From: Arcobacter sp. FWKO B
GTDB lineage: Bacteria > Campylobacterota > Campylobacteria > Campylobacterales > Arcobacteraceae
Length of the DNA stretch: 64,000 nucleotides
Direction: 5' to 3'
NCBI RefSeq assembly: GCF_014844135.1
Contig: NZ_CP041403.1
Coordinates: forward strand, 1,798,001 to 1,862,000
Shown here: positions 1-64,000 of the stretch, piece by piece
How positions within the stretch are numbered: the stretch's first letter is position 1
Layout of the letters: each line of letters starts with the position of its first letter
Program-made: the position numbers and the translations under genes
Notes under the pieces: model-generated
The model's input: the letters and a program-made list of their open reading frames with translations, nothing else
The model's database searches: none
Told to the model about the DNA's origin: nothing

Positions 1-327
1 TCTTTGTGATTCGATACTCACTTTTCCATCATCTGGCATTCTTAATAAATGTGTGTCTAATAGTGATACATCTACATAGATATAGTTTTTGCCTTTTTTA
101 TTATCAATAGCAACTACTTTTCCATCTATAGGCGATATTATTTCATTTACACTTCCATATATTTCTCTTTCAGGATTTCTAAATATATATAACATAAATA
201 CAAAAAGAAGTAATGTCAAATTACCTAGTAAATCAAAAGATAAAATAAACTTTAATACAAACCAAACACCAGCAGTAATAGCTAATGGTTTAAATCCTTC
301 TTGTGCTATGATAAATTTATTTGACAT
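1..327 (-). CDS. psd: phosphatidylserine decarboxylase, partial
   Basis: The first 109 codons lie in the window; the gene runs off the left edge. It begins MSNKFIIAQEGFKPLAI, has two close hydrophobic segments (about residues 15-50), then the stretch FRNPEREI and SPIDGKVVAID, which is typical of the short PSD-related decarboxylases that make phosphatidylethanolamine from phosphatidylserine at the inner membrane. The pyruvoyl-forming serine site would lie outside the window, so activity cannot be judged. It starts 13 bases after the ftsH stop and is probably the next gene of the same minus-strand operon. Confidence 0.8.
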   Translation of the reverse strand, partial: MSNKFIIAQEGFKPLAITAGVWFVLKFILSFDLLGNLTLLLFVFMLYIFRNPEREIYGSVNEIISPIDGKVVAIDNKKGKNYIYVDVSLLDTHLLRMPDDGKVSIESQR

Positions 328-340
328 TTTTCAATTCCTT

Positions 341-2305
341 TTATTTCAACGCTTCAGTATGAAGATCTTCATCTTCAAAAACTTTCCCACCATTTTCTTT
401 AATTATTTCTCTAACTCTTGCACCAGTAATTACTTCTATATCAAGAAGTTCTTGTGTCATTTGTTCAATAGCTTCTTTATTATCACTTAGTATTTTTTTA
501 ACTTCATTATATCTATCTGTTAATGTGTTTTTGATAAATTCATCAAGTTTTTGTGACATTCCATCACTATAATCTTTTGAACTCATTCCACCACCTAAGA
601 ATCCACTTTGTCTTTTTTCTAGTACCATAAGTCCTGCAAAATCGCTCATACCATATACACTAGCCATTGATTTTATTATATCTGTAGCTCGCTCTAAGTC
701 ATTTCCTGCACCTGTACTTATTTCACCTATAAATACTTCCTCAGCTGCTCTTCCACCTAGTAATACATCAACTTCAGCTATAAGCTCATGTCTTTGCATT
801 AGGTATTTGTTCTCTTCAGGAGTGTTCAAAGTATATCCTAAAGCTGCAAGACCTCTTGGAACTATAGATACTTTATTTACTTTTTTTGCACCTTTTGTAA
901 CTTCTGCTATTAGGGCATGACCGCTTTCGTGGTAAGCTACTATTTTTCTCTCTTTTGGAGAGATTCTTCTACTTTTTTTCTCTAATCCAGCGATTTGTCT
1001 TTCAACTGCTTCTTTAAAATCACTTTGTTCAACAACATCTTTGTTATTTCTTCCAGCTAGAAGGGCTGCTTCATTTACGATATTTTTAAGATCAGCACCT
1101 GCAAGTCCTGCTGTCATTCTAGCTACATCTTCCAAATCTACATCTTTTGCAAGTACTACATCTTTGATATGTACTTGAAGTATCTCTTTTCTTCCTTCAA
1201 AGTCAGGTTTATCAACCAAAACTTGTCTATCAAATCTTCCTGGTCTAAGAAGTGCAGGGTCAAGAACTTCTGGTCTATTTGTAGCAGCTAGTACTATAAC
1301 AGGAGCAAGTTCTGTAGAAAACCCATCCATTTCTGCTAGAAGTTGGTTAAGTGTTTGTTCTCTTTCATCATTTCCACCCATCATACCAGCACTTGCTCTA
1401 CTTTTACCAATAGCATCAATTTCATCTATAAATATAATAGCAGGAGCTACTTTTTTTGCTTGTTCAAAAAGGTCTCTCACACGACTAGCTCCAACACCTA
1501 CGAACATTTCTATAAAGCTAGAACCTGATACTGATAAGAAATGAACATCAGCTTCACCAGCAACTGCTTTAGCAAGAAGTGTTTTACCAGTTCCTGGAGG
1601 ACCTACAAGTAGGATTCCTTTTGGTATTTGAGCACCTAGTTTTATATATCTATCAGGGGATCTTAAAAACTCAACAACCTCTTGAACTTCTTCTTTAGCC
1701 TCTTTATTTCCAGCCATATCATCAAATTTTACTTTTGGCTTTTCTGTATCTATAAGTTTTTTTGAATTCCCCATACCAAGGATTCCTCCACCACCCATAT
1801 TTTTTTGCATTCTTGAAGCCAAAAACATCCAAATAGCAAAAAATATAAATATAGGCAATACCCAACCAAAAAGCATATCAGCTAATAAATTTTCTTCACT
1901 TACCCCAGTATAAGTAACATTTTTTTCTTCTAGTAATGGGATTAATGTTTCATCTGGAACTATTCTTTTTGCACTATATGTAGTCTGTACACCACCACTT
2001 GGCTTTGTTACAGCTCTTATTGTGCTATTTCCAATACTTACATATTCAACCTGTCCAGCTTTTATCAAAGTTTTTACTTCAGAATATGAAGTAGTTCTTT
2101 GTTTTGTTTGTGAATATTGAGCCATTTGTCCATTTTGTGTTGGCTCTTCACCAAAAAATGTTTTAAATAAAAATATTGTTAGTACTGAAAATAATACAAA
2201 AACCATCAATGGATTATTGTTAAAAAAGTTATTTCCTCCACCATTGTTTTTGTTGTTTGGATCTTGGTTGTTATTTGACTGTCTATTTTGGTTAAATCTC
2301 TTCAT
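341..2305 (-). CDS. ftsH: ATP-dependent zinc metalloprotease FtsH
   Basis: 654 residues, the usual length. An Asn/Gly-rich N-terminus precedes TM1 (about 33-51), a periplasmic domain and TM2 (about 148-165). The AAA+ module has Walker A GPPGTGKT (235-242) and Walker B IIFIDEID; the protease domain has the zinc motif HESGH. FtsH is a membrane-anchored hexamer that degrades misfolded membrane proteins and some short-lived cytosolic regulators. It follows prmA by 3 bases, so the two are co-transcribed. Confidence 0.97.
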   Translation of the reverse strand: MKRFNQNRQSNNNQDPNNKNNGGGNNFFNNNPLMVFVLFSVLTIFLFKTFFGEEPTQNGQMAQYSQTKQRTTSYSEVKTLIKAGQVEYVSIGNSTIRAVTKPSGGVQTTYSAKRIVPDETLIPLLEEKNVTYTGVSEENLLADMLFGWVLPIFIFFAIWMFLASRMQKNMGGGGILGMGNSKKLIDTEKPKVKFDDMAGNKEAKEEVQEVVEFLRSPDRYIKLGAQIPKGILLVGPPGTGKTLLAKAVAGEADVHFLSVSGSSFIEMFVGVGASRVRDLFEQAKKVAPAIIFIDEIDAIGKSRASAGMMGGNDEREQTLNQLLAEMDGFSTELAPVIVLAATNRPEVLDPALLRPGRFDRQVLVDKPDFEGRKEILQVHIKDVVLAKDVDLEDVARMTAGLAGADLKNIVNEAALLAGRNNKDVVEQSDFKEAVERQIAGLEKKSRRISPKERKIVAYHESGHALIAEVTKGAKKVNKVSIVPRGLAALGYTLNTPEENKYLMQRHELIAEVDVLLGGRAAEEVFIGEISTGAGNDLERATDIIKSMASVYGMSDFAGLMVLEKRQSGFLGGGMSSKDYSDGMSQKLDEFIKNTLTDRYNEVKKILSDNKEAIEQMTQELLDIEVITGARVREIIKENGGKVFEDEDLHTEALK

Positions 2306-2308
2306 ATT

Positions 2309-3145
2309 TTATTGATTTCCTTTCTTAAATACAATTGTTACCCATTCATTTTTTAGAATTTGTTCTACAATTTCTAAATCATTAAATTTTGCTATAACTT
2401 TATCAGCATATTTATCTAAAATACCTGATAGTATAAGCTTTCCATTATCTTTTAAGCTATTTTTTAAATCTGGTGCAATCATTATTAAGACATCTGCAAC
2501 TATATTAGCTACAACTATATCATATTTTTGATTTGTTTTTGTTACACTTCCTACCCATGAATTATTTGGTTTGACACCATTGATTTTAAAGTTCTTTATA
2601 CTATTTTCTATTGAAAGCTCATCTGTATCACAAATATCACAAATTGCTCCCAATTTAGTTGCGGCAATAGCAAGTATTCCACTACCTGTTCCAACATCTA
2701 GCAAAGTATCATTTTCTTTTACGGTGGTAGAAATAAGTTCCAAACAACTGCTTGTTGTTTCGTGATGTCCACTTCCAAATGCAAGGGCAGGGTCAATTTC
2801 AATATTGATTTTGTTGTCTATTGGTTTTTCCCAACTTGGATAAATATAAAAAGCACCTGCATTTACAGGAGTTATGCTATTTTTATATTTACTTATCCAA
2901 TCTTCATTGATTTTTGTTTCTACTGAAACATCACATTTTATTTCTTCACCAAAAGCACTAGAAAGCTCCTTACTAAAAGCTTCTATACCTTCAACTAAAT
3001 TATCAGGATTGTCAGTAGTTCTCACTATCATATAATCATCTAATTCTTCTATAGCATCATCAGTTATACTAAAAATCAAATCTAAAAATAATTCATAATA
3101 ACTGCTTGGTTTAATTTTCAATTCATAATATTTTTCTTGCATCAT
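2309..3145 (-). CDS. prmA: ribosomal protein L11 methyltransferase
   Basis: 278 residues. The C-terminal half is a class I SAM-dependent methyltransferase with motif I DVGTGSGIL, preceded by FGSGHHETT, a hallmark of PrmA, and followed by VVANIVADVL, which matches the NILA-type catalytic motif region. PrmA trimethylates ribosomal protein L11. Two adjacent ATGs compete for the start; AAGG lies 5 bases before the first, which I chose. It sits 7 bases after dus and 3 before ftsH in one minus-strand run. Confidence 0.93.
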   Translation of the reverse strand: MMQEKYYELKIKPSSYYELFLDLIFSITDDAIEELDDYMIVRTTDNPDNLVEGIEAFSKELSSAFGEEIKCDVSVETKINEDWISKYKNSITPVNAGAFYIYPSWEKPIDNKINIEIDPALAFGSGHHETTSSCLELISTTVKENDTLLDVGTGSGILAIAATKLGAICDICDTDELSIENSIKNFKINGVKPNNSWVGSVTKTNQKYDIVVANIVADVLIMIAPDLKNSLKDNGKLILSGILDKYADKVIAKFNDLEIVEQILKNEWVTIVFKKGNQ

Positions 3146-3152
3146 AATAACC

Positions 3153-4097
3153 TTAAAAAAATTTTTCTATTAAATCTCGTAATTCTTTTATATCAGTGAT
3201 ATAATTTACACTATTTCTAAAATCACTAGCTCCACTATATCCTTTAGAATAATCATGAAGATGTTTTCTAAACATTATAGCACCATAATCTCCATAAAAC
3301 TCAACCATTTTATCAAAATGTTCTAATATTACCTCTTTTTTTATAATATTATCTATATTTTCTAAATTATGTTTTATTTGATGAAAAATCCAAGGTTTAC
3401 CTATTGCACCACGACCTATCATTACCCCATCAGCACGAGTATGTTCTAAAACCCATTTTGCTTTTGCATAATCAATAATATCACCATTAGCTATTACTGG
3501 GATTTTGATACTTTCTTTGATAGCTTTTATAGCATCATAATCAACAGGAGCTTTATATGCTCCTTTTCTTGTTCTTCCATGAACCCATACAATATCAGCA
3601 CCAGCACCCTCAACAACTTTTGCAATTTCTACAGGTATTTTTTCATCAACACCAATTCTTATTTTTGCAGTTGTATATTTCTTTTTAGAATTTAGTTTTA
3701 TTGTACTTAGTATAAGTTCTAGTCTTTTTAAATCACCTAAAAGGTTTGAGCCACTTCCATGATTAAAAACCTTTGGAGCAGGGCATCCACAATTTAAATC
3801 GATTCCGTCAATTCCATCAATATCATTTAATATTTCAACAGCTTCTTTTATAACCTCTGGCTGGCTACCAGCTATTTGTACAATATATGGAGTTTCATTA
3901 GCTGACTTAGTAACCATTTTTAATGTTTTTTTTGAGTTGTGAACCAAAGCATTTGAGCTTATCATCTCACTTATGGTTATATCTGCACCAAATTTTTTGA
4001 CAACAGATCTAAATGGTAAATCGGTATAGCCAGCAAGTGGTGCAAGAACCATTAATGGATTTGAAAAATCTATAATATTAAAGTTGTTGTTTTCCAC
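3153..4097 (-). CDS. dus: tRNA-dihydrouridine synthase
   Basis: 314 residues with the DusB-type FMN TIM barrel: APLAGYTDLPFR near the N-terminus, the catalytic cysteine motif LNCGCPAPKV, and the FMN-phosphate binding run GVMIGRGAIGKPW. It reduces particular uridines in tRNA to dihydrouridine. The start is GTG at 4097 with AGGA 8 bases upstream. The exact Dus subfamily, and so the tRNA positions modified, cannot be fixed from the sequence. Confidence 0.92.
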   Translation of the reverse strand: MENNNFNIIDFSNPLMVLAPLAGYTDLPFRSVVKKFGADITISEMISSNALVHNSKKTLKMVTKSANETPYIVQIAGSQPEVIKEAVEILNDIDGIDGIDLNCGCPAPKVFNHGSGSNLLGDLKRLELILSTIKLNSKKKYTTAKIRIGVDEKIPVEIAKVVEGAGADIVWVHGRTRKGAYKAPVDYDAIKAIKESIKIPVIANGDIIDYAKAKWVLEHTRADGVMIGRGAIGKPWIFHQIKHNLENIDNIIKKEVILEHFDKMVEFYGDYGAIMFRKHLHDYSKGYSGASDFRNSVNYITDIKELRDLIEKFF

Positions 4098-4119
4098 TTG
4101 CTTTATCCTACCATTATTG

Positions 4120-5136
4120 TTAGTTTAAACAAAGGCTATCTAGTCTGTAATGTTTACCATTGTTTTTTAAATCTAATAGTGCTTTAAATGGAATATATTC
4201 ATCATTTGAGCTATTTTGTAAAATTTCTCTTACACTATCAAGCATTTCGTATTCAAATAAGATATATAAATATGCACTTGTTGCATCTTCGTTTTTAGTG
4301 CTTAAATCTTCAAATAATTTTATAATCTCTTCAGGTCCAAAAGTCTTTTTGTATATTTTTACAAGTTTTAAATAATCAGCTTTTGTAAAATTTAAACCTA
4401 AAACAATGTTCTTAATTTCATCACGAGTTAGTGAAAAACTCTCTCTTTGTTCACTATCTTTTGTGAATAGTGAAAAAGCCAATTGAGTATCTAATTTTAC
4501 CAAATCAAGATTTTTTTTGATAGTAGTAATTGATTTATTTTTTATCATTGATGATACTGCTTTATCAATAACTTTTTGTGTATAGTTAGAACTTTTCTTG
4601 ATAACATCCAAACAAAAATCACCATCAACACCCAATTTATTTATAAGATTTTTTTCCATCAGAGGATTTGTATTTGGAAGTTTTAACTCTTTTGAAGATA
4701 CATACTCACCAGCTTCAATCTTCATAATTAATGAAACTAAATCTTTTAAGTCTTTGTCTTGACTACTAAAATCTGCATTACTTGGAGCAATTTCAAGTTG
4801 CGTAAGAGTATTTGCAATACCCTTTGCTTCAGTTGTCTTAAAAGGCAGAGTAATATCTTTTTTTTGAACTCTCGCTTTTAATAATTCAGCAATTTTTTCG
4901 AAATCTTTCTCATAGGCTTTTTTTGAAAAGTAGCTTTTTGTACCATAAAAAATTATATGTAAAAAAGACAATACAAAAAATACAACTAAAGGTAATACTA
5001 CCCAAACTGCAATTGGCAGTACGAAGCCATTGTCAAAAATTGAAACTCTAAAATCATTAGAGTTTAAACTAAATACATAGCCAGCTACTAAAATAATTAA
5101 TAGCAATGAAAAAAAGAAATATTTTTTTAAGCCCAT
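4120..5136 (-). CDS. conserved-looking membrane protein of unknown function
   Basis: 338 residues, not recognised. Two hydrophobic segments lie at the N-terminus (about 5-24 and 37-64); the rest is a soluble, charged, probably helical domain with one late Cys (LDSLCLN). By topology the large domain probably faces the cytoplasm. It lies between dksA (12 bases away) and dus (22 bases away), so it belongs to the housekeeping operon. The position suggests a core rather than acquired gene. No catalytic motif is visible and I assign no function. Confidence 0.75.
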   Translation of the reverse strand: MGLKKYFFFSLLLIILVAGYVFSLNSNDFRVSIFDNGFVLPIAVWVVLPLVVFFVLSFLHIIFYGTKSYFSKKAYEKDFEKIAELLKARVQKKDITLPFKTTEAKGIANTLTQLEIAPSNADFSSQDKDLKDLVSLIMKIEAGEYVSSKELKLPNTNPLMEKNLINKLGVDGDFCLDVIKKSSNYTQKVIDKAVSSMIKNKSITTIKKNLDLVKLDTQLAFSLFTKDSEQRESFSLTRDEIKNIVLGLNFTKADYLKLVKIYKKTFGPEEIIKLFEDLSTKNEDATSAYLYILFEYEMLDSVREILQNSSNDEYIPFKALLDLKNNGKHYRLDSLCLN

Positions 5137-5148
5137 GAGACTAACTCC

Positions 5149-5520
5149 TTATTTGTTTTTTGGTTGCTCTTTGTTTTGTTCGTATAATTCACGACAAGGA
5201 GTACAAAATTTTGCAAATGGTTTTGCTTTTAGACGACCTAGTGATATCACTTCATCACACATTTCACAAATACCATAAGTACCATCTTTTATTCTTTTGA
5301 TTGCATCTTCAATCTCTTTAAGTTCAGCAACTTGTTGATTTATTATAAGACCTTCCGTATAGCTATCGCTACTAACTTCAGCATAGTCAAACTCGTCATT
5401 AACTTCTTGATTTTTCAATAAGTCAAGGTTTTCTTTACTGTTATTTATATTTGATTCAATAAGCTCTTTTCTTTCAAGCAAGATAACTTTCATTTCCTCA
5501 ATCTGTTTCTTATTTGGCAC
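5149..5520 (-). CDS. dksA: DksA/TraR-family zinc-finger transcription factor
   Basis: 123 residues. A long N-terminal coiled coil (about 5-75) with paired acidic residues (NDEFDYAEV) is followed by a C4 zinc finger, CEMC and CTPC, separated by 17 residues. DksA proteins enter the RNA polymerase secondary channel and, with ppGpp, adjust transcription in the stringent response. The start is GTG at 5520 with GGGA 6 bases before; the next in-frame ATG would remove nine residues. A good promoter lies just upstream. Confidence 0.9.
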   Translation of the reverse strand: MPNKKQIEEMKVILLERKELIESNINNSKENLDLLKNQEVNDEFDYAEVSSDSYTEGLIINQQVAELKEIEDAIKRIKDGTYGICEMCDEVISLGRLKAKPFAKFCTPCRELYEQNKEQPKNK

Positions 5521-5549
5521 AACTATTCCCTTTTTTAAAAAATTGGAAC

Positions 5550-5555
5550 ATTATA
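5550..5555 (-). promoter_or_regulatory. -10 box upstream of dksA
   Basis: On the minus strand this reads TATAAT about 30 bases before the dksA start, preceded by T-tracts (a T8 run and TTTTTTAA) spaced roughly one helical turn apart, the sigma-70 promoter style of Campylobacterota that lacks a clear -35. It implies dksA and the downstream genes have their own promoter within the run from metK. Confidence 0.6.
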
Positions 5556-5654
5556 TTAAAAAATTACTAAAAAAAAGATAAAGTAGTTTAGGGTTTTTAA
5601 TTGATGGCTGATATGGGTAAAAATAGTTTTTAGATATTATCTTTTAGATTATAG

Positions 5655-6119
5655 TTAGTTCTTATGGTATGGGTGATTGTTATTGATACAAAGGCTACGA
5701 AATATTTGTTCAAATAATACAATATGTGCTATTTTATGAGCCATAGTAAGATTACTTAAACTTATAGTGGTATCACATTTTTTTAAGAATTCTTTTTCAA
5801 ATCCATATGCTCCTCCTATAAAAAAATTGTATGTTGTGTGATTTGATAATATTTTTGCTAGTTCAAAACTATCTACACTTTTGCCAAGGACATCAAGTGC
5901 TATATTGTAGCCATTTTTTAGATATGGTTCATAAGCTTGGCTGTAGCTAAGTTTTGCTTCATTTTCATTATTTGAACTTTGAGCTTTGCTTATTGTGTTA
6001 TTGAAAATTTGAATATCTTTTACATCTGCATATTTTTTTGACATTTTGATAAATTCATCTACTAACTTATCATATGAGTCATTTGTTTTTTTTTGAATGG
6101 AAAATATATTAATTTTCAA
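5655..6119 (-). CDS. rlmH: 23S rRNA pseudouridine1915 N3-methyltransferase
   Basis: 154 residues, matching the RlmH family (SPOUT fold). The trefoil-knot region shows ALDVLGKSVDSFELA and FFIGGAYGF, the usual G-G-x-x-G cofactor loop, and the end has the typical HPYHKN tail. RlmH methylates pseudouridine 1915 in helix 69 of 23S rRNA on the assembled ribosome. Its ATG overlaps the thiE-like stop by 4 bases, so translation is probably coupled. Confidence 0.93.
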   Translation of the reverse strand: MKINIFSIQKKTNDSYDKLVDEFIKMSKKYADVKDIQIFNNTISKAQSSNNENEAKLSYSQAYEPYLKNGYNIALDVLGKSVDSFELAKILSNHTTYNFFIGGAYGFEKEFLKKCDTTISLSNLTMAHKIAHIVLFEQIFRSLCINNNHPYHKN

Positions 6120-6682
6120 TTTTTACTCCCTAATAAGCCACTTCCTATAACATGAAAATAAACATTAGGTATATTATCATCTAATTTAATACCACCAATA
6201 GCGGCAACTTTATGTTTAGAAATTTTTGCTAGATATGGAAGTTTGTCACCTAAAATAGTACTTACATCTTTGGTATTAGTACCTCTATATGCGCCAAGTC
6301 CTATATAGTCTAAATCAAGCTTATTTGCTTCTAAAATTTCTAGTTCATTATGCGTGGAAAGCCCTAATATTTTTGAGCCTATTTTTTTTCGTATCAATTT
6401 TATAGCAAGTTCGTGATTTTTATTTATTTTATTTAAGTCTTCTTGACCTATATGTAAACCATCACAAATTGTAGTAAGCTCAAGATTGTCGTTTATTATT
6501 ATTGGTATGTTTGTGTGTTTTTTTAAAAAAGTTATATTTTCTATTTGTACTGTTTGTGGATTGATTTTATCTCTGTATTGAATAATATGTGGATTGTATA
6601 ATGAAACAATTTCTATAAACTTTGATAAAGAAATATTATTCTTCACCAAAGTCTCGAAATCACATAATGCATATAATCTCAT
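6116..6682 (-). CDS. thiamine phosphate synthase-like protein (ThiE/TenI family)
   Basis: 188 residues, a little short for ThiE (about 200-215). Visible family motifs are IIQYRDK, IIINDN, DGLHIGQEDL, STHNELE and DYIGLGAYRGT, with a phosphate-binding AIGGI and VIGSGLL at the end. ThiE joins HMP-PP and thiazole phosphate to thiamine phosphate; TenI-type paralogues do thiazole aromatisation or other steps. No other thiamine gene is nearby: it sits between accD and rlmH with 4-base overlaps on both sides. A TenI-like or diverged role is therefore possible. Confidence 0.75.
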   Translation of the reverse strand: MRLYALCDFETLVKNNISLSKFIEIVSLYNPHIIQYRDKINPQTVQIENITFLKKHTNIPIIINDNLELTTICDGLHIGQEDLNKINKNHELAIKLIRKKIGSKILGLSTHNELEILEANKLDLDYIGLGAYRGTNTKDVSTILGDKLPYLAKISKHKVAAIGGIKLDDNIPNVYFHVIGSGLLGSKN

Positions 6683-7542
6683 GAAGCCTTAGATTCAAGC
6701 ATAATTTTTAATAAATCTGAAATGGTTTTTTTCATATCATTTCTTTGTACTATCATATCAATTGAGCCATGTTTTAATAAAAACTCAGAACTTTGGAAAC
6801 CTTCAGGAAGATTTGCACCTATTGTTTGTTTTATAACTCTAGCTCCAGCAAAACCTATCAATGCACCAGGTTCAGCCATAATAATATCACCCAAAAATGC
6901 AAAAGAAGCACTTACTCCTCCAAAAGTTGGATCAGTTAGTATAGAAATATAAGGTAAATTTGCAGAATCTAGTTTTTTAAGTGCTGCAGAAGTTTTTGCC
7001 ATTTGCATTAATGAAAATGTACTTTCTTGCATTCTAGCACCACCACTAGCACTCACTATTATAACTGGTTCTCTTTTATCCAATGCACGATTTACTGCAC
7101 GAACAATTTTTTCACCTTCAACAGATCCAAGACTTCCACCCATAAATGAAAAGTCAAATACAACTAGTTGTGTTGGAATACCGTTAATTTTACATTCACC
7201 ACTTACTATGGAGCTTGTTCTTCCACTTTTTTGGTATGCTTCTTCAAGTCTTTTTTTGTAACTTTTTTTATCTACGAAATTAAGTGGATCAGTTGGGACT
7301 AAGTCAGAATCTAACTCTACAAATGTACCCTCATCACTAAGTAGTTCAATTCTTTTTTTTGCACCTATTCTCATATGAAAATTACATTTTGGACAAATAT
7401 TGCCTTGACTTTCTACCTCTTTAAAGAACATAAGTCCCTCACAGCTTGGGCATTTTATCCAGTGGCTAGGAGTCTCTTCTTTTTTAGGTGCTTCTGTTTG
7501 CTTTTCGAATTTTAACTTATTGAATAAACTTTTTAAATCCAT
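6679..7542 (-). CDS. accD: acetyl-CoA carboxylase carboxyltransferase subunit beta
   Basis: 287 residues, typical AccD. The N-terminal zinc ribbon is visible as CPSC and CPKC, followed by the crotonase-fold carboxyltransferase domain with VSASGGARMQE and FGGVSASFAFLGD. With AccA it transfers carboxyl from biotin to acetyl-CoA, giving malonyl-CoA for fatty acid synthesis. It follows metK copy 1 after a hairpin-bearing gap and overlaps the thiE-like gene by 4 bases. Confidence 0.96.
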   Translation of the reverse strand: MDLKSLFNKLKFEKQTEAPKKEETPSHWIKCPSCEGLMFFKEVESQGNICPKCNFHMRIGAKKRIELLSDEGTFVELDSDLVPTDPLNFVDKKSYKKRLEEAYQKSGRTSSIVSGECKINGIPTQLVVFDFSFMGGSLGSVEGEKIVRAVNRALDKREPVIIVSASGGARMQESTFSLMQMAKTSAALKKLDSANLPYISILTDPTFGGVSASFAFLGDIIMAEPGALIGFAGARVIKQTIGANLPEGFQSSEFLLKHGSIDMIVQRNDMKKTISDLLKIMLESKAS

Positions 7543-7561
7543 TTTTTACTCCGTAAAAAAA

Positions 7562-7596
7562 GTGGATAGTGGATAGAAAAACTATCAACCATCAAC
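7562..7596. repeat. imperfect inverted repeat between metK and accD
   Basis: GTGGATAGTGGATAG, then five A, then CTATCAACCATCAAC: a 15-base stem with about 12 or 13 pairs, including one G-U if read as minus-strand RNA. It touches the metK stop and is not followed by a T-run, so it is more likely an RNA-processing or attenuating hairpin than a full terminator. Confidence 0.65.
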
Positions 7597-8816
7597 TAAA
7601 GTAATTTTTTAAATATATCAACGCTATCTAGTTTTTCCCAAGGATAACTGCTTCTTCCAACTTGTCCATGTGCTGCCACATCTGCATATAAAAATGTATC
7701 ACTTGATGGTGCATCTAAATCGAATTTTTTTGTTATCCAATTTGGTGTAAGTGGGAAATTATCCATTACAAACTGTGATAATTTTTCATCACTTATTCCA
7801 TCAATTGCGGTATGGTTTGTATTTACCGTTATAGATACTGGCTTTGCAACACCAATAGCATAAGATATTTGTACTACTGCTTTTTTTGCAAGACCAGCTG
7901 CTACTATATTTTTTGCTATATATCTAGCTGCATAAAGTCCACTTCTATCTACTTTAGTATAATCTTTACTACTTTGTGCTCCACCACCAATAGGTGCATA
8001 TCCACCAAAACTATCAACGATTAGTTTTCTTCCCGTTAGTCCACTATCGTGTAAACTAGAGTGACTTACATATTTTCCTGTTGGGTTTATATGTATAATA
8101 CACTCATTTGGATTATATAGTTCTTTTGGTAAACCAGTTGTATCAATAAGACCTTTTATAAGGTTTCTAACAGTAACAATATCCATACTTGCAACACAAG
8201 GAGCTGATACAACTATTGTATGTATTTTCTGTGGATTTGCATTGTCAAAGTTTTCTTTTGTAATATAATCCATAGTAACTTGCGTTTTGATATCAACACC
8301 TAGTTCATTTGGATGTGATAGTGCATATTCATAAACTTTATCAGCTAACATTCTTGCGTAAGTGATTGCACTAGGCATAAAATCAGGTGTTTCACAGTCT
8401 GCATAACCAAACATGATACCTTGATCTCCTGCACCAGTTTCTCCGCCTTCTTGATCAACACCTTGGTTTATATCAGGGCTTTGTCTATTTAATAAAACTT
8501 GAACTTGTACATCTTCAGGGTGTAAACACTCTTCTTTTGTGAAATATTCATTTCCATTATAACCTATTTTTTTAAGAGCGTTAATTGCGATATTTTTATA
8601 ATCTTCTACACTTACATTTGCTTTTGTAGTAACTTCTCCACCTATTATAACATGCTTTCCAGCAACAAAAACCTCACTAGCAATTCTACTTTTGCTATCT
8701 TGCATTAACAATGCATCTACTATGCTATCAGCTATAATATCTGCACATTTATCAGGGTGACCTGGACTTACTACTTCACTTGTAAATAAATAAGAGTTCA
8801 CGGCGTTGTTTTCCAT
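7596..8816 (-). CDS. metK: S-adenosylmethionine synthetase, copy 1
   Basis: 406 residues from the chosen ATG. The family motifs GHPDKCADIIAD, GAGDQGIMFGYA and GGGAQSSKDYTKVDRSG are intact. It makes SAM from methionine and ATP. Its sequence resembles the Campylobacter-type enzyme and differs clearly from copy 2 at 33632-34792. ATG 8831 has GG directly against it, while ATG 8816 has AAGGATGGA upstream at normal spacing; the words around the two ATGs are a short duplication (ATGGAAAAC twice). I chose 8816. It heads the minus-strand run. Confidence 0.95.
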   Translation of the reverse strand: MENNAVNSYLFTSEVVSPGHPDKCADIIADSIVDALLMQDSKSRIASEVFVAGKHVIIGGEVTTKANVSVEDYKNIAINALKKIGYNGNEYFTKEECLHPEDVQVQVLLNRQSPDINQGVDQEGGETGAGDQGIMFGYADCETPDFMPSAITYARMLADKVYEYALSHPNELGVDIKTQVTMDYITKENFDNANPQKIHTIVVSAPCVASMDIVTVRNLIKGLIDTTGLPKELYNPNECIIHINPTGKYVSHSSLHDSGLTGRKLIVDSFGGYAPIGGGAQSSKDYTKVDRSGLYAARYIAKNIVAAGLAKKAVVQISYAIGVAKPVSITVNTNHTAIDGISDEKLSQFVMDNFPLTPNWITKKFDLDAPSSDTFLYADVAAHGQVGRSSYPWEKLDSVDIFKKLL

Positions 8817-8852
8817 TGATTTGTTTTCCATCCTTTTTTTAAATTGGAGCAG

Positions 8853-8858
8853 ATTATA
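8853..8858 (-). promoter_or_regulatory. -10 box upstream of metK copy 1
   Basis: Minus strand TATAAT about 37 bases before the chosen metK start, preceded by TTTTAAG and T-rich sequence in helical phase. It is the likely main promoter for the run of genes down to psd. Confidence 0.6.
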
Positions 8859-8939
8859 TTTAAAAAATACTTAAAAGTAGGTAATTTTATTCTTGATTAG
8901 GTACAATGAGGCTTATATTATTACTTTTAAGGATTGTTT

Positions 8940-9221
8940 ATGGAGTGGTTATTGTATATAGTTTTTTTTCTTATTGTATTATTTTGTATAGTGTTTTTTT
9001 TAAAGAAACATTACGAAGATAAAGCTAAGAATTTGGCTAGTTTGAAAAATGGGATTTGCCCAAATTGTGGTGCTAAATCTGACAAAGATGAAAGTGTTAT
9101 AGAATACAAATTGTTAAATAATGGTGGATGTAGCGGGGTAAGTGATGTTTTGTATACATGTATCAAGTGTGATAAAAGTTATTTTGCACAAGAAAGAATT
9201 AGCAGACCATCTTGTGGATAA
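8940..9221 (+). CDS. small membrane-anchored zinc-ribbon protein, unknown
   Basis: 93 residues from ATG 8940. A strong single TM helix (about 3-22) is followed by a small domain with CPNC and CIKC pairs 32 residues apart plus two further Cys (GGCSG and the terminal SCG). I do not recognise a named family. AAGGA lies 6 bases before this ATG; an in-frame TTG at 8934 would sit right on the ribosome site and is less likely. It is divergent from metK and convergent with glmS. A possible -10 (TACAAT) lies at 8902-8907. Confidence 0.7.
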   Translation: MEWLLYIVFFLIVLFCIVFFLKKHYEDKAKNLASLKNGICPNCGAKSDKDESVIEYKLLNNGGCSGVSDVLYTCIKCDKSYFAQERISRPSCG

Positions 9222-9250
9222 TAATTTGTTGAAACAAAGTTACAGCCAAA

Positions 9251-11056
9251 TCATTCAACTGTAACTGATTTGGCTAAATTTCTTGGCATATCCACATCAT
9301 TGCCAAGTCTTATTGAAATTTCTTGTGATAAAAGTTGAAGTGCTACAAGCATTTCAAAAAACTCAAGCATATAATGATCACACAAATTAGTTTTGATAAA
9401 ATCATCAGCAAGTTCAAAATTTAGCGGGCTTATTGCACAGATTGTACTATCTCTTGCACTTAGTTCTTCTACATTTGATTTGATTTTATCATAAAGTAGG
9501 TTTTGAGGCATAAGTGCAATAGTAAAAAGCTCAGGGTCGGCTAGAGCTATGGGTCCATGTTTCATCTCACCTGCTGGATACCCTTCTGCATGAAGATAAC
9601 TTATCTCTTTTAGTTTCAAAGCACCCTCTAGTGCAAGAGGATAAAACACATCTCTACCTATAAAGAAAAATCCATGACCATGAAGGTATCTTTTTGAAAG
9701 TCGTTTACACTTTTCATGTATAGACGAATCAATTTTTAGAACCCTTGGTACTTCTCTTAAAGTTCGTAATTCATTTTGTAATAAATTATTGTTAATAGAG
9801 TTTTTAATTTTACCTATGTAAAGTGATAGCATCCAAAGTACTAGAGTTTGTGTTGTAAATGCTTTTGTACTAGCTACCCCTTTTTCAATCCCCGCACGAG
9901 TTAGAAGTGTAACATCCGCAACTCTTGTAATTGAACTATTATCAACATTACAAATTGCTAATGTTTTAAGTCCACTATTTTTAGCCATTTTAAGTGCTTC
10001 TAATGTATCTGCTGTTTCACCACTTTGTGAAATTACAACAAACAAAGTGTTTTTATCTAATATAGGCTCTTTATACCTAAATTCACTTGCTATTTCAACC
10101 TCACATCTAATATTTCCAAGTCTTTGAAGAAGATAGCTTCCAGTTAATCCTGCATGATAGCTCGTTCCACATGCACAAATTTTGATATCCCTGATATCAT
10201 CAAAAAAATCTAGGCTAATTTCATCAAAACTTATTCCATTGTCTTTTATACGCCCCAACATACAATCACTTGCAACTTCACTTTGTTCGTATATCTCTTT
10301 TTCCATAAAAAATCTAAAACCATTTTTTTGAGCAAGTTGTTTTGAAGTTTGTAGTTTATTCCATTTAGTTGTATTGTTCGAGTAAAACGATATACCATTT
10401 TGATCTGCTTCACCAAATTCTCCATCTTCAAGATAAATCACTTCACTAGCATACCCGATTAAAGGTGCATCACTACTTGCAAAAAATATTTCATTTTGAG
10501 ATTTACCTATAATCATAGGTGAACCAGATTTTGCAAAAAATATTTTATCTTTATCAGCTTTTGTAATAAGTAAAATTGCATATGCTCCATGTAGAGCTTC
10601 TATAGTTTTACAAAAAGCTTCTTTTGTATTATTGGTAATTTTATGAAATTTTTCAAAAAGATGTACAATAACTTCAGTATCTGTTTGACTTAAAAATTCA
10701 ATACCTTGTGAAATTAGCTCATCTTTTAATTCTTTATAATTTTCTATAATTCCATTATGAACAACAAAAGAGTAAGCTCCTAAGTGGGGATGAGCATTTA
10801 TTTCAGTTGGTTTTCCATGTGTTGCCCATCTTGTATGACCAATACCAACAGGAGTTTCAAAACAGTTAGTACAATTTTGTGTAATTTTTTCTTCAAGATT
10901 GATAAGTTTTCCTACAGCTTTATAAGTTTCAATACCATCATCTCCAAGTAATGCTATTCCAGCACTATCATATCCTCTATATTCAAGCTCTTTTAATCCA
11001 TCTATTAAAAATTTTTTTGTATCATTTTTCCCAATATATCCAACTATTCCGCACAT
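9251..11056 (-). CDS. glmS: glutamine-fructose-6-phosphate aminotransferase (isomerizing)
   Basis: 601 residues, full length. Cys after the initiator Met (MCGIVGYIG) is the glutaminase nucleophile; GHTRWATHG and NGIIEN follow. The two SIS domains show CACGTSYHAG, SQSGETADT and, at the end, MPRNLAKSVTVE. GlmS makes glucosamine-6-phosphate for peptidoglycan and LPS. It follows the CBS/GGDEF/EAL gene by 14 bases on the minus strand. Confidence 0.97.
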   Translation of the reverse strand: MCGIVGYIGKNDTKKFLIDGLKELEYRGYDSAGIALLGDDGIETYKAVGKLINLEEKITQNCTNCFETPVGIGHTRWATHGKPTEINAHPHLGAYSFVVHNGIIENYKELKDELISQGIEFLSQTDTEVIVHLFEKFHKITNNTKEAFCKTIEALHGAYAILLITKADKDKIFFAKSGSPMIIGKSQNEIFFASSDAPLIGYASEVIYLEDGEFGEADQNGISFYSNNTTKWNKLQTSKQLAQKNGFRFFMEKEIYEQSEVASDCMLGRIKDNGISFDEISLDFFDDIRDIKICACGTSYHAGLTGSYLLQRLGNIRCEVEIASEFRYKEPILDKNTLFVVISQSGETADTLEALKMAKNSGLKTLAICNVDNSSITRVADVTLLTRAGIEKGVASTKAFTTQTLVLWMLSLYIGKIKNSINNNLLQNELRTLREVPRVLKIDSSIHEKCKRLSKRYLHGHGFFFIGRDVFYPLALEGALKLKEISYLHAEGYPAGEMKHGPIALADPELFTIALMPQNLLYDKIKSNVEELSARDSTICAISPLNFELADDFIKTNLCDHYMLEFFEMLVALQLLSQEISIRLGNDVDMPRNLAKSVTVE

Positions 11057-11070
11057 TTTGATTGCCCTTA

Positions 11071-13938
11071 TTATAATAATTTAATGAAATCTTGTATATT
11101 TACAGGTTTACTAAAGTAATACCCCTGATAATAGTCACAACCCTCTTTTTCTAAAAAATCAAGTTGCTCTTTTGTCTCAACACCTTCAGCCAAAACTTTC
11201 AGTCCTAAGGTTTTTGCCATAGATATAATAGTTTTAACTATTTGTATATCATCGTTTTCATATGGTAGTCCATCTATAAAACTTTTATCAATCTTAAGTA
11301 TATCAAGAGGAAGCTTTTTAAGATATGAAAGAGATGAGTATCCTGTCCCAAAATCATCTAAAGATATTAAAAAACCTTCATCTTTAATATTTTTTAAACT
11401 TATTATTGCTTCTTTAATATCTTTGATAAAAATAGTTTCAGTTACTTCAATTCCAATATTTTCTGGTTTGATGCCATATTTTTTGATAAGTGTTGATAAG
11501 TTGTTTTTATACCCTATATCAGAGAGTTCTAAGCTTGAAATATTAACTGATAATTTAAAATCACTGCTTGCAACTTTTAAAAACTGTTTTAAATCAGTAC
11601 AACTTTGTTTAATAACAAACTGACTAATACCACTAATTAGTCCTCTTTCTTCAGCTAGTGAGATAAATTCATCAGGGTTTATTAGTGTAGAATTATATTG
11701 CCATCTTACTAAACTTTCTGCACCAATAATCTTTCCACTTTTTACATCAACTTGGGGCTGATAAAGTACAATAAATTCATCATTTAGTATAGATTTTTGT
11801 AAACTTGAAGACAATTCCAAGCTTTTTCTAGCCTTTTTTGTTAAATCATTGTTATAAAATCTAAAACTCCCTCTTTCTTCTCTTTTTGCAAGATATAAGG
11901 CAGCATCAGAGTGTTGTAGAAGTGCTTGAGCATTGAGTGCATTATTAGGGTATATTGATATCCCCACTGTTGCACTTAGATATACGGATGCATTATTACT
12001 TAGAACATAAGTTGTATTTAGTTGTGATATTAGTTTGTTTGCAATAATAGCACAGTCTTCTTGATGTTTTATATCTTCTATTAACACACCAAATTCATCA
12101 CCACTTAATCTTGCAATAAAATTTGATGTTGCTTCTGTTGTTTGCAAATAATTTGCAACTAATATAAGTAACTCATCTCCTATGATATGCCCAAAACTAT
12201 CATTGATATCTTGAAATCTATCTAATCCTATAATTAACAATGCAATTTTTGTATTGTTTCTGTTTGCTCTGATTATAGCTTGATTTATTTGTTCTTGTAA
12301 AAATACTTTATTAGGTAATGATGTTAAAATATCGTGATGAGCTATATAGTGCATTTTATCTTGCATAGCTTTTTTTTCGGTAATATCAGATATTAAACAG
12401 TGAGTATATATTTTTTGTGTAATAGGATCTTTGGAAGTCTTACCATTTAATTCAATTATTTTAATATCACCATTTTTAGTAATAAATTCAAATGTTTTAT
12501 GTTTGACTTCACCTTTGTTTAATAATTCATTTATATTACATTTCATAATATTTAGATGATTAGGTGTTAGATATCTACCTATAAATGTACCTATTACTTC
12601 ATGATACTTATAACCACTAAATTCAAGCCATGCATTATTTACCTCTATAATATTTCCTTTTTCATCAAGACTTTGATATGGAAGAGGGGCATGATCAAAT
12701 AGATTTTTAAATCTTGCTTCACTTTCAATTAGTGACTTTTGCATATTTTTAATTGATGTTATATCTTCTTTAATAGCTACAAAGTGGCTTATTTCATGGT
12801 TTTCATCTATGATAGGGGTAATGGTGAGTTTTTCATTATATAAAGAGCCATTTTTCTTTTTATTTATTATTTCACCTTTGAAACTTTTTTTTGAAAGTAT
12901 AGTATTCCAAAGTATTTCATAAAATTCTTTAGTTTGTAAACCTGAGCCAATAAGTTGTTTAGGTCTTTTCCCTATAATTTCTCTTGAAGTATATCCTGTA
13001 AGTTCCTCAAATGCATGATTACACCATTTAATTGTAGTATCAATATCTGTAATAATTACTGCGTTTGCAGAGGATTTTAGTGCAATATCAAGAAGTTTCA
13101 ACTCTTCATCTTGTTTTTTTATAATTTCAAGTTCATAATTTTTTTGTTTTAAAGATTGAGACAAAATTTCTATTTTTTTGCTTTGAATAGATTTTAATAT
13201 GTCATGTCTAGTAACAATACCTACTAATCGTCCTGCTTCATTAACTACCGCTATTCGTCTGATTTTCAAATCTTCCATTAATGAGACACAAAGAGTTAAT
13301 GGTTCATCTTCTTTTATAGTTTGAAGAGGTTTTGACATAACATCATTTAATGTATAAGAGCTAGTTTTTTTATTAGCATATGAGACCATATCTCTTTCTG
13401 TAATTATTCCAACAGGGTAATTATTTTCATCTGTTACTATCAAAGAGCTTATTTTATGGTGGAGCATAATTGATGCTGCATCACTTAGAGTATAACTATC
13501 AGTTATAGTTATAACATTTTTTGTCATAACATCTGAAGATGTTTTTAATTTTATAAGTATATCGGTATCTAAATACCGTAAAAAATCACTTTGAGTGGCA
13601 ATCCCTTTAATTTTTCTATCATGATCTACAGCTATAATATGTCTTAAGTGTTTATCTTGCATTATCTCAAATGCTTTATGTATTTCTGTATCTTCATCCA
13701 ATGTAAAAAGTTGTTTAGAACTAATTACATCCTTTACAGTTAAATTGATTATATCTACACTTGAAGCAACAACTTTCATAGCATCAAATTCTGTAAAAAT
13801 CCCAATTGGATGGTTATGCAAATCAACAATTATAATAGAGCTTATTTTTGTATCTTGCATTATTGATAGTAAAGATGATACTAAGTCATCCTTTGAAGCT
13901 AGTTTGACATTTGTAGATATGATATGTTTAAGTTTCAT
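11071..13938 (-). CDS. four-CBS, two-PAS, GGDEF-EAL signalling protein
   Basis: 955 residues from ATG 13938, which has AAAAAGG 5 bases upstream. An upstream in-frame ATG at 14037 would code through a palindromic repeat and was rejected. Order: four CBS repeats as two Bateman pairs (about 1-245), a short coil, two PAS domains (about 285-400 and 410-525), GGDEF (SGDEF for GGDEF) and EAL (ESLVRW for EALVRW), with DDFGTGYSSLSYLKKLPLDILKID cut here to its usual form in the loop. No TM helices. It probably makes or degrades cyclic di-GMP in response to an adenosyl ligand and a PAS cue; which activity dominates cannot be read. Confidence 0.92.
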   Translation of the reverse strand: MKLKHIISTNVKLASKDDLVSSLLSIMQDTKISSIIIVDLHNHPIGIFTEFDAMKVVASSVDIINLTVKDVISSKQLFTLDEDTEIHKAFEIMQDKHLRHIIAVDHDRKIKGIATQSDFLRYLDTDILIKLKTSSDVMTKNVITITDSYTLSDAASIMLHHKISSLIVTDENNYPVGIITERDMVSYANKKTSSYTLNDVMSKPLQTIKEDEPLTLCVSLMEDLKIRRIAVVNEAGRLVGIVTRHDILKSIQSKKIEILSQSLKQKNYELEIIKKQDEELKLLDIALKSSANAVIITDIDTTIKWCNHAFEELTGYTSREIIGKRPKQLIGSGLQTKEFYEILWNTILSKKSFKGEIINKKKNGSLYNEKLTITPIIDENHEISHFVAIKEDITSIKNMQKSLIESEARFKNLFDHAPLPYQSLDEKGNIIEVNNAWLEFSGYKYHEVIGTFIGRYLTPNHLNIMKCNINELLNKGEVKHKTFEFITKNGDIKIIELNGKTSKDPITQKIYTHCLISDITEKKAMQDKMHYIAHHDILTSLPNKVFLQEQINQAIIRANRNNTKIALLIIGLDRFQDINDSFGHIIGDELLILVANYLQTTEATSNFIARLSGDEFGVLIEDIKHQEDCAIIANKLISQLNTTYVLSNNASVYLSATVGISIYPNNALNAQALLQHSDAALYLAKREERGSFRFYNNDLTKKARKSLELSSSLQKSILNDEFIVLYQPQVDVKSGKIIGAESLVRWQYNSTLINPDEFISLAEERGLISGISQFVIKQSCTDLKQFLKVASSDFKLSVNISSLELSDIGYKNNLSTLIKKYGIKPENIGIEVTETIFIKDIKEAIISLKNIKDEGFLISLDDFGTGYSSLSYLKKLPLDILKIDKSFIDGLPYENDDIQIVKTIISMAKTLGLKVLAEGVETKEQLDFLEKEGCDYYQGYYFSKPVNIQDFIKLL

Positions 13939-13978
13939 GGTTACCTTTTTAGAGCTGATGAAGTACTGAGTTTCTTTG

Positions 13979-14035
13979 GGAACCCCAAATTTATCTGGGC
14001 TTGGTTTAAAAGAAGCCAGATGAATCTGGCGTTCC
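13979..14035. repeat. palindromic element A (GGAAC ... GTTCC) downstream of purH
   Basis: GGAAC at 13979-13983 pairs with GTTCC at 14031-14035. Between them are a weak hairpin (13984-13999, arms CCCA and TGGG) and a strong one, GCCAGATGAATCTGGC (14015-14030). The second hairpin and the closing arm are identical to element B at 15634-15682. Folded, it would be a three-way junction. Confidence 0.75.
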
Positions 14036-14061
14036 ATTAACTACACAGTACCCTCTTAAAA

Positions 14062-15600
14062 TTAATGTAAAAAGTGTCTTACACCCGTAAAATACAAGCT
14101 CATCCCATACTCATCAGCAGCTTGTATAACTTCATCATCTCTTACGCTTCCACCTGGTTCTATTACACATTTAACACCAGCTTTTTGTGCTTCGTCTATA
14201 GAGTCTCTAAAAGGGAAAAATGCCTCACTAGCCAAACATGCTCCACTTACATCTAGTCCCATATCGGCTGCTTTTCTAAGAGCTGCTTTTGCTGCGTCCA
14301 CTCTTGAAGTCATACCCATACCCACAGCTACCATAGCAGAGTTTTTTACATAAACTACGCAGTTTGATTTAGTCAAAGATGCTACTTTATATGCTATTTC
14401 TAAGTCTTTCATTTCTTGTGATGAGGCACTTAGTTTTGATACTTGTTTTGCATTTTTAACTTCATCATCACCCACTTTGTCAGCATCTTGAAGTACAAAT
14501 CCACCATCAACTATTTTGAAGTTTATATCATCATTTGCCATTTCAAGCTTTTTTGTACCTTGGCTAAATAGTTTGATTCTTTGTTTTCTACTAAGTTCTT
14601 CTACTGCTTCAGCTGTGAAGTCAGCTGCAAATACAACCTCTAAGAAAATTTCATTCATTTTTTTTGCAAGGTCAAGTTCAACTATACCATTTACCGCTAC
14701 AACACCACCAAATGCACTTATAGGGTCACATTTAAGAGCTTCTGTATAGCTTTCTAGTAGTGTATCTTTTATAGCAAAACCACATGGATTTCCATGTTTT
14801 ACTATTGCGATTGCATTATCATCACCAAAAGCACTTGCTATTTTTGCAGCTCCACTAATATCACCCATATTATTGAAGCTTGGCTCACCTTTGACTACTT
14901 TGAATTTATTTGAAAAGTGTGCATCAAATTCGTACAATGCACCTTTTTGATGAGGATTTTCACCGTATCTTGTATCAAATACTTTATTTCCTACTATAAA
15001 TGTTTTGTCACCAAAACCATTTTTAAATCTTTTGTTCATATAGTTTGCTATCATAGAATCATACGCAGCAGTATGCTCATAAGCTTTTATCATTAAATCT
15101 CTTCTAAATTCTACACTATTTGTACCGTTTTTTAGATTTTGTAAAACCAAATCATAATCAGCCACATCAGTGATAATAATAACGCTATCAAAGTTTTTTG
15201 CAGCACTTCTAACCATGGCTGGTCCACCGATATCTATATTTTCTATTATCTCTTCGAAATCATCAGTTTTTTCTATAGTTGCTTTAAAAGGATAAAGATT
15301 TACACACACCAAATCAATCCCCTCAATTCCAAGTTCTTTGGCTTGGTCTAAGTGTGATTGTTTGTCTCTTCTATGTAGTATCCCACCGTGAATATAAGGG
15401 TTTAGAGTTTTTACTCTACCTTCAAAACACTCTGGAAATTTAGTCACCTCATTTGCTTCAATTACTGCTATATTGTTATCTTTTAGAGTTTTGTATGTTC
15501 CACCTGTTGAGATTATCTCAAAACCAAGCCCTACAAGCTCTTTAGCAAAATTTACAACACCACTTTTATCACTTACACTTATTAATGCTCTTTTTTTCAA
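14062..15600 (-). CDS. purH: bifunctional AICAR transformylase / IMP cyclohydrolase
   Basis: 512 residues, full length. The N-terminal IMP cyclohydrolase domain shows [16 protein letters not shown] and [15 protein letters not shown]; the transformylase domain has KHGNPCGFA and ends [12 protein letters not shown]. It does the last two steps of IMP synthesis. purL lies upstream on the same strand and palindromic elements lie on either side, 26 to 34 bases away. Confidence 0.97.
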
Positions 15601-15633
15601 AAAAACCCCTTAACTTTTACTTTTTATATTTTA

Positions 15634-15682
15634 TGGAACACCAGTCTAAGACTGGTTATAGTGCCAGATGAATCTGGCGTTC
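15634..15682. repeat. palindromic element B (GGAAC ... GTTCC) between purL and purH
   Basis: GGAAC (15634-15638) and GTTCC (15678-15682) enclose two hairpins: ACCAGTC/GACTGGT (15639-15655) and GCCAGATGAATCTGGC (15662-15677). It shares its right hairpin and closing arm exactly with element A and lies 4 bases after the purL stop. It could end part of the purL transcript or mark a processing site. Confidence 0.8.
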
Positions 15683-15686
15683 CGAT

Positions 15687-17897
15687 TTATAGGTCTTGTT
15701 CTACTACTTCTTTAAATCTGTTGAAATATACTTTGCTTACATTTGTTAAATCAGCTTCTATATCGTTAATTTTGATTTTATCTCCACCTACAGTTCCAAC
15801 TCTATATACTTTGATACCTATTTCGTTTGCCAATGCTTCAAACTCTTTTACATTGTGTGGAGTTACTTCAACTATTGCTCTACTTAAAGTTTCGCTAAAT
15901 AAATCGTTGCTTTCTTTTAACTCTACTTTTACATCTACACCTTTTCCACCGATACAAGCCATTTTTGATAAACTCACGGCAAGTCCGCCTACACCTATAT
16001 CTTTAGCAGATTTTAGTAAGCTTTTTTCGTTTGCTTTGATTATCAAATCCCAAAGCTTCATCTCTTTAGTAAAGTCAACTTCAGGGTGAACTCCACCAAC
16101 TACTCCATAGAATTTTTTCATATAAAGTGAGCCACCAAATTCGCTTTTTGTGTCACCTATGATATAAAGTGCATTTCCATCACCTAAAAGTTTGCTTGGT
16201 AGTACTTTGTTTGCATCAGCATTTACACCCACCATACAAATAGTTGGAGTTGGGAATATACTTACACCATTTGTTTCATTATAAAGAGATACATTTCCGC
16301 CAGTTACAGGAGTATTAAGTGCCAAACAAGCATCTTTTATGCCTTCGCAACACTCTTTAAACTGCCACATAACTTCAGGATTTTGTGGGTTACCAAAGTT
16401 TAGGTTATCTGTAATTGCTAGAGGTCTTGCACCACTTGTAGCTACATTTCTACCACTTTGCATAACAGCTGCTGCAGCTCCTAGTTTTGGGTTTATATAA
16501 CAAAATCTTGTGTTACAATCACTACTCATGGCAATCGCACGACCTGTCTCTTTTACTCTGATTACACTTGCATCAAGACTTCCAGGACCTTTTATAGTGT
16601 TTGTTTGTACCATTGAATCGTATTGTGAATAAATCCAGCTTTTATCAACAACTTCAATATCACTCATAAGTGCATCATAAGCCTCTTGATTTGAGATGTT
16701 TTTATCCATTTTTACATCTGCTACCGTTTCTAAGTATTTTGGTTTTGCTATAGGACGATCTAGTACTGGTGCTTCTTCACTTACTGGCTGAACTGGAATT
16801 TCTGCACATTTTTCACCATGCCAAAATAGCTCCATATTACCAGTATCAGTAACTTCACCGATAACTGCAACATCAAGTTCCCATTTTTCAAATATATCAA
16901 TAATAGCTTGTTCACACCCTTTTTTAGCACAAATAAGCATTCTTTCTTGAGACTCACTTAGCATGAAATCATAAGGAGTCATCCCTTCTTCTCTTGCTGG
17001 AACTTTGTCAAGGTGCATTATCATACCGCTGCCACTTCTTCCAGCCATCTCAAATGAGCTAGAAGTTAGTCCAGCTGCACCCATATCTTGGATACCTACT
17101 ATCAAATCAGCTTTAAATAACTCTAAACAAGCTTCAAGTAAAAGTTTTTCAGTAAATGGGTCACCCACTTGAACAGTTGGTCTTTTACTAGCACTATCAT
17201 CATCAAATGACGCACTACTCATAACAGCCCCACCTAGTCCATCACGACCTGTTTTACTTCCTACATACATTACAGGGTTGCCTATACCTTCAGCTTTACC
17301 GTAGAAAATCTCATCAGCTTTTGCAAGACCTAAAGTAAATGCATTTACTAGGTTATTTCCTGCATAACAATCCTCAAAAGATGTCTCTCCACCAACTGTT
17401 GGCACACCCATACAGTTACCATACCCACCAATTCCAGCAACAACACCTCTTAATAGGTATCTATGTTTTTTAGCTGTTTCACTATTGCCTTCAATATTTG
17501 CAAATCTGATAGAATTAAGCCCTGCAACTGGTCTTGCACCCATAGTAAATACATCTCTTAAAATCCCTCCAACACCTGTAGCAGCACCTTGATAAGGCTC
17601 TATAAAGCTTGGGTGGTTGTGTGATTCCATTTTAAATACTGCTGCATATCCATCACCAATATCGATAACTCCTGCATTTTCACCTGGACCTTGGATAACC
17701 CATGGAGCAGACACAGGAAAGCCTCTTAGATATTTTTTACTTGATTTGTATGAGCAATGTTCACTCCACATAGCTGAAAATATACCGATTTCTACCACAT
17801 TTGGGTCACGACCTAAGATTTTTCTAATGTGTTCTAAATCTTCTAAACTTAATTTATGAGCTAACGCTATCTCTTCTACTGTTTGAGGTTTTTGCAT
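15687..17897 (-). CDS. purL: phosphoribosylformylglycinamidine synthase subunit PurL
   Basis: 736 residues, the small PurL form that works with separate PurS and PurQ (neither is in the window). Motifs: [13 protein letters not shown] near the N-terminus, [17 protein letters not shown], and the AIR-synthase-type repeats [10 protein letters not shown] and [12 protein letters not shown]. It converts FGAR to FGAM with ATP and glutamine-derived ammonia. It follows the cyclophilin gene by 13 bases. Confidence 0.97.
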
Positions 17898-17910
17898 GGG
17901 GTTACCTTTA

Positions 17911-18420
17911 TTAGTTTTTGTTTTCTAAAATTTCGATTGATTTGATAGTATCACCTTGACCTATAGCATCAAGAGCTATAAAACTATCTTTATCTTGTGG
18001 CTCTATACCACCAAATACAGTGTGAACACCATCAAGATGAGGGCATGGAACAAAACATATAAAAAACTGACTTCCACCAGTGTTTTTACCAGCATGAGCC
18101 ATAGAAAGAGACCCTCTTTTATGTACTTGCTTATCAGCTCCAGTTTCACATTTGATTGCCCAGCCTGGACCGCCTGTACCTCTACCATTTGGACATCCAC
18201 CTTGAGCCATAAACCCTGGGATTACTCTATGAAATATAAGTCCATTATAAAACCCATCATTTGCCAATGTTGCAAAGTTCGCTACTGCTGTAGGAGTCTC
18301 TTTTGGGAATAATTTAATCCAAATCACGCCATGGTCTGTTGTAATTTTTGCATATTGAAACTTTGCCATTGTAGCTTCATCAAGATCGTACTCTTTTAAA
18401 TCTTTACCAAATCCAAACAT
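17911..18420 (-). CDS. ppiB: cyclophilin-type peptidyl-prolyl cis-trans isomerase
   Basis: 169 residues with no signal peptide, so cytoplasmic. The cyclophilin core is clear: [13 protein letters not shown], the [11 protein letters not shown] run and [10 protein letters not shown], which carry the catalytic Arg and the substrate-pocket residues. It speeds proline isomerisation in folding proteins. It has its own promoter-like -10 and is followed by purL. The symbol is by similarity of type only. Confidence 0.9.
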
Positions 18421-18464
18421 ATAAATCCTTACTATTTAGGGAATAACCCTTTTGATTTTTTGAT

Positions 18465-18470
18465 ATTATA
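18465..18470 (-). promoter_or_regulatory. -10 box upstream of the cyclophilin gene
   Basis: Minus strand TATAAT, 45 bases before the start codon, with a T-run (CTTTTTTG) directly upstream. The leader between contains a short AGGG/CCCT inverted repeat. Confidence 0.55.
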
Positions 18471-18539
18471 CAAAAAAGTTGTTTAATAGTTGTTTTGTCT
18501 TATTGTTGTGTCCAAAATATTAAGATATTTTTTTAACTT

Positions 18540-19271
18540 TCATACTAATAAAAACAATCCGATACTTATCACTAAAATTGGCGATATTATTTGTAGTATT
18601 TTAAGAATTTTTGTACTTTTTGAGGCTAATTTGGAGCTTTTAAGAGCCAAAATTCCTGCTATTGAAATAGTGAGTCCCATCCCTATACTCATAGCAATTG
18701 TAGCAAATATACCAGTGATGAGATGTCCAAGCATCAAAGAAAAAAGTAGTACGGTCATAACCCCAGGACATGGAACAATACCTACAGATAATGCTACAAA
18801 AAAAGGTTTTTTGTTTGATATGTTTTCATCTCTTTCACAGCGGTTCCAATCTTTTTTGAGTTCATATAAAAGATAAATACCTACTAGTAGAATCAATCCA
18901 CCAGATATTTTATACATCATATCTACACTTTGGTTGAAAGTTTTTGAAAATACTCCATCTATTAAATAATATATTACAAATGTCAAAACAAGTGCAGAAA
19001 AAGCGTGGATAATAGATACCATATAGCCTATTTTAAATGCACTAGATATTTTTTTACCATGAGATAAAAAATAGCTTGCTACTATTGCTTTTCCATGACC
19101 AGGACCAGCTGCATGAATAGCACCATAAGCAAAAGCGATTGCAATAATAATCAAAGAGCCATAAAGCCCAAGTTCATCTATTTGTCGAAAAGATGAGGCG
19201 ATATTTGCATTTAATATTTTTTGGTAGTTGTTAAGATTATAAATAAACTCCCCCCAAAGATTTCCTATCAT
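18540..19271 (-). CDS. NicO/RcnA-family nickel-cobalt type transporter
   Basis: 243 residues and about six TM helices. The signature AAGPGHGKA in the second helix region and the later GIVPCPGVMTVLL match the NicO family, whose members export or move Ni2+/Co2+. The start is set at 19271, where GGAGGG lies just before ATG and ATGA overlaps the DUF1007 stop; a start four codons earlier is less well supported. Pairing with a DUF1007 protein is a common arrangement. Direction and metal are not certain. Confidence 0.85.
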   Translation of the reverse strand: MIGNLWGEFIYNLNNYQKILNANIASSFRQIDELGLYGSLIIIAIAFAYGAIHAAGPGHGKAIVASYFLSHGKKISSAFKIGYMVSIIHAFSALVLTFVIYYLIDGVFSKTFNQSVDMMYKISGGLILLVGIYLLYELKKDWNRCERDENISNKKPFFVALSVGIVPCPGVMTVLLFSLMLGHLITGIFATIAMSIGMGLTISIAGILALKSSKLASKSTKILKILQIISPILVISIGLFLLV

Positions 19272-19822
19272 ATTCCCTCCCATTTGATTAGTAACATATG
19301 TGCTATATAAAAATCCATATCTTCTCTTATTGAAGAGATACTTGATAATTTAATATTTTGATTATTTGTTGCTACTTTCGTATTTTTATCTAGACCAAAA
19401 GCCATTCCCATGTCATCATCAAAAGAACCAATTTTTAAATTCTTTTTTGATAAATCTATTTTTGTAGTTAGATTAAATTTATAAACCACTTTAAATTTTT
19501 CTATGTATACTGTAAAATTAGTTGGTTTTGATAAAGTTAACTGACTTCCGTTTTGATATGCAAATGTATAGTATTCAAAATCTACCAAATGAGAAAAAGC
19601 CTCTTTTTCAATATACTTTATTTCAGATTCATCAAGTTTCCCATTTCTATTTCTATCAAAATCCATAAGGATTAGTTGGGAAGTCATTTCATCAAAATAC
19701 CAATAAACATCAATATTTGCTTCGTCATCTTCTATCTTAATATCAAATTTAACATCTACAAAAACATGAGGATGAGCATATACAAAAATTGTAGTCAATA
19801 AAAAAGATATTATGATTTTCAT
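19268..19822 (-). CDS. DUF1007 family periplasmic protein
   Basis: 184 residues with a signal peptide (MKIIISFLLTTIFVYAHPH), the mature protein starting at a His-rich HPHVFVD typical of DUF1007. It contains DFDRNRNGKLDESEI, an EF-hand-like acidic loop. DUF1007 proteins usually sit beside NicO-type transporters and are thought to hand metal to or from them in the periplasm; that role is inferred. Its stop overlaps the transporter start by 4 bases. Confidence 0.88.
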   Translation of the reverse strand: MKIIISFLLTTIFVYAHPHVFVDVKFDIKIEDDEANIDVYWYFDEMTSQLILMDFDRNRNGKLDESEIKYIEKEAFSHLVDFEYYTFAYQNGSQLTLSKPTNFTVYIEKFKVVYKFNLTTKIDLSKKNLKIGSFDDDMGMAFGLDKNTKVATNNQNIKLSSISSIREDMDFYIAHMLLIKWEGI

Positions 19823-19961
19823 ATTTGCCTTTTTTGCGATTTTTGGTAAGAATTATACATTTTTAAACTTAAGTATTAATAATAGGTATCATTTAGATAT
19901 ATGAGAATTGTTTTAAGTGTTAATAGTGTAAAATAACAGTTATTTTAATTATAAAGCGTTA

Positions 19962-20014
19962 AAGGTTGAAGGATTTTTTCTTTTCTTTGTTCTTCGTCCT
20001 TAACCCTTCACCCT
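19962..20014. repeat. imperfect inverted repeat upstream of the Csd4-like gene
   Basis: AAGGTTGAAGGATT (near 19962-19975) pairs imperfectly with AACCCTTCACCCT (20002-20014) across a T-rich loop. The right arm ends just before the ribosome site (AAAAAAGG) of the next gene, so a fold here could affect its translation. The rest of the 207-base divergent gap shows no gene. Confidence 0.45.
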
Positions 20015-20029
20015 AAAAAAGGTTTTAAT

Positions 20030-21319
20030 TTGTTTAAAAAAATAGTAATGTTAATTATTCTAATTTCTGCTTCATACGCATATGAAAGGGATTTTTCATT
20101 TCACAAAATGCAAGGTGACCCAGATGCACCAACACTTCTAGTAATAGGTGGTGTTCATGGTGATGAACCAGGTGGATATTTTGCTCCTGTACTTATGTTA
20201 AAACATTATGAGATCAAAAAAGGCTCAGTATATGTGGTACCAAATCTAAACTTTGATAGCTTGGTTGAGTTTAGAAGGGGAAAATATGGTGATATGAATC
20301 GAAAATTTGCTGATATTAAAGAAAATGATCCAGATTATAGACATGTACAAAGAATAAAAGAGATTATTACTTTGCCTGAAGTTGCTTTTGTATCAAATTT
20401 ACATGATGGAAGAGGATTTTATAGACACAAATGGGAAAGTGCAATATTCAATCCTTCTGCTTGGGGACAATCATATATAATAGATCAACAAAAAATTGAA
20501 GATGTTGAGTTTGGTAATCTAGATGAAATCACAGCTAAAATGGAAGCTATACTAAATAAAGATTTACATGAAAATCATCACACTTTCAATGTAAAAAATA
20601 CAGAAACAAAAGAAGTAGATGAAGCTATGCAAAAATCATTGACATATTTTGCAGTTACAAATCTAAAACCTGCAATTGCTGTTGAAACAAGTAAGAATAT
20701 TACAGAATTAGACTTAAAAGTGATTTATCAACTCCGTTCTTTTGAAGCATTAATGCAGGTAATGGGGATAGAATACTCTACAAACTTAGAACTTACCCGT
20801 GAAGCTGTTCAAGCAAGTTTAGCTGATTATGGTTCACTTAAACTTAATGATAAGTTTACAATTGAACTAAGTGATTCAAAATTTTCAACAAGATTCGTAC
20901 CAATGAAAAAAGGAGATAATAAAATTGATTTTTCACATCCTTTAGGTACTTTAGTAAGCAGAGGTGATCATTATGATATTCATATAGGACATTTGAGAGT
21001 AGGGGCTTTATACCCACAATACTTTGATTTTAACTGTGAAATAAAAGGTGCAAAGCTTATTATTGATGGTGTAGAAAAATATGTACAATTTGGTGATATT
21101 GTAGATGTTAAAAAAGATTTTAAAGTCTTAGCACAAGATGGAATAAGGGTCAATGTTATAGGTTTTGTTACAAAAGATAAAACCAGCCAAGATGGAATCA
21201 CTATTAAAAAATCTGATATTATAGAGAGATTTGCAATGGATAATAAAAATAAAACTTTTAGAATTGAGTTTTATGATGAGAATAACTTTTGTGGTATGAT
21301 AGGTGTTAAATTTCAATAA
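20030..21319 (+). CDS. Csd4/Pgp1-like M99 family carboxypeptidase (cell shape)
   Basis: 429 residues with signal peptide MFKKIVMLIILISASYA, so periplasmic. Start is TTG at 20030: AAAAAAGG lies 7 bases before it and it supplies the KK of the signal; ATG 20048 is too far from the site. The M14/M99 fold shows GGVHGDEPGG and NLHDGRGF, giving zinc ligands His43, Glu46 and His125 by position. H. pylori Csd4 uses Gln46/Glu49/His128, so this protein has His where Csd4 has its unusual Gln. Family members trim peptidoglycan tripeptide to dipeptide and give helical shape. Confidence 0.85.
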   Translation: MFKKIVMLIILISASYAYERDFSFHKMQGDPDAPTLLVIGGVHGDEPGGYFAPVLMLKHYEIKKGSVYVVPNLNFDSLVEFRRGKYGDMNRKFADIKENDPDYRHVQRIKEIITLPEVAFVSNLHDGRGFYRHKWESAIFNPSAWGQSYIIDQQKIEDVEFGNLDEITAKMEAILNKDLHENHHTFNVKNTETKEVDEAMQKSLTYFAVTNLKPAIAVETSKNITELDLKVIYQLRSFEALMQVMGIEYSTNLELTREAVQASLADYGSLKLNDKFTIELSDSKFSTRFVPMKKGDNKIDFSHPLGTLVSRGDHYDIHIGHLRVGALYPQYFDFNCEIKGAKLIIDGVEKYVQFGDIVDVKKDFKVLAQDGIRVNVIGFVTKDKTSQDGITIKKSDIIERFAMDNKNKTFRIEFYDENNFCGMIGVKFQ

Positions 21320-22259
21320 TATATATATAAATAAGTTAAATGACTTAGGAAAAAATAAAATACCATTTTTGGTAATTATAAGCTACGATAAAAAAGTGGT
21401 TGAAATCATTGAGTATCCTAATAAATCAGATAATGTTTATTTTGATATAGACTCATCTACGAATAAAAGTGATACTATATTATTTGATAAAATAAAACCT
21501 ATCAACTTTGATACATATAGGTCAAAATTTGATATGGTAATTGAGCTCATTAAAAGTGGTGAAACATATTTACTAAATTTGACTGCTCCTACAAATATAA
21601 CAACATCACTTTCCCTAAAAGATATATATAATACAACTAAAGCAAAATTTAAACTTTATTATAAAGATAAGTTTGTATGCTTTTCACCTGAGAGATTTAT
21701 TAAAATACAAAATAACACTATATATACATATCCAATGAAAGGGACTATCAACGCAAATATTCCAAATGCTAAAGAGCTTATATTAAGTGACTCTAAAGAG
21801 TTAGCAGAGCACACAATGGTAGTAGATTTGCTTAGAAATGATTTATCAATAGTATCAAACAAAGTAACTGTTACTAAGTTTAGATATCTTGAAAAAATAA
21901 ATGCTGGAAGTCGTGAACTTTATCAAGTGAGTTCTGAGATAAAAGGGGAACTAGAAGAGGGTTGGAGAGCTAATATCGGCAATATTTTAAACTCTTTACT
22001 ACCTGCTGGTTCAATAACAGGAACTCCTAAAAAAAATACAGTAAAAATAATAAATGATATTGAAGGATATGATAGAGGTTTTTTTAGTGGAGTATTTGGA
22101 TACTTTGATGGAGAAAGCTTTGATAGTGGTGTAATGATAAGATTTATAGAAAAAGATGGAGATAAGTTTATTTACAAAAGTGGTGGTGGTATTACAATTG
22201 ATAGTAATGCAAAAAAAGAGTATGAAGAACTTATTGCAAAGATTTATTTACCATGTTAA
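21303..22259 (+). CDS. pabB: aminodeoxychorismate synthase component I
   Basis: 318 residues, the short PabB form. Chorismate-binding motifs are visible: ERFIKI, YPMKGT, VDLLRNDLS, LLPAGSITGTPK, GFFSGVFGYFDG and KSGGGIT. It converts chorismate to aminodeoxychorismate for folate. The start is GTG at 21303, inside the previous gene, with no clear ribosome site; translation is probably coupled. Its stop overlaps pabC by 7 bases. Confidence 0.9.
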   Translation: MLNFNNIYINKLNDLGKNKIPFLVIISYDKKVVEIIEYPNKSDNVYFDIDSSTNKSDTILFDKIKPINFDTYRSKFDMVIELIKSGETYLLNLTAPTNITTSLSLKDIYNTTKAKFKLYYKDKFVCFSPERFIKIQNNTIYTYPMKGTINANIPNAKELILSDSKELAEHTMVVDLLRNDLSIVSNKVTVTKFRYLEKINAGSRELYQVSSEIKGELEEGWRANIGNILNSLLPAGSITGTPKKNTVKIINDIEGYDRGFFSGVFGYFDGESFDSGVMIRFIEKDGDKFIYKSGGGITIDSNAKKEYEELIAKIYLPC

Positions 22260-22846
22260 ATAAAAATAAAGTATTTTTTGAAACTATAAGATATGAAAAT
22301 CAAATTCCACAAAATTTATCTTATCATAATGATAGGTTAAATAAAACACGAAAAGAAGTGTTAGGAATTGATAGTAAGATAGATTTAGCTCAATTATTGT
22401 ATACATCATCTGATACTAATATTCAAAAGTGTAAAGTAATCTATTCAGATGATATTATAAATATAGAATTGACTCCTTATAAAAAAAGAGAAGTCAAAAA
22501 CTTAAAAATTGTAGAAGATAATACCATTAAATATATATACAAATCAATAAATAGAGATGAAATTGACTCTCTTTATAGTAAAAGAGAGTTAAACGATGAT
22601 ATAATCATAGTTCAAAATGGTTTGATTACTGATACTAGTATTGCAAATATAGCTTTATTTATTGATAATAAATGGCTAACACCAAAAAATCCATTATTAT
22701 ATGGAACAACAAGACAAAGGTATATTGATAGCAATATGATAATACCTGCTGATATTGATATAAATATGTTATTAAGTTCACAAAAGATAGCATTATTAAA
22801 TGCAATGATCGGATTTGATATTTTAAAAAACTGGGAGATTATATGA
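22253..22846 (+). CDS. pabC: class IV aminotransferase, probable aminodeoxychorismate lyase
   Basis: 197 residues. The PLP-fold pattern shows FFETIRYEN at the start, KSINRDEIDSLY, IIVQNGLITDTSIANIALF and LLYGTTRQRYID. The placing directly after pabB (7-base overlap) makes 4-amino-4-deoxychorismate lyase, giving p-aminobenzoate, the best call; branched-chain aminotransferase is less likely because the protein is short. The next gene overlaps its end by 4 bases. Confidence 0.82.
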   Translation: MLNKNKVFFETIRYENQIPQNLSYHNDRLNKTRKEVLGIDSKIDLAQLLYTSSDTNIQKCKVIYSDDIINIELTPYKKREVKNLKIVEDNTIKYIYKSINRDEIDSLYSKRELNDDIIIVQNGLITDTSIANIALFIDNKWLTPKNPLLYGTTRQRYIDSNMIIPADIDINMLLSSQKIALLNAMIGFDILKNWEII

Positions 22847-23274
22847 TTTTAGATATTATAAGTAATTCAAGATACCATAACATTGTATCACAACAATTAA
22901 GAGAGATTATTCAATTTTTAACAGAACAAGGGAGTGAATTTGGAATAACAGCAAATGTAAAAGCTGTAAGTTTTTCTCCAGAATTACCAGCTGTTATTAG
23001 TGAAAAGCTTGCACCATTTCCAATGTTTATGCTTGCTAATTATAGCTTTGAATCTATTAAAATATATGATGAATATTTAGAATTTGAAGCTGGATTTGGA
23101 AAAGAAAATTTTGGAAGTATAGTAAAAGTGCCATATGTTGCAATTTTTCAGATAGTTGTAGATGAGTCAATTTTGTATATAAATCCAGTGGCTACTCAAA
23201 CAGGGATGTTTGAAGATAAAAACAACATTAGTAAATCAAAAAGTAAATTAAAGTTAGCAACTAAACATAGCTAA
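22843..23274 (+). CDS. possible SspB-like protease adaptor
   Basis: 143 residues. It is not a close match to any family I know, but the order of elements is that of SspB: an N-terminal helix (QQLREIIQFLTEQG), then beta segments, then FEAGFGKENFGSIVKVPYV and AIFQIVVDES, close to the FNxxFxxxPxxVxVPFAAV pattern of SspB, followed by a poorly ordered charged tail (KSKSKLKLATKH). SspB delivers ssrA-tagged peptides to ClpXP. It overlaps pabC by 4 bases. The assignment is by eye and tentative. Confidence 0.5.
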   Translation: MILDIISNSRYHNIVSQQLREIIQFLTEQGSEFGITANVKAVSFSPELPAVISEKLAPFPMFMLANYSFESIKIYDEYLEFEAGFGKENFGSIVKVPYVAIFQIVVDESILYINPVATQTGMFEDKNNISKSKSKLKLATKHS

Positions 23275-23330
23275 TACAACTACCCAGTATTCATATAATA
23301 TATATTATATGAATATATTATAATTTGCTA

Positions 23331-23591
23331 TTAAATTATCACTTTATCAACAAAAAAAGCTTCCATTGGGATATTTAGAATTTTACTTATTTTGTACAGA
23401 TGTTCGATATTGAAGTGCTTTTTATTGGTATATAATTCCGCTGCTGAAATTAAACTGACAGACTTACAACCCATTTCTAAAGATAAATCCAATTGTGTTA
23501 ATCCACATTTTGTTCTATAATATTTCACTTTTTGTCCCACCCTCTTATGTAAATCATCAATTTCTTCACTTGAAAATAAATATTTCATCAT
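23331..23591 (-). CDS. XRE-family helix-turn-helix regulator
   Basis: 86 residues with an HTH_3 domain at about 16-75: VKYYRTKCGLTQLDLSLEMGCKSVSLISAAE, given here in parts as helix 2 (TQLDLSLEMG) and recognition helix (CKSVSLISAAEL). It is little more than the DNA-binding domain. Two ATGs lie together at the start. Two copies of an operator-like palindrome lie just upstream (23595-23663), so it probably represses itself. It faces away from the signalling cluster at 23822. Confidence 0.85.
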   Translation of the reverse strand: MMKYLFSSEEIDDLHKRVGQKVKYYRTKCGLTQLDLSLEMGCKSVSLISAAELYTNKKHFNIEHLYKISKILNIPMEAFFVDKVII

Positions 23592-23594
23592 TAA

Positions 23595-23663
23595 AACCTA
23601 CTATAGTAATTTTTTATTAAGTTTATTTGTAATATAATATTTCATCAACCTACTATAGTGGTT
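23595..23663. promoter_or_regulatory. two candidate operators of the XRE regulator
   Basis: AACCTACTATAGTAA at 23595-23609 and AACCTACTATAGTGGTT at 23647-23663. Both centre on the perfect palindrome ACTATAGT; the second also has AACC/GGTT arms. The copies start 52 bases apart, about five helical turns. The sequence TATTTCATCA precedes both, so a longer segment including the gene start was partly duplicated. Confidence 0.6.
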
Positions 23664-23821
23664 TAGATTGTAGATGTCATATTTTATAATAAGTAATTAC
23701 TACTATTCAATTACTAATTAATATTGAATATTTAGCATAAGATTTATTTTTGTTGTTGTTATGAATAGTACATTTACAGTTTAATAATAATAAGATTTTT
23801 ATATTAAATTTTGGAGAAAAA

Positions 23822-26800
23822 ATGATAAATTATAGTGATATAATCATAGTAGGTCTAGGAGCTAGTGCTGGTGGTTTTGAAGCCTTACAAAAATTTCTAG
23901 AAAAAATAGAAGAGCATGAGAAAATTACATATGTAATAGTTCAACATTTGGATCCTAATCAGCCTACAATGTTAGGTAATTTACTGAGTAAGTATACAAA
24001 ACTTGGAATTTCTATGATTAAAGACAACGATACTCCAAAAGGAAATCAGATATATTTTTGTCCTCCTAATAATGATTTAACAATTAAAAATGGTAAATTT
24101 ATATTAAGTGAACCAAGAGAAAAAGCTTATCCAAAACCATCTATAAATAAGTTTTTTGAATCTTTAGCTTTAGAAAAAAAAGAAAAAGCTATAGGAATAA
24201 TTTTGAGTGGTACGGGAAGTGATGGAGCTAAAGGTATAGAAGAAATACATCATATGGGTGGTATTACATTGGCTGAAGATGAGGGGGCAAAGTATTTTTC
24301 TATGCCTAAAGCTGCTATTGATACAGGTTATGTTGATTCAGTATTACCTCCTGAATTGATGGCTGAAGGGATACCTTATGTTATTAATGACAGAAATTAT
24401 TTTACACAACAGTATGAAGTGAAGGGTTCAGTTTATAAAATATTTGATTTATTGAATAAAAAAACTAATATAGATTTTAGTTCATATAAAGAAAATACAA
24501 TTCTAAGAAGAATTAAAAAAAGAATTAATGAAAATAAAAAAACAGATATAGATGAATACATTGATTTATTAAATCAAAATACAGATGAATTAGAAATATT
24601 AAAAAATGAATTATTAATAATAGTAACATCTTTTTTTAGAGGTGATGAGGCTTTTAAAGAACTTGAAAGGGAGCTTGAAAATTTAATTCTAGAAAAAAGC
24701 GATAATATACTAAGAGTTTGGATTCCAGCATGTGCTACTGGTGAGGAAGCATTCACAATAGCTATTATAATAAAAGAAATATTAAGAAAATTGAATATAT
24801 CAAAAAAAGTTACAATTTTTGCAACAGATGTAAGTGATATAGCTATTGAAAGTGCTAGAAATAAGAATTATAGTATCGAGCAAATGTTTGGGGTTAAGAA
24901 TGAGTATATAGAGCGGTATTTTGATGAAAAAAACACTGGATATCGTCCTAAAAAAGAAATTAGAGATATGATAATTTTTTCAAAACATGATGTTATAAAA
25001 GATCCTCCATTTTCAAATCTTGATTTAATAAGTTGTAGAAATTTATTGATTTATTTTAATAGTAATTTACAAAAAGTAGTAATGAATGTATTTTACTATG
25101 CTTTAAGATTTAATGGTTTGTTATTCTTAGGTCAAAGTGAAACAGTAGGGAATTTAAGTACATTATTTACAACTATACATAGTAAAAACAAATTATATAA
25201 AAAGACTAATGATTTAGGGATTATATCTCCAGAAACTATAAATTATACAAAAAAAAAGGCATCTCAAATACTAAATGAAGCATCTGGAAAAGATAATAAT
25301 AAAGCTCTTGATATTGATTTTGTTATAAATAAAGCCATATCTCAAGAATATTGCAAAAATGGTATAGTTATAGATAGTAATTCTATGATTTTATTTTATA
25401 AAGGAGATACTAGTGATTACATATCACAACCACAAGGCATAGTAACACAAGATTTATTTAGGTTAGCTAAAGATTATATAAAGTTAGACTTGAGGGCTAC
25501 TATAAATGAAGCTAAAAAGAATAACAAATATGCAATTTCAAAGAAGATAAAGATATTTCCATTTAATAGTGTAGATTTTTATATATTAATTACAGTGTTT
25601 CCTTTAGAAATAAATAAACTTGGTAATAATAATTTTTATGTTGCTTTTGATAAGATCACAGAAAAAGATGTAGTATATAAAAAAGAATTATCTGAGACAA
25701 TGAATCAAGATGAAATATCTATTTTGGAAGAAGAACTTTTAAGTCTAAAAGAAAGATTACAAATTACAATAGAAGAGCTAGAAACATCTAATGAAGAGCT
25801 ACAAAGTACCAATGAAGAGTTACAAAGTACAAATGAAGAGTTACAAACTGTAAATGATGAATTGTCTTTTAAAAATAGTGAACTTGAATTTGCACAAAAA
25901 GCTTTTCATGATGTATTATCAGCTATTAAAGCTGATGTTTTAATTGTTGATAAATCTTTTAATATATTAAAATATACAGATGGTATTTTGAAGTTTTTTG
26001 ATATAAAGAAAACAAATGTAGTTAATTTTTCAACAGTTTTATTAAATGCGACAGTAAAACTACCGAATTTATTAGAAGATTTAAAAACTTCACTTTTACA
26101 AGATAAAGAAATAGGATATGAAGTAATTCTAGGTACAAAAGTATTTTGGTTTAGAGTAAGTAAAATATATATGACTAGTAAAAATCACAATGATGATGTT
26201 GGGCTAGTTTTAAGCTTTTTGGATAGAACTGAGATTTTTGAAAAAGATAAAATCTTATTTCAGCAATCTAAAATGGCAGCAATGGGTGAAATGATTGGAA
26301 ATATAGCCCATCAATGGAGACAGCCGTTAAATAACTTAGCTTTACAAATAGCATTGTTTGTACATAAGTTGGAAAATGGTACATTAGATGCTAGTTATAT
26401 CAATAGCTTTAAAATAGATTATGATTTAGAAATTAAACATATGTCTCAAACTATTGATGATTTTAAAGATTTCTTGACTCCATCTAAAAACTATGATATT
26501 AATTTTGTTCACTTGGCTATTGATAGAAGTTTGAAGATGATTGAAGATTCACTTAAGTTTAATCAAATTTCTATAAATTATAAATCAGGAAAACAAAAAT
26601 TCTATGGTTGTATTAATGAATTGTCACAAGTGATTTTAAATATATTTAATAATTCTAAAGAGGTTTTTATTGATAGAAGTATAAAGGATAGAGAGATTAA
26701 TATTACTATAGGTACTAATGGAAAATATAGCGTAATTTCTATTATTGATAATGGTATGGGGGTGGAAGAAAAATATTTTGAGCATATATCAAAACCTTAC

Positions 26801-26953
26801 TTTACAACAAAAAAAGATAGAGGAGGAACTGGTATAGGGCTATATATGTCCAAAACTATAGTTGAGCATATGGGTGGAAAAATAATATTTCAAAATACTA
26901 AAAATGGTTTTAAAGTCAATATTTATTTATTAAAAGACTATGTAGGAAAGTAA
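23822..26953 (+). CDS. CheB-CheR-PAS-histidine kinase fusion
   Basis: 1043 residues. CheB methylesterase domain (about 1-190) with Ser15, His42 and Asp134 as the catalytic set and no receiver before it; CheR methyltransferase (about 205-460) with IPACATGEEAFT and ISCRNLLIYF; a long coil (about 625-690) with NEELQSTNEELQ repeats; a PAS-like domain; then a kinase with H-box GNIAHQWRQPLNN, N-box NIFNNSKE, DNGMGV and GGTGIGLY. No TM helices. Ribosome site GGAG lies 6 bases before ATG. It ends 1 base before the next gene and probably phosphorylates the receivers that follow. Confidence 0.93.
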   Translation: MINYSDIIIVGLGASAGGFEALQKFLEKIEEHEKITYVIVQHLDPNQPTMLGNLLSKYTKLGISMIKDNDTPKGNQIYFCPPNNDLTIKNGKFILSEPREKAYPKPSINKFFESLALEKKEKAIGIILSGTGSDGAKGIEEIHHMGGITLAEDEGAKYFSMPKAAIDTGYVDSVLPPELMAEGIPYVINDRNYFTQQYEVKGSVYKIFDLLNKKTNIDFSSYKENTILRRIKKRINENKKTDIDEYIDLLNQNTDELEILKNELLIIVTSFFRGDEAFKELERELENLILEKSDNILRVWIPACATGEEAFTIAIIIKEILRKLNISKKVTIFATDVSDIAIESARNKNYSIEQMFGVKNEYIERYFDEKNTGYRPKKEIRDMIIFSKHDVIKDPPFSNLDLISCRNLLIYFNSNLQKVVMNVFYYALRFNGLLFLGQSETVGNLSTLFTTIHSKNKLYKKTNDLGIISPETINYTKKKASQILNEASGKDNNKALDIDFVINKAISQEYCKNGIVIDSNSMILFYKGDTSDYISQPQGIVTQDLFRLAKDYIKLDLRATINEAKKNNKYAISKKIKIFPFNSVDFYILITVFPLEINKLGNNNFYVAFDKITEKDVVYKKELSETMNQDEISILEEELLSLKERLQITIEELETSNEELQSTNEELQSTNEELQTVNDELSFKNSELEFAQKAFHDVLSAIKADVLIVDKSFNILKYTDGILKFFDIKKTNVVNFSTVLLNATVKLPNLLEDLKTSLLQDKEIGYEVILGTKVFWFRVSKIYMTSKNHNDDVGLVLSFLDRTEIFEKDKILFQQSKMAAMGEMIGNIAHQWRQPLNNLALQIALFVHKLENGTLDASYINSFKIDYDLEIKHMSQTIDDFKDFLTPSKNYDINFVHLAIDRSLKMIEDSLKFNQISINYKSGKQKFYGCINELSQVILNIFNNSKEVFIDRSIKDREINITIGTNGKYSVISIIDNGMGVEEKYFEHISKPYFTTKKDRGGTGIGLYMSKTIVEHMGGKIIFQNTKNGFKVNIYLLKDYVGK

Positions 26954-26954
26954 T

Positions 26955-28988
26955 ATGAATTATTTAAAAAAATATACATTATTATATGTCGAAGATGATG
27001 AGACAACAGTGAGTATTGTAAAAGAATTATTAAAGGATCAAGTGAAAGAAGTTTATACTGCATTGGATGGATATGATGGATGGAAAGTTTTTAAACAAAA
27101 GAATCCTGATATTGTATTAATGGATATAAATATGCCAAAAATGAATGGTATTAAATTAAGTCAAAAAATAAAAAGAGTAGCACCAGATAAGCCAATTGTT
27201 GTATTGACAGCATTTAATGAAAATAATTTATTACATCAATTTATTGAAATTGGTATTGAAGCATACCTAACTAAGCCATTGACATCATTTGATAAGTTAA
27301 AAGAACCTTTGGATAAAATAGCTACTTTATTGAGCTATAAAACTATTGCTAAAGAAAAAGACTTAGCATTAAAGAAAAGTGAAACTCTTTTAAAAAAAGC
27401 TCAGGAAGTTGCACATGTAGGAAATTGGGAGTTTTGTTTTAAGACCAATAAATTTATTTGTTCTGCTATGTTATATAAAATATTTGATATAGATAAATGT
27501 AGTGTAACTTTGATGTATGATAATTTTCTTAGCTTACTATATTATCCAAATAAAGAACTTATGGATAAAGAGGAGTATGTTTGTTCTATTATACATAAGC
27601 AATCAATTAATACAATTCATAAAATCAAAACTGTAAATGGTAAAATAAAATATTTGGATGAACAATCTATAATTGAATTTAATAAAAAAGGGAAACCTAT
27701 TATTGCTTATGGAACAATTCAAGAAGTTACAGAGAAATATCAATATGAATTAAAGATAAAAGAGTCTGTAGCAAAGTTAGAAGTCGCTTTGGAAAGTGCT
27801 AAAATTGGAATGTGGGAATGGAATATTAATGCAGGTGTGATTGAATGGGATAAAAATACTTATGAAATGTTGGGCTATAATCACAATGAATTTGAAATAA
27901 ATTATGAAATATGGAAATCTTTGGTTCACACACATGATATAGAAAGAGTTCATACTAGCTTGCATTCACAATTGGAATTATCTGATATATTTATTATAGA
28001 ATTTAGATACAAAACAGCAAATAATAAATGGCTATGGGTTGAGGGAAGGGGCAGAGTTATAGAAAAGAATATGTATGGTGATCCAATTAGATTAATAGGT
28101 ACACATACTGATATTTCACATATAAAAGAGTATGAATTGATTTTGAAAAATGAAATTAGTAATAAAACGAAAGAACTTAAAGAATTGAATAGTAACTTAG
28201 AGTTGAAAATAAAAGAAGAAGTTGCAAAAAATAGAGAAAAAGATCAGTTATTACAACATCAAACTAGGTTAGCTGCAATTGGTGAAATGATGAGCAATAT
28301 TGCTCATCAATGGAGACAACCTTTGAGTGCTATAACTACTTCTATAAGTGCATTAAAAATAAAGAATGATTATGGTATTTTAAACAATAATGATATAGAT
28401 GAAACTAATGAAACTATATTGCATAGTGCAGGTTTTTTATCATCTACAATAGATAATTTTAAGAACTTTTACAAAAAAGATTCGATAAAAAAGAGATTTT
28501 TTATTATAGATGCTATAAAAGATGCTTTAAATATTGTAAAAGCAACTTATGATCATAATTTTATAAAGATAGAATTAGATATTGATTATGGCATATCATA
28601 TTTTGGTAGTGATAATTTATTATCACAAGTAGTGCTTAATGTATTGTCAAACTCTAAAGAGGCATTTGACAAAGATCATATTGATGAGAAAATAGTTTGT
28701 ATAAGTCTTAATAAAGTAGATGATACGATAATAATTGCTATAGAGGATAATGCAGGTGGTATTCCAAGTGATATAATAGGTAAAATTTTTGACCCATATT
28801 TTACAACAAAACATAACTCACAGGGTACGGGACTTGGTTTGTATATGTGCACACAAATTTTAAATAATCATTTTAATTGTGGGACAATAGAGGCAAATAA
28901 TAATACTTCTAAATATGGGTATGGTGCTTGTTTTATAATAAAATTTAGAACGGTTGATTTAGATAAGGAAATAAAAAATGAACAATGA
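26955..28988 (+). CDS. REC-PAS-PAS-histidine kinase
   Basis: 677 residues. A receiver domain (1-120) has acidic pair EDD, phospho-acceptor Asp57 (VLMDINMPKMNG) and the LTKP lysine. Two PAS domains follow (about 135-255 and 262-395, the second ending GTHTDISHIKEYE), a coil, and a kinase with H-box SNIAHQWRQPLSA, N-box NVLSNSKEAF and GTGLGLYM. Having the receiver first suggests it accepts phosphate from the CheB-CheR kinase and passes a signal on. It overlaps the next gene by 11 bases. Confidence 0.92.
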   Translation: MNYLKKYTLLYVEDDETTVSIVKELLKDQVKEVYTALDGYDGWKVFKQKNPDIVLMDINMPKMNGIKLSQKIKRVAPDKPIVVLTAFNENNLLHQFIEIGIEAYLTKPLTSFDKLKEPLDKIATLLSYKTIAKEKDLALKKSETLLKKAQEVAHVGNWEFCFKTNKFICSAMLYKIFDIDKCSVTLMYDNFLSLLYYPNKELMDKEEYVCSIIHKQSINTIHKIKTVNGKIKYLDEQSIIEFNKKGKPIIAYGTIQEVTEKYQYELKIKESVAKLEVALESAKIGMWEWNINAGVIEWDKNTYEMLGYNHNEFEINYEIWKSLVHTHDIERVHTSLHSQLELSDIFIIEFRYKTANNKWLWVEGRGRVIEKNMYGDPIRLIGTHTDISHIKEYELILKNEISNKTKELKELNSNLELKIKEEVAKNREKDQLLQHQTRLAAIGEMMSNIAHQWRQPLSAITTSISALKIKNDYGILNNNDIDETNETILHSAGFLSSTIDNFKNFYKKDSIKKRFFIIDAIKDALNIVKATYDHNFIKIELDIDYGISYFGSDNLLSQVVLNVLSNSKEAFDKDHIDEKIVCISLNKVDDTIIIAIEDNAGGIPSDIIGKIFDPYFTTKHNSQGTGLGLYMCTQILNNHFNCGTIEANNNTSKYGYGACFIIKFRTVDLDKEIKNEQ

Positions 28989-30237
28989 TTTAGATTTTAT
29001 AAAGAAATATAATGTTTTATTTGTTGAAGATGATGAGTCTATTAGAAAACAAGTAATTCCAATATTAGAACACTTCTTTGGTTTAGTTATAGTTGGAGAA
29101 AATGGAGCTGATGGCTATAATAAATATTGTAGTACAACAGAGATGAATAATCAAATCCATTTAATTATTGCGGATATAAATATGCCTATAAAAAATGGTA
29201 TAGAAATGGTTAAAGAGATAAAAAAATTACAAGTAGATATTCCTTCTATTCTTATATCAGCTCATAATGAATCTGAATATATGCTTGAAGCAATTAAAAT
29301 TGGTGTATCAAGATATATTCTAAAACCTTTGAACCTTGATGAGTTACTTGGGCATATAAAAGATGTTTGTCAATTTACTTATAATCAAGAAAATTTTAAT
29401 AAATTGCAACTATATAAAAATGAATTAGAACAATATTTGGATATAGTTAATCAAGTGGCATTAATCTCTAAAACTGATAAACGGGGTATGATAACATATG
29501 TGAATGATATTTTTTGTGAAGTCTCAGGCTATAATAAAGAACAATTAATAGGTAAGCCACATAATGTTGTTAGGCATCCTGAAGTGTCAAAAGATATTTT
29601 TGTTAGTTTATGGGAAACAATATCAGCAGGACAAGTTTGGAAGGGTAAAATAAAAAATCTTGCACAAGATGGCAATCCATACTATGTTAATGCAAATATC
29701 TTTCCAGTTTTTTATGATGATGGAAAAACAGTAAAAGAATATATGAGTGTAAGATTTTTAATAACAGAATCAGAAATTGAAAGACGAAGGCTAAAACAAA
29801 GAGTTATTAAAAATGTAGTTGAGTCTAAATTTACTATTTATCAGTATGCTAATACAATTGATGAATTAACAAAGAAGTTAGTACATTTGGAAGATGATAA
29901 TAAGTTGAAATCAAAAGCTATAGACATTTTACACGATGGATTAAATGAGATGAAGTTAAATCAAAAAAAACTTAAGAGTAATATAATAAGCTATGAGCAA
30001 ACAATAGTCCAATTAAACGAAAAATTAAAACAATGTTCATTTGAACATGTTATTGAGCTTGAAGGAATTATAAAAGATCAAAAAATAGTACTAGAACAAT
30101 TAAACAATCGATTGGAAATCTACTATAATAAAGCTATAGAATTACAAAATACAAATTCAGATAAGGATAAATTAATAAGTGCTTTAAATAAAAAACTTCT
30201 AAATCAAGCCACAAAAATAAGAGTAAATAGAAGTTAA
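28978..30237 (+). CDS. REC-PAS protein with Aer-like PAS and coiled-coil tail
   Basis: 419 residues. A receiver (1-125, EDDES, Asp66, LKPL) is followed by a PAS domain (about 150-265) with GKPHNVVRHPEVSKD and NGNPYYV-type sequence (here QDGNPYYVNAN), close to the FAD-binding PAS of the redox sensor Aer. The last 130 residues are coiled coil with no enzymatic or DNA-binding output domain, so it may act by binding a partner. It is last of the three-gene cluster. FAD binding is inferred from the motif. Confidence 0.88.
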   Translation: MNNDLDFIKKYNVLFVEDDESIRKQVIPILEHFFGLVIVGENGADGYNKYCSTTEMNNQIHLIIADINMPIKNGIEMVKEIKKLQVDIPSILISAHNESEYMLEAIKIGVSRYILKPLNLDELLGHIKDVCQFTYNQENFNKLQLYKNELEQYLDIVNQVALISKTDKRGMITYVNDIFCEVSGYNKEQLIGKPHNVVRHPEVSKDIFVSLWETISAGQVWKGKIKNLAQDGNPYYVNANIFPVFYDDGKTVKEYMSVRFLITESEIERRRLKQRVIKNVVESKFTIYQYANTIDELTKKLVHLEDDNKLKSKAIDILHDGLNEMKLNQKKLKSNIISYEQTIVQLNEKLKQCSFEHVIELEGIIKDQKIVLEQLNNRLEIYYNKAIELQNTNSDKDKLISALNKKLLNQATKIRVNRS

Positions 30238-30250
30238 CACTTCTATTTAC
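30223..30250. terminator. perfect 12-bp stem joining two convergent gene ends
   Basis: GTAAATAGAAGT, loop TAAC, ACTTCTATTTAC. The stem covers the last codons and stops of both the REC-PAS gene and fabH. It has no T-run after it on either strand, so it may act as a bidirectional stability hairpin rather than a classic terminator. Confidence 0.6.
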
Positions 30251-31205
30251 CAGCAAATTTAGCTATTGCACTTCCCCAAGTAAGTCCACCACCAAAAGCA
30301 TCAAGAAGCATAGTAGAACCGCTTTTTAATCTTCCGTTTTCATAACATTCATTTATAGCCATTGGGATACTAGCTGATGAGGTATTGCCATATTTATCAA
30401 CTGTTAAAACTTTTTGACTCTCTTCAAATTCCAAAGCATCACCTACTGCTTTTATTATTCTGTAGTTTGCTTGATGAGGTATAAAAAGATCTATGTCACT
30501 ATTTTTATAGTTGTTTTTTTCCATGATTTTGTGTACATCAGATGTAAGTGTTTTAACAGCAACTTTAAAAGTTTCATTTCCTTTCATCTGCATGCAGTGT
30601 TTCTCACTTTCTATACCTGGAGTTAATAAGAAATCTCCATATGCACCATCTGCACTACAGCTTACATCAACAATTGCTTCATCTTTGTTGTTAGTTGCAC
30701 TTATTATTGCTGCTCCTGCTCCATCGCCAAAAAGCATACAAGTTGTTCTATCTGTATAGTCAACTATTGAGCTTAGCTTTTCAGCACCAATAATAAGCAC
30801 ATTTTTTTTCATACCTGATTCTATAAAAGCTTTTGCAATTGATAGTGCATATACAAAGCCTGTACATGCAGCACTTATATCAAATGCCATTACTCCATTT
30901 AGTCCTAGTTTATCACCAATTATACATGCTGTTGATGGCATACAAAAAAAATCTGGTGATATAGTCGCACAAATAATTAAGTCAATATCACCTTTTTGTA
31001 TACCAGCTCTTTGAATAGCGATATTAGAAGCTTTTACTCCTAAATCACTACAAAGTTCATCAACTGCTGCTATTCTTCTTTCTTTTATTCCTGTTCTTTT
31101 AGTAATCCATTCGTCACTTGTATCCATTCTTTGGATAAACCAGTCATTATTTCTGATTTGAGAAGGTACATAAGCACCTATGGATCTAAAAGAGGCATAT
31201 GTCAT
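30243..31205 (-). CDS. fabH: 3-oxoacyl-ACP synthase III
   Basis: 320 residues. The catalytic triad is visible: Cys in [12 protein letters not shown], His in IPHQANYRI and Asn in [11 protein letters not shown]. FabH starts fatty acid chains by condensing acetyl-CoA with malonyl-ACP. It starts 3 bases after the plsX stop, the conserved plsX-fabH pair. Confidence 0.97.
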
Positions 31206-31208
31206 AAA

Positions 31209-32228
31209 TTATTCCTGAGTATTAGTAATGATATTATTTGATGAATAATATGCTAGTTTTTCTTCAATGTGAAGATTTAAGTTAGAATTAGCTGCTGCTA
31301 TTGCTTGAAAAATTGCATTTTTTATAGCTTTAGCATTACTTTTCCCATGAGATATTATTACAGGAGATTTTACACCAAGAAGTGGTGCTCCGCCGTATTC
31401 TGCATAATCAACACGAAGTTTTAGATTTTTAAAAACTTTTCTCATTAATACTGCACCAAGTATTGCTACAAGAGATCTTTTTAGATTTTTTTTGATTATT
31501 TGAGTAATAGTATCTGCCACACCTTCAGCAGTTTTTAGCATAATATTACCTACAAATCCATCACATACTACAACATCTACAGAACCTTTAAAAATATCAT
31601 TACCTTCAACATTTCCAGCGAAATTTTGAATTTTTGATATCATTTTAAAAGCAGATTTTGTAGTTTCATTACCTTTTGATTCTTCTTCACCATTACTTAG
31701 AAGTCCAATAAGTGGCTCATCAATATGCATAACATCTTTTGCATATGCCTGACCCATCACTGCAAATTCGAAAAGGTTTTTTGGTTCACAATCTACATTT
31801 GCACCAACATCCAAAACTAAAACATTTTGTGTGTCACTTGTTGGCATAAGAGTTGCAATTGCTGGACGGCTTACGCCTTTGATTCTTCCAATTCTAAGAG
31901 TTGCTAAGCTCATACTAGCACCACTATGCCCAGCACTTACCACTGCATCTGCAACACCATCTTTTACAAGTTCAATAGCTTTATAGATAGAACTTTCTTT
32001 TCTTTTTAGTGCATCAGTAGCACTATCTTTCATATCTATAACATCACTTGCTTCAACAAATTCAACTCTACTTTGCAATGATTTTGGTATTAAATGTGCT
32101 ATTTCACTTTTTTTACCAACTGCAATTGCAGTAAAGTTAGTATTTATTTTAAGGGCATCAATTAGTCCATCTATTATAGGTGCAGGACCAAAGTCCCCAC
32201 CCATTGCATCAATTGCAACTTTTACCAT
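31209..32228 (-). CDS. plsX: phosphate acyltransferase PlsX
   Basis: 339 residues with the PlsX N-terminal [11 protein letters not shown], the middle [11 protein letters not shown] and [10 protein letters not shown], and [16 protein letters not shown]. It makes acyl-phosphate from acyl-ACP for phospholipid synthesis. Its ATG overlaps the rpmF stop by 1 base. Confidence 0.97.
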
Positions 32229-32380
32229 TAGTTTTTGTATTCACCTGTTGTTGGGTTCACATTGTGAGGCATTTTCCATGTTCCATCACTATCTTTTACT
32301 GGTCTTTTTAAAGTTAATTTATAATGAGTTCTTCTTTTTGCACTTCTTGTATGACTCACTCTTCTCTTTGGTACTGCCAT
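32228..32380 (-). CDS. rpmF: 50S ribosomal protein L32
   Basis: 50 residues, a basic protein starting [19 protein letters not shown], the L32 signature. It has no zinc-binding Cys pair, so it is the C-minus form. The stop shares one base with plsX. Placement between DUF177 and plsX is the conserved order. Confidence 0.95.
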
Positions 32381-32400
32381 TTGTTATCCTTTTTTTTGAT

Positions 32401-32781
32401 TTAAAATTCTTTTTCTAAAACTTGATTATCATTTACACATTCATCACATATATGATAATCACTTTGTATAGATTCTAGTTCACTATTTAAGATTTCTTCA
32501 AAATCTATACTACCACCATAAACTTCAATTACATCTATATCACTTTCATTATCAGGTGTATATACACCGTCGCTTACTAATAATTCTATAGATTCATTGA
32601 TGTCTAAGTCAATGTTTTTGCCACATCTAGAGCAAATAATATTTAGTTTTCCACTAATGGTTGCTTCTATTTTTGCTAACTCTTGTGACATTTTACAAAA
32701 AGTACCCTCAAATTTTACTAAATTGTAATCAATTTGAAAGTTTTTTTTGTTAAATGGTACTTTTTTAAACTCTATTTGCAT
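32401..32781 (-). CDS. DUF177 (YceD) family protein
   Basis: 126 residues from ATG 32781, 4 bases after the ndk stop; an in-frame TTG at 32808 would overlap ndk and is less likely. It has the DUF177 layout, CSRCGK in the middle and a second pair CDECVND near the end, with a long acidic stretch between. YceD proteins are linked to ribosomal RNA or large-subunit biogenesis and usually lie beside rpmF, as here. Confidence 0.85.
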   Translation of the reverse strand: MQIEFKKVPFNKKNFQIDYNLVKFEGTFCKMSQELAKIEATISGKLNIICSRCGKNIDLDINESIELLVSDGVYTPDNESDIDVIEVYGGSIDFEEILNSELESIQSDYHICDECVNDNQVLEKEF

Positions 32782-32785
32782 ATTT

Positions 32786-33199
32786 TTAGCAAATTTCTCT
32801 TTTTGCAAAGAAAAATTCTATTTCTATTTTTGCATTTTCTAAAGAATCACTTCCGTGAACTGCATTTGCATCAATACTTTCAGCAAAATCTGCTCTTATT
32901 GTTCCAGCTGCTGCTTCTTTAGGATTAGTTGCACCCATTAAATCTCTGTGTTTTAATACAGCGTTTTCACCTTCAAGTACACTTACTACTACTGGTCCAC
33001 TGATCATAAAATCAACTAGATCTTTAAAAAATGGTCTTTGTGCATGCACTGCATAAAAAGCTTCAGCATCAGCTTTGCTTAATTGCATTTTTTTTGTTGC
33101 AGCTATTCTTAAACCATTAGTTTCGAATCTATCAAGTATTTTACCAATTACACCTTTAGCTACTGCATCTGGCTTTATTATAGACAATGTTTGTTCCAT
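32786..33199 (-). CDS. ndk: nucleoside diphosphate kinase
   Basis: 137 residues starting [13 protein letters not shown]. The phosphate-accepting His is in NAVHGSDS, and [11 protein letters not shown] and GATNPKEA are typical. It balances nucleoside triphosphates. The start at 33199 has GGAGA 7 bases upstream; an ATG seven codons earlier is not needed. Confidence 0.97.
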
Positions 33200-33258
33200 T
33201 TTTTCTTCTCCGTCTTTCATTTTCTTTTTGAGTCGCGGATTATACCCAAAAAATAAAA

Positions 33259-33291
33259 AAAAGGCAAGAGGTAAAAATCCTCTTGCCTTTT
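33259..33291 (-). terminator. rho-independent terminator after the ferredoxin gene
   Basis: AAAAGGCAAGAGG (33259-33271), loop, CCTCTTGCCTTTT (33279-33291): a perfect 13-bp stem with A-run on one side and T-run on the other. On the minus strand it ends the ferredoxin message before ndk; it is symmetric enough to work in both directions. Confidence 0.85.
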
Positions 33292-33315
33292 TTGAAATAT
33301 TTCAAAGCTAAAAAA

Positions 33316-33573
33316 TTAGTCTTGAATACAAGGTTCACCGTCAACAGCACCTTCTGTTTTTGGGCTATCCCATACGATACAACCCTCAGTTGGACAGGCT
33401 TCAGCACATGCTGGAGTATCATGATGTCCTACACACTCTACACATTTGTCAGCGAATACATAATAAATGTCTTCACCAGTTGGGTTCTCATCGTTATCAA
33501 CGATAGCTTCTGTTGGGCACTCATCAAGACATGCGTCACAGCTAATACATAAGTCTGTTATTCTTACTGCCAT
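33316..33573 (-). CDS. 2[4Fe-4S] ferredoxin
   Basis: 85 residues. First cluster ligands CISCDACLDECP, second CVECVGHHDTPACAEACP, the longer second loop of the YfhL/Allochromatium type. A low-potential electron carrier; in this phylum such ferredoxins serve 2-oxoglutarate and pyruvate oxidoreductases, which are not in the window. It lies between metK copy 2 and a strong terminator. Confidence 0.93.
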   Translation of the reverse strand: MAVRITDLCISCDACLDECPTEAIVDNDENPTGEDIYYVFADKCVECVGHHDTPACAEACPTEGCIVWDSPKTEGAVDGEPCIQD

Positions 33574-33631
33574 ATTATTCTCCTATTTTTTATTTAGAGG
33601 TAACTTTATCAAATCTAAAATAAAAAACACT

Positions 33632-34792
33632 TTAAAATTGTTTTAAATATTCCTTAATTTTTGTAACTTTGTCTGTTTTTTCCCATGTAAACTCATCAAG
33701 CTCTCTGCCAAAGTGTCCATATACAGCTGTTTTTTTATAAATTGGTCTTAATAAATCTAGTTCTTTTATAATACCAGATGGTGTTAGTGAAAATACCTTT
33801 TTTACACACTCTTCGATATCTTCTTCTTTAAATTTTGATGTACTGTGTGTGTTTACCATAACAGAAACTGGCTCTGATATACCAATTGCATATGATATCT
33901 GTATAGTTGCTTTGGTACAAACTCCTGAAGCAACCAAGTTTTTTGCTATATATCGTGCCATATATGCTCCACTTCTATCTACTTTTGTTGGGTCTTTTCC
34001 ACTAAAAGCACCACCACCATGTGGACAACTTCCACCATAAGTATCAACTATGATTTTTCTTCCAGTTAGTCCAGTATCTCCTGCTGGTCCACCTATTACA
34101 AATCTTCCTGTTGGATTGATGTGAATAAGCACTTTATCATCTAATAGCTCTTTTGGAATTATCGGTTTGATAACATCTTCAATAATATCAACTTTAAGTA
34201 CATCCATTGGTACATCATTTGAGTGCTGGGCTGATATCACTATTGTATGTATTCTTTTTATCTTATCACCATCATATTCAACAGTAACTTGTGTTTTGCC
34301 ATCTGGTCTAAGATATGGTAGTGTTCCATTTTTTCTTACATTTGCAAGTTGTGAGGCAAGTTTGTGGGATAACATGATTGCTAATGGCATATATTCTGGT
34401 GTTTCATCGCAGGCATATCCAAACATCATCCCTTGGTCACCAGCGCCCAATTCTCCATCACTATGATTGACTCCTTGAGCAATATCTGGACTTTGTTCTC
34501 CAACACCATTTAACACTCCAGCACTTCTATAATCAAAACCAAAACTAGCATCAGTATAGCCGATTTCTCTAATAACTTCTCTTGCAATTTCAGCAAGTGG
34601 TGCATAGGTTTCTGTTTTTATTTCTCCACCAATAATACAATAGCCATTTGAAAGCATTGTTTCACACGCTACTCTAGAATATTTGTCTTTTGATATTATA
34701 TAATCTAAAATTGCATCGCTTATCTGATCAGCCATTTTATCAGGGTGACCTTCTGTTACGGATTCACTTGTAAATAAATAGTTTTTAGTCAT
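33632..34792 (-). CDS. metK: S-adenosylmethionine synthetase, copy 2
   Basis: 386 residues. Intact motifs: [27 protein letters not shown], and [17 protein letters not shown] with GHFGR near the end. It is of the common bacterial type and differs through most of its length from copy 1 at 7596-8816 (for example [15 protein letters not shown] against SEVVSPGHPDKCADI). Both seem functional. The gene follows the sucD terminator region. Confidence 0.95.
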
Positions 34793-34892
34793 ATTCTCTC
34801 CAATAGTCTATATTTTATAACATTTGGAAGATTGTATCGTATTTGGTTTTAAATAGAGATTAGATAGTAAATATTAGGGATTAGGGATTAAG

Positions 34893-34951
34893 TTGTAGAG
34901 GTGGTGTGGTGGGTTGTCTATTTTTATACAACCTACAACTACCATCTACAA
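34893..34951 (-). terminator. long imperfect hairpin after sucD
   Basis: Left arm starts TTGTAGAGGTGGTG (34893-34917), right arm ends ACCATCTACAA (34928-34951); about 20 of 25 positions pair around a short T-rich loop. It lies 6 bases after the sucD stop. A tandem TTAGGGA doublet (34874-34889) lies beyond it. Confidence 0.6.
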
Positions 34952-34957
34952 AGTAAA

Positions 34958-35830
34958 TTATTTTTTAAGAACTTTAGCTACTGCTTTTCCTATATCAGCA
35001 GGACTTACTACAACAGTAACTCCAGCAGCTTCTAGTGCAGCCATTTTTTCTGCAGCTGTTCCAGCTCCACCACTTATGATAGCTCCAGCGTGACCCATTC
35101 TTTTACCTTTAGGTGCTGTTTGTCCTGCGATAAATGCAACTACTGGTTTTTTGATATTTTCTTTTATGAAGTGAGCAGCTTGGATTTCAAGATCTCCACC
35201 TATTTCACCTATCATTACTATTGCGTGAGTTTCAGGGTCTGCTTCAAACATTGGAAGAAGTTGTTTGTATGAAAGACCTATTATTGGGTCTCCTCCAATT
35301 CCTACAGCTGTTGTGATACCAAAACCTTCACTACATACTTGGTTTGCACTTTCGTATGTTAAAGTTCCTGATTTACTGATAAGTCCAACATTCCCTTTTT
35401 TGAAAATAAATCCTGGCATAATACCTATTTTACACTCATCAGCTGTTATGATACCTGGGCAGTTTGGCCCTATTGTCATCATATTTTTCTTTTTAGCGTA
35501 ATGTTTTGCCATCATCATATCTTTTACTGGAGCACCTTCAGTGATGATAACTGCTAGTGTAATACCAGCATCAGCAGCTTCCATTACAGCGTCCGCAACA
35601 AAAGCAGGTGGAACAAATATCATAGATACAGTAGCATTTGTAGCTTTTACAGCTTCACTTACTGTATTAAATACAGGTTGTCCTAAATGCTCGCTTCCAC
35701 CTTTTCCAGGAGTTACACCACCAACTATTTTTGTACCATAAGCCATACATTGTTCTGCGTGAAAAGAACCCTCTTTTCCTGTGAAACCTTGTACTATTAC
35801 TTTTGTATCTTTATTTACTAAAATAGACAT
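34958..35830 (-). CDS. sucD: succinyl-CoA synthetase subunit alpha
   Basis: 290 residues. Nucleotide-fold motifs VQGFTGKEG and GPNCPG are present and the phosphohistidine lies in [11 protein letters not shown]. With SucC it interconverts succinate and succinyl-CoA. It starts 9 bases after the sucC stop and is last gene of the TCA block. Confidence 0.97.
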
Positions 35831-35839
35831 ATTTACCCC

Positions 35840-37006
35840 TTACTTTGCCGCTGCTTCAACAGCTTTTCTAGCACCATCTTCTAAATCAGATGCTGCAATT
35901 ATATTTGAAATACCAGCGTTGTTTAAAATCTCTATAGCTTGTGCAGCATTAGTACCATCAAGTCTTACAATTACAGGAACATCAACTTTTGTAAGTTTTG
36001 TAGCTTCTAATATACCATTTGCAACTCTATCACATCTTACTATTCCACCAAAGATATTTACAAATATTGATTTAACATTTTTATCTTTTAGTATGATTTC
36101 AAAACCTTTTGCTACAGTTTCAGGACTTGCTGAACCTCCAACATCAAGGAAGTTTGCAGGAGTTCCACCAACATAATTGATAGTATCCATAGTTCCCATA
36201 GCAAGACCTGCACCATTTACCATACATCCTACAGTTCCATCAAGTTTGATATAACTTAAGCCGTAATTTCCAGCTTCTATTTCAGTTGGCTCTTCTTCAC
36301 TTAAATCTCTCATTTCTGATATTGCGTTTTGTCTATAAAGTGCATTGTTGTCAAAGCCCATTTTTGCATCAAGTGCTAAGAATTTACCATCACCTGTTTT
36401 GATAAGTGGGTTAATTTCTATCATTTCAGCATCATTTTCCATATATACTTTGTATAAGCTACTTGCAAACTTGATAAACGCATTAATTTCTTCTTTTGGA
36501 AGATTTAATCCAAAAGCAAGTTCTCTACCATGAAATCCTTGAAAACCAATAGTTGGATCAATCGCTACTTTTACTATTTTTTCTGGGCTATTGTGAGCAA
36601 CTTCTTCTATCTCCATACCACCTTCAGTAGAAGCCATCATTACAGGCATCTCTAAAGCTCTGTCTAAAACCATTCCAAGATAATATTCAGCTTTGATATC
36701 AGCACCTTCTTCAACATAAACTTTTTGTACTAGTTTACCTTCTGGTCCTGTTTGGTGAGTTATAAGTGTCATACCTAGTATTTGAGAAGCTAGTTCTTTC
36801 ACTTCAGCAGTACTTTTTGCTAGTTTTACACCACCACCAAGTCCTCTTCCGCCTGCATGAATTTGAGCTTTTACAACCCAAATATTTCCACCTAGCTCTT
36901 GAGCAGCTTTTACAGCTTCATCAGGAGTATAAGCTATGTGTCCTCTAGGAGTAGGAACGCCATATTTTTTAAACAATTCTTTTGCTTGATATTCGTGAAT
37001 ATTCAT
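35840..37006 (-). CDS. sucC: succinyl-CoA synthetase subunit beta
   Basis: 388 residues beginning MNIHEYQAKELFKKYGVP, the ATP-grasp subunit, with QIHAGGRGLGGGVK, EINPL and VNIFGGIVRCD. It binds nucleotide and CoA-side substrates together with SucD. Confidence 0.97.
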   Translation of the reverse strand: MNIHEYQAKELFKKYGVPTPRGHIAYTPDEAVKAAQELGGNIWVVKAQIHAGGRGLGGGVKLAKSTAEVKELASQILGMTLITHQTGPEGKLVQKVYVEEGADIKAEYYLGMVLDRALEMPVMMASTEGGMEIEEVAHNSPEKIVKVAIDPTIGFQGFHGRELAFGLNLPKEEINAFIKFASSLYKVYMENDAEMIEINPLIKTGDGKFLALDAKMGFDNNALYRQNAISEMRDLSEEEPTEIEAGNYGLSYIKLDGTVGCMVNGAGLAMGTMDTINYVGGTPANFLDVGGSASPETVAKGFEIILKDKNVKSIFVNIFGGIVRCDRVANGILEATKLTKVDVPVIVRLDGTNAAQAIEILNNAGISNIIAASDLEDGARKAVEAAAK

Positions 37007-37061
37007 TATCTCTTCCTTATCTTGAAATTCTTTTAAAAATATACCAATATGTAACTTATTT

Positions 37062-37619
37062 CTACTTTATTTCGTATTGACTTCTACCAATTTGATATAA
37101 ATCGTTACCTTTTGTATCATTGATTACTGTCACTGGAAAGTCTTTTACTTCAAGCTTTCTAACAGCTTCAGGACCTAGTTCTGGGTATGCTATAATTTCA
37201 GCACTTATGATTCGTTTTCCAAGTAGTGCACCAGCTCCACCAGTTGCTCCAAAATAAACACCTTTATGTTCCATGCATGCATTTATAACATCAGAATTTC
37301 TTTTTCCTTTTCCTATCATACCACGAGAGCCGTGTTTTAGTAGGGTAGGGGAATATGTATCCATTCTATAACTCGTAGTAGGTCCTGCACTTCCTATAGG
37401 TTCACCTGGCTTTGGTGGAGTTGGACCTACAAAATATATCACACTTCCTTCTAAATCAAAAGGTAAATCTTTACCTTCTTCTATCAAATCTACAAGTCTT
37501 TTATGTGCTGCATCTCTTGCTGAATATATAATACCACTTAGATAAACTATGTCACCACTGTTTAGTTTGGTAACATCTTCTTCTTTAAGTGGGGTTGTTA
37601 AATAATATGTTTGACTCAT
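37062..37619 (-). CDS. class I fumarate hydratase, beta subunit
   Basis: 185 residues matching the C-terminal half of Fe-S dependent fumarase/tartrate dehydratase: GDIVYLSG, YFVGPTPPKPGEPIGSAGPTTSYRMD and GKGKRN. Together with the alpha subunit it forms the oxygen-sensitive 4Fe-4S hydratase. It is separated from the alpha gene by an 84-base gap that is mostly a hairpin. Confidence 0.93.
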   Translation of the reverse strand: MSQTYYLTTPLKEEDVTKLNSGDIVYLSGIIYSARDAAHKRLVDLIEEGKDLPFDLEGSVIYFVGPTPPKPGEPIGSAGPTTSYRMDTYSPTLLKHGSRGMIGKGKRNSDVINACMEHKGVYFGATGGAGALLGKRIISAEIIAYPELGPEAVRKLEVKDFPVTVINDTKGNDLYQIGRSQYEIK

Positions 37620-37638
37620 TTTTTTCCTTAGAGGTAAT

Positions 37639-37697
37639 GAGGTACTGAGTACTTAGGTACTAAGTTAAAAAACTCAGAACTTAGTGCTCAGTACCTC
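37639..37697. repeat. large imperfect palindrome between the two fumarase genes
   Basis: Left arm GAGGTACTGAGTACTTAGG... (37639-37666) and right arm ...GCTCAGTACCTC (37672-37697) around AAAAA. At least 22 of 26 positions pair. The outer 11 bp are perfect. It fills the gap between co-transcribed subunits of one enzyme. Confidence 0.8.
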
Positions 37698-37703
37698 AGT
37701 AGC

Positions 37704-38555
37704 TTAAATTACAATATGTGTATGTCTTGAACTATGGCACTGTACATTAACCGAAACTGGCAATGATGCTATATGACATGGGTTTGCTTCTATATGAACA
37801 GCAAGAACTGTTTGTGTTCCACCCATTCCCATAGCACCAATACCTAGTTTGTTTAGTTCAACTAAAATTTGTTTTTCAAATTCATTCATCTCTTGGTCAT
37901 CATTTTGAGTGCCAATTTCTCTAAATAGTGCGTGTTTGCTTGACATTGCAGCTTTTTCAAAAGTACCACCAATTCCAACTCCTACTATAATAGGAGGACA
38001 TGGATTTGGGCCAGCATCACTTATAACTTGCTTTACAAATTTTAATACACCATCTTTTCCAGCAGCAGGAGCCAAAACTGTAGCACGGCTTACATTTTCA
38101 CTTCCACCACCTTTTGCAGCATATTCAATATCAATCTTATCTCCTGGAACAAGATCAAAATGTATAATAGCAGGTAGGTTATAACCTATTTTATCTTTTA
38201 AGTTTGCTCTACTGAAAGGCTCACAAGTTGAAGCTCGTAGATATGCATCTTGATAACCTTGTTCTGTACCTTTATTTATAGCATCTCTAAAAGTTCCACC
38301 AACAAGCTTCACATCTTCACCAACTTTTACAAAAAATACAGCTAAACCAGTATCTTGACAAAGTGGTCTTGCTTCTGCTTTAGCAATGTCTGCATTTTCA
38401 AGAAGTTGTTTTAAAACCTCACGGCTAACTTCTGATTTTTCTTCATTGTAAGCTCTTTGTAAAGCTTGGTAAGCATCTTTTGGTAGAACTGTACCACAAT
38501 GTACTATTATATCTCTTACCGCTTTTACAAGAGTTTCAAATTGTACTTCTCTCAT
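37704..38555 (-). CDS. class I fumarate hydratase, alpha subunit
   Basis: 283 residues matching the N-terminal half of class I fumarase. Cysteines able to bind the 4Fe-4S cluster are in RPLCQDTG, STCEPFSR and GPNPCPP; KGGGSENVS is typical. Its ATG shares one base with the mdh stop. Pairs with the beta subunit. Confidence 0.94.
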   Translation of the reverse strand: MREVQFETLVKAVRDIIVHCGTVLPKDAYQALQRAYNEEKSEVSREVLKQLLENADIAKAEARPLCQDTGLAVFFVKVGEDVKLVGGTFRDAINKGTEQGYQDAYLRASTCEPFSRANLKDKIGYNLPAIIHFDLVPGDKIDIEYAAKGGGSENVSRATVLAPAAGKDGVLKFVKQVISDAGPNPCPPIIVGVGIGGTFEKAAMSSKHALFREIGTQNDDQEMNEFEKQILVELNKLGIGAMGMGGTQTVLAVHIEANPCHIASLPVSVNVQCHSSRHTHIVI

Positions 38556-39508
38556 TATTTTTTCCCGAAAAACTTATGTTTATGCAATGCATCAAAAAGT
38601 TCTTGAACACTTGCAACAGATTTTGCAAATCTTCCTGCTTGTTCTTCATTTAAGTTTGCTTCAATTACTTTTTCAGCTCCACTTGCTCCAAGCATTACTG
38701 GAACTCCACTTACAATACCAGTATATCCATACTCACCTTCAAGCATTACTGCACATGGGTGGATTTGTTTAGTATCTTTTAGTATAGCTTCCACCATAAT
38801 TGAAGTTGCTTTTGCAGGTGCATAATATGCTGAACCAGTTTGTAAATATTTTACAATTTCTGCACCACCATTTTTTGTTTTTGCTACTATCTCATCTATC
38901 TCATCCCAAGTAAGAAGGTCAGTCAAAGGAACCCCAGCAACTGTTGAAAATCTTGGAAGTGGAACCATATCATCACCATGCCCACCCATAACTGAAGCTC
39001 TTATTTGACCAGCTCCATAACCTAACTTTTCATAAATAAAGTGTGACATTCTAGCACTATCTAGTATTCCTGCCATTCCAACAACTCTATTTCTACTCCA
39101 TCCACTCTCTCTTAATGCAACATATACCATTGCATCTAGTGGATTTGTTACTGGTACTATTATTGCTTCAGGGGCATATTTTACAATATCTGCTACTACT
39201 TCTTTCATAACTTGTGCATTTACTAAAAGTAAATCATCCCTACTCATACCTGGTAATCTAGGGCTTCCAGCAGTAATAACAACAACATCACTCCCTGCTA
39301 TATCACTAGCTTCTGTAGCAGCTGTTACGATAGTGTGTGTTCTAGCTGCATTTGCCGCTTGGCTCATATCAAGTGCCATACCTTTAGCACGGTCAGTTTT
39401 ATTGTCTCTTAATACTACCTCATGAGCTGCACCGTTCATAGCCAATATATATGCTACTGTTGATCCAACATTCCCAGCACCGATTATTGTTACTTTTTTA
39501 CCTCTCAT
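38555..39508 (-). CDS. mdh: malate dehydrogenase
   Basis: 317 residues of the LDH-like MDH type. Rossmann GAGNVGST, substrate-loop Arg residues in [23 protein letters not shown] and the catalytic His in [11 protein letters not shown]. It interconverts malate and oxaloacetate. It has AAGGATG before its start and lies between icd (with two hairpins in the gap) and fumarase. Confidence 0.95.
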
Positions 39509-39536
39509 TTACATCCTTTTTAGTGGTCTTTTAAAA

Positions 39537-39644
39537 CCCTCAAAAGGTTAAGGCTAAGTTTAGTTCTATAGATGTTAGCACTAAACTTAATCTTAACCTT
39601 CTAGTCTTGAGGGCTATAGGGATTAGAAAATATCTAATCCCTAT
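39537..39644. repeat. two tandem hairpins between icd and mdh
   Basis: Hairpin 1: CCCTCAA (39537-39543) plus AAGGTTAAGGCTAAGTTTAG (from 39544) pairs with the arm ending at 39600 and TTGAGGG (39607-39613); 19 of 21 inner bases pair. Hairpin 2: ATAGGGATTAGA (39616-39627), loop AAATA, TCTAATCCCTAT (39633-39644), a perfect 12-bp stem. Confidence 0.85.
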
Positions 39645-39691
39645 CATATCAAAAAATTGTTTAGAATAATAAATTATTCATTTACAACATA

Positions 39692-41875
39692 TTAAATTGA
39701 ATCAATAATGTTATTTAAAGTAGCACTTGGTCTCATTGCCTTTTCTGCTAATTCATCATTTGGATGGAAGTATCCACCAATATTTTGTGGTTTTCCTTCA
39801 ACTGCCATAAGTTCAGCCATAATTTTTTCTTCATTTTCAATTAAAGCTTTAGCAACAGGAGCAAATTTTGCAGCTAATTCAGCATTGCTTCCCTCTGCAA
39901 GAGCTTTTGCCCAGTATTGAGCTACGAAGAAGTGACTTGCTTTATTGTCTGGCTCACCTACTTTTCTACCTGGCTCTTTTGAGTTATCAAGGTAAGCATT
40001 GTTTGCAGCATCAAGTGCATCTGTTAATGCTTTGATTTTTGCATCATTGTGTTTATGACCTAAAAATCTTAAAGACTCTGCAAGTGCTAGGAACTCACCT
40101 AAAGAATCCCATCTTAAGTGTCCTTCTTTTACAAATTGCTCAACATGTTTTGGAGCTGAACCACCCGCACCAGTTTCATATAGTCCTCCACCAGCTAATA
40201 ATGGAACTATTGAAAGCATTTTTGCAGATGTTCCAAGTTCTAAAATAGGGTACATATCAGTTAAGTGGTCTCTTAAAACATTACCTGTTACAGCTATTGT
40301 ATTTAACCCTTGTCTTATTCTAGTATTTGTAAATCTAGTTGCATCAGTGATATTCATAAATTGAATATCTAAACCTGCTGTATCAAACTCAGCTAAATAT
40401 TTTTTAACTTTTTTTAGTAATTCAGCATCATGTGCTCTTTTCTCATCAAGCCAGAATACTGCTGGAATTCCCTCTTGTCTTGTTCTTTCAACTGTTAATC
40501 TTACCCAGTCTTTTATTGGAATATCTTTTGTTCTAGACATTCTCCAAATATCTCCAGCTTCACACTCAAAACTCATTAATACCGTGCCATCTTCAGCTGT
40601 TACTGTAACAGTACCTGATTCTTTAAGTTCAAATGTAGTTGGGTGTGAACCATACTCTTCAGCTTTTTGAGCCATAAGACCGATATTTTGCATTGTACCC
40701 ATAGTTGTTACATCGTATTGACCATGTTTTACACAATCAGCTACCATTTCTGCATGGAACATTGCATAAGTAGAATCTGGAATAACAGCAACAGTTTCTA
40801 ATGCAGCTCCTGTTCTATCCCATTGTTTTCCACCTTCTCTTACAACTACTGGCATAGATGCATCAATAATTACATCATTTGAAGCGTTGAAATTTGTTGT
40901 TCCTTTGTCTGAATCAACCATAGCTATTTTTGGAGAATCAGAATTAACTACTGCTTGGAAAGCTGCTTTGATTTCAGCTTCTTTTGCATGACCTTTAATT
41001 TTTTTCTCTAAATCGCTCATACCCATATTTGGATTTACTCCAACTTCTTTGAATACATCTGCATACGCAGCAAATACATCTGCAAAGAAGATCTCAAAAG
41101 CATGACCAAACATAATAGGGTCAGAGATTTTCATCATAGTTGCTTTTAAGTGTAAAGACCAAATTAGACCTTTTGTTTTTGCTTCTTCAATAGTTTGTTT
41201 ATAAAATGCTCTTAATGCTTTGATAGACATAAATGTACCATCAAGTACTTCACCAGCAATTCCTTTAATAGATGTTAATTCTTTACCATTAATTGCTATT
41301 GTTACTTTTTGGTCTTTATCTAAAGTTACAGATTTTTCATTTGAGAAGAAATCACCTTTTCCACCCATATGTGCAACATATGCTTTAGAATCACTAGCAA
41401 ATGCTCTTAATTTATGTGGATTTTTCTTAGCAAAATTTTTAACTGCAACTGCTGCTCTTCTATCTGAATTTCCTTCTCTAAGAACTGGATTAACTGCACT
41501 TCCTAAACAAGTAGCATATTTAGCTTGAATTGCTTTTTCTTCTTCAGTTTGTGGATTCTCAGGATAGTTTGGTATATCATACCCTTGAGCTTGAAGCTCA
41601 GCAATACAATCTTTAAGTTGTCCAGCAGAAGCTGAGATATTTGGAAGCTTAATAATATTAGCTTCTGGTTTAAGACAAAGTTCACCAAGTTTTGATAATT
41701 CATCTTCAGCTAGACCCATTGCAGCAAGAACTCTTCCTGCAAGTGATATATCACTTAAAACCACTTCTACATTTGCTGCTTTTGTAAAAGAATTTACTAT
41801 AGGCAAAAGTGAGTAAGTTGCTAAAGCTGGAGCTTCATCAATCTTAGACCATATAATTTTTGCATTTACTGACAT
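39692..41875 (-). CDS. icd: monomeric NADP-dependent isocitrate dehydrogenase
   Basis: 727 residues, the monomeric type. It begins MSVNAKIIWSKIDEAPALATYS; SNSDRRA-type (here EGNSDRRAAVAVK), GTMQNIGLMAQKAEEYGSHPTTFE and the late GEPDNKASHFF are characteristic. It oxidises isocitrate to 2-oxoglutarate, or the reverse in a reductive cycle. AGGAG lies 6 bases before ATG. It is first gene of the TCA block. Confidence 0.97.
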   Translation of the reverse strand: MSVNAKIIWSKIDEAPALATYSLLPIVNSFTKAANVEVVLSDISLAGRVLAAMGLAEDELSKLGELCLKPEANIIKLPNISASAGQLKDCIAELQAQGYDIPNYPENPQTEEEKAIQAKYATCLGSAVNPVLREGNSDRRAAVAVKNFAKKNPHKLRAFASDSKAYVAHMGGKGDFFSNEKSVTLDKDQKVTIAINGKELTSIKGIAGEVLDGTFMSIKALRAFYKQTIEEAKTKGLIWSLHLKATMMKISDPIMFGHAFEIFFADVFAAYADVFKEVGVNPNMGMSDLEKKIKGHAKEAEIKAAFQAVVNSDSPKIAMVDSDKGTTNFNASNDVIIDASMPVVVREGGKQWDRTGAALETVAVIPDSTYAMFHAEMVADCVKHGQYDVTTMGTMQNIGLMAQKAEEYGSHPTTFELKESGTVTVTAEDGTVLMSFECEAGDIWRMSRTKDIPIKDWVRLTVERTRQEGIPAVFWLDEKRAHDAELLKKVKKYLAEFDTAGLDIQFMNITDATRFTNTRIRQGLNTIAVTGNVLRDHLTDMYPILELGTSAKMLSIVPLLAGGGLYETGAGGSAPKHVEQFVKEGHLRWDSLGEFLALAESLRFLGHKHNDAKIKALTDALDAANNAYLDNSKEPGRKVGEPDNKASHFFVAQYWAKALAEGSNAELAAKFAPVAKALIENEEKIMAELMAVEGKPQNIGGYFHPNDELAEKAMRPSATLNNIIDSI

Positions 41876-41941
41876 TTTATTCTCCTGTTATTGTTTTTGG
41901 ATAATCAAATAGTAACATTTAAAAGCACTGTGTAGTATAAA

Positions 41942-41980
41942 GTTACACATATCGTATCAAAAAAAGATACATTGTGTTAC
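41942..41980. repeat. hairpin in the mltG-icd gap
   Basis: GTTACACATATCGTATC, seven A, GATACATTGTGTTAC: a 15-bp imperfect stem with a two-base bulge. It lies 16 bases after the mltG stop and about 65 before icd, so it could end mltG transcription or sit in the icd control region. Confidence 0.55.
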
Positions 41981-41996
41981 TTTTTACTACATTATA

Positions 41997-43076
41997 CTAC
42001 CTAATGTTTTCAAAAAGTGACTTAATATCAATAGGTTTTGTAGGTTCACTAAGCACTGAAGGCTCAATTTGATTTTTTTCGTGTATTTTTGGTATAGGTT
42101 TTGTTGGTGTAGCAACACTTCTAATTGGTGTAGAACTCTCTTTTACCCTCGTGTAATTTATATTTGCTAGATGCTCATTGTAAGTTTTACTAAATATATG
42201 TGTTCTTGTTGTCTTATCCCTTACGAAGTATAAAAAGTCTGTATTTTTTGGTTTTATTGCTGCAATAATTGCACCTACACTTACATTACAAATTGGGCTT
42301 GGTGGTACACCTTTGTATTTGTAGGTATTGTAAGGAGTATCTTCTTCCCTTATAATTGCAGGTGTGATTGTTCTTTTTGAATGTTGTCCATATTTTAAAG
42401 TTCCATCCATTTGTAAAGGCATACCTCTACTTAGTCTATTATAAACAACACTTGCAACTATTGGCATTTCTTGATCATTTGCTGCTTCTTTTTGTACAAT
42501 AGAAGCAACTGTTAAGTATCTATACCAATTAAGTTTGTTATATTCACCAAATATTTTATGACTCATTTCTGAATATCTTTTTTGAGTGTGACTTATTAGA
42601 TAGTACATCAAAAATTGTTCATCCATACCTATTGGGATATTGTAACTATCAGCTATTATATTTCCATCGTCTTGATATTTTAGCTCATTATAAGCTTCAA
42701 GTAATATATCAAAAGATAGCCCTAACTCATTTGCTATATTTTGAAAAAACTCGTAGTATGTATCTCCTGGTATTAGTGTTACAGTTCTCATAGCAGCTTT
42801 TGAAGTGGTGAGTTTATATAAAAAATCACCTTTAGTCATTTTTGTTTTTTCTAAATCAATCCAGCCACTTTGAGGATATCCTAAAAAAAATCTAAGAGAA
42901 ATATTATCTACAACATTTAACTCATATCCACTTTTAGATAAATATGATATAATGCTGTTTGTAGAGCCTTGAGGTATAAAAATTACTCTCGATGAATAAA
43001 CCTGCATAGACAAATAAAACATCACCGATATTATAGACACAAAGATGAGTTCAAGTATGAAAAAAGTTATTGGCAT
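41997..43076 (-). CDS. mltG: endolytic murein transglycosylase MltG
   Basis: 359 residues. One N-terminal TM helix, then the YceG domain with IPQGSTNS, the catalytic Glu in SIVQKEAAND, VVYNRLSRGMPLQMDGTLKYG and PSPICNVSVGAI. It cuts nascent glycan strands at the inner membrane. The end is a Pro-rich tail. The proposed ATG overlaps the 5' end of the divergent gene by 32 bases; later starts at Met19 or a GTG near codon 13 are possible, and the promoter layout is unclear. Confidence 0.9.
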   Translation of the reverse strand: MPITFFILELIFVSIISVMFYLSMQVYSSRVIFIPQGSTNSIISYLSKSGYELNVVDNISLRFFLGYPQSGWIDLEKTKMTKGDFLYKLTTSKAAMRTVTLIPGDTYYEFFQNIANELGLSFDILLEAYNELKYQDDGNIIADSYNIPIGMDEQFLMYYLISHTQKRYSEMSHKIFGEYNKLNWYRYLTVASIVQKEAANDQEMPIVASVVYNRLSRGMPLQMDGTLKYGQHSKRTITPAIIREEDTPYNTYKYKGVPPSPICNVSVGAIIAAIKPKNTDFLYFVRDKTTRTHIFSKTYNEHLANINYTRVKESSTPIRSVATPTKPIPKIHEKNQIEPSVLSEPTKPIDIKSLFENIR

Positions 43077-45606
43077 TATATTCTTAATATTTTTTATGGT
43101 TACAGCCTTTTATGTTCAATTAAAATATTTTGGCGTAAGTATAAGCAAAATTAGATTTGACTCTTATTATGTGGAAGATTTTTATATAAAATTAGAACAA
43201 AAATTAATATTAACAGCAAAAAAAATAGAAATTTCTACATTTACAGATAAAAAATCATCAGTAAAAGATGTACAAGATGGTATAAACTATATATTTGATA
43301 TATTAAAGTATTTTCAAAAAATTCAGATTGATTCAATGTTGCTAAATGATGAACATTTTTCAATTGCATTTAATGATGATATCTTTTATTTTGATAATAG
43401 GATTATAAATATATCTGCAAAACCACAAATAGATAAAAATATAGTAGAGCTTGACTTACATTCTTTGTATCTTAAAGAATACGATTTTCTAACTGTTGGA
43501 AAATTAAAAATAGATTTAAACAAAGAATCTATGAGTTATTTTGGGAATTTTATTTATGATTATGCAATAGGTGACTTGATTTTTAGTGCAAATCAAGATT
43601 ACTTAGATTTTTTTGTAGATACAAAAAAAATGGAAAATATTAAATTTGTCAAAAATTTTGTAAGTTTGAATGAAACTATAGAACACTGGATGTATGATAG
43701 TGTATTTGGAGAATATCAACTTGGATATATCAAGGGAAGAATAGATTTACAACAATTGCAATTAGTTACAAATTCATTAGAAGGTAATGCTACTGTAGAA
43801 AATGCAAAAATTAGATTTCAAGAAAGCCTTGATTTTGTAGATACTAAAAAAGTTGAAGTTACATATAAAAATGATACTTTGTCATTTGCTTTGGATAATC
43901 CTTTTTATAAGGGGATTTCTATTGATGGAAGTCATGTCAAAATAACTGATATGCTTGGGGATAATCCAGTATTAACAGTTGATTTGAAAACTGATTATGT
44001 ACTTGATAAAAAAATACTTGAAATTTTAAAAAGTTATGATATTGATATACCAATTTTACAAAAAAGTGGAAATACAAAAGCAAATGTTATTATAAAAGTT
44101 GATTTAAAAACTATTGATGTAACAACAATAGGTGAATTTGATATAAAAGACTCTATTGTTAGTATACAAGGTGTAGATTTATTTGCAAAATATGCAAAAG
44201 TTATGCTACAAGATTATTTGGTAGTTGTAAAGGAACTAGATGCCAAATATGAAGATATATTAGAAGCTTTAGTGGATATAACTATAGATACAAAAGCTCA
44301 AACAATACAAGGTGATGGCATGATAAAAAGCTTTGTCTTGAAAAAAGGGAATAATGAGCTTATAAGTATACAAAATTACCCATCAAAGTTTTTATATGAT
44401 ATAAAAAATGATAGTTTAAATATTTTTGATCTCTCTTTTTACCTTAAAAAACAGGCTAATTATTATGATATTGTAATTAATGATTTGACAAAAATCAAAC
44501 CTTATATAAAAGCTTATGATATATCCAATATCCATAAAGGAAATCTTAGTTTAAAATATTTTGATGAAAATAATATTGATTTTATTTCAGATGTGAGGTT
44601 GAATAGTTCAATTTTATTAAAAAATCAAGAAGAAGTTAAAAACTTTAGCTTTAAAGGAACATTAAAAAATAATATTTTTAGTATGGAAAATAGTGATAAA
44701 AGTGTATTGTTTACTCTTAAAGATGATATTGCTGAACTCAATTTAAAAGAGTATGATATTACTTATGATACAAAAGATAACGAAGATGATACTAGTAGTT
44801 TTAAACTAAAAGTTGTTGCAAATAAATCTAATATAATATTAAATAATAAAAGAACAATTTTATCTGATAAATTTACACTAACAAAAGATAAAAATAAAAT
44901 ATATTTTGAATCTTCATATTTAGCTAGTAATTTAAAACTATCTAAACTTAATGGCAAGTTAGATATATCAGGTGTAAATTTGAATGATACTTTTGTAAAT
45001 ACTTTTTTATTAAAAAAAGTTATTGAAGGTGGGCTTGTTGGGATAAATCTCACCACATCTGAATCAAATAAAGATGTGCTTGTTGGGGATATAACTTTAA
45101 ATGATACATTATTAGAAAATATAGCATTTATTAATAATCTTTTAACATTTGTTGAAACTTCACCTGCTATTATAAATCCATTACTAGCTATTCCATCAGC
45201 ATATCGAGCACTTACTGATGGCTTGGGTCATGATGGCTATATGGTAAAAACTGGAACAGCAAAAATAGCATATAATATAGAAGATGAAGTAATGAGTTTT
45301 TATGAAATATATACAAAAGGCTCAAGAGCTGATTTTGTTGGAGATTTACAACTTAATGTAAAAGATAGATTAATTGATGGAAATATAAATGTAATTATCT
45401 TAAAAGACTATACAAATATAGTAAAAAATATTCCTTTAGTAGGATATATATTGCTAGGTGATGATAAAAGTGTAGCAATAAGTACAAAAATTAGTGGTGA
45501 TTTGGATGATCCACAAGTAGAAACATTCGCTACAAAAGATGTAATTCAAGGTACAGGAAATATCATAAAAAGGATATTTACATCCCCTTTAAAAATATTT
45601 GAGTAG
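43045..45606 (+). CDS. AsmA/YhdP-like (DUF3971-type) envelope protein
   Basis: 853 residues with one N-terminal TM (about 8-24) and then a long beta-rich periplasmic part with repeated short strands and D/N-K turns, as in AsmA, TamB and YhdP bridge proteins thought to carry lipid between membranes. The end (IIKRIFTSPLKIFE) matches the AsmA C-terminal style, as does GDIKISG-like IKISGDLDDPQVE in the form KISGDLDDP. An internal ATG at 43057 (MKKVIG) is an equally good start. It ends 1 base before the 17-bp repeat that opens the toxin island. Confidence 0.75.
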   Translation: MSSSMKKVIGIIFLIFFMVTAFYVQLKYFGVSISKIRFDSYYVEDFYIKLEQKLILTAKKIEISTFTDKKSSVKDVQDGINYIFDILKYFQKIQIDSMLLNDEHFSIAFNDDIFYFDNRIINISAKPQIDKNIVELDLHSLYLKEYDFLTVGKLKIDLNKESMSYFGNFIYDYAIGDLIFSANQDYLDFFVDTKKMENIKFVKNFVSLNETIEHWMYDSVFGEYQLGYIKGRIDLQQLQLVTNSLEGNATVENAKIRFQESLDFVDTKKVEVTYKNDTLSFALDNPFYKGISIDGSHVKITDMLGDNPVLTVDLKTDYVLDKKILEILKSYDIDIPILQKSGNTKANVIIKVDLKTIDVTTIGEFDIKDSIVSIQGVDLFAKYAKVMLQDYLVVVKELDAKYEDILEALVDITIDTKAQTIQGDGMIKSFVLKKGNNELISIQNYPSKFLYDIKNDSLNIFDLSFYLKKQANYYDIVINDLTKIKPYIKAYDISNIHKGNLSLKYFDENNIDFISDVRLNSSILLKNQEEVKNFSFKGTLKNNIFSMENSDKSVLFTLKDDIAELNLKEYDITYDTKDNEDDTSSFKLKVVANKSNIILNNKRTILSDKFTLTKDKNKIYFESSYLASNLKLSKLNGKLDISGVNLNDTFVNTFLLKKVIEGGLVGINLTTSESNKDVLVGDITLNDTLLENIAFINNLLTFVETSPAIINPLLAIPSAYRALTDGLGHDGYMVKTGTAKIAYNIEDEVMSFYEIYTKGSRADFVGDLQLNVKDRLIDGNINVIILKDYTNIVKNIPLVGYILLGDDKSVAISTKISGDLDDPQVETFATKDVIQGTGNIIKRIFTSPLKIFE

Positions 45607-45607
45607 T

Positions 45608-45624
45608 TTACTCATTCCTTAAAA
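45608..45624. repeat. left copy of the 17-bp direct repeat bounding the toxin island
   Basis: TTACTCATTCCTTAAAA, identical to 55302-55318, where it is the 3' end of the lolC-type gene on the minus strand. This copy lies in no gene, 1 base after the AsmA-like stop. Flanks on either side do not match. Confidence 0.85.
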
Positions 45625-45664
45625 GTGTATTTAAAACTAGAAAAACATAATTTCATTATTTTTG

Positions 45665-45670
45665 TATAAT
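45665..45670 (+). promoter_or_regulatory. -10 box of the cdiA-like gene
   Basis: TGTATAAT with T-rich sequence (ATTTCATTATTTTTG) upstream. It lies 62 bases before the start. The ribosome site AAGG lies 6 bases before ATG. Confidence 0.6.
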
Positions 45671-45732
45671 AATTTAACTTATCTTAAGAATAAAATAAAT
45701 AAAATACTAATTATTTATAGATAAGGTAAATC

Positions 45733-48700
45733 ATGAAACTCAAACAAAGTATAGCTATTTTTGTAAGTTTTATATTAGTTGCTGAACAAACCGCTTTGTA
45801 TGCTGGTGGTATAGAAGTAGATGCTCAAGCACCAAATGCAAATAAAGCAACATTACTAAATTCACCCAATAATGTACCTATAATAAATATAGTAACCCCA
45901 AATTCAAGTGGACTTTCACATAATAAATTTACCAATTTCAATGTGGAAAATAAAGGGCTTATTCTAAATAACTCAAAAGTAATAACAGATACTCAACTAG
46001 CAGGATATATATCATATAATCCAAATCTAACAGGCAATGAAGCAAAACTAATCTTAAATGAAGTAACAAGTACAAATAAAACATTGCTTCAAGGGTATAC
46101 AGAAGTAGCAGGAAAAAGTGCAGATGTTATAATAGCAAATCCAAACGGTATCAGTGTAAACGGCGGTGGGTTTATAAATACTCCAAATGCAACTTTGACT
46201 ACGGGTACACCTATGCTAAACGACGGTGTTCTTCAAGGATTTGATGTAAGTAAAGGTAATATCATAATTGATGGGAATGGATTTAACGGTAACAATATAG
46301 ATAAAGTAAATCTTTACGCTAAAGCCTTGGAAATAAATGCCAAAATTTATGCTAATGAGCTAAATGTAGTAACAGGTGAAAACAATATTTCGCAAGATGG
46401 CACCGTAACATCTAAAAATAAAAGCGGAAGCGGTATATCTATAGATTCTACTTTGCTAGGAGGTATATACGCAAATACTATCACTTTAAAAAGTACGGAT
46501 AAAGGGATAGGGGTAAATCTTCCTCCTGAGGTGTTTGCACAAAATAGTCTTAGTTTAAATGTAAATGGTGATATATCATTTAGTAAAACTAAAGCCAATA
46601 CGATAACAGCAAAATCCAATGAGGGTTCTATTAATATTAATAAAGATGTTTATTCAAAACAAACTACGCTTATAGCAGAAGATAATATTGTCATTAACAA
46701 TCAAGGAGCATTAAACTCAGAAAATAGTATTTATCTAAAGTCAAATAAACTTTTAAATGATGGAATAATTTTTTCTGGATTAAATGAAGATAAAACAATA
46801 AATGATATAGGTATAGTGATATTGGATAATGATATAACTATTAATAATGCACAAATTAACGCTTCAAATAATGTTACATTAAGTACTAGAGAATTAACTA
46901 ATAATGGATTGTTATATGCTGGAAACGATTTATTAATAAGCTCAGACAACTTAACAAATAATAGAACAATTTTTAGTGCAAATAATATGTATTTATATAC
47001 AAAAAATACTTTAAAGAATAATAAGGCATCTGATATTTTTGCAATGAATAATTTACTATTTGCTGCTGATATACTAAATAATAAAACAGATTTAATAGAA
47101 AACAATTCTGCCAATATACATGCATTTAATGGTGATATAAGTTTTTATGCTAGTAATCTAAACAATTTGACTGTTGATTTAGTTATTGATGAAGGTTCCA
47201 TCTCCGAACCTTATGGGGCTTTTGCATATAGTGGATATTTTTATAATGAAACAGTTAATCAAGGAATTGCAAAGTATTGCGGACCTGCAAGTAGATGGTG
47301 TGGTACACATAGTGAAGATTATTATAAAGGATCTTTCACTTCCAAAACAGAAACAGCTTCAAGCTATACACCATCAAATATAGTTTCAGGTAATGATATG
47401 TTTTTTTATATCAATGATACCTTAAACAATGAATATTCTTTGATACAAGCAAACAATAATATATTAATATCGACTAATGTATTAAATAATAAAAGTAGAG
47501 ATTTGAAAAAGAATATAACTGAAAGTTATTTCATCAATACCAATGCAAATCGTAAATTCTATAGTATGGGTTGGAATACTTTAAATACCACGGAAATTAT
47601 AGGTTCCGTGCCTTCAACAATCCAATCTGGAGGCTCTATAATAGGGAATATCAGTCGTGTTACCAATGGTGAAATTAATGAAAATATAGTTTTACCTGTA
47701 CGCAATGAATCTTCTATTCCTAATGTAACGATTAAGATTCCAGATAATGACTATGGATTGTTTATAAAAACTAAAGATACAAAGGCTCAATACTTAATAG
47801 AAACTAATCCTAAATTTACATTGTATAAAAACTTTGTCGGCAGTGATTATTTTTTTGAGAAAATAGGTTTTTCTTTAGATGATAATATTAAAAGATTGGG
47901 AGATGGTTTTTATGAAACAACTTTGATTACAGATAGTATATTTAAACAAATTGGAAAGAGATTTATAGATAAAGATATATTAGATGAGAATATTCAATAT
48001 AAAGTATTAATGGATAATGCAATTCAAGCCCAAAAAGATTTACAACTAGCACCTGGAATTACTCTTACTAAAGAGCAAATTAATATGTTAAAACAAGATA
48101 TAGTATGGATGGAAGAGAGTATTATAGATGGGCAGAGGGTTTTGATTCCTATTGTATATTTTGCAAATCTAGATAGTTTAAGAATAGTAGGCGGTCAGAT
48201 CATTGCAAATAAAGATATTGATTTAGAAATTGATGTTATTCAAAATAGTGGGATTCTAGTTGCTGATAATAATATAAGAATTGATGCATCGGATAGTATT
48301 ATGAATTATGGAGGAGTTATTAAAGCGAATGAAAAACTAACTTTAGAAGCTAAAAATACTATCAGAAATACTAGTGGTGAAATAGAAGCTAATGAGATTG
48401 ATTTGAAAAGTGGAGATATAATTAATGAAACATTTAGTAAGAAAATAACGGATAAAACTGCATATTATGAAGAAACTAAGACATTATTTGGTATAACATC
48501 AAAAATAGAAGCAAAAAAAGATTTGAATATTATTGCAGAAAATGATTTTATTAATGTAGGTAGTACATTAAAAGCTAATAATATAAATATTCTTGCTAAT
48601 AATGTAGATATTGTATCCTTGCAAGACGAAAGAGATTTCTTCGGGGGAGATGGGTTTAGAACGGGTGATAGTAGTAAAAGTTATACAAAGGAAAAAAGTA

Positions 48701-51000
48701 TCAAAAACCTAGCATCAAATTTAGAAGCAACAAATAGTATAAATATAGCTTCTAATAATAATATCAATATACAAAGTAGCAATCTCAATGCAGATGGAGA
48801 TATAAATATGGTTGCGAATGAAATAAATATTACGGCAGTAAATGATTTAATATACCAAGAACAACAGTTCTTTAGTAAAAAACCTTTTAGTAAAAAGACC
48901 CAAAAAGATATGAGTTATAAAGAAGAGGTAGTCTCTTCTAATATCATAGGTAAAAATATCATCATGCAATCAGGTAAAGATATAAATCTTGAAGCTGTAA
49001 ATATAAAAGCCCAAGAAGATAAAATAGCATATGCACAAGGAGATATAAATATAGTAGCAAAAGAGTATAAAGAAGGAGAACTTCATCAAACTTCTAAGTC
49101 TTCTTTTGGAGGGTTAATAAAAAGTGAATATAAATATGATAAAGATAACTTAAAAATAAAATCTACAGAAATAACAGCTGATAATATGATATTAGATGCA
49201 AAAGAGATTAATGTACAAGCATCAAGAATTAAAGCAAATGAAGTAGAAATATCAACTGAGATTTTAAATATGATTTCTAGTAAAGAAAGACTTTATGAAA
49301 ATGAGTATTCAAATAAAGGTGGTATTATAACAGCTACAATAGAAAATAAGGGACAAATAAAAGAAATAGTTATACCTGCTACTATAGAAGTAAATGATAG
49401 ACTAATTTTTAATAAAAAAGATATAACAGACCAACTAACAACCGATAATCTAATAAAAGTTTTGTCTAGTCAAGGAAACTTAAGTGAAGAACAGATAAAT
49501 CTAGTAAAACAAATAGCAAATGATAATGATTGGCATACAAAAACAACAACGCTTAGTGCAACAGGGGCACTAATAGTGCAAGCTATAGTTACATACTTTA
49601 CCGCAAGTGCAGGCTCAGGCTTGACTTCAAGTATCTCTAATGTAGCATTAAAAGCAGCAACAAATGCTGCAATACAATCAGTAATCAGCCAAATAACAGT
49701 ACAACTAGCAACTTCAGCAATCACAGGAAATAGCCTACAACTAGATGTGAATTCGATAGCTAAAGGTGCAGTAAGTGCAGGAGTAATGAGTTATGCAAGT
49801 TCAATGATAGATAGTTCCCTTAATCTAGAAAATCTAAAAGTAGCAAATATGAGCTACCCACAACAACTTCAACAAGGAATATCTAATACCGTAGTAAAAA
49901 GTGCCATTGATTCAGCTATATATGGAACAGATTTTAAAGATAGTCTAAAACTAGGACTTGTAACAAATGCTTCTAATCTAGGATTTAGAGCAGTAGGAGA
50001 CTATGAAGTAAATCAACTACAACAAGGTAATACATCTTGGGAAGATGGAAGTATAAATAAAACCATAACCCATTCCCTAATAGGAGGAACCATAGCCAAA
50101 CTTCAAGGAGAAGATTTCAAAACAGGAGCAGTAGCAGCAGGTACAAGAGAACTACTTTCTCCCCTTACAGTAAACTCATCCCAACAAACACAACTTTTAA
50201 CATCCCAACTAACAGGTATCTTAGTAGGAGGACTTAGCGGTGGAGATAGTGGAGCAAGTGTAGGATATAATATAGCAACAAGTGCAGAGATTTATAATAG
50301 ACAACTTCATAAAGATGAGATACAATTTATAAGAGATAATGCAAAAAGATATGCAGAGAAATATAACCTAACAGAAAGAGAAGCTATAAAAGAGCTTTAT
50401 AATACAGCAATGTATATAAATGATAAAGAGAGTCAAAGGAATATATCAATAATGACAGAGGAACAAAAAGTATTGGGACTGATAGCAGTTAATGGGATGG
50501 ATGAAATAAACTTTATAAGAGCAGTTGAGTTTTTATTTAGTGAATCAGCAGGTAAAATGATTGTAGATACTTATAAAGAACAGATGAGCCCACAACCAAT
50601 GTTTACATCAACACTATCTCAATTTATAAATAATGGATATACTATGGATAGTACAATAGGATTAGTGGATAGTTCAGCCACATTTGTACCAACAGTAAAA
50701 GTAGGACAAACTTTTTACAACACAGGGAAAGTAGTAACACCTTATGTAGTAAGGCAAACTGGACAGGTTTATGATGATGTGACATTGGGGATTATTAGTC
50801 AAGGTAATAAGGTGGCTCCTAATTTGACTAATAAATATATTTTAGACCCTTATAATTCATTGAAAATTATAGGGGGAATTGAAGTAATAAATGATATTTT
50901 TAATGAAAGTAATCCTATTCCAAGTACAGTTAAAGGTGCAATTGGTTCATTAATTAAAAATATTGATGATAAAATTAAAGAAGTAAATAATGCTGAATAA
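45733..51000 (+). CDS. CdiA/FhaB-like two-partner-secretion exoprotein with toxic tail
   Basis: 1755 residues. Signal peptide (1-24, h-region IAIFVSFILV), TPS domain with the NPNL motif (near residue 95) and NPNGI (near 136), then filamentous-haemagglutinin type beta-helix repeats to about 1270, a hydrophobic DUF637-like pretoxin segment (about 1275-1370), and a pretoxin end YNRQLHKDE (1521-1529). The last 226 residues are the variable tail. Such proteins are exported by a TpsB partner and deliver the tail into neighbours on contact. No exporter gene is in the window. It overlaps the following candidate immunity ORF by 11 bases. The tail shows no catalytic motif; its end recurs in the ORF at 52823. 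Confidence 0.92.
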   Translation: MKLKQSIAIFVSFILVAEQTALYAGGIEVDAQAPNANKATLLNSPNNVPIINIVTPNSSGLSHNKFTNFNVENKGLILNNSKVITDTQLAGYISYNPNLTGNEAKLILNEVTSTNKTLLQGYTEVAGKSADVIIANPNGISVNGGGFINTPNATLTTGTPMLNDGVLQGFDVSKGNIIIDGNGFNGNNIDKVNLYAKALEINAKIYANELNVVTGENNISQDGTVTSKNKSGSGISIDSTLLGGIYANTITLKSTDKGIGVNLPPEVFAQNSLSLNVNGDISFSKTKANTITAKSNEGSININKDVYSKQTTLIAEDNIVINNQGALNSENSIYLKSNKLLNDGIIFSGLNEDKTINDIGIVILDNDITINNAQINASNNVTLSTRELTNNGLLYAGNDLLISSDNLTNNRTIFSANNMYLYTKNTLKNNKASDIFAMNNLLFAADILNNKTDLIENNSANIHAFNGDISFYASNLNNLTVDLVIDEGSISEPYGAFAYSGYFYNETVNQGIAKYCGPASRWCGTHSEDYYKGSFTSKTETASSYTPSNIVSGNDMFFYINDTLNNEYSLIQANNNILISTNVLNNKSRDLKKNITESYFINTNANRKFYSMGWNTLNTTEIIGSVPSTIQSGGSIIGNISRVTNGEINENIVLPVRNESSIPNVTIKIPDNDYGLFIKTKDTKAQYLIETNPKFTLYKNFVGSDYFFEKIGFSLDDNIKRLGDGFYETTLITDSIFKQIGKRFIDKDILDENIQYKVLMDNAIQAQKDLQLAPGITLTKEQINMLKQDIVWMEESIIDGQRVLIPIVYFANLDSLRIVGGQIIANKDIDLEIDVIQNSGILVADNNIRIDASDSIMNYGGVIKANEKLTLEAKNTIRNTSGEIEANEIDLKSGDIINETFSKKITDKTAYYEETKTLFGITSKIEAKKDLNIIAENDFINVGSTLKANNINILANNVDIVSLQDERDFFGGDGFRTGDSSKSYTKEKSIKNLASNLEATNSINIASNNNINIQSSNLNADGDINMVANEINITAVNDLIYQEQQFFSKKPFSKKTQKDMSYKEEVVSSNIIGKNIIMQSGKDINLEAVNIKAQEDKIAYAQGDINIVAKEYKEGELHQTSKSSFGGLIKSEYKYDKDNLKIKSTEITADNMILDAKEINVQASRIKANEVEISTEILNMISSKERLYENEYSNKGGIITATIENKGQIKEIVIPATIEVNDRLIFNKKDITDQLTTDNLIKVLSSQGNLSEEQINLVKQIANDNDWHTKTTTLSATGALIVQAIVTYFTASAGSGLTSSISNVALKAATNAAIQSVISQITVQLATSAITGNSLQLDVNSIAKGAVSAGVMSYASSMIDSSLNLENLKVANMSYPQQLQQGISNTVVKSAIDSAIYGTDFKDSLKLGLVTNASNLGFRAVGDYEVNQLQQGNTSWEDGSINKTITHSLIGGTIAKLQGEDFKTGAVAAGTRELLSPLTVNSSQQTQLLTSQLTGILVGGLSGGDSGASVGYNIATSAEIYNRQLHKDEIQFIRDNAKRYAEKYNLTEREAIKELYNTAMYINDKESQRNISIMTEEQKVLGLIAVNGMDEINFIRAVEFLFSESAGKMIVDTYKEQMSPQPMFTSTLSQFINNGYTMDSTIGLVDSSATFVPTVKVGQTFYNTGKVVTPYVVRQTGQVYDDVTLGIISQGNKVAPNLTNKYILDPYNSLKIIGGIEVINDIFNESNPIPSTVKGAIGSLIKNIDDKIKEVNNAE
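50055..50322 (+). repeat. repeat A, copy 1 (pretoxin end in the main gene)
   Basis: 268 bases nearly identical to 51348-51615 (offset 1293), coding NKT..THSLIGGTIAKLQGEDF to YNRQLHKDEI. The first 77 bases also recur at 53779-53855. It is the homology tract through which an orphan tail could replace the main one. Confidence 0.9.
50658..50913 (+). repeat. repeat B, copy 1 (tail end)
   Basis: 256 bases nearly identical to 53086-53341, coding GLVDSS.TFVPTVKVGQTFYN through LKIIGGIE, residues about 1642-1727 of the exoprotein. Confidence 0.9.
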
Positions 51001-51331
51001 TAAATTTGGTTGGTATTTAATTTCATGTATTTTTTTATTTGAAGGTGTAGCTTCGTTCTTAGGATATAAAGTTTACTTTAAATATTCGGGTGGGTGGAAA
51101 AATGTAGGATATGATTATTCATTATATATAACTATTGCAGGATTAATAATAGGTTACTATGCATATAATTTAAAAGAAAAACCACAAAAACACACCAAAT
51201 GCCCAACCTGCAAAGAAACATTCAATTACAATGAATTAGAAAATGGTAAGTGTCCTTATTGTAAAGATGTAGATACCGTAGATATTGAAGAGTATTATAA
51301 ACAATATCCTAAAGAAAGAGATGATAAATGA
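50990..51331 (+). CDS. candidate immunity protein 1: two TM helices plus zinc ribbon
   Basis: 113 residues. Two TM helices (about 5-27 and 40-60) are followed by a cytoplasmic ribbon with CPTC and CPYC and an acidic-basic end YPKERDDK. It overlaps the exoprotein stop by 11 bases and the next orphan ORF by ATGA, the place where CDI immunity genes lie. The C-terminal half is almost identical to the ORF at 53430, the TM half is not. I infer immunity from position; no named family was recognised. Confidence 0.75.
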   Translation: MLNNKFGWYLISCIFLFEGVASFLGYKVYFKYSGGWKNVGYDYSLYITIAGLIIGYYAYNLKEKPQKHTKCPTCKETFNYNELENGKCPYCKDVDTVDIEEYYKQYPKERDDK

Positions 51332-51424
51332 GTGTAAATTTAATCTTAAATAAAACCCTAACCCATTCCCTAATAGGAGGAACCATAGCCAAACTTCAAG
51401 GAGAAGATTTCATCACAGGAGCAG
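51161..51424 (+). repeat. repeat C, copy 1 (immunity ribbon plus orphan start)
   Basis: 264 bases closely matching 53592-53855 (offset 2431). It covers the zinc-ribbon half of candidate immunity 1 and the first 32 codons of the following orphan ORF, so it spans a gene junction. Confidence 0.9.
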
Positions 51425-52335
51425 TAGCAGCAGGTACAAGAGAACTTATCTCTCCCCTTACAGTAAACTCATCCCAACAAACACAACTTTTAACATCCCA
51501 ACTAACAGGTATCTTAGTAGGTGGACTTAGCGGTGGAGATGATGGAGCAAGTGTAGGATATAATATAGCAACAAGTGCAGAGATTTATAATAGACAACTT
51601 CATAAAGATGAGATAGCATTACAAAAAACAAAGAATGCACAAGATTTAAAAAAAGCTCTTGCCCAAACAAGTAATTTTTCAGAAGATGATATAGATAATA
51701 TTTTTGCAATGACACAAAAAGCAATGGTAAATGAAATGGATGATTATATGTTAAATTTACAATTAAATACAACATATAAAGATAATAAAGATGAAATAAG
51801 ATTCGTAGTTAATGAAGCAAAACAATACTTTGCAGAAGAAGCTAGAGGACAAGTATATCTTGATAGAAATACAATGCAATTAGTTCCAATGATGGATACA
51901 AATAATTATAATAGTTCAATTTATAATCCAAATAGTAATTCTCAAATAGTAAAAAGTACAACAGGTTCACTTATAAGAACAGGACTAGGATTAGTACCAA
52001 ATCCATATATTGCGATACCTACTTGGGCAATTGATACTGCAATAAATATAAATAATAATGATTTTTCCAATACTTTAAATAGTGTTCAAAATTTATCTCC
52101 TAATTTAGTTGGAAATCCTTGGGCAAATCAAAATTTACAAAAAATAGGAGCAGGAATAAGTATATTTAATACAGTGGAATCTTTAGATAGTTACTCTAAT
52201 AATATTGAGAAATTAGAAATACAAAGAGATAACATAAATACTAAAGAGTTACAAAATATTTATAATAATATTAATCCTGTAGAAATAAAAAAGAGTGCAA
52301 CTCCTCAAATAAACTTCATAAAGGTTAATCCATGA
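51328..52335 (+). CDS. orphan CdiA tail module 2
   Basis: 335 residues starting MSVNLILNKTLTHS, with no signal or TPS domain. Residues 8-95 repeat the main pretoxin up to YNRQLHKDE (87-95) almost exactly; residues 96-335 are a different tail. That tail has a hydrophobic stretch (LIRTGLGLVPNPYIAIPTWAI) and no Cys. It is coupled to the ORF before and after by ATGA overlaps. As it stands it could not be exported; it would need recombination into the main gene. Confidence 0.85.
   Translation: MSVNLILNKTLTHSLIGGTIAKLQGEDFITGAVAAGTRELISPLTVNSSQQTQLLTSQLTGILVGGLSGGDDGASVGYNIATSAEIYNRQLHKDEIALQKTKNAQDLKKALAQTSNFSEDDIDNIFAMTQKAMVNEMDDYMLNLQLNTTYKDNKDEIRFVVNEAKQYFAEEARGQVYLDRNTMQLVPMMDTNNYNSSIYNPNSNSQIVKSTTGSLIRTGLGLVPNPYIAIPTWAIDTAININNNDFSNTLNSVQNLSPNLVGNPWANQNLQKIGAGISIFNTVESLDSYSNNIEKLEIQRDNINTKELQNIYNNINPVEIKKSATPQINFIKVNP
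51348..51615 (+). repeat. repeat A, copy 2 (pretoxin end in the orphan)
   Basis: Counterpart of 50055-50322; differences are scattered single bases (for example AAAACAGG changed to ATCACAGG). Confidence 0.9.
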
Positions 52336-52823
52336 TAAAAAAAATTTGGAATAGCTATATTGAATGGTTATTGAGTTATATTCATCGTGATAAAGAGTAT
52401 AAATGGAGATTAACATTTATGGAAATATCTTATATTTTAATAGCATTTGTCATATGCTATATTGTTTTTTATTTTTTAATAGGAACAGAATTTGTTTTTG
52501 GTATTTTTGTAGCGTCAATTGGTTATGGAAGATTGATATTTGACCGCATTATGATTTTTAATGATAAAGAATATCCTTATGATAAAAGGTATACACCATT
52601 TTTGCGGTTTATATCTTTAACAAGTGTTGGAGTTGTAACTGCGATATTAACCTTTATGTTAATCAAAGACGCCCATGAAAATAACACAGATGTTCAAAAA
52701 CTTATAGAAAGAAATTATAGTGATGCAAAAGTTGAGGATAATGGTAGTGAAACAAGTAGTTCAAATAATATTTATAACTTTAATAATAAGTTACCAATGA
52801 AAATAAAATTAGGAAATGAGTAA
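52332..52823 (+). CDS. candidate immunity protein 2: polytopic membrane protein
   Basis: 163 residues with about three TM helices (near 29-50, 52-70 and 92-111) and a polar Ser/Asn-rich tail. It overlaps orphan module 2 by ATGA and is the likely partner of that tail. Not similar to candidate immunity 1, 3 or 4. Its stop shares one base with the next ATG. Confidence 0.7.
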   Translation: MIKKIWNSYIEWLLSYIHRDKEYKWRLTFMEISYILIAFVICYIVFYFLIGTEFVFGIFVASIGYGRLIFDRIMIFNDKEYPYDKRYTPFLRFISLTSVGVVTAILTFMLIKDAHENNTDVQKLIERNYSDAKVEDNGSETSSSNNIYNFNNKLPMKIKLGNE

Positions 52824-53440
52824 TGGGGACAATAGCAAATATTATGGCAGATAAAAAAACAAAAGATAATACCCCAGCCTTAAGTGAAGAACAAATACAA
52901 GCAGGATATATTTCAACATCAAAATATACAAAAGCTCAAATAGAAGAGGCATATAACTATCTAATAAGTAGTTCACAAGGATTATATTTCACAGATGTAT
53001 ATAAAGAAAATATGACACCACAACCATACTTCACATCAACCCAAGAACAATATAATAACTCCAACTATAACCCAAATAGTACTGTAGGATTAGTGGATAG
53101 TTCAACTACATTTGTACCAACAGTAAAAGTAGGACAAACTTTTTACAACACAGGGAAAGTAGTAACACCTTATGTAGTAAGGCAAACTGGACAGGTTTAT
53201 GATGATGTGACATTGGGGATTATTAGTCAAGGTAATAATGTGGCTCCTAGTTTGACTAATAAATATATTTTAGACCCTTATAATTCATTGAAAATTATTG
53301 GTGGAATAGAGATTGCTAATGATGTATTAAATGAAAGTATGCCTGCAACTACAAGAACAGGTATATTCTATAATATGTATAATAACTATAACGATTTATT
53401 AAACAATATAAATCAATATTCAAGTAAAAATGATGACTAA
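52823..53440 (+). CDS. tail module 3 without pretoxin
   Basis: 205 residues. Residues 88-173 nearly repeat the end of the main exoprotein tail (repeat B), and the stretch before it (ENMTPQPYFTST against EQMSPQPMFTST) is related but diverged. There is no pretoxin, so it is either a 5'-truncated orphan or a free-standing small toxin. The start ATGGGG follows the previous stop by overlap and has GAG nearby. It overlaps its candidate immunity gene by 11 bases, as module 1 does. Confidence 0.7.
   Translation: MGTIANIMADKKTKDNTPALSEEQIQAGYISTSKYTKAQIEEAYNYLISSSQGLYFTDVYKENMTPQPYFTSTQEQYNNSNYNPNSTVGLVDSSTTFVPTVKVGQTFYNTGKVVTPYVVRQTGQVYDDVTLGIISQGNNVAPSLTNKYILDPYNSLKIIGGIEIANDVLNESMPATTRTGIFYNMYNNYNDLLNNINQYSSKNDD
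53086..53341 (+). repeat. repeat B, copy 2
   Basis: Counterpart of 50658-50913 with about a dozen substitutions, mostly toward the ends. Confidence 0.9.
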
Positions 53441-53762
53441 AAGAAATATATTCTTTTTGATTGCTATTATAAATATAATAGAAGGATTTTTAGGGCTAAT
53501 ATTTGGAAAAGTTTTTATAAGACATTGGCATAATGTTACTTTAATCGAAACATTATTTTGGTTTCTTTCAGGAATTGTATTTCTTTATTTGGCATATAAT
53601 CTAAAAGAAAAACCACAAAAACACAGCAAATGCCCAATCTGCAAAGAAACATTCAACCATCACGAACTAGAAAATGGTAAGTGTCCTTATTGTAAAGATG
53701 TAGATACCGTAGATATTGAAGAGTATTATAAAGAATATCCCAAAGAAAGAGATGATAAATGA
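53430..53762 (+). CDS. candidate immunity protein 3: two TM helices plus zinc ribbon
   Basis: 110 residues. It has the same plan as candidate immunity 1: two TM helices (about 6-25 and 36-57) and a ribbon with CPIC and CPYC. From YNLKEKPQKH onward it is nearly identical to candidate 1; the TM half differs, as does the first part of the matching tail. It is coupled by 11 bases to tail 3 and by ATGA to orphan 4. Confidence 0.75.
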   Translation: MMTKRNIFFLIAIINIIEGFLGLIFGKVFIRHWHNVTLIETLFWFLSGIVFLYLAYNLKEKPQKHSKCPICKETFNHHELENGKCPYCKDVDTVDIEEYYKEYPKERDDK

Positions 53763-53855
53763 GTGTAAATTTAATCTTAAATAAAACCCTAACCCCTTCC
53801 CTAATAGGAGGAACCATAGCCAAACTTCAAGGAGAAGATTTCAAAACAGGAGCAG
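53592..53855 (+). repeat. repeat C, copy 2
   Basis: Counterpart of 51161-51424, spanning the end of candidate immunity 3 and the start of orphan 4. Confidence 0.9.
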
Positions 53856-54298
53856 GTGTAGCTACAGGAATATCAGCACATTCAAACTATGATAAATATG
53901 ACGGAGCAGAGTATGCAACCCATGTAGCCACAGATGGAACTATTTCTTATCTAGTAGGGAAATACATCCCAGCAGGACAAAACATTGCAAGCAGCTTGGG
54001 TTATGGTGCTTTGGGCGGGGGATTGGGCGGAGGTTTAAGTGAATTTAGTCATCAGTATTTGGATACTAAAGTATTTGGCAATCAAGAGAATATGGATAAA
54101 TCCAAAATCTTCCTCAACAGTACCATCGAAGGAACCGCAGGAGCATTAGGGAAGTTTTACAAAAATATGGGCGAGATGATGGAGTTTAAACCTGTCATTA
54201 ACTATGGCATGGATATAGGCGCTTCCCAGAGCTTTAAACCTATAATGGAATCCCAACGAAATAGTTTCGATAGTAAAACGAAACAAGAGACTGAATAA
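53759..54298 (+). CDS. orphan CdiA tail module 4
   Basis: 179 residues starting MSVNLILNKTLTPS. About 32 residues of pretoxin are shared, then it departs at GEDFKTGAG without reaching YNRQLHKDE. The rest contains a Gly-rich hydrophobic run (GYGALGGGLGGGLSEF). Base use changes here: the stretch from about 53950 is visibly richer in G and C than its neighbours. It shares one base with the following membrane-protein gene. Confidence 0.75.
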   Translation: MSVNLILNKTLTPSLIGGTIAKLQGEDFKTGAGVATGISAHSNYDKYDGAEYATHVATDGTISYLVGKYIPAGQNIASSLGYGALGGGLGGGLSEFSHQYLDTKVFGNQENMDKSKIFLNSTIEGTAGALGKFYKNMGEMMEFKPVINYGMDIGASQSFKPIMESQRNSFDSKTKQETE

Positions 54299-55125
54299 TG
54301 AAAGTCTTGTTTAATAGTTTCATTGAGTTGATTTTATATTTAGGATTCATTGGCGCCATATGGGGCTCCTTTAGAAAAGGTTTTTACGATGGGATTCTCT
54401 ATGGACTTATCCATAAAAAAGCAGGAACAGCTATCGGTTCGGTTCGGTTCAGACCCTATCTTTATGCAGGTCAAGCCATCTGCAGAGGATGGGGGCTTAT
54501 AGGAAGTCCTGGGGTTGTTTTTTTAATAATTGCATATATGATACATTTATCACATCAAGACACCAAGGACTACTTCCACTCCATAGGTCACTACTACATC
54601 ATCTACATCATAGGCTACAGCATCATCCTTGGGTATCTCTACTTTGGCTACCGATGGATAAAAGAGGGATATATAGATGGAATCAAAAACAAAAAAACAA
54701 AAACCTACTACCATTTACAAAACGGAGAAAAGTACTATCTTCATAGTGCCAAAGAAAAAGAGAGGACTATCTCTAAACACAAATATTTCAGAGGTCAAAA
54801 GGCAGTAAAAACAGGGATTGTTAGAGTGGGTCTTGGAAGTGCGTATGTTTTAGTGGCATTGTTGCTTTTTTTAGATAGGGATTACTATATGGGAGATGCC
54901 ACCAAGTCTATGTATCCCAATGCCTTTGAGATAGCCAAAGAGTACTATCAAACACATTACCCAAAACAAGAGAAGAAAGAGCAAAGTAAACAAGAGGTAA
55001 AAAAAGATACAACTCAAATAAAAGAAGAAGCAATAGAAACACTAAGACTCAAAGATTCAAATGAAAAGTTTTATAAATCATTTGAAGAGTTTATGTTAAA
55101 TAAAGAAGAAGAGAATCTAAGATGA
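54298..55125 (+). CDS. candidate immunity protein 4: polytopic membrane protein
   Basis: 275 residues with four hydrophobic segments (near 7-30, 63-80, 92-116 and 174-194) and a charged Lys/Glu-rich C-terminal third. It follows orphan module 4 by a 1-base overlap. More G/C than its neighbours, including a CGGTT triplet repeat near 54437. Immunity role is inferred from position and topology. Confidence 0.7.
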   Translation: MKVLFNSFIELILYLGFIGAIWGSFRKGFYDGILYGLIHKKAGTAIGSVRFRPYLYAGQAICRGWGLIGSPGVVFLIIAYMIHLSHQDTKDYFHSIGHYYIIYIIGYSIILGYLYFGYRWIKEGYIDGIKNKKTKTYYHLQNGEKYYLHSAKEKERTISKHKYFRGQKAVKTGIVRVGLGSAYVLVALLLFLDRDYYMGDATKSMYPNAFEIAKEYYQTHYPKQEKKEQSKQEVKKDTTQIKEEAIETLRLKDSNEKFYKSFEEFMLNKEEENLR

Positions 55126-55206
55126 GCTACTCACAACAACTTCAACAAGGAAGATATCTCTTACAGTAAACTCATCCAAAATTGTGTAACTAACAACTTC
55201 AGCAAT
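55122..55206 (+). pseudogene. shuffled remnant of pretoxin sequence
   Basis: It opens ATGAGCTAC overlapping the previous stop and codes only 15 residues (MSYSQQLQQG...) before TAA. Three pieces match the main gene: 55122-55155 to 49849-49882, 55160-55177 to 50164-50181 (18 of 18), and about 55184-55206 to 49699-49721 (20 of 23). Their order differs from the main gene, so it is a rearranged scar. 55207-55301 holds nothing I can identify. Confidence 0.65.
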
Positions 55207-55301
55207 AGCTAGTAATTTTTAAACTTGATAGACAATAATCTAAACCCAAACAGATATATAAGTATAGAATAGTAGCTTGACTTAGTAGATATAATGTGTG
55301 A

Positions 55302-55318
55302 TTACTCATTCCTTAAAA
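55302..55318. repeat. right copy of the 17-bp direct repeat
   Basis: TTACTCATTCCTTAAAA; read on the minus strand it is the final codons and stop (LRNE then TAA) of the lolC-type gene. Matches 45608-45624 exactly. Confidence 0.85.
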
Positions 55319-56504
55319 CTTCTAATACATCTATTTTAGTAGCTTTTGATGCTGGATAAAGTGATGCTAGATATACTATAAAAAATGAACCAAATAGAAT
55401 CATTAAAAAGTCACTAAGTGCAAGTTCTAGTGGGAGTTTTGAGGTACCATAAACATCTACAGGTAGTGCTATAATATCAAAAGTATCAAGTAGATACATA
55501 CTGCTAAAGCCGAAAATTAGACCAATACAAATACCACTAACCCCTATAATCATACCAAGTCTTAAAAATATTGACTTTATCTCTTTTTGCGAAACTCCCA
55601 TTGATAAAAGTAGGGCTATTTCTTTTCTTCTACTCATTACAGTCATAAGAAGTGAGCTTATTATATTGAGTGATGCAATAAGTATTATAAGCATTAATAC
55701 AATAAATAAAGCTCTTTTTTCAAGCTCCATTGCAGCAAAAAAGTTACCATTTTGTTGCCACCAACCAACAATACCAACATTGTAAGGTAATTCAGCTTTT
55801 AAAATATCTATATCCTCAAAAGGTTTACTTGAATATATATGTAAACCATCATAAACATTGCTATCTCTTCCTAGAATATTAGATAATGCTTCAATTGAGG
55901 TATACATATAAGAATGATCATAGGCATTTAATCCTGATTTGAAACTGCTTGCTACATCAAACCTTTTTATTTTTGGCATCATCGAAAAGCCAGTTGGTGT
56001 TATATTAGTAAAGTATAAGGTGACTCTATCGTTTTCAAATGCTCCAATATTTCCTTTTATTCCATCACCCAATATGACATCATATGTAGTTAAATCAATG
56101 TTTATTAGAGCATCTGCATATATAGAATTAACTAAAGCCTCTTTTTTGCTATCAACTCCAAAGATAACTCCTCCAGCCATTTTTTTGTTGTATTCTACGA
56201 TTGCTTGAGTAGATACAAAAGGGGAAAATATCAGCTTTGGAAATTGTTGCTCAAGTTGATTTAGTAAATCTATTGTTACGCTGTTTTCAATTTTTGGGTA
56301 TATTGTAAGTGGGTAGTTCATAGTAAAAAGTTTTTTTTCAAACTCTTTTTGTGTGCCATTCATTATTGCCATAGTTAAAATTAGTACCATAATACCAATA
56401 GCAACACCAAAAAAAGCCAAAATCCCACTTATACTGATAAATGGGTTTGTTTTATCAAATCTTAAATATTTTAAAACAATATAGTTTATAAGTTTTTTAT
56501 TCAC
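55302..56504 (-). CDS. lolC: LolC/LolE-type lipoprotein-releasing permease
   Basis: 400 residues. One N-terminal TM after YIVLKYLRFDK, a periplasmic domain (about 50-260), then three TM helices of the FtsX type, ending EVLRNE. It works with LolD and hands lipoproteins to LolA, whose gene is nearby at 59195. It starts 11 bases after the secA stop. LolC and LolE cannot be told apart here; in this phylum one gene may serve for both. Confidence 0.88.
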   Translation of the reverse strand: MNKKLINYIVLKYLRFDKTNPFISISGILAFFGVAIGIMVLILTMAIMNGTQKEFEKKLFTMNYPLTIYPKIENSVTIDLLNQLEQQFPKLIFSPFVSTQAIVEYNKKMAGGVIFGVDSKKEALVNSIYADALINIDLTTYDVILGDGIKGNIGAFENDRVTLYFTNITPTGFSMMPKIKRFDVASSFKSGLNAYDHSYMYTSIEALSNILGRDSNVYDGLHIYSSKPFEDIDILKAELPYNVGIVGWWQQNGNFFAAMELEKRALFIVLMLIILIASLNIISSLLMTVMSRRKEIALLLSMGVSQKEIKSIFLRLGMIIGVSGICIGLIFGFSSMYLLDTFDIIALPVDVYGTSKLPLELALSDFLMILFGSFFIVYLASLYPASKATKIDVLEVLRNE

Positions 56505-56515
56505 GATAAATCTTC

Positions 56516-59119
56516 TTACTTAGATGCTAATAAACCTCTTTTTGGGCCACTAACCCCACAACATTGTTTGTATTTTTTTCCACTTCCACAAGGGCAAGGT
56601 TCATTTCTTGCTATTTTTTTTTCAATAGAAGGACTAATCTCAGTGTTTGTAGTAATATTTTTTGTACTATCTTGCATATCATGTACTATATTTTCTATTA
56701 CCTCTTTTTCTCTTTCTTCACCCTTTAATCTTAATGAAAAAAGTACTTTTACAATCTCATGTTTAACAGATACGATAAGTTCCATAAACATATTGTAACT
56801 CTCTTTTTTATACTCTACAAGTGGGTCTTTTTGGTTATATCCACGAAGTCCAATACCAGTTTTTAATGTATCCATTGAGTAAAGATGTTCTCTCCAAGCA
56901 TTATCTAGTATTTGAAGATATAAAATTCTTTCGATTTCATTTATCTGTTCAGGTGCAGCAATACTCATTTTTTCATTGTATGTATTTGTAAGAATTTCAA
57001 TTAATTTTGATTCTAACTCTGTATAATCATCACTTTTTATATCTTGAAGAGTTAATTCTAAAGTAAGCTCTTCTTTTAGTTTTAGAAGTATACCATCATA
57101 ATTAAACTCATCACTATTCATTCCATCGATTATATCAAAATTTGCTAATGTAGATTGAACATACTCTGTTATATTTTCTAATATTTTTTCATGTATTTCA
57201 AACTCTGGATTTAAAAGCTCATCTCTAAAGTTGTAGATTACTTTTCTTTGTTTGTTAGCTACATCATCGTATTCTAGCAGATGTTTTCTACTTTCAAAGT
57301 GCATAGTTTCTACTTTTTTCTGAGCATTTTCTATAGCTCGAGTAACCATTTTTGATTCTATGTGTTCACCTTCTTGGATACCAATTTTTTCCATAATGTT
57401 TTTGATTCTATCACTTCCAAAAATTCTAAGAAGGCTATCTTCAAGACTTAGGTAAAATTGAGATTCACCAACATCACCTTGTCTACCACTTCTACCTCTT
57501 AATTGGTTGTCAATTCTTCTACTTTCATGTCTTTCTGTACCTATGATAGCAAGTCCACCAAGAGCTTTAATCTCTTCTGTTAATTTTATATCAACACCAC
57601 GACCTGCCATATTTGTTGCTATTGTAACAGCACCTTTTTTCCCAGCTTCAAGGATGATTTCAGCTTCTTTATCGTGTTGTTTTGCATTTAGTACAGTATG
57701 AGGTATTTTTTCTTTTTTCAAAAGTGAATGTAATAGTTCACTTTTTTCAATACTTGCTGTTCCAACAAGAACTGGCTGACCTTTAGTATGAAGTTCTTTG
57801 ATTCTATTACAAACAGCATCAAATTTTTCTCTTTCACTTTTATAAACTAAATCATTTTTATCTATTCTTTGTATTGGCACATTTGTAGGGATTGATACTA
57901 CTTCTAGTCCATAAATTTCTGCAAACTCAGTAGCTTCAGTTTGGGCAGTTCCTGTCATACCTGATAATTTGTTGTACATTCTAAAGTAGTTTTGGAAAGT
58001 TACATCAGCTAGAGTTTGTGATTCGTCTTGGATTTTTACTCCTTCTTTTGCTTCAAGAGCTTGATGAAGCCCATCACTAAATCTTCTTCCTTCACTAAGT
58101 CTTCCTGTAAATTCATCTACAATAATAACAGAATTGTCTTTTACAACATAATCAACATCTTTTACAAATAAGTAGTTTGCTTTTAGGGCTTGATCTAAAT
58201 AGTGAGATAATTTTGCATTTTCAAGTGAATATAAATTTTCTACTTCAAAAAGTGCTTCTGCATTTTTTATACCTTGTTCAGTAAGAAGGATAACTCTGTT
58301 TTTTTCATCAACAGTAAAATCTCCAGTAGTGATTACTTGCTCATCAGCTTTTTTAGGTTCAATTCTTTCTCCCCTTTCTAGCTTTTGTGCAACAATATTT
58401 GCTTGTTCATAGTGGTTACTTTTTCTATTAGTTGGTCCACTAATAATAAGAGGAGTTCTAGCCTCATCAATCAAAATAGAGTCAACTTCATCTACTATAA
58501 CAAAGTTGTGTTTTCTTTGAACTTTTTCAGTAAGAGAATATTTCATATTATCTCTTAAGTAATCAAATCCAAACTCATTATTTGTTCCATATAATATATC
58601 ACAATCATATTGAGCTTTTTTTAGAACTTCATCATACATACCACTTTTTATAACACCTACACTATAGCCTAAGAAGTTGTAAAGGGGTTCAAGTTCTTTT
58701 GCATCTCTACTTGCAAGATAATCGTTTACAGTCACAACATGAACACCATTTCCATCCATAGCATTTAGTGCAACGGCAAGTGTTGCCACAAGAGTTTTTC
58801 CTTCACCAGTTTTCATTTCAGCAATTTTGCCATCATGTAAAACCAAACCACCAATAAGCTGTACATCATGATGTCTCATATTTAGAGTTCTTTTTGAAGC
58901 TTCTCTTGTTATAGCAAAAGAGTCTATCAATACATCATTGAAATTTTTTTGTTCACTTTTTATATACTGTTTTAATTCTTCAAATTTTTCCTGTAGTGTT
59001 TTATCATCAAGTGAGCTATAATATTCTTCTTTAGCATTTATTTGAGATACTATTTTTTTATATTTTTTGATTTCTTTGTCATTCTTTGTGCCAAAAATCT
59101 TACTTAAAAAATTTATCAT
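56516..59119 (-). CDS. secA: preprotein translocase ATPase SecA
   Basis: 867 residues. DEAD motor motifs MKTGEGKT and [16 protein letters not shown], the GTASIEKSE and GRSGRQGD motifs, and a C-terminal zinc motif [14 protein letters not shown]. It drives export through SecYEG. A promoter lies just upstream in the divergent gap with lolA. Confidence 0.98.
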
Positions 59120-59161
59120 TGATTTAATCCCTTTTATGGTAGCATTTTATTAAATTTGTTG

Positions 59162-59167
59162 ATTATA
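59162..59167 (-). promoter_or_regulatory. -10 box of secA
   Basis: Minus strand TATAAT (context GTGTATAATC) 43 bases before the secA ATG. It lies within what would be coding sequence if lolA began at an upstream TTG, which supports the later lolA start. Confidence 0.55.
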
Positions 59168-59194
59168 CACAAAACTAATTTAAAGGAAGGTAAT

Positions 59195-59707
59195 TTGAAA
59201 GTTTTTATAATATTATGTTTGTTTTTGGTAAATATGTATGCTAGTAATAAGATAGATACATTTAGTTCACAGTTTGTTCAAACTATTACAAATCCACAAG
59301 GACAAAAGGTAGTTTATAGTGGAGACATACATATATCAAGTAGTACAAAAGTAGCTTGGTTTTATAAAAAACCAATGGAAAAAAATATTTATATATTAGG
59401 TGAAGAGGTAACTGTTATAGAGCCAATGCTAGAACAAGCAATTGTGTCAAAGCACAATATGCAAGTTGATATTTTAAAAGTTTTGCAAGAAGCAAAAAAT
59501 GCAAAAAAACCATTTTCTACTACTATTCAAAAACAAAAGTATGATATTGATGTAGATAAAAATGGAGTTATAATAGGGATATCATATGTTGATGAGTTTG
59601 AGAATAATGTATTAATAACATTTGTAAATTCATCTTACAATAACAAAATTTATGATGATTTATTTGAATTTTATATTCCTTTTAATTATGATATAATCTA
59701 TAAGTAG
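59195..59707 (+). CDS. lolA: outer-membrane lipoprotein carrier LolA
   Basis: 170 residues from TTG 59195, which has AAGGAAGG 4 bases upstream and gives a proper signal peptide (MKVFIILCLFLVNMYA). The mature protein starts SNKIDTFSSQFVQTI and has GDIHISSSTKVAWFYKKP, the LolA pattern. It carries lipoproteins through the periplasm from the LolC-type complex. An upstream TTG at 59156 would add a polar N-terminus and was not chosen. Confidence 0.88.
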   Translation: MKVFIILCLFLVNMYASNKIDTFSSQFVQTITNPQGQKVVYSGDIHISSSTKVAWFYKKPMEKNIYILGEEVTVIEPMLEQAIVSKHNMQVDILKVLQEAKNAKKPFSTTIQKQKYDIDVDKNGVIIGISYVDEFENNVLITFVNSSYNNKIYDDLFEFYIPFNYDIIYK

Positions 59708-59727
59708 TTTTTAGCTACAATACGCTC

Positions 59728-60050
59728 AAAGGTATAATAGATAATAGCTTGGTTTTTACCAAGAGGAAAGTCCGAGCTGCGGTGAGGCAAGGTTTCATTT
59801 AACAAATGACTAGAGTAATCTAAGGGATAGTGCAACAGAAAGTAAACAGCCACTTTTGTGGTGATGGTGAAACGGTGGGGTAAGAGCCCACCAGTGCTTT
59901 GAGTAATCTTAGTAGCTATGTAAACCCAACCTGCAGCAAGAAGAGAATGGTAAAAGCTTCACAATTTGGCTCTTCGCAAGAGTATCTAAGTGATTAGATA
60001 CCTAGATAAATTATTATCAAATACAGAACTCGGCTTACAATTATACCTTT
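59728..60050 (+). ncRNA. rnpB: RNase P RNA (bacterial class A)
   Basis: P1 is formed by AAAGGTATAAT (59728-59738) and ATTATACCTTT (60040-60050). Conserved regions are seen in order: GAGGAAAGTCCG, AGAAAGTAAACAGCC, GGTGAAACGGTGGGGTAAG, and near the end ACAGAACTCGGCTTAC. It is the catalytic RNA that trims tRNA 5' ends. Possible promoters are TATAAT at 59692-59697 or TACAAT at 59714-59719. The remaining 104 bases before the next gene hold nothing clear. Confidence 0.95.
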
Positions 60051-60153
60051 TACTTAAGTTATTGTTTGAAAACCAATGCCAATTCAATTTTAATCAAATT
60101 TTATTTATGTATTGTAATAAATCTAAACAAACCACAAAAAAAGGTTATTGTAA

Positions 60154-61200
60154 ATGACTAAAGTATTAATTTTGAGTAACTCAAAATCTCAAAAAAATGA
60201 AATCTCTCAACTTCTTAATGGATATAATAGATTTGATATCACAATAACTGGCTGTTTAGATGGATTAAGTCTAATTGAGAACAATCAAACTTTTGATATA
60301 TGTATCTCTTTTTCTGATAATGAGAGTATAAAATATCGTGAAAAAATTTACAATACTTTAACAAAATATAATCCAACACAAAAAATAATAGAAATACAAA
60401 ATGAAGATTCAAAATGCCTTTTTGATTATGAATGTAAAGAGTGTTTAAATAGAAATATTTTAACACTGAGAAAACCACTAAATATAGATACTTTGATAGG
60501 ATTTATTGATAATTTTGAAATAAAAGTGTGTCAAGTTTTGTCAAAAAACAATATTACTGCAAATCTAAATCATATTTATTTTTTTAAACATCTTGATGAT
60601 TCTTGGCTAGCAAAGTTAAAGTCACACAGTATACTCAAAAAATACAATTCTGGAAATATTGTTTTTTATAGCAATGAAAAAATAGAGTATTTTTACTTTT
60701 TAATAAGTGGAAATGTAAAACAGTTTCATATTCAAAATGATGGAACAATAACCATTATAAAAAAAATAGACTTACCATCTTTTATTTGTGAGTATGAATC
60801 TTTTTCAAATGATTATTTTACATCAAATGTAGAAGCTGTAAGTGATAGCTCAATATTATGTATAGAAAAATTGTTTTTTATTGATATGATTAAAAATGAT
60901 CCCCAATTATCATTTTTGATGTTTAGTTCTTTATCAAAAAATGTTGTACAATTACAAAATAATACTATTAGTAATGCATTAACACAAGCACATTTTAAAG
61001 TAGCTTTAAAACTTTACGAAAAGCCATGTATTTTGAAATATACTAGGAAAAAAGAGCTTGCAGATGAGTTGAATATAGCACAAGAAACACTTTCAAGAGC
61101 ATTAAAAAAATTAAAAGAGCTTGAAATATTAGATGCAAAAAATGAGATAATTGATTTTGATAAACTTGAGGAACTGATATTTAGCTTTAGTGACTTGTAA
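60154..61200 (+). CDS. CRP/FNR-type regulator with degenerate receiver domain
   Basis: 348 residues. Residues 1-120 have a receiver-like pattern (MTKVLILSNS, TFDICISFSDN, ILTLRKPLNIDTL) but lack the acidic pair, and the phospho-acceptor position is Phe53. Between strands 4 and 5 lies a cluster Cys88-x5-Cys94-x2-Cys97. A cyclic-nucleotide-type beta barrel (about 150-265) and a Crp winged helix with ELADELNIAQETLSRALKKL follow. It is probably a transcription factor sensing redox or metal rather than phosphate; that is inference. AAGG lies 9 bases before ATG. Confidence 0.88.
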   Translation: MTKVLILSNSKSQKNEISQLLNGYNRFDITITGCLDGLSLIENNQTFDICISFSDNESIKYREKIYNTLTKYNPTQKIIEIQNEDSKCLFDYECKECLNRNILTLRKPLNIDTLIGFIDNFEIKVCQVLSKNNITANLNHIYFFKHLDDSWLAKLKSHSILKKYNSGNIVFYSNEKIEYFYFLISGNVKQFHIQNDGTITIIKKIDLPSFICEYESFSNDYFTSNVEAVSDSSILCIEKLFFIDMIKNDPQLSFLMFSSLSKNVVQLQNNTISNALTQAHFKVALKLYEKPCILKYTRKKELADELNIAQETLSRALKKLKELEILDAKNEIIDFDKLEELIFSFSDL

Positions 61201-61219
61201 TATTAAGATGTAAATTCTC

Positions 61220-61247
61220 GGTGGAGTTTATTGATATCAACTCCACC
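61220..61247. terminator. hairpin between convergent genes
   Basis: GGTGGAGTT (61220-61228) and AACTCCACC (61239-61247), a perfect 9-bp stem, followed on the plus strand by TTATCTTTTTAGTTTTTT. It probably ends the CRP-type gene transcript. Confidence 0.75.
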
Positions 61248-61270
61248 AATTATCTTTTTAGTTTTTTAAT

Positions 61271-61489
61271 TTATTGTTCTGCTGATAAACACTCTTCAAA
61301 TTTTTTGTCACACTCTTCTTCACATTTTTCTATTTCTTCTTGTGGTAAGAGTTCACATTTTGTTTGACAATTATAAAAATCTTCCTCACACTGACTAAAT
61401 AATTCATCAGATATAAACTGCTCTTCATACAGCTCATTTGAGATTAAAAAACTAGATGCTATAAGCATACTAAAAAGATATTTTTTCAA
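61271..61489 (-). CDS. small secreted twin-CX3C protein
   Basis: 72 residues. Start is TTG at 61489 with AGGAG 6 bases upstream, giving signal peptide MKKYLFSMLIASSFLISN. The mature part is very acidic, with six Cys in mirror order: C34-x6-C41-x3-C45-x10-C56-x3-C60-x6-C67. This fits a helical hairpin stapled by up to three disulfides in the periplasm. No family recognised. Confidence 0.75.
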   Translation of the reverse strand: MKKYLFSMLIASSFLISNELYEEQFISDELFSQCEEDFYNCQTKCELLPQEEIEKCEEECDKKFEECLSAEQ

Positions 61490-61568
61490 CTTTTTCTCCT
61501 AAAATAAATGTTTTGAAATTATACAATAAAATTGGACTTTTTTTGGATGCAAAATCATAAAAAAGTAG

Positions 61569-61574
61569 TATAAT
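61569..61574 (+). promoter_or_regulatory. -10 box of the DUF2156 gene
   Basis: TATAAT 26 bases before the GTG start, with a T-run (GGACTTTTTTTGG) about 30 bases upstream. Confidence 0.55.
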
Positions 61575-61600
61575 TCGCAAAAATCTTATGGAGTTAAAAA

Positions 61601-62581
61601 GTGTCCACCCTTACTATAAATAATATCTCATTAAAACACTTTGATTTAAGGGCTAAAGAGCTTATGCAAAGCTATTTAAAACTTATAAATGTAGATATCA
61701 GTGACTATACATTTTCTCAAAATTATATATGGCTTAGTAATGCAACAGGTTTTTATAGTATTATAGATGATACATTTTGTCTTTTTATATTAAATGGTGG
61801 TGAAATTTCTATGCTTTTACCTCCACTTGGAAAAAAAGAAAATGTTCATAAAGCTATATTAAGTTGTTTTGAAATTATGAATACACACAACACAAATAGA
61901 TACTATTCTAAGATTGAATATGTTCATGAACAGATTTTGGAAGGGTTTGTAAATTATCTTGAAGAAGGGACTGTTATATTTGAAGCCTTGGAAGATTTTT
62001 TGATAGAGAAAAAATTAGTTGATTATATCTATAAGATAGATGATTTGATAGAGTTAAAAGGGGATGCTTATAAGTCTAAAAGAAATGAAATAAATAGATT
62101 CAAAAATGCTTATCCAAATCATAAAATTGAAGTTCTTGATAAACAAAAGCATACTTCACAAATAGTTGGTTTGTTTAATAAATGGGTAAGTGATAGAACA
62201 AAATATATGCCAAAAGAAGAAGTTGAAAACTTTATGGATGGGATATATTTTGAACGATTTGCCATAAAGCGACTTTTAAATGATTATGATAAACTAGATG
62301 TTATAGGAATTGTAATATATATTGATGATGAATTAAAAGGTTTTACTGTAGGTGAGAAGATAAATGAAAAAACATCAAGTGTAATAATTGAAAAAACAGA
62401 TTTTGAGGTTCTTGGATGTGCACAGTTTATCTTTAGGGAGTTTTCAAAATACCTAAAAAATGAATATGGAAGTCATTATATTAATGTAGGCGATGATATG
62501 GGATTTGAAAATCTAAAAAAAGTAAAAATGTCATATCGTCCAGATAAATTAGTACCAAAATATACGATATATCAAAAATGA
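61601..62581 (+). CDS. DUF2156 (phosphatidylglycerol lysyltransferase-like) protein
   Basis: 326 residues of the DUF2156 type, two GNAT-like folds: YFSQNYIW-like FSQNYIWLSN early, LLPPLGK, SKRNEINRFKN and, late, YINVGDDMGFENLKKVKMSYRPDKLVPKY in its usual place (GDDMGFENLKK). No TM helices, so a soluble form. Start is GTG with GGAG 7 bases upstream. It overlaps the next acetyltransferase gene by ATGA. The substrate is unknown. Confidence 0.85.
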   Translation: MSTLTINNISLKHFDLRAKELMQSYLKLINVDISDYTFSQNYIWLSNATGFYSIIDDTFCLFILNGGEISMLLPPLGKKENVHKAILSCFEIMNTHNTNRYYSKIEYVHEQILEGFVNYLEEGTVIFEALEDFLIEKKLVDYIYKIDDLIELKGDAYKSKRNEINRFKNAYPNHKIEVLDKQKHTSQIVGLFNKWVSDRTKYMPKEEVENFMDGIYFERFAIKRLLNDYDKLDVIGIVIYIDDELKGFTVGEKINEKTSSVIIEKTDFEVLGCAQFIFREFSKYLKNEYGSHYINVGDDMGFENLKKVKMSYRPDKLVPKYTIYQK

Positions 62582-63021
62582 TAAGAAAAGCACAAAAAGA
62601 AGATATAAATAAATTGCTAGAAATTGAAAATAGTGTTTTTAGTGAATATGATTTTAAACTAACTAAGCGATGCTTTATTTATCATCAAAAAAAAGGGCAT
62701 ATTTATGTTGTGCAAGATAATGATATAATATGTGCGTATTTTCTTTTTTTAGAATATAAAAAATCATTAAGGCTTTATTCTATCGCAGTTTCAAAAGAGT
62801 TTACAAATAAAGGCTTTGGTTCAAAAATGATAGAATATTTGATAAAACTTGCACACGAAAAATTGAAAAATATAATACTTGAAGTTAAACTTGATAATAC
62901 AAATGCAATAAATTTATATCAAAAGTATGGTTTTATGAAGAAAAAAATATTACGATCATACTATCTTGATGGAAAAGATGGTATAAAAATGGTTCTTTTA
63001 AAAAATTTGCAAAAAATTTAG
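62578..63021 (+). CDS. GNAT-family N-acetyltransferase (RimI-like)
   Basis: 147 residues. The acetyl-CoA site shows LYSIAVSKEFTNKGFGSKMIEYL (Q/R-x-x-G-x-G/A form as NKGFGS) and ILEVKLDNTNAINLYQKYGFMK, the pattern of RimI-type protein acetyltransferases. It is coupled to the DUF2156 gene. The target cannot be told. Confidence 0.85.
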   Translation: MIRKAQKEDINKLLEIENSVFSEYDFKLTKRCFIYHQKKGHIYVVQDNDIICAYFLFLEYKKSLRLYSIAVSKEFTNKGFGSKMIEYLIKLAHEKLKNIILEVKLDNTNAINLYQKYGFMKKKILRSYYLDGKDGIKMVLLKNLQKI

Positions 63022-63043
63022 TATATTTGAATAATTCCTATGA

Positions 63044-63049
63044 TACAAT
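63044..63049 (+). promoter_or_regulatory. -10 box of hpf
   Basis: TACAAT 62 bases before the start. The leader holds two near copies of the ribosome-site word: AAGGAGCTCTGAG (63078-63090) and AAGGAGTCTGAG (63099-63110), only the second leading into ATG. Confidence 0.5.
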
Positions 63050-63110
63050 TTGTAAGAGCCAAAAAGTATCAAGCTTGAAGGAGCTCTGAGTCAAATATAA
63101 GGAGTCTGAG

Positions 63111-63653
63111 ATGAATACAGGTATAGTAGGAAGACATATAGAACTAACTGATGCTATAAAAGAGCATATAAATGCTTCAGTGGAGACATTTAATAAATTT
63201 AACCTTGATATTATATCAGTTAATTCAATAGTTTCAAAAGAATCAAAAAATGGAAAAGTTGGATTTACATTTGAGTTTACAATTAATATAGCAAACCTTG
63301 ATACAGTAGTTATAAAACAAAAAGATAGAGATTTACATAGTGCAATAGATATTGCAACAGACAGAGCACAAAAATTTTTAAGAAGACATCATGATAAAAT
63401 TTCTGGGCACAAAGCTACAAAACTAGCTGAGGTTGCTTTAAATGAAATTCAAGATGAGATAGCTAACGAGCTAGAAAAACTTGAAAATGAAATAGTACCT
63501 GTTAAATTAAAGTCATACAAACCTATGGATATTGAAGAAGCTTTAGATGAATTGAAAGCTAGTGATGATATCTTTAAAGTGTTCTATGATAAAGATAGCA
63601 ATCTAAGAGTTTTATATAGACTAAAAACTGCTGGACAGTTTGGACTTTATTAA
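63111..63653 (+). CDS. hpf: ribosome hibernation promoting factor, long form
   Basis: 180 residues. The N-terminal RaiA-like domain (MNTGIVGRHIELTDAIKEHI) binds the 30S decoding area; the C-terminal domain (about 125-180, KPMDIEEALDELKASDD ... VLYRLKTAGQFGLY) drives 100S dimer formation. This is the long form. AAGGAG precedes ATG. Confidence 0.93.
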   Translation: MNTGIVGRHIELTDAIKEHINASVETFNKFNLDIISVNSIVSKESKNGKVGFTFEFTINIANLDTVVIKQKDRDLHSAIDIATDRAQKFLRRHHDKISGHKATKLAEVALNEIQDEIANELEKLENEIVPVKLKSYKPMDIEEALDELKASDDIFKVFYDKDSNLRVLYRLKTAGQFGLY

Positions 63654-63661
63654 AAACTTTT

Positions 63662-63690
63662 TGTGTAGAGCCTTTTTTAGGCTTTACACA
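63662..63690. terminator. hairpin between hpf and the LytTR gene
   Basis: TGTGTAGAGCC (63662-63672) and GGCTTTACACA (63680-63690), 10 pairs plus one mismatch or wobble. The right arm covers the LytTR stop. T-run lies in the loop and before the stem only. Confidence 0.5.
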
Positions 63691-64000
63691 CCAATTTCTT
63701 GTAAAAATCCTCTTAAATATTTTGCTCCATCTTTACTTGTGGTTACCTTATCATAAATATCAGTAAATTCGATTTCAAACTTACTTGCTTCTACTGTTTT
63801 AAGAGTTTTTATTTTGTGAATATTTACAAGATACGATCTATGTACTCTAACAAAACCAAAATCTTTTAGTTCCTCTTCTAAAACAGATATATTATTTTGC
63901 ATATAGGCATTTGTAGATTTTGTTTTTACTATTACTTCATTTAAGTCTGCTTGTATAAAATATACATCTTTTGGGTCTATCACATATGTTTCATTTCCAA
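63684..64000 (-). CDS. LytTR DNA-binding domain protein, partial
   Basis: The last 105 codons lie in the window; the reading frame stays open to the right edge (GNETYVIDPKDVYF). The domain shows VYFIQADLNEVIVKTK, VLEEELKDFGFVRVHRSYLVNIHKI and KDGAKYLRGFL, the LytTR pattern. It is either a response regulator with an N-terminal receiver or a stand-alone regulator; the missing part decides. Confidence 0.88.
   Translation of the reverse strand, partial: GNETYVIDPKDVYFIQADLNEVIVKTKSTNAYMQNNISVLEEELKDFGFVRVHRSYLVNIHKIKTLKTVEASKFEIEFTDIYDKVTTSKDGAKYLRGFLQEIGV

Follow-up and report, generated by a model that had tools for sequence, protein, structure and literature searches.

A CRP-type regulator with a receiver-like N-terminal domain and a conserved cysteine cluster in Arcobacter sp. 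FWKO B

The regulator gene, its domains and its surroundings

Within the window, i.e., the whole stretch of 64,000 nucleotides of Arcobacter sp. FWKO B DNA analysed here, positions 60154–61200 of the forward strand hold an intact open reading frame that starts with ATG and encodes a regulator of 348 amino acids, in which a pseudo-receiver with a cysteine cluster is joined to a CRP-type module. The receiver-like N-terminal domain comprises residues 1–126 (60154–60531, forward strand). It is followed by a cNMP_binding domain (residues 162–249, 60637–60900, forward strand; Pfam PF00027, 46.2 bits at a cut-off of 27.5, E = 4.5e-12) and a HTH_Crp_2 domain (residues 298–341, 61045–61176, forward strand; Pfam PF13545, 31.0 bits at a cut-off of 27, E = 2.5e-7), which is the order of domains that defines the CRP/FNR superfamily. 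The recognition helix within HTH_Crp_2, as read from the sequence, is ETLSR (residues 311–315). Ahead of residue 162, no Pfam model matched at E ≤ 1, and none of the receiver models of NCBIfam and Pfam matched the N-terminal domain, for which a single weak and unrelated NCBIfam match was obtained (E = 0.0034).

The initial annotation had drawn attention to the arrangement C88-x5-C94-x2-C97, which is indeed present in the sequence. The three codons (60415–60417, 60433–60435 and 60442–60444, forward strand) lie in a cysteine segment of residues 83–101 (60400–60456, forward strand). A further cysteine, C126 (60529–60531, forward strand), is located in the final turns of the predicted helix α5. 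The complete set of cysteines in the protein comprises positions 34, 50, 88, 94, 97, 126, 212, 236 and 292.

FNR, a member of the same superfamily, binds its iron-sulfur cluster through N-terminal cysteines that lie directly ahead of the β-roll, together with one cysteine inside the roll. The window protein resembles FNR in its CRP-family module, in a cysteine cluster that lies N-terminal to this module, and in the recognition helix, as ETLSR presumably corresponds to the FNR motif E-T-x-S-R. It differs from FNR in that the four conserved cysteines reside in a separate, receiver-derived domain, while the CRP part contains only C212, C236 and C292, in agreement with the earlier remark that FNR-type factors carry their ligands at other positions. 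The NCBIfam models also kept a distance, with 21 bits for Fnr (cut-off 228) and 28.8 bits for CRP (cut-off 266).

By sequence, the nearest solved relatives of the CRP module are the cyclic-nucleotide-binding proteins 3h3z and 3fx3 (E about 1e-8) and DNR (3dkw, E = 3.6e-7). The genome encodes four cNMP-binding proteins, including one in a frame of 643 amino acids. The ETLSR helix occurs in the window protein and two paralogues, which are the three read of the four, and an N-terminal cysteine cluster is absent from both of these paralogues. The closest-scoring paralogue adjoins a gene for a hemerythrin-domain protein, and the second shares its strand with napA, which is 1.6 kb away with one gene between them. 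These neighbourhoods weakly point to an ancestry of the CRP module in anaerobic respiration or nitrosative stress. NnrS, which had been read by eye as a paralogue neighbour, was dropped as neither Pfam nor NCBIfam gave a match. A scan of the window for FNR boxes (TTGAT-N4-ATCAA, up to two mismatches) was uninformative, with 132 matches where 112 were expected, a number reached by 4 of 100 shuffles.

Directly upstream of the regulator gene lies an RNase P RNA of class A (59729–60053, forward strand; Rfam, 258 bits). The regulator gene is also preceded by a lolA-like gene and followed by genes that encode an LPG-synthase-like protein, a GNAT protein and HPF; none of these gives a hint of the function of the regulator. 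By eye, a hairpin at 61220–61250 of the forward strand, GGTGGAGTT...AACTCCACC followed by T runs, may represent the terminator of the regulator gene. Convergent to the latter, the reverse strand carries a cysteine-rich open reading frame of 65 amino acids (61271–61468; C-x6-C-x3-C-x10-C-x3-C-x6-C), which had no match in Pfam and has, by eye, a signal-like start upstream. Elsewhere in the window, at 50000–54300, open reading frames with a common stretch like LIGGTIAKLQGEDF (three near-repeats) were seen by eye to alternate with small membrane proteins, a layout that resembles an array in which a large secreted protein has its C-terminal modules and immunity modules.

A family of receiver-like proteins with conserved cysteines

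A search with the N-terminal domain among 200 relatives identified one fused copy, in genome G002 (an Arcobacter nitrofigilis metagenome-assembled genome, isolate SulCav_AS07-7), and several small proteins with the same cysteine segment. Another locus comes from Epsilonproteobacteria bacterium UBA4036. From these relatives, the profiles A1 and A2 were built and run on 397 genomes of the phylum and on 104 genomes of the taxonomic family. The latter run yielded 50 places in 33 genomes at E ≤ 1.7e-16, the places that followed (E ≥ 1.3e-10) not being opened individually, and in the former, which scored up to ten candidates per genome, at least 19 genomes had a place at E ≤ 2.6e-14. Up to five copies per genome (G011) occur within the window's family of bacteria. 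Only one of the 50 places, that of the window, lies in an open frame of more than 244 amino acids, and the fusion to a CRP module is thus an exception; the broken fused copy of G002, found by other searches, is not among the 50.

Taken from all fetched loci, 60 open reading frames scored at E < 1e-12, and removal of one plain receiver (L118) left 59 distinct receiver-like proteins in Campylobacterota, the phylum searched. The family has neither a Pfam nor an NCBIfam model of its own, and 58 of its members are not fused. In this set the window protein has 348 amino acids and the others have 115–206 as called, some being shortened by contig ends or the choice of start. Several stand-alone members of 190–205 amino acids (e.g., L124, 1254–1835) carry an additional C-terminal stretch of 60–70 residues that appears similar by eye, and Pfam gave only weak matches, located on this stretch, for ten full stand-alone members. 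A protein search of plasmids with one stand-alone member gave no match; with the window protein, it returned 243 records, none of which covered 80%, and the 10 listed match the CRP part only.

The cluster cysteines are conserved in the family. At the positions of C94 and C97, a cysteine is present in all 59 members, and at that of C126 in 56 (the remainder being one Tyr and two gaps). The C88 column holds a cysteine in 41 of 59 members and Tyr (10), Asn (3), Ser (2), Pro, Val or Ala (1 each) in the other 18, so that a site of four cysteines is not universal and the core consists of three. No further column contains a cysteine in more than 9 of 59. A lack of conservation in close homologues had been named as the result that would speak against the cluster; all four cysteines are, however, encoded in the only other fused copy detected, that of G002, and they are kept in the mostly stand-alone family.

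As the family profile itself included the cysteine columns, a control profile free of the cluster cysteines was made (A7; residues 1–83 only, 22 rows). Across the 104 genomes, the best 46 places of A7 (E ≤ 4.2e-11; 21 of them training rows of A7 and 25 not) all coincided with places found by the family profile; the next places begin at E = 3.0e-9 and were left unopened. At E ≤ 1e-7, A7 missed four of the 50 family places, two of which are single-domain members of the subclade of the window protein. When A7 was applied to the 2354 open reading frames of the fetched loci, the top 49 (22 training rows, 27 not) all had a CxxC after strand 4. The first without CxxC appeared at rank 50, and below it family members and ordinary receivers were intermixed; among the 78 frames listed, the two single-domain sister proteins of the window protein took ranks 67 and 76, and rank 78 went to the G002 piece. 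Since these loci had largely been fetched by family searches, the run over the 104 genomes is the stronger test. The control and the conservation counts indicate that the cluster is not a chance arrangement.

No common partner gene emerged from the 36 family loci given (two of them printed without neighbours), and the neighbours were varied and mostly not related to redox or metals. In two genomes of genus g8 (G010 and G027), a stand-alone gene lies near nifE and nifN; an HMM check of G010 placed NifN above its cut-off and NifE below it (490 versus 505 bits). At locus L132, the stand-alone cysteine-cluster receiver (4992–5585) is situated in a nif region between a nifE-like gene (3483–4832) and nifN (8072–9358), together with genes that by eye are SulP-like and Usp-like, and the G027 locus (L106) is alike. 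Stand-alone cysteine-cluster receivers are also found in two of the four genomes of the window's genus, G002 and G001 (L125, 3474–3890, and L156, 1501–1914), and that of G002 adjoins genes that by eye resemble ftsA and ftsZ.

Probable receiver ancestry and loss of the phosphorylation site

Several lines of evidence relate the N-terminal domain to receivers. Pfam PF00072 matched 17 of 33 family domains at E ≤ 0.01, the domain of the window protein not being among them, and the family profile matched CheY-type receivers in the PDB (E about 1e-8). When the AF2 model of the window protein was submitted to Foldseek, receivers appeared near the top, with a best E of 1.2e-3 (CosR) and none at ≤ 0.001, much of the model being poor. 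The model comprises five strands, in line with the receiver-like strands read earlier from the sequence: β1 (2–7), α1, β2 (27–32), α2, β3 (49–54), α3 and β4 (77–82) are followed by the cysteine segment with a short helix (95–100), β5 (102–106) and α5 (111–131). The mean pLDDT per ten residues is 72–88 for residues 1–80, 40–55 for residues 81–130 and low across most of the CRP part.

A full helix α4 is absent from this model at residues 83–101, where confidence is low. The model of a stand-alone relative likewise displays five strands, no full α4 at residues 81–99 and a short helix at 92–96; both models were built on thin alignments (7 and 4 rows), with low confidence over the cysteine segment. 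In the alignment, the region from strand 4 to the K-P of strand 5 is occupied by helix α4 in ordinary receivers and by the cysteine segment in the family. Judged by alignment and models, the cysteine segment is thus what takes the place of α4. The initial annotation had described the cluster as an insert ahead of strand 5; the segment is not, however, accompanied by a normal α4, and C126 had been overlooked as a fourth cysteine.

In the window protein, the residues of the receiver active site are lost with the exception of the lysine of strand 5. The column of the acidic strand-1 residue, Asp in 46 of 59 family members (5 gaps), is S8, confirming that the acidic residue is absent. The phospho-Asp of strand 3 is likewise missing, as had been proposed, although the replacement by F53 applies to the gap-free reading only and the family alignment places S52 at this position; 47 of 59 members have the Asp here (2 gaps). 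Q82 is found where 41 of 59 members have the strand-4 Ser, while K107 retains the strand-5 Lys (45 of 59). The full set, with an acidic residue in strand 1, Asp in strand 3, Ser/Thr and Lys, is present in 21 of 59 members, and by these counts phosphorylation may still take place in many of the stand-alone proteins. The N-terminal domain of the regulator probably descends from a receiver of the two-component type, and its phosphorylation site is lost.

In the tree, the window protein and the G002 copy were grouped (support 99/97), and this pair was joined by two single-domain proteins from G034 and G125 (support 97/93). Within this subclade the strand-3 Asp is present in none of the four proteins and all four cysteines are present in each, the G002 copy being represented here by two separate open pieces. 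That four cysteines were kept after the phosphorylation site had been lost is the strongest indication that they probably are the functional part.

CxxC pairs are common zinc ligands, and the site could accordingly be a purely structural one, in which Zn2+ bound to the cysteines merely holds the loop that lacks α4 and any sensing occurs elsewhere, e.g., by a ligand in the cNMP pocket or by protein contact. The variable fourth ligand would suit zinc as well as an iron-sulfur cluster, and the strand-3 Asp, mostly kept by the stand-alone members, leaves room for signalling by phosphorylation there. A subclade that has no phosphorylation site yet retains four cysteines, however, is easier to reconcile with a site that has a function than with a mere support of an inactive domain, and we regard a solely structural role as somewhat unlikely.

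A possible metal switch and the state of the fusion

The cysteine cluster is likely to be a metal or iron-sulfur sensor, while the metal, the signal and the targets are matters that we infer. We consider it rather probable that the protein acts as a one-component regulator, in which a four-cysteine metal or [4Fe-4S] site in place of α4 steers the CRP module. The site would be formed by the conserved residues C88, C94, C97 and C126; in the receiver topology, strand 5 begins at the edge where α5 ends, so that C94, C97 and C126 should be able to meet. It may bind a metal, most likely as a [4Fe-4S] cluster or Zn2+. Since some ten residues separate C126 from the CRP module that follows, α5 would be fixed or freed at its end when the site is occupied or oxidized, which in turn could alter the dimer arrangement and the DNA binding of the module. 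Genes of anaerobic respiration or nitrosative stress, reached through FNR-type sites, might be the targets, as weakly suggested by the ETLSR helix and the neighbourhoods of the paralogues. If the metal site is real, a phospho-switch domain would have been converted into a metal switch.

Two receiver-derived regulators, CemR, whose output domain is not of the CRP type, and RitR, whose output domain is of the OmpR type, lend themselves to comparison. CemR stands for the atypical response regulators HP1021, Cj1608 and Abu0127 of Campylobacteria, of which HP1021 is described as a redox switch with cysteine-dependent Zn2+ binding, in which oxidation lowers the affinity for DNA and only C27 is conserved among homologues (PMC8266642; PMC11334517). 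By description, the window protein shares with CemR the phylum and the nature of an orphan receiver-derived regulator, and the cysteine-dependent Zn2+ binding of HP1021 is a further point of likeness. It differs in having four conserved cysteines as opposed to one, and the term CxxC is absent from the main text of the HP1021 paper (PMC8266642). RitR of streptococci is portrayed as an aspartate-less receiver with a sensing cysteine, C128, between the receiver and the DNA-binding domain (PMC5965902). The phospho-Asp is lost in both proteins; RitR is described with a single peroxide-reactive thiol in its linker helix and no cysteine cluster is named in the passages on it (PMC5965902), in contrast to the four conserved cysteines found here. 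The pseudo-receivers of the cyanobacterial proteins CikA and KaiA are described as not phosphorylated and as serving as redox-linked quinone sensors (PMC13421787). These clock proteins are thus alike as receivers that sense without phosphorylation and differ in that they bind quinone, while the window protein has a cysteine site.

Such examples also raise a metal-free alternative, in which oxidation of C88, C94, C97 and C126 would act as a thiol-disulfide switch that alters oligomerization and DNA binding. Precedents among receiver-derived proteins are C128 of RitR (PMC5965902), the position of which is similar to that of C126, and the cyanobacterial regulators RpaA, RpaB and Rre1, presented as thiol switches with conserved cysteines in their receivers (PMC9321951). 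Three or four cysteines that are kept jointly and with CxxC spacing, however, exceed the need of a switch of one or two cysteines, making this explanation unlikely. Among the records listed by literature searches, no title or abstract opening dealt with this cysteine-cluster receiver family, and the passages on the known systems above describe no CxxC-based cluster replacing α4. As far as these searches go, the family is therefore a new form of putative receiver-derived redox or metal regulators. A broader, more tentative possibility is that it constitutes a new class of iron-sulfur sensors: receivers of Campylobacterota would have been turned into cluster-binding switches, with α4 replaced by C-x5-C-x2-C and the cysteine at the end of α5 as fourth ligand, mostly as free proteins and, in this genus, with one joined to a CRP module to give an FNR-like regulator made of unrelated parts.

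Within the genus, the fused copy of G002, the only other one found, is 44% identical to the window protein over residues 21–107. It contains about seven frame changes at or near homopolymer runs. On the same contig, the frames of two neighbouring genes stay open although they contain 8 and 10 such runs, and decay of the fused copy is thus likelier than sequencing error. G003 holds a CRP piece with 44% identity over residues 138–247, located near a contig end, upstream of which no N-terminal domain was found in three frames. In G001, CRP paralogues and one stand-alone cysteine-cluster receiver were seen and no fused copy was found. The fusion is therefore rare and possibly dispensable. The frameshifted copy of G002 and the lack of a fused copy in G001 and G003 would also be expected if the N-terminal domain were a degenerate passenger, i.e., a lineage-specific fusion that is heading for decay and lacks a function of its own. 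We consider this very unlikely, however, as all 348 codons of the window copy are uninterrupted and its differences from the G002 copy fall preferentially on codon position 3 (positions 1/2/3: 41/31/54 and 9/6/14), the pattern that protein-level selection acting until lately should leave.
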